Source: Clostridiales bacterium
Lineage (GTDB): Bacteria > Bacillota > Clostridia > Caldicoprobacterales > DTU083
DNA: 32,443 nt
Direction: 5' to 3'
NCBI GenBank assembly: GCA_012838915.1
Contig: DUOI01000045.1
Location: forward strand, 1-32,443
Position 1 is the stretch's first letter; the number at the start of each line of letters is the position of its first letter. The position numbers were made by a program, and so were the translations under genes. Of the stretch, positions 1 to 32,443 are shown one piece after another. Below the pieces are notes generated by a model. That model saw nothing but the letters and a program-made list of their open reading frames with translations. It did no database searches and was not told the DNA's origin.

Positions 1-365
1 AGTTCTATTCTTAGGTCTGTGGTTGAAAATCGATGCCAGTCGCAGGCGAAACGATCCACGTAAGCCGGAAAAATTCCGGTAATCATGGTGCGGCTTAGAT
101 GTAAGTCCGTCCTATAGTTTTGTATCGATGAACTTAAAATTAAATTTCAAGTTTTCGGGCATGTCACAGGTTCCTCTTCTCTTTTGCGCAATACTGCATT
201 TTCCGGAGCTGACACTGGTAACGAATCTTGGTATGAATTTAAGGTTGCATCCTACAAAAATATAGTGAGAAGCAGTAGTAGGAGGGTAAATCCTTGAGCG
301 AGACTTCCTGACGGCGGGTGTGGGGGCAAAGACCAGGTCAGCTAGGATAGAGCGGTAATAACTTA
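1..365 (+). ncRNA. Candidate structured RNA, possibly of the raiA-motif class
   Basis: No convincing reading frame fills this stretch, but it holds many nested helices. At the 5' end, 18-22 pairs with 56-60, 29-32 with 52-55 and 35-37 with 45-47. Then 61-67 can pair with 91-97, competing with a CCGGAA/TTCCGG hairpin at 65-79. A small hairpin joins 131-135 to 149-153. Near the 3' end, 290-294 pairs with 344-348 around 308-312/337-341. A weak closing helix (1-4 with 360-363, 7-9 with 357-359) would make it one molecule. It ends about 25 nt before a zinc-ribbon gene, so it may be a long 5' leader or an independent RNA. The raiA motif is a known clostridial RNA near comF and raiA/hpf; hpf lies 4.3 kb downstream here, so that class is my best guess. 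I did not match it to a covariance model. The 5' boundary may lie outside the window. Confidence 0.5.
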
Positions 366-388
366 TTTAAAGCGAGGGGATTAAATCC

Positions 389-679
389 ATGTTCGAAGAC
401 AAAACATTACTTTGCAAAGAGTGTGGCTCCGAATTCACGTTTACTGCCGGTGAACAGGAATTCTATGCTGAAAAGGGTTTCCAGAACGAGCCTGCTCGTT
501 GCAAAACCTGCCGTGATCAACGAAAAGCCAGCGGCAGAAGAACAATTGGTGGCAATGGCGGCAGGAGGGAAATGCACGATGCGATCTGTGCTGATTGCGG
601 TGCCCAAACTCAGGTACCATTTGAACCAAAAAACGACAGACCAATATACTGCAGTGATTGTTACCAATCCAGAAGGTAA
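389..679 (+). CDS. Small double zinc-ribbon protein
   Basis: A 96-residue soluble protein with two zinc-binding modules. Module one has Cys9/Cys12 and Cys38/Cys41 (CxxC-x25-CxxC). Module two has Cys67/Cys70 and Cys88/Cys91 (CxxC-x17-CxxC), with the GAQTQVPFEP and RPIYCSDCY style sequence typical of the CxxC-x17-CxxC zinc-ribbon family common in Firmicutes. A basic, Gly-rich linker (about residues 45-61) joins them, which would suit nucleic-acid or ribosome contact, but no function is established for this architecture that I can name. The ATG follows a GAGGGG ribosome site (about 374-379). The gene sits directly behind the structured RNA at 1-365 and ahead of a strong terminator at 732-757, so the two may form one transcription unit. 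Confidence 0.88.
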   Translation: MFEDKTLLCKECGSEFTFTAGEQEFYAEKGFQNEPARCKTCRDQRKASGRRTIGGNGGRREMHDAICADCGAQTQVPFEPKNDRPIYCSDCYQSRR

Positions 680-731
680 TCCCCAAGCCAGGATGCCTTG
701 TTACACACCTGTTAATGAAATAAAATTGGTC

Positions 732-757
732 AAAGCCCCGGAATTCCCGGGGTTTTT
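732..757 (+). terminator. Rho-independent terminator of the zinc-ribbon gene
   Basis: CCCCGG (736-741) pairs with CCGGGG (747-752) around a five-base loop; flanking A residues extend the stem against the T run at 753-757. Confidence 0.88.
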
Positions 758-935
758 CACATCATTTTTACTGCTTTTATTCTATGCATTTCATATTTAT
801 ATTTACAGCCTTGTATCTAAAATGCAATTTTTAAGTCAAACATATCAAATAATTCCCTGAGTTTATTGAATATTTATGTCGAAAAAACTTGAATGAAAGA
901 TGAATGAAAAACCTGTTCCCCTGTTCGAAAATGGT

Positions 936-1019
936 TTTTCCACAGGAAAAAGCGTGTATTATTAGGTTATACACAATTATATCCACATTATCCACAAGAG
1001 TTAAGTCCACATATCCACA
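936..1019 (+). other. Cluster of DnaA-box-like 9-mers
   Basis: Five same-strand 9-mers close to the DnaA box consensus TTATNCACA lie in 84 bp: TTTTCCACA (936-944), TTATACACA (967-975, exact), ATATCCACA (979-987), TTATCCACA (988-996, exact and the high-affinity form) and ATATCCACA (1011-1019). A weaker copy, AAGTCCACA, is at 1003-1011. The rest of the 680-1163 gap holds a tandem TGAATGAAA repeat (890-898, 901-909) and the AT-rich tract listed separately. No dnaA or dnaN is in the window, so this is not simply the expected oriC. It could be a DnaA-titrating, origin-accessory or DnaA-regulated site. Confidence 0.6.
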
Positions 1020-1054
1020 TACGCGAAATATTCACTTCATTAAATTGCAGAAAC

Positions 1055-1141
1055 AGACAAAAAATAAAAATAAAAAATTTATAATTATGCATTGCATATT
1101 TATAATTATTCGTTTATAATATGTAGTAATAATTAATTATT
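1055..1141. other. Extremely AT-rich tract next to the DnaA boxes
   Basis: Only a handful of G or C residues occur in this stretch, which abuts the DnaA-box cluster on its downstream side, the layout of an origin unwinding element. TAGTAATAA at 1124-1132 loosely resembles the TAG-type DnaA-trio repeats of Bacillus origins. The tract also contains the promoter of the next gene, which may be the full explanation of its composition. Confidence 0.4.
1092..1120 (+). promoter_or_regulatory. Sigma-A-type promoter of the amino-acid binding protein gene
   Basis: TTGCAT (1092-1097), a 17-bp spacer and a perfect TATAAT (1115-1120). Transcription would start near 1127, about 37 nt before the chosen start codon. 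Confidence 0.65.
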
Positions 1142-1163
1142 CACTCAAGGGGGAATGTATAGA

Positions 1164-2054
1164 ATGAAAACGTATAAAAAAGTATTAGCCTTATTGCTGG
1201 TTGTTGTAATGAGCATTGCCTTATTCGGCTGTGCATCAAATGGGAATGAGGGTCCGGCCTCCCAGTCCCAGTCCAATGGCTCCTCAGTCCAATCCGGTGA
1301 AACGGAACAAGATGAGACACCTGGAGGTAATGAAGCCGCTGATAACGGCCAGGAATCAGAAATGAGCGAAAGTATGGCTAAAATTAAGGAATCCGGAAAA
1401 ATTATATGGGGTACCAATGCTGCTTTCCCACCCTTTGAAATACGAAGAGGTGATGATGTTATAGGCGTGGATGCGGAAATCGCAGCCAAAATTGCCGAAA
1501 AGCTTGGCGTGGAGCTGGAAGTGGTTGATATGGATTTTGAAGGGTTGATTAATGCCCTGACCTCCAAACAGATTGATTTCATCGGAGCCGGATTTACCAT
1601 CAAGCCTGATCGGGAAGAGCAGGTTCTCTTTACTGATACCTACTTCAAAGCGGTTCAAACCATAATTATACAGGAAGGAAATACTGAAATTACAAAAGCG
1701 GCTGATCTGGAGGGAAAAACCATAGGTGTACAAAGCGGTACAACCGGAGATTTTACTGCAAAGGAATACACTGATAATATAGTTCGCTTCGATAATGCAC
1801 TGGAAGCAGCAATTGATTTAAAAAACGGACGATTGGATGCTGTTATCGTAGATGATCTGCCCGCTCAAATGATAGTTCAGGAGAATGAGGGATTGGTTCT
1901 GCTGGATGAGAAGGCCGCTGATGATGAGGAATATGCATTGGCAGTACGAAAAGGCGCAACAGATCTCCAGGCTGTAATAAATGAAGTGCTTGCTGAATTA
2001 AAGGCCGGCGGAAAGATTGAGGAATGGGTGGAAGAATACTCTTTCCTGAACTAA
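1164..2054 (+). CDS. Amino-acid ABC transporter substrate-binding lipoprotein
   Basis: A 296-residue solute-binding protein of the polar amino acid family (SBP_bac_3, GlnH/ArtJ-like). It would be tethered outside the membrane and hand an amino acid to the permease encoded next. The N-terminus is a lipoprotein signal with lipobox LFGC, then an acidic, Ser/Gln/Glu-rich linker, then the binding domain opening with the typical GKIIWGTNAAFPPFE segment and containing IGVDAEIAAKIAEKLG. I chose the second ATG at 1164 because AGGGGG at 1148-1153 is 10 nt upstream; the first ATG (1155) is only one base from it. The permease and ATPase genes follow after a hairpin that may uncouple their dosage from this gene. 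The exact amino acid cannot be read from the sequence. Confidence 0.92.
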   Translation: MKTYKKVLALLLVVVMSIALFGCASNGNEGPASQSQSNGSSVQSGETEQDETPGGNEAADNGQESEMSESMAKIKESGKIIWGTNAAFPPFEIRRGDDVIGVDAEIAAKIAEKLGVELEVVDMDFEGLINALTSKQIDFIGAGFTIKPDREEQVLFTDTYFKAVQTIIIQEGNTEITKAADLEGKTIGVQSGTTGDFTAKEYTDNIVRFDNALEAAIDLKNGRLDAVIVDDLPAQMIVQENEGLVLLDEKAADDEEYALAVRKGATDLQAVINEVLAELKAGGKIEEWVEEYSFLN

Positions 2055-2082
2055 AAATTATATTTATTCATGTAGGCTTTTT

Positions 2083-2113
2083 GCAGCCAGCATAATGGTT
2101 TCATGCTGGCTGT
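2083..2113 (+). terminator. Intercistronic hairpin after the binding-protein gene
   Basis: An 11-bp stem (2083-2093 with 2103-2113, one G-U pair) has no good T run behind it. In binding-protein operons such hairpins often stabilise the upstream mRNA or cause partial termination, so more binding protein than permease is made. That role is inferred. Confidence 0.5.
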
Positions 2114-2167
2114 ATTTCATGAAAAGTAACTTTGTATTTAATGCTTGATATTAATCGTTGGATACTA

Positions 2168-2195
2168 TTGCAAATATTAAACGTATTAATATAAA
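2168..2195 (+). promoter_or_regulatory. Possible internal promoter for the permease-ATPase pair
   Basis: TTGCAA (2168-2173), a 16-bp spacer and TATAAA (2190-2195). If used, transcription begins around 2202, so the first in-frame ATG (2196) cannot serve as start on that transcript. Confidence 0.4.
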
Positions 2196-2237
2196 ATGAC
2201 TTTGAAAAAAAGTTTATTGGGGCTGAGAAATTTGGAT

Positions 2238-2924
2238 ATGATTATGAAAATCATCGGTAAGCTTTCTGATGAGATATTCTTCAATTTAATACGGGAGAAC
2301 AGGTATCTGCATTTTGTGAAAGGCTTGGGCATTTCCATCCAGCTCACTTTTTATGCAGCTCTTATAGGCGGAGCCATCGGTTTGCTGATTGCTCTTGCAA
2401 GGCTGACGAACAATAAGGTGTTGAGTTACTTCGCTTCCAAATATGTGGATATTATCAGGGGCACACCGGTAGTGGTTCAGCTGCTTATTATCTATTTTGC
2501 GGTTTTTGCCTCGGTTAATATGCACAGAGTTGCAGTAGCCTCTATTGCTTTTGGTATCAACAGCGGAGCGTATGTAGCGGAATTAATTCGTGCAGGTATT
2601 CAGGCAGTGGATAAGGGGCAAATGGAGGCGGCGCGTTCCCTGGGCCTTTCCTATTCCCAGTCCATGTATCATATTATTATACCTCAGGCTATAAAGAATA
2701 TCCTGCCTGGTATGGGTAATGAGGTAATCTCCCTGTGGAAGGAAACCGCCATTGCCGGCTTTATCGGATTGGAGGATTTGATGCGGGGAGCAGAGATTGT
2801 ACGAGGGCGTACCTTTTCCAATTATACACCCTACCTGGTCATAGCTCTTATTTACTTTTATATCACTGTGATGATGACAGCCGCATTGGGTAAGATGGAG
2901 AGGGGGATGCGCAAAAGTGATTAA
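2238..2924 (+). CDS. Amino-acid ABC transporter permease
   Basis: A membrane permease of the HisM/GlnP family that forms the channel for the importer. The core starts with the family hallmark [20 protein letters not shown], followed by [13 protein letters not shown], and carries the EAA loop ([20 protein letters not shown]) that docks on the ATPase. Hydrophobic segments account for about five helices. The start is uncertain: 2196, 2238 and 2244 are all in frame. I prefer 2238 because a promoter lies just before 2196; 2244 has a GGA 7 nt upstream and is also possible. The 3' end overlaps the ATPase gene by 8 bp, which points to translational coupling. Confidence 0.9.
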
Positions 2925-3639
2925 AGTGGTTGATTTATATAAATCCTTTGGCACCCTGGAGGTGCTGAGAGGGGTCAGCAATGAAATCCATAAGGGAGAA
3001 GTGGTTTGCGTTATCGGGCCCAGCGGGTCGGGCAAGAGCACCTTTCTGCGCTGCCTCAACCTATTGGAAGAGCCCACCAGCGGTGAAGTTTTTATAGACG
3101 GGGTTTCCCTGACCGAGCATGGGAAGGATATAAACAAATTGAGACAAAAGGTAGGAATGGTGTTTCAGCAGTTTAATCTTTTCCCCCATATGAATGTAAT
3201 GGAGAATATAACCCTTGCCCCTGTTAAGCTGAAGGGCATGAGTAAGGAAGAGGCCAGTGAAAAGGCGGTAATGCTTCTTCGCAAGGTAGGGCTTCCCGAT
3301 AAAGACTATGAGTATCCCAATAAATTATCGGGAGGACAAAAACAGCGTGTGGCCATTGCAAGAGCACTGGCAATGGATCCGGAGATTATGCTTTTCGATG
3401 AGCCAACTTCGGCTTTGGATCCGGAAATGGTAGGAGAGGTTCTAAGTGCCATGAAGCAATTGGTGGTGGAAGGCATGACCATGGTAGTTGTAACTCATGA
3501 AATGGGTTTTGCCCGGGAAGTGGGCGACAGGATTTTGTTTATGGATGAGGGTATAATTGCTGAAGAGAACAGTCCGGAAGAGCTTTTCAACAATCCGAAA
3601 AATGAACGCACCCGATCCTTTTTAAGCAAAGTACTGTAA
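2917..3639 (+). CDS. Amino-acid ABC transporter ATP-binding protein
   Basis: The 240-residue cytoplasmic ATPase of the importer (GlnQ/HisP type). Walker A is GPSGSGKS (34-41), the Q-loop is in [13 protein letters not shown] (about 81-93), the signature LSGGQ is at 137-141, Walker B is IMLFDEP (157-163), the D-loop is SALD and the switch is His194. Length and the [13 protein letters not shown] segment are typical of amino-acid importers. The start is GTG at 2917, preceded by AGGGGG at 2901-2906 and overlapping the permease end. It completes a binding protein-permease-ATPase set. Confidence 0.95.
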
Positions 3640-3650
3640 GGAGGTAAGAC

Positions 3651-4241
3651 ATGCGAGCGGCAAGAATTGTTTATTTTATCCTGGGCATAATTTTATTGGC
3701 ACCATGGCTTGTATACAATATTAAGGTATATTTAAACAACAAGATGAACAAAAAGAAGTTTCCGACAGGTCGTATTGTAATTTGCATTCTTGTATCAGCT
3801 ATCATGATTTCAGGCATTTATGCTCACTATAGATTTACAATAGGATATCAGATTCCATTAGTTGCAGAAAGGGCAGGTTTATTATTTTCACAACGTCTGG
3901 AAGGAAAACTGGATCTGCTTTCATATCAAAAGGAGATGCAAAGGCAAAACCTGAGTAGCGAAGGTGGAATTATAACGGTGTCCGATGAAGAATTAGACAA
4001 GGTCGGTTTTCAACAAAAGAAAACTAATTTGCTGTTAAGTGAACGGGTTTATCCGATGGAAGACGGAAGCATGATTGTATATTTGATGTACGATGACGGT
4101 CAAATGCCCCTGTATTCATTTCTGCAGTTGAAACAATCGGAGTACAGCTGGAAGGTTGTATTACATGATGTATTGTCACAGGAAGAGTTTGAGAAATTAA
4201 GCGAGGAAACAAAAATCAAGTTCTATCATGAGGGCTCCTGA
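3651..4241 (+). CDS. Membrane protein of unknown function
   Basis: A 196-residue protein I do not recognise. The first 25 residues and about residues 43-60 are hydrophobic helices joined by a Lys-rich loop. The remainder (about 65-196) is a polar, probably extracytoplasmic domain with mixed Lys/Glu content and no Cys pairs or known motif. A perfect GGAGGT site sits 6 nt before the ATG, and the gene begins 11 bp after the amino-acid ABC ATPase gene, so it is very likely the last cistron of that operon. A role tied to that importer is only inferred from position. Its 3' end overlaps the convergent Spo0E-like gene by 26 bp. Confidence 0.75.
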   Translation: MRAARIVYFILGIILLAPWLVYNIKVYLNNKMNKKKFPTGRIVICILVSAIMISGIYAHYRFTIGYQIPLVAERAGLLFSQRLEGKLDLLSYQKEMQRQNLSSEGGIITVSDEELDKVGFQQKKTNLLLSERVYPMEDGSMIVYLMYDDGQMPLYSFLQLKQSEYSWKVVLHDVLSQEEFEKLSEETKIKFYHEGS

Positions 4242-4410
4242 TATCTATATTATCTTTGCATAATTTTAGATAGGCGGCAATGAGCACATCCAGCTCATTG
4301 CTTATTTTTATGATTTCTTTAGCAAAAAGTCCTGATAGTTTGGAGTCAACCAGTTTGTTCAGCTCTTTCCGTTTTTCCTCAATCTTCAAAAGCAATTCTT
4401 TGATTTGCAT
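4216..4410 (-). CDS. Spo0E-like aspartyl-phosphate phosphatase
   Basis: A 64-residue protein with the Spo0E fold signature: a helix IKELLLKIEEKRKELNKLV, a short turn, then a second helix ending SNELDVLIAAYLK, matching the family's S-x-E-L-D-x-L-I-x-x-Y/F pattern. Family members are helical hairpins that remove phosphate from Spo0A~P and so hold back entry into sporulation. The start at 4410 is chosen because AGGAGG lies 8 nt upstream on the minus strand; longer in-frame starts lack a site and would add an atypical N-terminus. Its promoter (4447-4476) is present. It converges with the membrane-protein gene and its 3' end overlaps it, so the two transcripts could interfere. Confidence 0.85.
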   Translation of the reverse strand: MQIKELLLKIEEKRKELNKLVDSKLSGLFAKEIIKISNELDVLIAAYLKLCKDNIDIRSPHDRT

Positions 4411-4446
4411 CCAGTATCCTCCTCTCATCTTTAGATATTTTGACAT

Positions 4447-4476
4447 AGTATAATAAAGATTTGTGGAATTCATCAA
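4447..4476 (-). promoter_or_regulatory. Promoter of the Spo0E-like gene
   Basis: Minus-strand TTGATG (4476-4471), an 18-bp spacer and TATACT (4452-4447), placing the start about 30 nt ahead of the start codon at 4410. Confidence 0.55.
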
Positions 4477-4654
4477 AACTAGTGAAAATAAAACAAAATT
4501 ACGCATAATATGACACCATGTTACATATTATATATTAAGTATGTTATAACTTGTAATCTCAAAACGAAGGATGTTTGATGGCAGATTAGAAGGGTAAGAA
4601 TTTAATAAGAACTGCATTTTAACACAACCGAAAATGTCAGCCATATCAGTCAAT

Positions 4655-4681
4655 AAAGGAATTTTTGAAACAGTATCGAAT
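4655..4681 (+). promoter_or_regulatory. Sigma-H-type promoter of the hibernation factor gene
   Basis: AAAGGAATT (4655-4663), 11 bp, then ATCGAAT (4675-4681) fits the Bacillus sigma-H consensus RnAGGAwWW-N11/12-RnnGAAT at every fixed position. It would start transcription about 30 nt before the hpf start codon. In Bacillus subtilis the orthologue (yvyD) is under sigma-H and sigma-B control. Confidence 0.7.
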
Positions 4682-4718
4682 AAATAATATAATAGGATAT
4701 GGGAAAGGAGCTGAGCCA

Positions 4719-5261
4719 ATGAACATTATCATTAGCGGTAAAAACATGGACATCACTGATGCACTTCGAAGACAAATCAACAAGAAAGTTGGCAAGCTGG
4801 AACGCTATTTTGTACCGGGTACGGAAGCTCAGGTAACATTGTCAGTTGAAAAAAACCGACATATAGTAGAGGTTACCATTCCCTTCAATGGGATTCTGAT
4901 TCGAGCTGAGGAATCTACCGACAATATGTATGCTTCCATTGATAAGGTGCTTGATAAATTGGAGCGGCAGATTCATAAGTATCGCACCAAGCTGGAGCGA
5001 AGTTTCCGGACCGGCGCCTTTGTTGATGATAAAATGGTATTCAGCAAAGGCGAGTATCGTGATCAAGGCGATGAGGAGCTTAAAATCGTACGAACCAAAC
5101 GCTTTGCTGTCAAACCCATGTCGATAGAAGAAGCTTTGATGCAGATGGATTTACTTGGACACAGCTTCTTCGTATTTTCCAATGCGGATACCGATGAGGT
5201 TAATGTGGTATATAAACGGCGGGACGGCAGATATGGCCTTATCGAACCGGAATACGAATAA
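4719..5261 (+). CDS. hpf: Long-form ribosome hibernation promoting factor (RaiA/HPF)
   Basis: A 180-residue protein that binds the small subunit in slow-growing cells and, in the long form, pairs ribosomes into inactive 100S dimers. Residues 1 to about 100 form the S30AE domain (MNIIISGKNMDITDALRRQI start, then KLERYF and a basic helix KLERQIHKYRTKL). After a variable linker, about residues 123-180 form the dimerising C-terminal domain (IVRTKRFAVKPMSIEEAL, then GHSFFVFSNADTDEVNVVYKRRDG). The start at 4719 follows AAAGGAG by 8 nt; an upstream in-frame ATG at 4665 lies inside the sigma-H promoter and is rejected. A hairpin terminator follows at 5301-5328, separating it from secA. Confidence 0.96.
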   Translation: MNIIISGKNMDITDALRRQINKKVGKLERYFVPGTEAQVTLSVEKNRHIVEVTIPFNGILIRAEESTDNMYASIDKVLDKLERQIHKYRTKLERSFRTGAFVDDKMVFSKGEYRDQGDEELKIVRTKRFAVKPMSIEEALMQMDLLGHSFFVFSNADTDEVNVVYKRRDGRYGLIEPEYE

Positions 5262-5300
5262 TTAATACAATAACTTGGCTTTCAATATTGCTACATATAA

Positions 5301-5328
5301 AACCAGGGGAGTAAAAACTCCCCTGGTT
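5301..5328 (+). terminator. Terminator of hpf
   Basis: A perfect 12-bp stem (5301-5312 with 5317-5328) closes on an AAAA loop; the following T tract (TTCATATTTT) is interrupted. Confidence 0.8.
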
Positions 5329-5345
5329 CATATTTTGGCTAATCC

Positions 5346-5374
5346 TTGTAAGGCAGCCGGTTACATGGTAAAAT
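5346..5374 (+). promoter_or_regulatory. Promoter of secA-prfB
   Basis: TTGTAA (5346-5351), a 17-bp spacer and TAAAAT (5369-5374). The same two hexamers and spacing occur before gapA. Confidence 0.6.
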
Positions 5375-5409
5375 GATATGATGAAATTAAAACCGGGGTG
5401 AATGTTATA

Positions 5410-8088
5410 ATGGCAGGTCTGCTAAAGAAGTTATTTGGTGACAGCAATGAACGGGAAATCAAACGCCTTAAGAATACGGTACAACAAATAGAAGCCCTTG
5501 AATCTTCCATGAAGGCATTGAGTGACAGTGAGCTGCGAGGAAAAACAGCGGAATTCAAAAATCGGTATGCCAACGGCGAATCTCTGGAAGAATTGCTTCC
5601 TGAAGCCTTTGCCGTAGTAAGGGAGGCTTCCGTACGCACCCTGGGGATGCGTCATTTCAATGTACAATTGCTGGGTGGAATTGTACTTCATCAAGGCCGT
5701 ATTGCTGAAATGAAAACCGGCGAAGGAAAAACCCTGGTTGCTACCTTACCCGCTTACCTAAATGCTCTGAGCGGCAAAGGAGTTCATATTGTAACAGTAA
5801 ATGATTATCTTGCCCGCAGGGACAGCGAATGGATGGGAAAAATCTATCGTTTCCTGGGCTTGTCCGTGGGCTTGATTGTTCATGGAATGAAGCCTCAGGA
5901 ACGTCGTACCGGCTATCGCTCGGATATCACCTACGGTACCAATAACGAATTTGGCTTTGATTATCTGCGGGATAATATGGTGATTTACAAGGAGGATATG
6001 GTACAGCGGAAGCTTAACTTTGCCATTGTTGACGAGGTGGATTCAATTCTGATTGATGAAGCCCGTACTCCTTTGATTATTTCCGGTGCGGGCGATAAAT
6101 CAACAGATTTATACTTCCGGGTAGATCGCTTTGTAGTGCGTTTAAAATATGAGCGGGATTTTGAGATGGACGAGAAAGCTCGCACAGTTAACCTGACTGA
6201 AGAAGGCGTAGCAAAAGCTGAGCAGTACTTTGCCGTGGACAATCTGGCTGATCCGGAGAATACGGAGCTGTCTCATCACATTAATCAAGCGCTGAAAGCT
6301 CATAACCTGATGAAACGAGACAGGGACTATGTGGTAAAGGACGGCCAGGTTATTATAGTAGACGAATTTACCGGCAGGCTGATGCTGGGACGAAGATACA
6401 GCGACGGACTGCACCAGGCTATTGAAGCCAAGGAAAATGTAAGTGTACAGCGGGAAAGCAAGACTTTGGCCACCATAACCTTTCAGAATTATTTTCGGAT
6501 GTATTCCAAGCTTTCAGGTATGACCGGTACTGCCAAAACCGAAGAGGATGAATTCAAATCCATCTATGGCCTGGATGTTGTGGTTATTCCTACGAATATG
6601 CCTATGATCCGAAAGGATTTTAATGATGTCATCTACTTAACAGAAAGGGGAAAGTTCAAAGGAGTAGTTGATGAAATTGTTCAGCGGCATGCTGTTGGAC
6701 AGCCCATCCTGGTGGGGACAGTTTCGATTGAAGTATCCGAAATGCTCAGCAATATGCTTAAACGTCGCGGGATTCCCCATGAAGTTTTAAATGCCAAGTT
6801 TCATGAAAAGGAAGCTGAAATAATTGCCCAGGCCGGCAAGTACAAGGCGGTTACCATCGCCACCAATATGGCAGGGCGTGGCACCGACATTATTCTGGGA
6901 GGGAATCCGGAATTTCTGACCAAGAAGGAGATGCGAAAGCAGGGCTTTTCCGATGACATCCTTAGCGAAGTCACCGGTGTCAATGAGACGGACGATCCGG
7001 AGTTAAAGGAAGCCAGAAAAGTTTATGAAACGCTATACAAAGAATATGAGCGGGAGACCTGGCTGGAACGGCAAAAGATTATTGAGCTGGGCGGGCTGCA
7101 TATTATCGGAACCGAACGCCATGAAAGCAGACGGATTGACAATCAGCTGAGGGGACGGGCCGGTCGTCAGGGTGACCCTGGGTCTTCGCGTTTCTATATT
7201 TCGCTGGAAGATGATTTGATGCGGCTGTTCGGTTCAGATAGAATTAAGGGCATTGTGGCTACTTTGGGCATGGAGGAAGACCAGCCCCTGGAGCACAATC
7301 TTCTGTCCGGACAGATTGAGCAGGCACAAAAGAGGGTTGAGAGCAACAACTTCAATATTAGAAAACATGTTTTACAATATGACGATGTAATGAATGTACA
7401 GCGAGAAATTATCTACTCCCAGCGCCGCAGCGTACTGGAAGGGGAAAACCTGCGCAGCAGTATCATGGATATGGTGGGAGCCCTTATTGATTCTGCTATG
7501 GAGATATACCTGGGAGATACCTCCTATCCCGATGAATGGGATTTAAAAGGCATGATAGCTTATCTTGAGAAAATTTGTATTCCCCCTGCTTCCTTTAATA
7601 TTGATGAGTTGGACATTCATACCATTACAAAGTCTGACCTGAAGGAAGCATTGCTGGAGACAGCGGAGGCTGCCTATCAAAAACAGGAAGAATTAAACGG
7701 GGAAGAGCCCATGCGGGAAGTCGAGCGGGTAATTACCTTGAAAGTAGTGGATCGCAAATGGATGGATCATATTGACGCCATGGATCAGCTCCGGCAAGGT
7801 ATTGGACTTCGAGCTTACGGTCAGCGGGATCCGGTTATGGAATACAAGTTTGAAGGCTATGAAATGTTTCAGGACATGATCAGGAGTATTCAGGAAGAAG
7901 TGCTCACCCTTCTTTTTCATGTAAGGGTGCAAACCAATATGCCCAAACGGGAGAAGGTAGCAGAGCCCATAGAAGCCGGTCACGGCAACCGGCCCAGGAA
8001 GCCGGTGGTAAAGGATGCAAAGATAGGAAGAAACGACCCCTGTCCCTGTGGCAGCGGGAAGAAATATAAAAAGTGCTGCGGTGCCTGA
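5410..8088 (+). CDS. secA: Preprotein translocase ATPase SecA
   Basis: The 892-residue motor that pushes unfolded preproteins through SecYEG. Visible landmarks are the N-terminal linker helix, Walker [10 protein letters not shown] (101-109), the helicase motif [11 protein letters not shown], Walker B DEVD (208-211) followed by [15 protein letters not shown], the nucleotide-binding domain 2 motifs [15 protein letters not shown] and [15 protein letters not shown], and a C-terminal SEC-C zinc domain [13 protein letters not shown] that contacts SecB-like factors and ribosomes. A GTG at 5398 is in frame, but GGGGTG at 5395-5400 is ideally placed for the ATG at 5410, and SecA proteins usually begin there. 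prfB follows 36 bp downstream with no terminator between, the usual Firmicutes secA-prfB unit. Confidence 0.98.
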
Positions 8089-8124
8089 TATCACGCCGCA
8101 GCTATTGCGAAAGGTGTGATTGTT

Positions 8125-9226
8125 ATGATTGAACTGGATCAAGCCCGGCAAAGGCTGCAGTCCGTAAAGGAGACGCTTGTAAAGATAGGTGATTCACTTT
8201 GACCTGCATGGGTTAAAGAAAAGAATATCGGAATTGGAACAGCAAATGAATGCTCCGGATTTTTGGTCTGATCTGGAACGGTCACAAAAGGTAAACCGGG
8301 AGATTAAGATACTGAAGAATAAGGTGGAGACATGGCATAAGATGAAAACCAGGGTAGAAGATGCCGAGGTTCTCCTTGAACTGGGGCAGGAGATGGAGGA
8401 TGCTTCTGTTATCCAGGAAGTACTGGATGAAGTGGCGCAGTTGGATAAAGATGTTGAACGGATGAGACTTGCTACTTTGCTCAAGGGTCAATATGATGCC
8501 AGCAACGCCATTATATCCCTCCATGCAGGCGCAGGCGGCACAGAAGCTATGGACTGGGCAGCCATGCTGCTGCGTATGTATACAAGATGGTGTGAAAACA
8601 ATGGATATGAAGTCAAAACACTGGATTTTCTGCCGGGAGACGAGGCCGGGGTCAAAAGCACTACCCTGCATATTATCGGAGAAAATGCCTACGGTTATTT
8701 GAAAGCTGAAAAAGGTGTTCATCGGCTGGTGAGGATTTCCCCCTTTGATTCATCCGGCCGAAGGCATACATCCTTTGTATCACTTGATGTAATGCCGGAG
8801 CTGGAGGATGACAATACCATTGAAATCCGTCCTGAAGATCTGAAGGTTGATACTTACCGTTCCAGCGGGGCAGGAGGCCAGCATGTGAACAAAACAGAAT
8901 CTGCTGTTCGCATTACTCATTTGCCGACAGGCATAGTAGTTTCATGCCAGAATGAACGATCTCAGATCCAAAACAGGGAAACTGCCATGAAAATGCTTAA
9001 GGCCAAGCTGCTGGAGCTGAAGGAACAGGAAGCGCAGGAAAGGGTGAATGAAATGAAGGGGGAAATGAAAAAAATAGAATGGGGCAGCCAGATCCGCTCC
9101 TATGTGTTTCATCCCTACAATATGGTGAAGGATCACAGAACCAATGTTGAGACCGGTAATATTCAGGCAGTAATGGATGGAGATTTGGATATGTTTATCC
9201 ATACCTATCTGCAGATGTTGAGCTAA
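8125..9226 (+). CDS. prfB: Peptide chain release factor 2, made by programmed +1 frameshift
   Basis: RF2 ends translation at UGA and UAA. The gene is split: codons 1-25 run 8125-8199 and end CTT, followed by an in-frame TGA (8200-8202); translation resumes one base on at GAC (8201) and runs to 9226, giving 366 residues, the normal RF2 length. Both parts join smoothly ([13 protein letters not shown]). The codon-recognition tripeptide SPF lies in [14 protein letters not shown], and the catalytic GGQ is in [25 protein letters not shown] (8110-8116) precedes the ATG by 8 nt. A naive annotation would start at the GTG 8189, losing the first exon-like segment. RF2 controls its own level: scarce RF2 makes the ribosome pause at TGA and shift. 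Confidence 0.96.
8187..8203 (+). promoter_or_regulatory. prfB autoregulatory +1 frameshift site
   Basis: The slippery CTT (8197-8199) is followed by TGA and C (8200-8203), the conserved CTTTGAC context. An AGGTGA element (8187-8192) can act as the stimulating internal Shine-Dalgarno sequence. Its 4-nt spacing to CTT, and weaker match than the usual AGGGGG, may lower shift efficiency. Confidence 0.93.
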
Positions 9227-9257
9227 ATTTGTTTTTTCTTTAACAAATTTGTTTTTT
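9225..9257 (+). terminator. AT-rich terminator after prfB
   Basis: AAATTTGTT (9225-9233) and AACAAATTT (9242-9250) form a perfect 9-bp stem with an 8-nt loop, followed by GTTTTTT. The stem is weak because it is nearly all A-T. Seen another way it is a 13-bp direct repeat (9225-9237, 9245-9257) just upstream of the gapA promoter. Confidence 0.55.
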
Positions 9258-9261
9258 GGGC

Positions 9262-9290
9262 TTGTAAACAGAGGGAATATGTAATAAAAT
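9262..9290 (+). promoter_or_regulatory. Promoter of gapA
   Basis: TTGTAA (9262-9267), 17-bp spacer, TAAAAT (9285-9290); about 30 nt from the likely start site to the AGGAGG before gapA. Confidence 0.62.
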
Positions 9291-9327
9291 ACAATATGGG
9301 AAATTTTAAGTGACAGGAGGATTTTAA

Positions 9328-10335
<1,008 letters not shown>

Positions 10336-10397
10336 GCAAAGACAGAAAAATAGAAGTCAGTTTATTCCGTAAACCTTATTGTTAATCATATGAGTCC

Positions 10398-10439
10398 TAT
10401 GCCCCTCATAGCAACCCTAATGTTGCGGTGAGGGGCATA
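10398..10439 (+). terminator. Terminator of gapA
   Basis: An 11-bp outer stem (10398-10408 with 10429-10439) encloses a second stem GCAAC/GTTGC (10411-10415, 10422-10426). The tail TATATTTTCTTG is T-rich. Confidence 0.75.
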
Positions 10440-10531
10440 TATTTTCTTGTATATTAATTCCATATACAAATATGCGTCAGTAGGATACAATAAAAAATAT
10501 GTGTTAATAAAAGACTTGACAGAGGGATATA

Positions 10532-11941
10532 ATGTCTAAATTAAGATCTGTTTTTACAGCAAAAGATATGACCACAGGCACACCATGGAAAAGAATACTG
10601 GAATTCTCAATTCCCTTGTTGATAGGCAATATTGCTCAGCAATTTTACAATACGGCAGACTCCATCATTGTAGGCAGATATATCGGGGATAATGCCCTTG
10701 CTGCTGTAGGCAGTGCATGGCCTATTTTGAATTTGCTGCTGGTTCTGTTTGTAGGTGTAGCTACAGGAGCAGGAATTATGGTATCACAGTATTATGGAGC
10801 CAGGGACAGGGAAAGGCTATCTCACACTATTGGAGTATGCATAACATTAACGGCAATAGCTTCCCTTGTCGTTATGATAGCCGGACCCCTTTTGGCCAAA
10901 CCGCTTCTGAGTTTGCTTAATACACCTGCTGCTATTATTGATTGGTGTAATGACTATTTGGTCATATTTTTCCTGGGCATTATAGGCTTTTCCTATTACA
11001 ACATCCTGTCCGGAATTCTCAGGGGATTGGGAGACTCGCTTTCCGCACTGGTTTTTTTGATGATTTCCACCTTGCTCAATGTTATACTGGATATCTGGTT
11101 TGTGGCCGGGTTAAATATGGGAGTTCCGGGAGTTGCTTTGGCAACGGTATTAGCACAGGGAGTTTCAGCAGTTCTTTGCTTTATGAAGCTCAAGAAAATG
11201 TCAGATATTTTTGATTTCAGGCTGTCATACTTTATACCCTTAAAGGAATACAGCTTAAGGCTGATAAAACTGGGCTTGCCCTCCGGCCTGACACAGGCAA
11301 TCTTTTCTTTTGCAATGATCACAGTTCAATCGCTGACCAACAGCTTCGGCGAAATGGTTATTGCATGCAATGTAATTGTTATGCGGGTGGACGGTTTTGC
11401 CATGATGCCGAATTTTTCTTTCGGTACTGCCATGACTACATTTACCGGGCAGAACGTTGGCGCGGGTAAGCTTGACAGGGTTACAAGGGGTACCAAATCC
11501 GGACTGAAAATCTCGATAAGCGTAGCTGCAACAATTACAATAGTCATCCTGCTGTTTGGAAGATATCTCATGGGAATTTTTACAGATACTCCTGAACTTG
11601 TTGACTTCAGCATGCGGATGATGAAGATTTTAGCAGTAGGTTATATTGCAATGGCGGTTACGCAAGTCTTATCGGGTGTGATGCGTGGTGCCGGCGATAC
11701 TGTCACTCCCATGTGGATATCATTGCTTATTACAGTAGGATTGCGCATACCAATTGCCTACGGCATTTCGTATTTTACCAGAAGTGAGATATATCCGAAC
11801 GGACGGCCGGAATCCGTATTTGTATCACTCCTTGTTGCCTGGGTTATGGGTTCTGTTATCAACAGCTTCTTTTATGCAAGGGGCAAATGGAGAGAGAAGG
11901 CTAAAAGAGATTTTGGGAAGTCACATGATTACGAAATTTGA
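10532..11941 (+). CDS. MATE family multidrug/cation exporter
   Basis: A 469-residue integral membrane protein with about twelve hydrophobic segments in two related halves. It belongs to the MATE family of Na+- or H+-driven exporters: the first half starts PWKRILEFSIPLLIGNIAQQFYNTADSIIVGRYIG, and the second half has the equivalent LRLIKLGLPSGLTQAIFSFAMI segment. Substrates cannot be deduced; members expel cationic drugs, dyes or metabolites. AGAGGG is about 6 nt ahead of the ATG. It stands alone between gapA and the tRNA-Ala gene with no adjacent regulator. Confidence 0.93.
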   Translation: MSKLRSVFTAKDMTTGTPWKRILEFSIPLLIGNIAQQFYNTADSIIVGRYIGDNALAAVGSAWPILNLLLVLFVGVATGAGIMVSQYYGARDRERLSHTIGVCITLTAIASLVVMIAGPLLAKPLLSLLNTPAAIIDWCNDYLVIFFLGIIGFSYYNILSGILRGLGDSLSALVFLMISTLLNVILDIWFVAGLNMGVPGVALATVLAQGVSAVLCFMKLKKMSDIFDFRLSYFIPLKEYSLRLIKLGLPSGLTQAIFSFAMITVQSLTNSFGEMVIACNVIVMRVDGFAMMPNFSFGTAMTTFTGQNVGAGKLDRVTRGTKSGLKISISVAATITIVILLFGRYLMGIFTDTPELVDFSMRMMKILAVGYIAMAVTQVLSGVMRGAGDTVTPMWISLLITVGLRIPIAYGISYFTRSEIYPNGRPESVFVSLLVAWVMGSVINSFFYARGKWREKAKRDFGKSHDYEI

Positions 11942-11944
11942 GTC

Positions 11945-11973
11945 TTGAAAAGCTTTTTTTGCAGGTGTATAGT
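11945..11973 (+). promoter_or_regulatory. Promoter of the tRNA-Ala gene
   Basis: TTGAAA (11945-11950), exact 17-bp spacer, TATAGT (11968-11973), about 38 bp before the mature tRNA 5' end. Confidence 0.7.
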
Positions 11974-12010
11974 AGATAATATCCAATCCAATAGCTACAC
12001 AGTATAACAG

Positions 12011-12086
12011 GGGGATATAGCTCAGCCGGTAGAGCGTTCGGTTCGCATCCGAAAGGTCGTGGGTTCAAATCCCATTATCTCCACCA
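12011..12086 (+). tRNA. tRNA-Ala, anticodon CGC
   Basis: A full cloverleaf: acceptor GGGGATA with TATCTCC, D arm GCTC/GAGC, anticodon stem TTCGG/CCGAA with loop TTCGCAT, T arm GTGGG/CCCAT, and encoded CCA. Anticodon CGC is at 12044-12046 and reads GCG. The G3-U70 pair, the main alanine identity element, is present (12013 with 12080). Five Gs precede the stem, so the mature end is the second G of that run. Confidence 0.95.
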
Positions 12087-12165
12087 ATCGCTCTTTTTTT
12101 ATTCAAAGCCGGAAACCATCCGTACAAGGCAGCATGTTATAAGTGTAGAAATTCACGTTCAGAGG

Positions 12166-12203
12166 TCACTCTTACTCCTAAGGTAAGAGTGATTTCTTTC
12201 TTT
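12166..12203 (+). terminator. Terminator downstream of tRNA-Ala
   Basis: A perfect 10-bp stem (12166-12175 with 12183-12192) with a 7-nt loop and a T-rich tail TTTCTTTCTTT. A T7 run right after the tRNA (about 12091-12098) may terminate first. Confidence 0.8.
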
Positions 12204-12330
12204 AGTAAACGAGTTTATCAAAAACTGAAACAAAATGGATAATGGGGAAGTCAATACTAATACAGGTACAACATCGAATGACTGAACTGCTTATATTTTT
12301 CCCTGAATAAAGAGTGAAGGATGTGTTGTA

Positions 12331-13617
12331 ATGAAAACCATCAACATGAAATTAAAAAGAGCCCTTTTACTATTGTTGAGCTTGATATTGCTTATAGCAT
12401 TATCTTTATACATCACTGCATGCTCGGTATTTGTTTCACAGGCAGCAGCAGAAAATTTAATGGAGGGGGTAAAGCCAGGTGCTGTTGATGGGAAAAAAGT
12501 TGATAACCGGTTTATTGACAATACAGCTGACTTTACCGTAGAGCTTTTTAAAAAATCAATAGACAATAAGAAAAACTCCCTTGTGTCTCCAATTTCCGTG
12601 ATGTTTGCTCTTGCAATGACGGCTAACGGTGCGGACAATCAAACATTGTCCCAAATGGAAAAAGCTCTGGGTAAGGATATTTCCCTTGATGATCTGAACG
12701 AATATCTCCACTATTTTGCAAATAACCTGCCAAATGAGGAAAAATCCAAACTGAAAATTGCCAACTCCATATGGTTTCGTGATGATGAAAATCGTTTAAC
12801 TGTTGAAAAGGATTTCCTTCAGAAGAATGCCGACTATTACGATTCTGAAATCTATAAATCACCCTTTTCGGACCAAACCCTTTTGGAAATTAACAACTGG
12901 GTTAAGACTAGTACGGACGGCATGATAAACAAGATACTTGACGAAATCAAAGATGATGCAGTTATGTATCTGATCAATGCAATTGTTTTTGATGCTGAAT
13001 GGAAAAACGTATATGGAAAGGATGATATATTCCAAGGTGAATTTACATCTCTTGACGGGGCAAAGTCGGTTACTGACTTTATGCGGTCGGAAGAAAGCCT
13101 CTTTTTGGATGATGGTAGCGCAACCGGGTTTATTAAACCCTATTATAATGAAAAATACAGCTTTGCAGCATTGCTTCCCAATGAAGGGGTAAGGATTGAG
13201 GAATATATACAAAATCTTTCAGGGGAAGGTTTATTGAATACAATAAGAAATGCCGATTCTGCGGTAGTATATGCATCCATGCCCAAATTCAGCTATGAGT
13301 TTGAAGTCAAGCTAAATGATGTATTAAAGAGCATGGGCATGCCGGATGGTTTTATTCCGGCAAAGGCTGATTTCACCAGAATGGGTAAATCATCCAGAGG
13401 AAATATCTATATCGGTGAGGTACTCCATAAAACCTTTATTTCGATGGATGAACTGGGCACAAAAGCCGGAGCGGTAACCAAGGTTGAAATGAAAGAAGAA
13501 AGTGCACCTGTGGATTTAAAAACAGTTGCACTGGACCGGCCATTTGTTTTCGCCATAATTGATAACTCAACCCAATTGCCTGTTTTTATCGGTACTGTAA
13601 TGAATCCAAAAGAGTAG
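12331..13617 (+). CDS. Serpin-family protease inhibitor, lipoprotein
   Basis: A 428-residue serpin with a 30-residue signal and lipobox ITAC (Cys31), so it should be tethered outside the membrane. The serpin body starts at FTVELFKK and includes NSLVSPISVMFALAMTANGA, the LYLINAIVFDAEWKN-type breach strand (VMYLINAIVFDAEWK), MPKFSYEFEVKLNDVLKSMGM and the RPFVFAIIDNSTQLPVFIGTV C-terminus. The hinge GTKAGAVTKV (from residue 376) is small-residue rich, as needed for loop insertion, though Lys at the third position replaces the usual Glu. Aligned from the hinge glycine, the scissile bond falls near Glu390-Ser391; the loop is about three residues longer than in antitrypsin, so this is tentative. Likely guards surface proteins from host or competitor proteases. 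Confidence 0.93.
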   Translation: MKTINMKLKRALLLLLSLILLIALSLYITACSVFVSQAAAENLMEGVKPGAVDGKKVDNRFIDNTADFTVELFKKSIDNKKNSLVSPISVMFALAMTANGADNQTLSQMEKALGKDISLDDLNEYLHYFANNLPNEEKSKLKIANSIWFRDDENRLTVEKDFLQKNADYYDSEIYKSPFSDQTLLEINNWVKTSTDGMINKILDEIKDDAVMYLINAIVFDAEWKNVYGKDDIFQGEFTSLDGAKSVTDFMRSEESLFLDDGSATGFIKPYYNEKYSFAALLPNEGVRIEEYIQNLSGEGLLNTIRNADSAVVYASMPKFSYEFEVKLNDVLKSMGMPDGFIPAKADFTRMGKSSRGNIYIGEVLHKTFISMDELGTKAGAVTKVEMKEESAPVDLKTVALDRPFVFAIIDNSTQLPVFIGTVMNPKE

Positions 13618-13701
13618 CCCCTGGATGTTTTACGTATAATAATACTTGTACAGATGCGGTTTGCCTTTAGATAAAGCTCGATGCAGAGGAGTGTTCATAA
13701 A

Positions 13702-14646
13702 ATGCGTATTGTATTATTGGAGCCCCTGGGTGTAGCAGGTGAGAAAATCCTTACCCTGGCAAAAAAGCTGGAGGATAAGGGTCACGAGTTTGTTGTATAT
13801 AATGATAAACCGGATAATGAAGGCGAGTTGATTAAAAGAGCAGCCCAAGCGGATATTGTCATTCTTAGCAACCTGCCCTTTTCAAATGATGCAATCAGCA
13901 AATGCGGTAACCTGAAGCTTATTTCGGTGGCCTTTACCGGAATTGACCACATCGGCAGGGAGGCCTGCAGAAAACGCGGTATATCAGTTAGAAACGCAGC
14001 GGGATATTCCACCTCCTCCGTTGCCGAATTAACTTTCGGGCTGATTATTTCAGTATTGAGAAATATTCCGAAGTGCCATGATGCGGTTAAAGAAGGAAAG
14101 ACAGGAAATGGACTGGCGGGCTTTGAACTTGCTGGAAAGACCCTGGGGATAGTGGGCACGGGAGCCATCGGCTTAAAGGTAGCGGAAATTGGCCGTGCCT
14201 TTGGTTGTAAGTTGGTAGCATACAGCCGTACCGAGAAGGTAGAAGCGAGAAAGATTGGCGTGAAATATGTCAGCCTGGATGAGTTACTGGCGGGGAGTGA
14301 TATTTTAACACTCCATGTTCCCCTCAATGAAAACACAAGGGGACTTATCAGTAAAGAAAAGGTTTCTTTGATGAAACGGGGGAGTATCTTAATTAACACT
14401 GCAAGAGGGCCTGTAGTTGACAGCCTGGCTTTAGCTGATGCCCTTAATGAGGGCAGACTGGCCGGAGCGGGCATTGATGTATTTGATACGGAACCTCCCA
14501 TCTCCCCTGATCATCCTTTGGTCAGGGCTAAAAACGTGGTGTTAACTCCTCATATTGCTTTTGCTACAAAGGAGGCGCTGGAAAGACGGGCAGAAATTGC
14601 CTTTGATAATGTTCTATCCTGGATGGAGAAATCTAACTATGAATAA
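13702..14646 (+). CDS. D-isomer-specific 2-hydroxyacid dehydrogenase
   Basis: A 314-residue NAD(P)-dependent enzyme related to phosphoglycerate, glycerate and hydroxypyruvate dehydrogenases, reducing a 2-keto acid to a D-2-hydroxy acid. The cofactor motif is GTGAIG (152-157). The catalytic triad is Arg235 in NTARGPVVD, Glu264 in DTEPP and His284 in LTPHIAFAT. There is no C-terminal ACT domain, so it is not a full-length SerA of the regulated type. The start at 13702 is preferred over 13681 because a GAGGAG lies between them, 10-11 nt ahead of the second ATG. The substrate cannot be assigned; the next operon imports a sugar, so sugar-acid metabolism is possible. Confidence 0.9.
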   Translation: MRIVLLEPLGVAGEKILTLAKKLEDKGHEFVVYNDKPDNEGELIKRAAQADIVILSNLPFSNDAISKCGNLKLISVAFTGIDHIGREACRKRGISVRNAAGYSTSSVAELTFGLIISVLRNIPKCHDAVKEGKTGNGLAGFELAGKTLGIVGTGAIGLKVAEIGRAFGCKLVAYSRTEKVEARKIGVKYVSLDELLAGSDILTLHVPLNENTRGLISKEKVSLMKRGSILINTARGPVVDSLALADALNEGRLAGAGIDVFDTEPPISPDHPLVRAKNVVLTPHIAFATKEALERRAEIAFDNVLSWMEKSNYE

Positions 14647-14841
14647 TCAGTCCGCTTCTGCCATATATATTTCTCAACTGTACAAACTAAAAATCATCAA
14701 ATTGTATTGACTTAGTGGAACAAATTTATTATTATGTATGTAATTCAGAATTATGTTTAATAGCCGGATAAAATGATTATATAAAATATACGAGCATTTT
14801 CTGGATCAACGGCCTTATAAAGCGCGAAGATCTTTCTTAAA

Positions 14842-14876
14842 TCTGATTGAGGTTTTCGTTTAAATCAGACTATATT
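14842..14876 (+). promoter_or_regulatory. Possible promoter and operator of the sugar ABC operon
   Basis: TTGAGG (14847-14852), an 18-bp spacer and TATATT (14871-14876). An inverted repeat, TCTGATT (14842-14848) with AATCAGA (14863-14869), overlaps the -35 box and spacer, and TTAAATC recurs at 14838-14844 and 14860-14866, 22 bp apart (two helical turns). This is how a repressor site would look, but no regulator gene is adjacent. The leader to 15033 is about 150 nt. Nothing else is seen in 14647-15032. Confidence 0.45.
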
Positions 14877-15032
14877 ATATATAAAAGTTAACAAAAGTTA
14901 TTTTCAGCGTTTAGCATCAAATTAGTTCTCAGCTAAAGAGGGTACAACTTTATCTGCCGGACGATGCCGTGACGCATGAATTTTAGTTAAATTAGAGAAT
15001 AAGCACATTACTATTGATAAGAAGGTGAAAGA

Positions 15033-16529
15033 GTGAAGAAAGCTGCACCCGTCAGAAGCCCATTTCTGGAGATGAAAGGTATCACAAAACGATTCCCAGG
15101 TGTGCTTGCGCTGGATAAAGTCGATTTTTCAGTGGAACTTGGGAAAGTTATATCCTTGGTAGGAGAAAACGGAGCCGGCAAATCCACCTTAATGAAAATC
15201 TTATCCGGTGTATTGGAAAAAGACCAGGGTGAGATTTTTATTGAAGGGAAAAAAGTGAATATTGACGGACCGCTGACCGCCAGGAATCTTGGTATAAGTA
15301 TTATATATCAGGAGCTCATGGATCTCCCCAATATGAATATTGCCGAAAATATCTTTGTCGGCAGGGAAATAAAGAAGGGTATCTTTGCTGATAAGAAGCG
15401 GATGCATCTGCAGGCAAAGGAATTGATATCCAGAGTTGCCCTGGACGTTGATACAAATACCAAGGTAGCAAAGCTGTCAGTAGCACAAAGACAAATGCTC
15501 GAGGTAGCCAAAGCTTTGTCTCTGGATGCAAAAGTAATCATCATGGATGAGCCCACATCTTCATTGACAAACACCGAGACAGAGGTGTTGTTTGAGATAA
15601 TAAATAAGCTGAAACAAGATAATGTTGCAATTGTGTTCATATCCCATCGAATGAATGAAATTACACGCATATCCGATGAAGTTGCCGTCATGCGTGACGG
15701 TCAAATGGTAGGCCTGCTTTCCAAGGAAGAAATAGAGGAACAAAGGATTATCAGTATGATGGTAGGCCGCGAGATCAATGATATTTTTGCAAAAGAAGAA
15801 GCAAACATATCCGATATTGCATTGGAAGTCAAAAACCTGAATACCGATTTTCTTAAGGATATAAGCTTTAATGTCAGAAAGGGAGAAATCCTTGGTTTTG
15901 CAGGTCTGGTTGGGGCAGGCCGTTCCGAGGTAATGCGTGCTGTTTTCGGTATCGATAATAAGGACAGTGGAGAAATATATATACACGGAAAGAAAGTTGA
16001 TATTCGATCTACTGTAGATGCCCTTAAACATCGCATTGGTTTTGTTCCGGAAAACAGGAAGGAGCAAGCCCTGATTCTGGGTATGTCGGTAAGAGGGAAT
16101 ATTTCCCTTGCTGAGCTTGAGAATATCAGTAAATATAATTTTATAGACAAAAAGAAGGAAATAGAGCTGGCTGAAAAATATATTGAAGACCTGCAAATCA
16201 GGACGCCGAGCCGGGAACAGAAGGTTCAAAACTTATCCGGCGGTAACCAGCAAAAGGTTGTCATATCAAAATGGATGGCCATTAAACCCGATATTCTCAT
16301 ATTGGATGAGCCCACCCGGGGTATAGACGTAGGCGCGAAAAAAGAAATCCATATGCTGATGTCTCAATTGGCTAAGCAAGGGGTAGCGGTTATAATGATA
16401 TCTTCTGAGCTGCCTGAAGTCCTCGGAATGAGCGACCGGATAGTAGTCATGCATGAAGGCCGTATCAAGGGTGAGCTGTCAAGAGAAAACGCAAGCCAGG
16501 AATCCATCATGAAGCTGGCGATATCATAA
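15033..16529 (+). CDS. Sugar ABC transporter ATP-binding protein, tandem ATPase domains
   Basis: A 498-residue double ATPase of the RbsA/MglA family that powers uptake of a monosaccharide or related compound. Domain one has Walker A GENGAGKS (44-51), a signature in the LSVAQRQMLEVAKAL segment and Walker B VIIMDEPTSSLT. Domain two has the degenerate Walker A GLVGAGRSE usual for this family, the signature LSGGNQQKVVISKW and ILILDEPTRGIDVGAK. The GTG start at 15033 is preceded by GAAGGTGA. It heads a three-gene unit with the permease 18 bp on and the binding protein last. Confidence 0.94.
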   Translation: MKKAAPVRSPFLEMKGITKRFPGVLALDKVDFSVELGKVISLVGENGAGKSTLMKILSGVLEKDQGEIFIEGKKVNIDGPLTARNLGISIIYQELMDLPNMNIAENIFVGREIKKGIFADKKRMHLQAKELISRVALDVDTNTKVAKLSVAQRQMLEVAKALSLDAKVIIMDEPTSSLTNTETEVLFEIINKLKQDNVAIVFISHRMNEITRISDEVAVMRDGQMVGLLSKEEIEEQRIISMMVGREINDIFAKEEANISDIALEVKNLNTDFLKDISFNVRKGEILGFAGLVGAGRSEVMRAVFGIDNKDSGEIYIHGKKVDIRSTVDALKHRIGFVPENRKEQALILGMSVRGNISLAELENISKYNFIDKKKEIELAEKYIEDLQIRTPSREQKVQNLSGGNQQKVVISKWMAIKPDILILDEPTRGIDVGAKKEIHMLMSQLAKQGVAVIMISSELPEVLGMSDRIVVMHEGRIKGELSRENASQESIMKLAIS

Positions 16530-16547
16530 GAAAGGGGAAAAATACTA

Positions 16548-17528
16548 ATGACAGTAAATAACAAAAATCAAAACTATGTAGTTGAAACCGGAAAAAGGGT
16601 TCTTAAATCATCTTCTTTTAATATATTCATAGTTCTGTTTGTAATGTGTGTAATTATGTATATCGTCAGCGAGCCATTCCGGTCATGGGACAACGTTCTC
16701 TCCATTGCAAGGAACTTTTCCGCTTATGCGATCACCGGAATTGGTGTAAGCATGGTCATTATTGCAGGCGGAATCGACTTGTCCTTAGGCTCGGTCTATG
16801 GTTTTGCCGGCGTTATTGCCACAATGGCTATGGCTGACCTGGGATGGCCGGCCTTTCCTTCCATAATACTGGGAATGATTGCAGGGGCGCTTTTTGGTCT
16901 TTTCAATGGTCTTTTGGTAGTTAAGGCAAAGCTGCCGCCTTTTATCGCTACATTAGGCACCCTGAGTATAGCGAGAAGCCTTTGCTACATTCTAACCGAA
17001 GGTTACCCGGTGACAGATGTAAAGGAAAGATTTTTGTTTTTAGGCCAAGGTTATATGGCCAGCATACCAACACCTATATGGATGATGGTAATTGTTGCGA
17101 TCATTTTCGCTGTGTTTTTAAACCAAACAGTGACCGGCAGGAGGATATATGCCCTGGGTGGTAATGAAGAAGCAACAAGGATTTCCGGTATCAATGTTAA
17201 TAAAGTTAAGGTGCTTGTATATACGCTTTGCAGCTTGTTAGCCGGATTTTCCGGCATAATGACAGCATCAAGGCTGGGCATAGGGCAGCCCACATCGGGA
17301 CAGGGGTTTGAGCTGGATGCCATTGCGGCTGTCATTATTGGCGGTGCTTCACTTGACGGCGGTGCGGGAACGGTAACAGGAACAATCCTTGGCGCTGCCA
17401 TTATGGGTGTATTAAGAAATGCCCTTGTACTCTTATCGATTAAATCTCATTGGCAAAGCTTAATTATTGGTTTTGTAATTATAATTGCAGTTGCTGCGGA
17501 TCAATTAAAAAAGAGCCGCGGTAAATAA
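16548..17528 (+). CDS. Sugar ABC transporter permease (RbsC-like)
   Basis: A 326-residue membrane protein with roughly eight to ten helices that forms the import channel. Family segments include ISVMVIIAGGIDLSLGSVYG-like sequence (GVSMVIIAGGIDLSLGSVYG), FNGLLVVKAKLPPFIATLGT, the cytoplasmic GGNEEATRISGINV loop that docks on the ATPase, and FELDAIAAVIIGGASLDGGAG. All are intact. AAGGGG precedes the ATG. It lies between the ATPase and binding-protein genes in a tight operon. Confidence 0.94.
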   Translation: MTVNNKNQNYVVETGKRVLKSSSFNIFIVLFVMCVIMYIVSEPFRSWDNVLSIARNFSAYAITGIGVSMVIIAGGIDLSLGSVYGFAGVIATMAMADLGWPAFPSIILGMIAGALFGLFNGLLVVKAKLPPFIATLGTLSIARSLCYILTEGYPVTDVKERFLFLGQGYMASIPTPIWMMVIVAIIFAVFLNQTVTGRRIYALGGNEEATRISGINVNKVKVLVYTLCSLLAGFSGIMTASRLGIGQPTSGQGFELDAIAAVIIGGASLDGGAGTVTGTILGAAIMGVLRNALVLLSIKSHWQSLIIGFVIIIAVAADQLKKSRGK

Positions 17529-17553
17529 AAAAATAAATTAGGAGGAAATAAGC

Positions 17554-18630
17554 ATGAAGAAGTTTATCACACTCTTGATGGTTTTGGTAATGCTGGTAGC
17601 TATTGTTGGCTGCAGCGGCCCGGGAACCGGTACACCGGAACCTACGGAAACACCAACGGAAGCTCCACCGGCAGAGGCACCAGGCCCTGAAGAAGAGGAA
17701 CCAGCAGATGATGAGCCGAAAAAGGATATCACTATAGTCGTCATTCCTCAACAGCTGGGCAACATAGTATTCCTGCCTGCCAAAGAAGGCATGGAAGATG
17801 CCGGAAAGGATTTGGGCATAAATGTTGAGTGGCATGCCCCGGTAAGAGCCGACGCAACGCTTCAGGTTGAAATAATCGAGGGTCTTATAGAAAGGAAAGT
17901 AGATGGCATCGCTATCAGCTGCGCCCATCCCGATGCATTAAAAGACACCCTGGCAAGGGCTATAGAAGCAGGTATTGCAGTATCCACCTTTGATGCGGAT
18001 TCACCTGACTCCGGCAGGATTTTCTATTGCGGAACTGAAAACTATGAGGCAGGCGTACTTTGCGGCCAACATATGGTTGAATTGTTTAAAGACAGCACTA
18101 AAGATAAGATTCGGGTTGCTCAGCTTGAAGGCATCCCCGGCGCTTTCGATATTACAGCCCGTATGGAGGGTTTTGCTGATGCCATTGCAGGAACCAATAT
18201 CGAAGTTGTTTATACGGGGCCTTGTGATGATGATGTAGACAAGGCAGTAGTCGTTGTTGAAGATTATACCCGTGCAAACGGCGACAATATTGATGCCTGG
18301 TTCATGGCTGGCGGCTGGCCTTATGTTGTAGGCCCCGATGCACTGCCTGAGCTGAGAAAATGGAGAGAAGCTGATCCCGAAAACCGCAAGGTTGTTACCA
18401 TGGACGTTTTCCCCAGCTCAAAAGCACATTTTGATCTGAATCTCATCGATGTAGCTGTTGGACAAAGCTTCTACAATATGGGATATCAGAGTGTAGAGAA
18501 TCTTTACAAGCACATCATCGGTGAGCCTATTGATGGAGTAGAGAAGGAAGGATTCCCCGGATTGTTTATTGCCACAGAGGGAGAAGTTGTTACTCCTGAG
18601 AACTATAAAGAAATGATTCCGGATGAATAA
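17554..18630 (+). CDS. Sugar ABC transporter substrate-binding lipoprotein
   Basis: A 358-residue type I periplasmic-binding-fold protein (RbsB/Peripla_BP_4 group), anchored by lipobox IVGC at Cys20. A Pro/Glu/Thr-rich tether (about 21-58) spaces the binding domain from the membrane. The domain opens ITIVVIPQQLGNIVFLPAKEGM, with EGLIERKVDGIAISCAHPDAL and AIEAGIAVSTFDADSPDS as the usual hinge-side loops. The aromatic and acidic residues resemble rhamnose, AI-2 or ribose binders, but I cannot name the ligand. AGGAGG lies about 10 nt before the ATG. Coding this protein last in the operon is less common than coding it first. Confidence 0.92.
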   Translation: MKKFITLLMVLVMLVAIVGCSGPGTGTPEPTETPTEAPPAEAPGPEEEEPADDEPKKDITIVVIPQQLGNIVFLPAKEGMEDAGKDLGINVEWHAPVRADATLQVEIIEGLIERKVDGIAISCAHPDALKDTLARAIEAGIAVSTFDADSPDSGRIFYCGTENYEAGVLCGQHMVELFKDSTKDKIRVAQLEGIPGAFDITARMEGFADAIAGTNIEVVYTGPCDDDVDKAVVVVEDYTRANGDNIDAWFMAGGWPYVVGPDALPELRKWREADPENRKVVTMDVFPSSKAHFDLNLIDVAVGQSFYNMGYQSVENLYKHIIGEPIDGVEKEGFPGLFIATEGEVVTPENYKEMIPDE

Positions 18631-18643
18631 TAAGTAAAGCAAA

Positions 18644-18686
18644 TGTCAGGAGCTGATGATAACCATCAGTTCCTGACAGCTTTTTT
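18644..18686 (+). terminator. Terminator of the sugar ABC operon
   Basis: A 15-bp stem (18644-18658 with 18664-18678, one G-U pair), loop ATAAC, followed by GC and six T residues. Confidence 0.92.
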
Positions 18687-18790
18687 GTTATGCAAATTTC
18701 GTTACACCATTAATAGATTTAACGCACTTATAAAGCATGCACAATTATACCATCTAATTATCTATCGAAGAAATACCGCAGAAAACCCTC

Positions 18791-18819
18791 TTGATTTTTT
18801 AATGCAAATATAGTAATAT
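18791..18819 (+). promoter_or_regulatory. Promoter of the tRNA-Pro gene
   Basis: TTGATT (18791-18796), 17-bp spacer, TAATAT (18814-18819); an overlapping TATAAT at 18817-18822 would give a 20-bp spacer. Confidence 0.5.
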
Positions 18820-18837
18820 AATATTTGTTCGTTGTGA

Positions 18838-18914
18838 CTGGGTGTGGCGCAGTTTGGTAGCGTGCTTGAATGGGGTTCAAGAGGTCGCAGGTTCAATTCC
18901 TGTCACCCAGACCA
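18838..18914 (+). tRNA. tRNA-Pro, anticodon GGG
   Basis: A full cloverleaf: acceptor CTGGGTG/CACCCAG with the unusual C1-G72 pair typical of bacterial tRNA-Pro, D arm GCGC/GCGT, anticodon stem CTTGA/TCAAG with loop ATGGGGT, T arm GCAGG/CCTGT, and encoded CCA. The anticodon GGG is at 18872-18874 and G37 follows it. Confidence 0.95.
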
Positions 18915-18917
18915 GCG

Positions 18918-18952
18918 AAAACCGCTTGTCCGTAGGGATGAAGCGGTTTTTT
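18918..18952 (+). terminator. Terminator of tRNA-Pro
   Basis: A 10-bp stem AAAACCGCTT (18918-18927) with AAGCGGTTTT (18941-18950) runs into a T tract. Confidence 0.9.
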
Positions 18953-19035
18953 ATCTTTAAACTATTCCGGTATCTGTAGCAACCCAGAAGCAAGAAGTAA
19001 GAATACGCAGTTAAAAGCCTATCTTAATATAATGA

Positions 19036-19061
19036 AAGAGAGACCTTTATGGGCCTCTCTT
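19036..19061 (-). terminator. Terminator of the rubrerythrin gene
   Basis: Read on the minus strand, AAGAGAGGCC and GGTCTCTCTT form a 10-bp stem with a 6-nt loop and a TTTCATTATATT tail. The other strand has an interrupted tail, so the minus direction is favoured. Confidence 0.6.
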
Positions 19062-19096
19062 GGATTTAAAGATTAGCTTACATTGATTACATGCAA

Positions 19097-19690
19097 TCAG
19101 TAGTTTTCAACAAAAAGCTCAAAGTGTGCTTGCGGATGCAGGCAGGCAGGGCAGGTCTGCGGAGCAGAAGTTCCTGTATGTATATAACCACATTTTTGAC
19201 AAATCCATTCTACCTGTTCATTTCTCTTGAATACTACTCCGTTTTCTACATTTTCTTTCAACTTAATAAATCTGGTTTCATGTCTTTGTTCTACGTCAGC
19301 AATTTTCAGCCAGGCAGCAGCAATTTCAGGGAATCCTTCTTCTTTGGCCACCCTTGCAAATTCCGGATACAGCTCATCCCATTCTTCCTTTTCGCCGGCT
19401 GCAGCAGCCTTAAGATTTTCCACTGTATTGCCCAGGGCTGCAGGAAACCCTGCTTCGATTTCAACAACGGTGGGAAGCTCATCTTTTAAGCCCTCCGCAA
19501 GAAAATTGAAGAATCTTTTTGCATGCTGGTACTCATTTTCAGCGGTTTCCGTAAACAGGTTGGCAATTTGCCTGTAGCCTTCCTTTTCTGCAACCTTGGC
19601 GTAAATGGTATACCTGTTTCTTGCCTGGGATTCCCCGGCAAAGGATTTCATTAGGTTTTTTCTGGTTTCGGTTCCTTTCAGACTTTTCAA
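19097..19690 (-). CDS. rbr: Rubrerythrin
   Basis: A 197-residue non-haem iron peroxidase that reduces hydrogen peroxide in the anaerobe's cytoplasm. The ferritin-like domain carries the di-iron ligands Glu20, the E53-x-x-H56 pair and E134-x-x-H137. The C-terminal rubredoxin-like domain has Cys164/Cys167 and Cys180/Cys183 to bind one Fe and pass electrons. Length and domain order match classical rubrerythrin. The start is TTG at 19690, supported by AGGAGG about 8 nt upstream. It appears monocistronic with its own terminator, and no rubredoxin or reductase gene is beside it. Confidence 0.96.
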   Translation of the reverse strand: MKSLKGTETRKNLMKSFAGESQARNRYTIYAKVAEKEGYRQIANLFTETAENEYQHAKRFFNFLAEGLKDELPTVVEIEAGFPAALGNTVENLKAAAAGEKEEWDELYPEFARVAKEEGFPEIAAAWLKIADVEQRHETRFIKLKENVENGVVFKRNEQVEWICQKCGYIHTGTSAPQTCPACLHPQAHFELFVENY

Positions 19691-19817
19691 TTTGATAACC
19701 TCCTAAACATGTTCCTTATTTCCTAATAATATAACTACCCAATTTGTTATGGAATAAAACCAAAACATAATTATTGCCATCAAGTAAAAGCGTTTGCTTG
19801 AGTCTGAACATAACCCG

Positions 19818-20321
19818 TTAATAAGTTTGCAGCTTAGCCACTTGAATGTCCATCATTTTTTTCAGCGGTTTGTATAGGAGCAATACGATGACAAAATTAG
19901 ATGCACCATGAACCAAATCAAAAGTTAAACCGTTAATCCAATATGCAAAGCCGTATGCAAGCCCATAGAAAAAGGATTCCGTTACGGCAAAAAACATGCC
20001 ATAAAAAAAGCCGAACAATGATCCAATAACAGCATAGCCATATTCAGAGCTGATATTTTTACTAAGAGCGCATACGATTAGTACCAATAATGGCCATACA
20101 AGATAGTATCCGATTACCCAGGTGGAGAATCCATATATCAGTATTTCCGTGGTAACAAAAACCACTGTAATCAGCAGACTTCGTTTTAAACCCAGGGTTG
20201 TAGCAAAAATAATAAAAAATAAAGTGACAATTTCAACATTGGGTATAAAACTTAATACCAGCTTGCCGGCAGTGGTGGCCGCACTTAACAAACCAACCAA
20301 AACTATTTCACGAATTCTCAT
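19818..20321 (-). CDS. ECF transporter S component, probably for cobalamin or a precursor
   Basis: A 167-residue protein with five or six hydrophobic helices that resembles energy-coupling-factor substrate-binding (S) components: IREIVLVGLLSAATTAGKLVLSFIPNVE at the N-terminus contains the A-x-x-x-A-type helix used to dock on the shared EcfT, and the body has the FGFFYGMFFAV glycine-rich helix. S components bind a vitamin and topple in the membrane when driven by EcfT and EcfA1/A2, which are not in this window. It is the second gene behind a cobalamin riboswitch, 8 bp after the DUF4430 gene, so B12 or a cobamide precursor is the likely ligand (CblT/CbrT-like by role). Ligand assignment is inferred. 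Confidence 0.8.
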   Translation of the reverse strand: MRIREIVLVGLLSAATTAGKLVLSFIPNVEIVTLFFIIFATTLGLKRSLLITVVFVTTEILIYGFSTWVIGYYLVWPLLVLIVCALSKNISSEYGYAVIGSLFGFFYGMFFAVTESFFYGLAYGFAYWINGLTFDLVHGASNFVIVLLLYKPLKKMMDIQVAKLQTY

Positions 20322-20329
20322 TGTGACCT

Positions 20330-20725
20330 CTAAAAGGCGGTTAGTGTAAATTTGTAGGTATCTCCGTCCTGTATGGGAGTATCATCGGTTCCGACCATAG
20401 AAACTTCTCCATTAACCTCAAACATGAAATACTCACTGTTGGGATCTGCCTTATACTCCGTCAAACCGGTTATCATGGTTCCAATGTTTGTTGATTCATA
20501 TGAAGCACCTAATTTGTCCTGCTGTTCTTTTATCAGATCGGTTAAGAATTCATGATCGGTTTTGAAGGTGAAAGTTTCGTCTATGTCTTCCTTTTCCACT
20601 ACTACCTGTATCGTTACTTCTTTGGAACCTTCTGTTCCCTTGGGAGCTAAAAAAGCCTGGTATCCTGCATAGAGCAGACCAAATATCAATATAACCGATA
20701 TTATCAAAATTATTTTTTTGTTCAT
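20330..20725 (-). CDS. Membrane-anchored DUF4430 (transcobalamin-like) protein
   Basis: A 131-residue protein: one N-terminal helix (about 4-26) with no lipobox Cys, then an extracytoplasmic domain of about 90 residues. That domain has the DUF4430 pattern: VTIQVVVEKEDID, FKTDHEFLTDLIKEQQD, YESTNIGTMITGLTEYKADPNSEYFMFEVNGE, then GTDDTPIQDGDTYKFTLTAF. DUF4430 corresponds to the C-terminal beta domain of intrinsic factor and transcobalamin, which clamps cobalamin. GGAGGT lies about 10 nt before the ATG. It is the first gene after the cobalamin riboswitch and is followed at once by the ECF S component, so it may capture a corrinoid outside the membrane. Homology is judged by pattern only. Confidence 0.82.
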   Translation of the reverse strand: MNKKIILIISVILIFGLLYAGYQAFLAPKGTEGSKEVTIQVVVEKEDIDETFTFKTDHEFLTDLIKEQQDKLGASYESTNIGTMITGLTEYKADPNSEYFMFEVNGEVSMVGTDDTPIQDGDTYKFTLTAF

Positions 20726-20850
20726 ATTTTTCTACCTCCAGTTTTCATCCAAAATTTACTAATGGGTTGCAGTTAATTATTTATGCCATAAATGTAAAAA
20801 TTATATACAACCTCCTTCACATCATGGATTCAACAAAATAAAAAACACAC

Positions 20851-20879
20851 AAAAAACCCTCCAACCTTTGGTTGAAGGG
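20851..20879 (-). terminator. Riboswitch expression-platform terminator
   Basis: On the minus strand a 10-bp stem (20879-20870 with 20866-20857, one G-U pair) closes on a 3-nt loop and is followed by a T6 run, then more T-rich sequence. It lies about 105 nt after the aptamer and about 125 nt before the DUF4430 gene, as expected for transcriptional control. Confidence 0.85.
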
Positions 20880-20984
20880 GGTAGCTGCTGTAAATGGATA
20901 TGCCGGAATTAAAAAATTAATTATTGGTGTAAAACTGCATATTGTACAACACCCCCCATCCCCGTGGAGTTGATAGGTGTTTTC

Positions 20985-21147
20985 GATACAGGCAGGTCTT
21001 CCGGCTGAAGCAAATGAATCTCGATTGGCCTTCCCAGTTGCCCAGTGGCTGCAGCTCTTGGCTGCTTCAATCGTATTGCTATCACGGCGGCGGGACCGCA
21101 CAGGACTTTGACCTGTTTCCCTATTAATGCATGTAGCAACCTGTACC
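20985..21147 (-). promoter_or_regulatory. Cobalamin riboswitch
   Basis: The minus strand carries the conserved cobalamin aptamer. P1 pairs GGTACAGG (21147-21140) with CCTGTATC (20992-20985). The core shows AATAGGGAA, then GGTCAAAGTCC, GCGGTCCCGCC and GTGATAG, then GCCACTGGG and AACTGGGAAGGC, and the B12 box AGCCGGAAGACCTGCC at 21006-20991. A terminator downstream completes an OFF switch, so corrinoid binding should stop transcription of the DUF4430 and ECF genes. Confidence 0.96.
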
Positions 21148-21327
21148 AATTCTTATTTTGTTGTCATGGTTATCATATAATAACTGCCGGCATAAATCAA
21201 TAGCTTTTTAGTAAAAGGATGAAATGCTTCGGTTATATTAATGTGCAGATAAAAATATGTTATAAGGATAATACTACGGTGTATATTAAAATCAAACCAA
21301 TTAAATATTTACAAAAGGGGTGAGCTT

Positions 21328-22347
21328 ATGGCTGCGCAGATTCAGAAAAAAATGCGCATGGAGAACGGTACCCTGCTTTCAATTCTCAAAGCATTTCTAA
21401 GGAAACAGCCTATGATGAGAAGAGTATTGGTTTCACTAATGCCCATCCTTATATTTTCTGTTTATTCTTTTGGATGGAGAGTCCTTTCCCTATTGGCTCT
21501 GGTAACTGCGGCGGGTGTGACAACCGAATATTTTTTTGAAAAATCCAGAAAAGGTAAACCAACCGATTCCATATTGGTAACATGCTTTTTGTATACATTG
21601 ATTTTGCCGGTAACCATACCTTACTGGATTGCTGCAGCAGGAGTTATATTTGCCGTTGTTTTCGGTAAGCAGGTATTTGGAGGATTCGCCAGAAATGTTT
21701 TTAATCCTGCCATATTGGGTCGGGTATTTGTATTCATTACATTCCCTGCTGCTATGACCAATAGCTGGACGCAGCCTTTTACCGGTTTTCCCGGCGGTTT
21801 TGTCAGATGGGTTCCGGAATTAACAGACGGCATCAGCAGTGCCACACCCCTGGCTGCAGCTGCTCAGGGCAACTCCCTCAACTCCCTGCCAACCCACCTT
21901 CAATTGCTGCTTGGGAACACTTCCGGTTCCATGGGGGAGATTAGTGCAGTATTGATCCTGCTTGCCGGTATATATTTAATTGTTAAAAAGACCGCATCCT
22001 GGAAAATCATTTCTTCTGTTCTGGCAGGGGTTCTGGGTATGGAAGCCATATTTTATTTTTCAGGTATTTCCCGTTTTCCTGATCCACTCTACGCAATATT
22101 GTCAGGCGGTGTATTATTTGGTGCCGTGTTTATGGCAACTGATCCCATTACAGCTCCGTCCACGGATCCAGGGAAATGGTTATTTGGTTTTCTGGTCGGT
22201 ATAGTAGCAGTGTTTATTCGAGAATTCTCCCTGTTCCCGGAAGGAATGATGTTTGCCATCCTGATTATGAACTCTTTTGTACCTTTGCTGGATATTGCAG
22301 TCAAATCTGTTAAGGCCAATGCAGCAAAAAGGAGGGTTGCCGCATGA
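21328..22347 (+). CDS. NQR/RNF complex subunit NqrB/RnfD
   Basis: A 339-residue membrane subunit with about ten helices, the ion-translocating core of Na+-NQR and RNF pumps. The family segment GKQVFGGFARNVFNPAILGR is present. The flavinylation motif SSATPL places the covalent FMN on Thr173. Length is nearer RnfD (about 350) than NqrB (about 410), as it lacks the NqrB N-terminal extension. AAAGGGG precedes the ATG. It is the first of six co-oriented, overlapping genes, divergent from the cobalamin-switched pair. Confidence 0.93.
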   Translation: MAAQIQKKMRMENGTLLSILKAFLRKQPMMRRVLVSLMPILIFSVYSFGWRVLSLLALVTAAGVTTEYFFEKSRKGKPTDSILVTCFLYTLILPVTIPYWIAAAGVIFAVVFGKQVFGGFARNVFNPAILGRVFVFITFPAAMTNSWTQPFTGFPGGFVRWVPELTDGISSATPLAAAAQGNSLNSLPTHLQLLLGNTSGSMGEISAVLILLAGIYLIVKKTASWKIISSVLAGVLGMEAIFYFSGISRFPDPLYAILSGGVLFGAVFMATDPITAPSTDPGKWLFGFLVGIVAVFIREFSLFPEGMMFAILIMNSFVPLLDIAVKSVKANAAKRRVAA

Positions 22348-22949
22348 AGGATAAAGCATGGTTCAACCTGGTATTTATGCTGATCTGTACCGCATTATTT
22401 ACAGGCATCCTTTCCGGTTTTTATGTTTATTCCCGCCCGCAGATTTCTGCCAATGCTCGGTTGAATGAAATAACTGCTCAATTAAATGCTTTAAATATTG
22501 TGATACCTGCCGGCATGAGCTCAACAGACCTGGAATTATACTATGAGCAGCATATTGTTGTAAAGAATATGAACGGTTTCGACGTATATCAATATGAAAC
22601 AAATGATGGCAGTATATACTATGCAATTCCCTTTGAAGGAGCCGGCCTGTGGGGCGACATCACCGGAATCATTGCACTTGATCAGGAACTGAAAACTGTT
22701 GTAGGTATGGACTTCGTTTCCCAGAATGAAACGCCGGGCCTGGGAGGGCGTATCCAAGAGGATTGGTTCAAGGAACAGTTCCGGGGCATTACCCTGTATA
22801 GCGATGGTGACTTAATCCGCTATGCTGCTGCAGGCAGTGAAGGTCAGGTGGATGCTATTACCGGAGCAACAGCCACATCATCTGCTGTAATCGATATTTT
22901 AAATGAATCCATAAAGCAGGCAAAAACCAGAATAGGGGGTGACAATTGA
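22344..22949 (+). CDS. NQR/RNF complex subunit NqrC/RnfG
   Basis: A 201-residue subunit with one N-terminal helix (about 8-28) and an extracytoplasmic FMN domain that relays electrons across the outer face. ITGATATS (172-179) is the flavinylation motif, with FMN expected on Thr176; GLWG (101-104) and NETPGLGG (128-135) are family signatures. It overlaps the upstream gene by 4 bp (ATGA). ApbE, the enzyme that attaches the FMN, is not coded in the window. Confidence 0.95.
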   Translation: MKDKAWFNLVFMLICTALFTGILSGFYVYSRPQISANARLNEITAQLNALNIVIPAGMSSTDLELYYEQHIVVKNMNGFDVYQYETNDGSIYYAIPFEGAGLWGDITGIIALDQELKTVVGMDFVSQNETPGLGGRIQEDWFKEQFRGITLYSDGDLIRYAAAGSEGQVDAITGATATSSAVIDILNESIKQAKTRIGGDN

Positions 22950-23596
22950 TGGCCTCTCAATACAGGGAAATTGCAAAAAAGACTCTATGGAGTGATAACC
23001 CGGTAATAAAGCAGATTCTGGGTATTTGTTCCGCACTGGCTGTTACCAACCTGGTATCCAATACATTGGTTATGGGAATAGGCGTGGCGCTGGTAACTGC
23101 ATTTTCCAGTCTTACGGTATCTGCACTGCGCAATATCATTCCCATAAGGGTCAGGATGATGGTTCAAACACTGATTATTGCCTTTTATGTAATTATTGTA
23201 GATATAATTCTGCGAGCCTATTACCCGGATATGAGCAGAGCTTTAGGGCCTTATGTAGGTTTGATTATTACCAATTGCATTATAATGGGCCGATGTGAAG
23301 CCTTTGCCCAAGCAAACAAGCCCCTTCTGTCCTTTTATGACGGTTTCATGTCTGGAATGGGATATACCCTTATTTTAACTATCATTGCGGTAGTTCGGGA
23401 GCTTATGGGCTTTGGCACCATTCTGGGTTTTCGCATACTTGGTGACTGGTGGACGCCGTGGACAATTATGGTAATGGCTCCCAGTGCTTTTTTTGTACTG
23501 GCATCCATAATATGGGTTGCAAATTCTTTGACTGTTAGCAAAGAAAAAGCAGCCGGGCAATCAATAAGCAGGGGGGTGCAGACAAGTGGGAATTAG
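22949..23596 (+). CDS. NQR/RNF complex subunit NqrD/RnfE
   Basis: A 215-residue protein of about six helices. Together with NqrE it forms the pseudo-symmetric pair holding the intramembrane iron-sulfur centre; the two expected Cys ligands are Cys27 (LGICSAL) and Cys110 (ITNCIIMGRCEAF). NPVIKQILGICSALAVTN and GRCEAFA are family hallmarks. The ATG at 22949 is preferred to a TTG at 22946 because GGGGGTGA lies too close to the latter. It overlaps the genes on both sides. Confidence 0.95.
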   Translation: MASQYREIAKKTLWSDNPVIKQILGICSALAVTNLVSNTLVMGIGVALVTAFSSLTVSALRNIIPIRVRMMVQTLIIAFYVIIVDIILRAYYPDMSRALGPYVGLIITNCIIMGRCEAFAQANKPLLSFYDGFMSGMGYTLILTIIAVVRELMGFGTILGFRILGDWWTPWTIMVMAPSAFFVLASIIWVANSLTVSKEKAAGQSISRGVQTSGN

Positions 23597-24173
23597 TCCT
23601 TTTGTCATATTTTTCGCTTCAATCTTTACCAGCAATGTGCTGCTGACAAATTTTCTGGGAATGTGTTCCTACCTGTCCATTTCCAAGGACCTGAAGTCTT
23701 CTTTGGGACTGGGGGAGGCAGTAATATTTGTCATGACGGTAACATCGGTTTTGAACTATTTGGTATATCAGTACATATTGGTGCCTTTTGAACTGGAATA
23801 CCTGAGATTCATTGTATTCATAATAGTAATCGCTGCTTTTGTCCAGCTGGTGGAAATGATACTGGAACGTTTCATGCCCAATCTGTACTATACCCTGGGA
23901 ATTTTCCTTCCTTTAATTACGGTAAATTGTGCAATATTAGGCGTAGCTTTGTTCATTGTTATTAGGGAATACAATTTTCTTCAGTCCCTTGCCTATGGGG
24001 CGGGCGGAGGCATTGGCTGGACCCTGGCTATTCTGGCCTTGGCCGGAATCAGGCAAAAGGTGGATGAGACCAAAATACCAAAGGGTCTGCAGGGGGCAGG
24101 CTTTGCAATGATTGTTACCGGTATCATGGCATTGGCTTTTATCGGGTTTTCCGGTATTCTTGCCATCCAGTAG
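23586..24173 (+). CDS. NQR/RNF complex subunit NqrE/RnfA
   Basis: A 195-residue protein of about six helices, partner of NqrD/RnfE in the membrane core. Cys27 (FLGMCSYL) and Cys115 (TVNCAILG) are the conserved ligands of the shared iron centre. LTNFLGMCSYLSISKDL and LPLITVNCAILGVALF are family hallmarks. The GTG start at 23586 follows a GGGGGGTG site and overlaps the previous gene by 11 bp, implying coupled translation. Confidence 0.95.
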   Translation: MGISPFVIFFASIFTSNVLLTNFLGMCSYLSISKDLKSSLGLGEAVIFVMTVTSVLNYLVYQYILVPFELEYLRFIVFIIVIAAFVQLVEMILERFMPNLYYTLGIFLPLITVNCAILGVALFIVIREYNFLQSLAYGAGGGIGWTLAILALAGIRQKVDETKIPKGLQGAGFAMIVTGIMALAFIGFSGILAIQ

Positions 24174-24185
24174 GGGGGAAGAATT

Positions 24186-25286
24186 ATGGCAGTGGAAGTT
24201 ATAAGGACTGTTTCTATTGTTTCCGGTATCGGCGTATTTCTTGCTGCACTGTTAACCCTGGCAGAACGCTTCCTGCTGAATTATGGAATGTGCAAAATCA
24301 CCATCAACAATGACAGGGAGTTGGAAGTAAAGGGAGGCAATCATCTGCTTGGCAGCTTGCTGCAAAACGGGATTTTCATTCCCTCAGCCTGTGGCGGCCG
24401 TGGCAGCTGCGGGCTTTGCAAGGTAAAGGTGATTTCGGGAGGCGGGCCGCTTCTCTCCACCGAAACCCCCTATCTCACCAAGGAAGAGCAGGAAGATAAT
24501 ATCCGTTTGTCCTGCCAGGTGAAGGTAAGGGAGGATGTGGCAATTGAAATACCGGAAGAGCTTTTCAGCATCAGGGAATATACCACAACGGTAGAAAAAA
24601 TAGTGGACCTTACTTATGACACAAAAGCCCTGTACCTCCGGTTGAAGGATGGAGAAGAGTTAAGCTTTAAGGCAGGACAGTATGTGCAGATTAAAGTGCC
24701 CCAATATGGAAAAGTCACAGAGGAAGTATACAGGGCTTACTCCATTGCTTCCTCCCCCCTGCAAAAGGAAATGATTAAGCTTATCATCCGACGGGTGCCC
24801 CATGGAATATGCACCACCTATATATTTGACTATTTGAAAGAGGGAGACAAACTTGACCTGAACGGTCCACACGGTGACTTCTTCCTTAGGGAATCCGACC
24901 GGGAAATGATTTGCATTGCAGGGGGTTCCGGCCTGGCACCTATCAACTCCATTCTTTATGAGATAAGGGATAAAAATATCAGGCGGAAAGCAACCTTTTT
25001 CTTTGGATGTGTCGAAAAACGGGACCTATATTATACGGATGAAATGAAGGCTTTTGAGAAGCAGATTCCGGATTTCCGCTTTGTTCCGGCGCTGTCCGCA
25101 CCCAGGGAAGCAGACAATTGGCCGGGGGAGGTCGGACTGATTACCGAGGTAGTGGATCGATATATAACCGACGGCTCCGGCATGGAAGCATACCTGTGCG
25201 GTAGCCCCGGAATGATTGATGCCTGTATCCAGGTGCTGCTTCAAAAGGGAATTCCGGAGGACAGAATCTATTACGATAAATTCTGA
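24186..25286 (+). CDS. nqrF: NqrF: NADH-oxidising 2Fe-2S/FAD subunit
   Basis: The 366-residue electron-input subunit. One N-terminal helix (about 8-30) anchors it. A plant-type ferredoxin domain has Cys69, Cys75, Cys78 and Cys110 (CGGRGSCGLC, then LSC). An FNR-type reductase follows with FAD motif RAYSIASSP (183-191), GPHGDFF (227-233), NAD-binding GGSGLAPI (246-253) and LCGSPGMIDA (337-346). This identifies the operon as NQR-like at its input end, because RNF uses RnfB and RnfC instead. It is about 40 residues shorter than the Vibrio protein. The GGGGGGAAG site is 6 nt before the ATG. No nqrA is encoded in the operon. Confidence 0.95.
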   Translation: MAVEVIRTVSIVSGIGVFLAALLTLAERFLLNYGMCKITINNDRELEVKGGNHLLGSLLQNGIFIPSACGGRGSCGLCKVKVISGGGPLLSTETPYLTKEEQEDNIRLSCQVKVREDVAIEIPEELFSIREYTTTVEKIVDLTYDTKALYLRLKDGEELSFKAGQYVQIKVPQYGKVTEEVYRAYSIASSPLQKEMIKLIIRRVPHGICTTYIFDYLKEGDKLDLNGPHGDFFLRESDREMICIAGGSGLAPINSILYEIRDKNIRRKATFFFGCVEKRDLYYTDEMKAFEKQIPDFRFVPALSAPREADNWPGEVGLITEVVDRYITDGSGMEAYLCGSPGMIDACIQVLLQKGIPEDRIYYDKF

Positions 25287-25301
25287 AGGGAAGGGATTGG
25301 G

Positions 25302-25763
25302 ATGAAACAGGATCCGAGACTCAAAATAGTTGAAAAAAATATGATGCCTGGGGAAATAAGTAATAGCGGGTTTCTTGGCAATGATGAAAGAAAACTGGTA
25401 GACATTTTGCTTGATGACGGTCAGGCGGTTACCGCACTTCAAATGAATCATCAGATTCTGGCAAATCGCATGGAGGATTTGACAGAGAAAGGAAGGCAAG
25501 GATTCGGCAATCCCATTTTGGTAGATGGATTTCTTGAGGTCATCGTTGAGGATTCCCGGGGAACAATTGCCTGTCCTTTTCAGCATAAAGGTATGTATCC
25601 CAAGGAAAATGTGAGAGTAACGAACAGGAATACAGGGGAGAGCATCTCCTGGACTGCCTTGAATATTCACATGATTCGAGAGCATGGATTTTATGAGGGC
25701 AAGGGCTCTCCCTTTCGGGTAGAACCGCTGGATTTGATTAGAATTCTGGAGATTAAGGGATAA
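25302..25763 (+). CDS. Unknown soluble protein, last gene of the NQR operon
   Basis: A 153-residue soluble protein that I do not recognise. It has no signal peptide, membrane helix or Cys cluster; the single Cys is in GTIACPFQHKGMYPKENVRV. The N-terminal part (about 25-65) is helical and charged. The C-terminal part alternates strands and ends with GSPFRVEPLDLIRILEI. It begins 15 bp after nqrF, has a ribosome site (GAAGGGAAGGG), and is followed directly by the operon terminator. Its position suggests it may be an accessory or assembly factor of the pump, or a cytoplasmic partner, but that is inference from context. Confidence 0.75.
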   Translation: MKQDPRLKIVEKNMMPGEISNSGFLGNDERKLVDILLDDGQAVTALQMNHQILANRMEDLTEKGRQGFGNPILVDGFLEVIVEDSRGTIACPFQHKGMYPKENVRVTNRNTGESISWTALNIHMIREHGFYEGKGSPFRVEPLDLIRILEIKG

Positions 25764-25786
25764 TTTCATTCCTGTCCTCCATATAT

Positions 25787-25818
25787 AAGACTTTGTAAAT
25801 TTACAAAGTCTTTTTTTT
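25787..25818 (+). terminator. Terminator of the NQR operon
   Basis: A perfect 26-bp palindrome (25787-25812) ends in a T8 run (25811-25818). Confidence 0.92.
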
Positions 25819-25885
25819 ATGTTAATATGTCACTATTAATTAATAACTCATGTCCCTGGCATATTAATGAAAGAGGTGTTTGCAT

Positions 25886-26539
25886 TTGAATACCGCCTTA
25901 AAGCTGATAACCTTTCTGGCAAGAAAACTAGTTGGTATAGCAGTAATTATCCTGCTCATTGTTTTGGCAACCTTCATTGCATACGACATGGCAAATATAT
26001 ATGTTGTAGTGAATGACGGCCTTTCTCAAAGAGCGGAGATAGCTATCCAAGGCGAAGACCCTGCCAGCTTGCATCGTTTTTTTACATTAAAGCATCTGAA
26101 TTCAGATTCAATTTTCCATAGTGATCAGTTCAGAGATTATAATATTCAGGATTATAATTATGAATTAAAGGTTAAAAAATTGTGGGTTTGGCCCTGGGAA
26201 TCGGAAACAGAAATGATTGTTGAAGAATCCATACCGGAGTCCTCATGGAAATTTTCCATTACCGAAGAGTTTCGGGAAAGGCTGATTGCCGCTCAAATGC
26301 CTAAGCAGCAAGAGGAAGAAGGAGACAGTGAAGGAGAAGGTGCTGAGGGAGCTGCTGAGGAAGGCAGTGAAGGGGAAGACACGGAGCAGGAAACCCAGGA
26401 AATTGAATTGGATATCCCGACTCCCTATTGGCAGAACGGGGAAAAAGTAATTGAATTGCGTAAGGAAGAAGGTCAGTGGAAGATAGACGGAATCGTATTT
26501 GTGAAAACCATTGAGCCGGAGCAGGAGGCATCGGATTGA
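25886..26539 (+). CDS. Membrane-anchored protein with an acidic low-complexity insert
   Basis: A 217-residue protein of unknown function. An N-terminal helix (about 11-33) follows a short basic stretch. The extracytoplasmic part has YELKVKKLWVWPWESETEMIVEE, then a Glu/Gly/Ser-rich disordered segment (about 138-170) and a final domain ending GEKVIELRKEEGQWKIDGIVFVK. The last part resembles the strand pattern of small lipoprotein-like domains, without a family I can name. The TTG at 25886 is chosen because AGAGGTG (25872-25878) is 7 nt away; a TTG at 25880 is too close. It stands alone between two terminators. Confidence 0.75.
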   Translation: MNTALKLITFLARKLVGIAVIILLIVLATFIAYDMANIYVVVNDGLSQRAEIAIQGEDPASLHRFFTLKHLNSDSIFHSDQFRDYNIQDYNYELKVKKLWVWPWESETEMIVEESIPESSWKFSITEEFRERLIAAQMPKQQEEEGDSEGEGAEGAAEEGSEGEDTEQETQEIELDIPTPYWQNGEKVIELRKEEGQWKIDGIVFVKTIEPEQEASD

Positions 26540-26566
26540 AAGGTAAATGCAACATTTTTGAATGAT

Positions 26567-26595
26567 TACCGGCTACATGCCGGTAGCTTTTTTTT
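26567..26595 (+). terminator. Terminator of the acidic membrane protein gene
   Basis: TACCGGC (26567-26573) pairs with GCCGGTA (26579-26585); the loop is TACAT and a GC plus T8 tail follows. Confidence 0.9.
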
Positions 26596-26725
26596 GCAAA
26601 TAAAATATACTCCTGGTTAACCTAAACATATCTATGATTCAGAATACAGAGCCCGTCCACTCAATCGGGATTATGATATATGTTAAACCTCAACATACCA
26701 ATACTCCTGGATAAGGAGGAAAAGA

Positions 26726-27703
26726 ATGAAAATTGGAGATCTCCTGGTAAAAAATCCCATATTCCTGGCTCCTATGGCAGGCATAACCGATCTTCCCTTT
26801 CGTCTGCTGTGCAGGGAGCAGGGCTGCGGGGTGGTTTTTACAGAAATGATCAGCGCTAAAGGGCTTTACTATCGCAACACTCGCACGCAGAACATGCTGG
26901 AAATCCATCCTGATGAGCATCCGATCGGGGTACAGATATTTGGATCGGAGCCTTTGCTTATGGCACGGATGGCGGAAAAGATATCGGAAACAAGTGCGGA
27001 TTTGATTGATATAAATATGGGCTGTCCTGCACCTAAAATTGTAAAAAACGGGGAGGGAAGCGCTTTACTTAAAAATCCCAGGCTGGTGGAGGAAATTGTA
27101 AGGGAAGTTTCCAGGGCGTCTGCCAAGCCGGTGACGATCAAGATTCGAAAAGGCTTTGATGAAAAATCAATCAATGGAGTGGAGATTGCCTTGATTGCTG
27201 AGCAGGCCGGCGCTGCTGCTGTTACAGTCCATGGCCGCACCCGTGAACAATTTTATTCAGGAACTGCCGACTGGAATATCATTAAGCAGGTTAAATCCAG
27301 GCTTTCCATTCCCGTCATCGGAAATGGAGACATTTTTTCTGCACAGGATGCTTTGCGCATGAAGGAGCAGACAGGATGCGACGGCATTATGGTAGCAAGG
27401 GGAGCGCAGGGCAACCCATGGCTTTTTCGGGATATAATCGCTCTCAGAGATACAGGTATAGTTCCGCAGCCTCCCAGTGCCCGGGAGAGAATTCAAACCG
27501 CGCTGCGTCATATGCACATGTTGATTCAAATAAAGGGTGAAAAGGTGGGTGTTTGTGAAATAAGGAAACATGTTTCATGGTACCTTAAAGGCTTAAAGGG
27601 TGCAGGTCAAATACGAAAGTTAATTAACACCATCTCCACTGCTTCTGAGATGGAGGATACACTCCTATCCTATCAGATTCAGCTGGAAAGTACGATTCAG
27701 TAA
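26726..27703 (+). CDS. dusB: tRNA-dihydrouridine synthase (DusB type)
   Basis: A 325-residue FMN enzyme that reduces uridines in the D-loop of tRNA. The TIM-barrel starts FLAPMAGITDLPFRLLCREQG. The catalytic Cys lies in DINMGCPAPKIVKNGEGSAL, the phosphate-binding loop in IPVIGNGDIFSAQDA, and VHGRTREQFYSGTADW is the DusB-type signature. GGAGG is 6-7 nt ahead of the ATG. Firmicutes commonly place dusB upstream of greA-lysS and an rRNA operon, which is the layout here. Confidence 0.95.
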   Translation: MKIGDLLVKNPIFLAPMAGITDLPFRLLCREQGCGVVFTEMISAKGLYYRNTRTQNMLEIHPDEHPIGVQIFGSEPLLMARMAEKISETSADLIDINMGCPAPKIVKNGEGSALLKNPRLVEEIVREVSRASAKPVTIKIRKGFDEKSINGVEIALIAEQAGAAAVTVHGRTREQFYSGTADWNIIKQVKSRLSIPVIGNGDIFSAQDALRMKEQTGCDGIMVARGAQGNPWLFRDIIALRDTGIVPQPPSARERIQTALRHMHMLIQIKGEKVGVCEIRKHVSWYLKGLKGAGQIRKLINTISTASEMEDTLLSYQIQLESTIQ

Positions 27704-27791
27704 TATCTTTCATTGAAAAAAATCCTGTATAGGAGTATTATAAAATAACAGTTATTGGACAATTTAATCTGCAGAAAAAAGAGGTTGGTCT

Positions 27792-28694
27792 ATGAAACGA
27801 ATCGTTAGTGTCAGCCTGGGGTCTTCTGCCCGGAATCACAGTGTTGTTATAAGAATAGGTGATGAGGACTACAGCATAGAACGGATTGGTACAGACGGAA
27901 GCTATGAAAAGGCTGTTGACCTGATACGAAAATTGGATGGCAAAGTTGATGCCTTTGGGATGGGCGGCATAAGCTTGTATCTTTACGGCAGAAATAATCG
28001 TCGTTATATTTTGCATTCCGCTGTTCCTATCCTGAAAGAGGCGCAAAAAACCCCCATGGCCGACGGGTCCGGACTGAAAAACACCCTGGAGCGAAATGTA
28101 GTTCAATTTTTAAAGGAAGATTTGAAAATTCCATTGGAGGAGAAAACCATATTGTTGGTTTGCGGCATGGAGCGGCTGGGGATGGCTGAAGCCTTTGCTC
28201 AAATGGGATGCAAAACTCTTTTTGGCGATTTGATATTTGCTCTCGGCATACCTATTGTCATCAAATCTCTGAAAGGCCTGCATAGGGCAGCTGCAATTCT
28301 GATGCCGTTAATCCAAAGGCTGCCCCTTAAAATGCTTTATCCCAGCGGGCAGAGTCAGGATGTCAATACTCCGAAATATAACAAAATATATGAACAGGCT
28401 GACATTATCGCAGGGGATTTTCTTTATATAAAGAAATATCTGCCTTTGTCCATAACGGGTAAAATCATTGTTACCAATACCGTCACTCTGCAGGATGTAG
28501 AGATGCTGCGTCAGCGTGGCGCAAAGCTATTGGTTACCTCAACGCCGGAGCTGGGTGGGCGTTCCTTTGGAACCAATGTAATGGAGGCATTGGCATCCGT
28601 ACTGCTTGGTAAGAGGCCGGAGGAAATTACCCCGGAAGAATATCAGAAGCTTTTGAATCAGGGCATTTTCCGTCATCGTGTGGTATATTTTTAG
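27792..28694 (+). CDS. Conserved protein of the family often labelled quinate 5-dehydrogenase
   Basis: A 300-residue cytoplasmic protein. The opening KRIVSVSLGSSARNHSVVIRIG and the GKVDAFGMGGISLYLYGRNNRRY segment match a conserved clostridial family that databases commonly name quinate 5-dehydrogenase; I know of no firm biochemical proof for that name. A glycine-rich LVCGMERLGMAEAFAQMG (about 117-134) resembles a nucleotide-binding turn. The C-terminal STPELGGRSFGTNVMEALASVLLG is also conserved in pattern. GAGGTTGG precedes the ATG. The next gene, 59 bp away, codes a protein with a Rossmann-like core, so the two probably act together. Confidence 0.7.
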   Translation: MKRIVSVSLGSSARNHSVVIRIGDEDYSIERIGTDGSYEKAVDLIRKLDGKVDAFGMGGISLYLYGRNNRRYILHSAVPILKEAQKTPMADGSGLKNTLERNVVQFLKEDLKIPLEEKTILLVCGMERLGMAEAFAQMGCKTLFGDLIFALGIPIVIKSLKGLHRAAAILMPLIQRLPLKMLYPSGQSQDVNTPKYNKIYEQADIIAGDFLYIKKYLPLSITGKIIVTNTVTLQDVEMLRQRGAKLLVTSTPELGGRSFGTNVMEALASVLLGKRPEEITPEEYQKLLNQGIFRHRVVYF

Positions 28695-28753
28695 TCTTTT
28701 GCTATATACATGGTATTGTAGTTCCTTATGATATCTTGCCGGGAGTATGGTAT

Positions 28754-29821
28754 ATGGAAAAATTCACGGTAATATTACATCCTGACGGCGGACGAAGGAT
28801 AATTGGAAGTCATCCTCTACTAAGGCGGTTGCCTGAAAAAGTAGCACAGAAGTGTCTGCCCTTCATGTCGGTACAGAAAACAGGTATGATTTTGGATTCC
28901 GAGAACCATGAGAATTTGGGCTGTCTCATAGATGTGCCCGGATTTTTTTTAAATTGGGATAAGCTGAAGGCTGAAAACAGATGCAGGATTTTGGCAGGCA
29001 TTGTACGCAGCATGAAAAGAATGGACGCTTCAGTACTCTGCTTCCCCTGGATGCATCAATATTTAAGACGCGATGAAATTCTTTTTCTAGAGAATGAGGG
29101 CATCATTTTATTGGATGGGTTTTACCATCGTCTGGCCGGTATGCTGTTGCTGGTAAAACAGCTGCTGGCCATCATGGCTGCGGATGTGCCGTATTTTGAA
29201 ATTGGTATCTGGGGAGCAGATACTGATATTGGGCAGACATGGGTAGAGGCTATAGCCGGGCAGGTGAATCGGATGTGCATCGGAGGACGGGATTTAAAAA
29301 CATTGCAAAGATTGGCAGATACCATGTTAAGAACTACAGGCTTAGCCTGCCAGGTAACCGACATACCGGAAGTTTGTCTGAGCGATAAAAATATAACGGT
29401 TTTAGCGGAGCCGGCTGAAACATCTTATTCTAAATTGAAGCCTTCCTTTCATTTTCAAACCATTAGAAACTCAGCGGTGTCTCATAGCCGCAACGGCGCA
29501 GCAGCAGATGATATACACCCGGATTACAATATAGAGCTGGCCTGGATGGCGCCGCCGCAGGATGTGGAGATACTACAGGAATTGGATCCCTGGGAAGAAC
29601 TCGGTGTATTGGATGGATTGTTTTATGCTGTCAGCAGGGTTTATCGGGAAGAGATTCGTTTTAACATAATTACGCTGGAACAGATAAAGAGGCTTCATGC
29701 CCTGTATGAATTGTATCCTGTCAAATTACTGGGATTTATCAGAGGGAGCAGGCGAATTCATTTTGACCGGTTTCGACGTGAATATTTCAAGCGCAGACAG
29801 GGAATTGTTAGAATTCAATAA
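28754..29821 (+). CDS. Unknown protein with a Rossmann-like segment
   Basis: A 355-residue cytoplasmic protein I cannot name. Residues 148-203 read as beta-alpha-beta: FEIGIWGADTDIG, a helix, RMCIGGRD, LQRLADTMLRTTGLACQVTD and ITVLAE. That resembles an NAD(P)-binding fold, though the turn (GADTDIG) departs from GxGxxG. The N-terminal 145 residues and the basic C-terminus (RGSRRIHFDRFRREYFKRRQG) show no known motif. The ATG at 28754 has GGGAG 8 nt upstream; a TTG at 28736 is less likely. It is paired with the quinate-dehydrogenase-like gene just upstream and separated from greA by a strong promoter. Confidence 0.72.
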   Translation: MEKFTVILHPDGGRRIIGSHPLLRRLPEKVAQKCLPFMSVQKTGMILDSENHENLGCLIDVPGFFLNWDKLKAENRCRILAGIVRSMKRMDASVLCFPWMHQYLRRDEILFLENEGIILLDGFYHRLAGMLLLVKQLLAIMAADVPYFEIGIWGADTDIGQTWVEAIAGQVNRMCIGGRDLKTLQRLADTMLRTTGLACQVTDIPEVCLSDKNITVLAEPAETSYSKLKPSFHFQTIRNSAVSHSRNGAAADDIHPDYNIELAWMAPPQDVEILQELDPWEELGVLDGLFYAVSRVYREEIRFNIITLEQIKRLHALYELYPVKLLGFIRGSRRIHFDRFRREYFKRRQGIVRIQ

Positions 29822-29826
29822 TATTC

Positions 29827-29855
29827 TTGACAAAAGATAGTACAGCAATTATAAT
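29827..29855 (+). promoter_or_regulatory. Perfect-consensus promoter of greA-lysS
   Basis: TTGACA (29827-29832), exactly 17 bp, TATAAT (29850-29855). Transcription would start near 29862, leaving a leader of about 165 nt. Confidence 0.85.
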
Positions 29856-29880
29856 AGTTCTGATTAAAATACGAGTATAA

Positions 29881-29914
29881 AGCACTGCACAGTGGCGAAT
29901 TGCGTAGCAGTGCT
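29881..29914 (+). other. Hairpin in the greA leader
   Basis: AGCACTGC (29881-29888) pairs with GCAGTGCT (29907-29914) over an 18-nt loop. The tail TCTTCATACTT is too broken for a strong terminator. Confidence 0.6.
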
Positions 29915-29954
29915 TCTTCATACTTAGGACATTTCCCATACATTGCCAAAGAAT

Positions 29955-29995
29955 AAAAATGATTTGGGGGCATATATTAGCAACATATCATTTTT
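29955..29995 (+). other. Second hairpin with T run in the greA leader
   Basis: AAAAATGAT (29955-29963) pairs with ATCATTTTT (29987-29995); the T run is part of the stem's 3' arm, so it could act as a weak attenuator. Confidence 0.4.
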
Positions 29996-30027
29996 GGTAT
30001 AGAATATTTGAAGGGGAGAATGGAAAT

Positions 30028-30504
30028 ATGACCAACAGGGAGACCATACTGACACCAGAAGGGGTTTTAAAATTAGAACAGGAACTGACTTATTTGAAGA
30101 CAGTTCGTCGCAGAGAAATTGCCTCTCGAATCAAACAAGCCATTGCTTTTGGAGATTTAAATGAAAACTCCGAATATGACGAAGCAAAAAATGAACAAGC
30201 TTTTGTGGAAGGTCGCATCATATTTCTTGAAAATATGTTGAGAAATGCAAGAATAATCGATGATGAGGATATTACTACTGATGTAGTGAGCATCGGTTCC
30301 ACTGTAAAGGTTTTGGATATGGAGTTTGATGAAGTTATTGAATATACAATAGTTGGTTCTGCGGAGGCAGATCCTTTCAAAAATAAAATTTCAAATGAGT
30401 CTCCTGTAGGGAGAAGTCTTATCGGGAAAACCAAGGGTGCAAAGGTGGAAGTGGCTATCCCCGATGGGGTAATTAAACTAAAGATACTGGAAATTAATAA
30501 ATAA
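30028..30504 (+). CDS. greA: Transcription elongation factor GreA
   Basis: A 158-residue factor that enters the RNA polymerase secondary channel and stimulates cleavage of backtracked RNA. The N-terminal coiled coil carries the acidic tip [17 protein letters not shown]; the C-terminal domain ends [23 protein letters not shown], all typical. The start at 30028 follows AAGGGGAG (30011-30018) by 9 nt; a frame-extended ATG at 29959 would add unrelated residues across the leader. lysS follows after 13 bp, forming a greA-lysS operon. Confidence 0.97.
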
Positions 30505-30511
30505 AGGGTGA

Positions 30512-32032
<1,521 letters not shown>

Positions 32033-32215
32033 ATCGGAGTTTCCTTATAACTCCGGCTGATAAAAAGGCAGGTATCTACCTTACATAAGGACCTTTAACA
32101 GGTTATAGGAACAGACCTTTGAATACTGCGATATAACCGCCGTTATGATGTATCTATCCTGGTTCAGGGTTAACCTGGGCAAGAAATTAAAAAAGACTTG
32201 GAAGAAGGTAACACG

Positions 32216-32244
32216 TTGACACAGAAGAATGTATATGATAGTAT
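32216..32244 (+). promoter_or_regulatory. Upstream promoter of the rRNA operon (P1)
   Basis: TTGACA (32216-32221), 17-bp spacer, TAGTAT (32239-32244). An AACTCCT/AGGAGTT stem (32247-32253, 32296-32302) enclosing AGAAC/GTTCT follows. Confidence 0.5.
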
Positions 32245-32341
32245 ATAACTCCTGCCGAAGAACGAGCATTGTTCTAAACAATACACTTTTAGAGTAGGAG
32301 TTGTTTAGACGATAATGCAAATATTTGTCATAAAATATTTG

Positions 32342-32370
32342 TTGACAAACAAGACGGCATTTGATAAGAT
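32342..32370 (+). promoter_or_regulatory. Downstream promoter of the rRNA operon (P2)
   Basis: TTGACA (32342-32347), 17-bp spacer, TAAGAT (32365-32370). Confidence 0.7.
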
Positions 32371-32443
32371 ATAAAAGTCGCCGCCGAGAGCGGGGACGGG
32401 AATTGGTCCTTGAAAACTAAACAGTGTAGCAAATGGAGGACGG
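32371..32443 (+). other. rRNA operon leader, cut off by the window edge
   Basis: The sequence after P2 contains a CCGC/GCGG hairpin (32381-32384, 32390-32393) and the box GGTCCTTGAAAACTAAACAG, near identical to the leader and spacer element that precedes 16S and 23S rRNA in Firmicutes. No mature rRNA is reached. In Bacillus subtilis an rRNA operon likewise follows lysS. Confidence 0.75.

Follow-up and report, generated by a model that had tools for sequence, protein, structure and literature searches.

A cobalamin riboswitch heads a probable CbrT-type corrinoid importer with a tethered transcobalamin-beta-like domain in a clostridial genome

What is carried by a two-gene transport unit that stands behind a cobalamin riboswitch, and what part is played in it by a relative of the vitamin B12 carriers of animals? 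The question is raised by a locus in the window analysed here (the whole 32,443-nt contig DUOI01000045.1 of a Clostridiales bacterium), where the genes for a membrane-anchored DUF4430 protein and for a solitary S component of an ECF transporter follow each other on the minus strand. A 2019 survey of gut genomes described the identification of B12 transport systems as an open problem (PMC6593275). The two genes probably form a corrinoid importer of the CbrT (ECF) type that is repressed by cobalamin and in which a transcobalamin-beta-like domain serves as a tethered accessory.

The riboswitch aptamer (nt 20974 – 21159, minus strand) is full length, matching RF00174 over model positions 1–189 at 86.5 bits (cmscan, E 3e-20; gathering score 31.5 bits), and an RF00174 search of the 2.18-Mb genome found one cobalamin riboswitch, at this locus. 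Between the aptamer and the DUF4430 gene, a pattern scan located an intrinsic terminator (nt 20857 – 20879, minus strand; CCCTTCAACC-AAA-GGTTGGAGGG-TTTTTT), which, read from 20879 to 20857, consists of a 10-bp stem, an AAA loop and a TTTTTT tail, with a folding energy of -14.6 kcal/mol. It is likely to be the expression platform of the riboswitch, and a crude scan of the 44 relatives headed by a riboswitch picked out a terminator-like element in 38. Both elements had been called clear in a sequence-only reading of this locus, and the scores agree; the span given there (19818 – 21147) covers both genes but stops 12 nt inside the aptamer, which starts at 21159. The two ORFs are separated by just 8 nt, with the DUF4430 gene first, and the sequence supports riboswitch control of both. 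A promoter scan of the locus returned matches at chance level and was ignored.

The DUF4430 gene (nt 20330 – 20725, minus strand) is the only one found in the genome and encodes a protein of 131 aa that matches PF14478 with 36.7 bits (E 6e-9, cut-off 23.8 bits). Two lysines at the N-terminus are followed by a hydrophobic helix, the predicted membrane anchor (approximately residues 4–25), and by a transcobalamin-beta-like domain of about 99 residues (approximately 33–131). A structure model (pLDDT 92.5) shows a beta-grasp domain, for which the closest solved structure is RUMGNA_00854 of Ruminococcus gnavus (PDB 3u7z; Z 17.2, 1.2 Å). Transcobalamin, haptocorrin and intrinsic factor follow with Z scores of 14.1–15.6, mostly at 1.7–2.1 Å over 97–102 residues, and there is then a clear gap to the first other fold, Urm1 (Z 8.5). 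The same three carriers are also reached by sequence, as a profile built from 47 DUF4430 partners matches them with E values of 5e-4 to 0.03. As judged from sequence and model, the domain is kin to the beta domain of transcobalamin, and the relationship to the B12-clamping domain of animals proposed in the sequence-only reading is borne out by the Pfam match, the fold scores (Z 14–15.6) and the profile.

The animal beta domain (PF14478/SLBB) and the DUF4430 domain have in common not only the fold but an inserted hairpin, although they are just 10–18% identical (approximately), and the bacterial protein differs in being anchored in the membrane and in having no alpha/alpha toroid half. In the model, the hairpin (strands 75–79 and 82–88) is inserted after the helix (helices 61–67 and 69–72), and the equivalent hairpin of transcobalamin makes many ligand contacts (PMC1796856). 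A glycine of the hairpin (G82) is kept in 44 of 47 relatives, and one in the connector between strands 4 and 5 (G112) in 42 of 47. At transcobalamin positions 359 and 362, where the animal carriers have bulky aromatics (PMC4350170), the window protein has I81 and M84, which are bulky but not aromatic, and most DUF4430 relatives have F/Y/L and M/Y/F, respectively. As to the R. gnavus structure, it was deposited as a putative metal-binding protein under an entry title that makes no link to B12. It is probably a partner in a corrinoid system; a relative in Mediterraneibacter (L183:5597–5986) is encoded directly before an S gene of the CbrT family.

The S component gene (nt 19818 – 20321, minus strand) encodes 167 aa and was assigned to the CbrT family by family profile, tree and S-component fold. 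Its match to PF12822 (E 0.0016) falls under the curated cut-off, and a search of NCBIfam gave no match for either protein of the pair. The AlphaFold model (pLDDT 94.8) resembles solved ECF S components with Z scores of 11–15, relative to 9.5 for the best other fold. Comparison of folds was rejected as a guide to the vitamin carried, as the solved S components all score alike in this range, and a sequence profile and a tree were used for that assignment instead. When the family profile was compared with every PDB chain, the only S component matched was CbrT of Lactobacillus delbrueckii (PDB 6fnp), with E values of 7e-13 (12 sequences) and 7e-22 (57 sequences). Motifs common to the two proteins are IPNV..VT, GF..W and AYW..GL.FD..H.

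A maximum-likelihood tree was calculated from the window S component, its relatives, CbrT, DUF4430-linked S proteins of other Bacillota and 50 other S components of the order, drawn from two Pfam families. The first four groups fall on one side of a branch with 100/99 support, and 49 of the 50 other S components lie outside this CbrT clade, the exception (L331) coming from a genome with a large DUF4430 protein. The finer order within the clade is unsure because some branches are long. The phylogeny could have placed the S component with another vitamin, but groups it with CbrT instead, and, together with the profile, supports the view that it belongs with CbrT and is of corrinoid type, as had been suggested from the sequence.

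The prediction of CbrT dates from 2009, and its transport of cobalamin and cobinamide was proven in 2018 (PMC5997447). ECF-CbrT (Santos 2018, PMC5997447) resembles the system described here in S-component fold and family, in loop motifs and in the use of a shared ECF module. The window S component is, however, only 24.5% identical to CbrT, and its gene is directly preceded by a DUF4430 gene and a cobalamin riboswitch. The S components of seven small pairs from other Bacillota are closer, with 33–39% identity to CbrT.

A close relative of the S gene (60–100% identity) is present in 13 of 30 genomes of the order, and in all 13 the DUF4430 gene lies directly upstream. In 12 of these the riboswitch completes the triad, and in the remaining one the contig stops shortly upstream. 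A wider survey of 84,980 species genomes recovered 77 loci homologous to the S gene, and a DUF4430 partner was directly upstream in 75 of them, with a median gap of 1 nt; of the other two, one lies at a contig edge, and in one the S frame is short and no ORF precedes it. A first-pass profile detected the partner in 47 of the 77 loci, and an iterated profile over the upstream ORFs raised this to 75. Pfam recognised only 3 of 10 sampled divergent partners and missed 7, so that at the greatest distances a partner is called DUF4430 by the iterated profile together with its position and lipobox. As a control, the surroundings of 50 other S components of the order were searched for a DUF4430 gene or a B12 box, and none (0/50) had either. 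The pairing is an arrangement far beyond chance, and the two-protein device envisaged in the sequence-only reading corresponds to a conserved unit. The partners carry an N-terminal helix in 46 cases and, in other clades, a lipobox in 29, so it is tethering on the outside of the cell that is conserved. One clostridial-type pair was found on a 1.49-Mb contig labelled Alistipes (L174, JAMPAJ010000001.1), a label that may be wrong.

Co-occurrence behind B12 riboswitches, a survey that had been proposed for this locus, was scored over the same loci. A riboswitch-like B12 box precedes 44 of the 77 pairs (28 of the 31 closest and 16 of the 46 more distant); outside the Rfam-scored loci the boxes were found by a motif scan, which gave the same result as Rfam wherever the two were compared. 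Among the distant pairs 30 have no box, and 14 of these are beside genes for MetH, URO-D type proteins, corrinoid proteins or BtuR. These pairs without a riboswitch adjoin either MetH (L182, L185, L190, L191, L193, L195, L198, L208) or URO-D, corrinoid protein or BtuR genes (L171, L172, L175, L177, L178, L183). MetH is the B12-dependent methionine synthase and BtuR the corrinoid adenosyltransferase. At the other end of the pair, a rubrerythrin gene (nt 19097 – 19690, minus strand) is found after the S gene in the window as well as in six relatives from the same family (L004–L009); no link to B12 was seen, and inclusion of this gene in a single operon with the pair was rejected in favour of synteny only.

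The following sequence of events may be proposed. When cobalamin is scarce the aptamer would be empty, the terminator would not form and both genes would be read, a behaviour expected of this class of riboswitch with such a terminator. The S component would bind cobalamin or cobinamide from the outside, and the shared EcfA-EcfA'-EcfT module would topple it within the membrane, releasing the corrinoid inside, in the manner of the CbrT family; the genome does encode the module. The DUF4430 domain, fixed at the outer face by its N-terminal helix, would most likely bind the corrinoid first and present it to the S component. The model for this early capture is provided by the animal carriers, in which B12 binds to the beta domain ahead of closure by the alpha domain (PMC11107200). 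On its own, the human beta domain has been crystallised with cyanocobalamin and with cobinamide bound, and assembly of the alpha and beta domains is B12-dependent (PMC5599065). Capture by the tethered domain and hand-off to the S component is the best candidate mechanism, proposed by analogy; a search of the open-access literature found no binding or transport datum for any DUF4430-S pair.

The CbrT protein from L. delbrueckii has by itself an affinity of about 9 nM for B12, and transports it in assay without a DUF4430 partner (PMC5997447), so that a capture domain is not obviously needed. It is conceivable, if rather unlikely, that the S component alone imports the corrinoid and that the DUF4430 protein binds no corrinoid, but stabilises the S component or assists it in docking with the ECF module or in toppling. 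The tight coupling of the genes would be equally expected of a structural partner, and the isoleucine and methionine of the window protein stand where the animal carriers have bulky aromatics. On the other hand, the DUF4430 protein still has the fold of a protein dedicated to B12 binding, and with it the hairpin that contacts the ligand (PMC1796856), the glycines of the hairpin and of the strand 4–5 connector are kept in 44/47 and 42/47 relatives, and larger relatives join DUF4430 to an alpha/alpha toroid, which is the other half of the animal clamp.

Capture and hand-off, the preferred reading, has a more speculative variant, to be held only tentatively, in which the two proteins would make up a split clamp for the corrinoid, with the S component in the place of the alpha/alpha toroid. 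B12 would then be held between the DUF4430 lid and the S component before toppling. If so, ECF transport would here involve an extracellular lid dedicated to substrate binding, for which, to our knowledge, no precedent has been described among ECF systems.

The rest of the genome (2.18 Mb in 149 contigs, 96.9% completeness) was checked family by family. A FecCD-type permease (BtuC) was not matched in this assembly, where an unseen BtuFCD is possible given its 149 contigs and 96.9% completeness, and CbiD was matched neither here nor in any of the 30 genomes of the order. Five B12-binding matches were found, including a corrinoid protein of the methyltransferase type. A shared EcfA-EcfA'-EcfT module is encoded beside truA-rplM-rpsI, elsewhere in the genome, and it is this module that the solitary S component must borrow. 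The pair is the only candidate corrinoid importer seen, and is very probably the corrinoid importer of a B12-dependent bacterium.

Import of a related ligand instead of cobalamin (cobinamide, another cobamide, a free lower-ligand base, or a tetrapyrrole such as haem) is improbable. The identity to the proven CbrT is low (24.5%), CbrT also carries cobinamide, and there is a report of an ECF transporter for haem (PMC7299338). Haemin, however, did not compete for ECF-CbrT (PMC5997447), and the pair is controlled by a cobalamin riboswitch, has a partner with the fold of a B12 carrier, and is the sole candidate corrinoid importer seen in a genome that has B12-binding proteins and no match to CbiD.

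Across the order the riboswitch mostly heads the triad, a BtuFCD operon or a large DUF4430 cassette, and the triad and riboswitch-headed BtuFCD operons are largely mutually exclusive. A riboswitch-headed BtuC occurs in 1 of 13 triad genomes relative to 11 of 17 others (12 of 17 with one that is split at a contig end), giving p 0.002, or 0.0008 with the split case counted, in a test that ignores relatedness. This near-exclusion indicates that a whole ABC importer has been replaced. The sequence-only reading, which spoke of a replacement of BtuF and made no mention of the shared ECF module, was imprecise, for it is the whole of BtuFCD and not BtuF alone that has given way within this order.

DUF4430 is not confined to small pairs. 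Of the 398 genomes sampled from the phylum, 126 contain it, and of 67 loci examined, 54 have an EcfT gene or an S gene belonging to the families encountered in this work and 35 have a B12 box. Many are large cassettes, and those that were fully read consist of a riboswitch, surface proteins with toroid and DUF4430 domains, EcfT, a fused EcfAA and an S gene. Animal transcobalamin likewise joins a toroid to a DUF4430 domain (PMC1796856), and four riboswitch-headed cassettes of this kind (L098, L103, L107, L116) encode bacterial proteins with that two-domain make-up. The window unit is the minimal form, with one small beta domain and a solitary S gene. That the tethered DUF4430 protein is a general surface scavenger of B12 for any importer, lying beside the S gene for co-regulation only, is very unlikely: large surface DUF4430 proteins do occur in several copies per genome in other Bacillota, but the small form adjoins this S family in 75/77 loci and 0/50 other S genes, and most triad genomes are without another riboswitch-headed importer.

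Scavenging of B12 by bacterial transcobalamin-like domains is not a new proposal. Burroughs 2007 predicted that bacterial transcobalamin-like SLBB proteins act in this way together with CbiO/CbiQ-type genes (PMC1796856). Those cassettes likewise combine a DUF4430 surface protein with ECF-type transport genes, in hosts short of B12 synthesis genes. They differ from the window unit in that, in the loci read here, they have large toroid-DUF4430 proteins and their own EcfT, fused EcfAA and S genes, rather than a small domain and a solitary S component. In Lacticaseibacillus rhamnosus, a protein is labelled 'Additional lipoprotein component of putative cobalamin ECF transporter' (PMC9963975), which is the same proposed role, by annotation only. 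The same paper separately names a DUF4430 protein beside rtpR, which may or may not be the labelled lipoprotein.

The observation is well supported, and the pair is of a kind that is known but biochemically unproven. What is added in the current study is the link, with controls, between small DUF4430 domains and the CbrT family, the structural match, the anchoring pattern and the replacement of BtuFCD inside one bacterial order. Three lines, namely the 2007 prediction, the proven CbrT transporter and an orphan 'metal-binding' structure, are joined in one two-gene unit, and likely functions can be offered for DUF4430-S pairs in many genomes. The unit also points to a bacterial counterpart of the beta half of the animal B12 carriers, one that works with a membrane transporter.

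Three other features of the window may be recorded. A divergent operon (nt 21328 – 25286, plus strand) carries NqrB/RnfD-, NqrC/RnfG-, NqrD-, NqrE/RnfA- and NqrF-like genes, for which the RnfD, NqrD and NqrF models reach their curated cut-offs; NqrA, RnfB and RnfC were not seen beside it. A raiA RNA (RF03072; nt 5 – 350, plus strand) scores 160 bits and has a long insertion relative to the model. Finally, this clostridial genome encodes a full serpin domain (nt 12331 – 13617, plus strand; E 2e-87).
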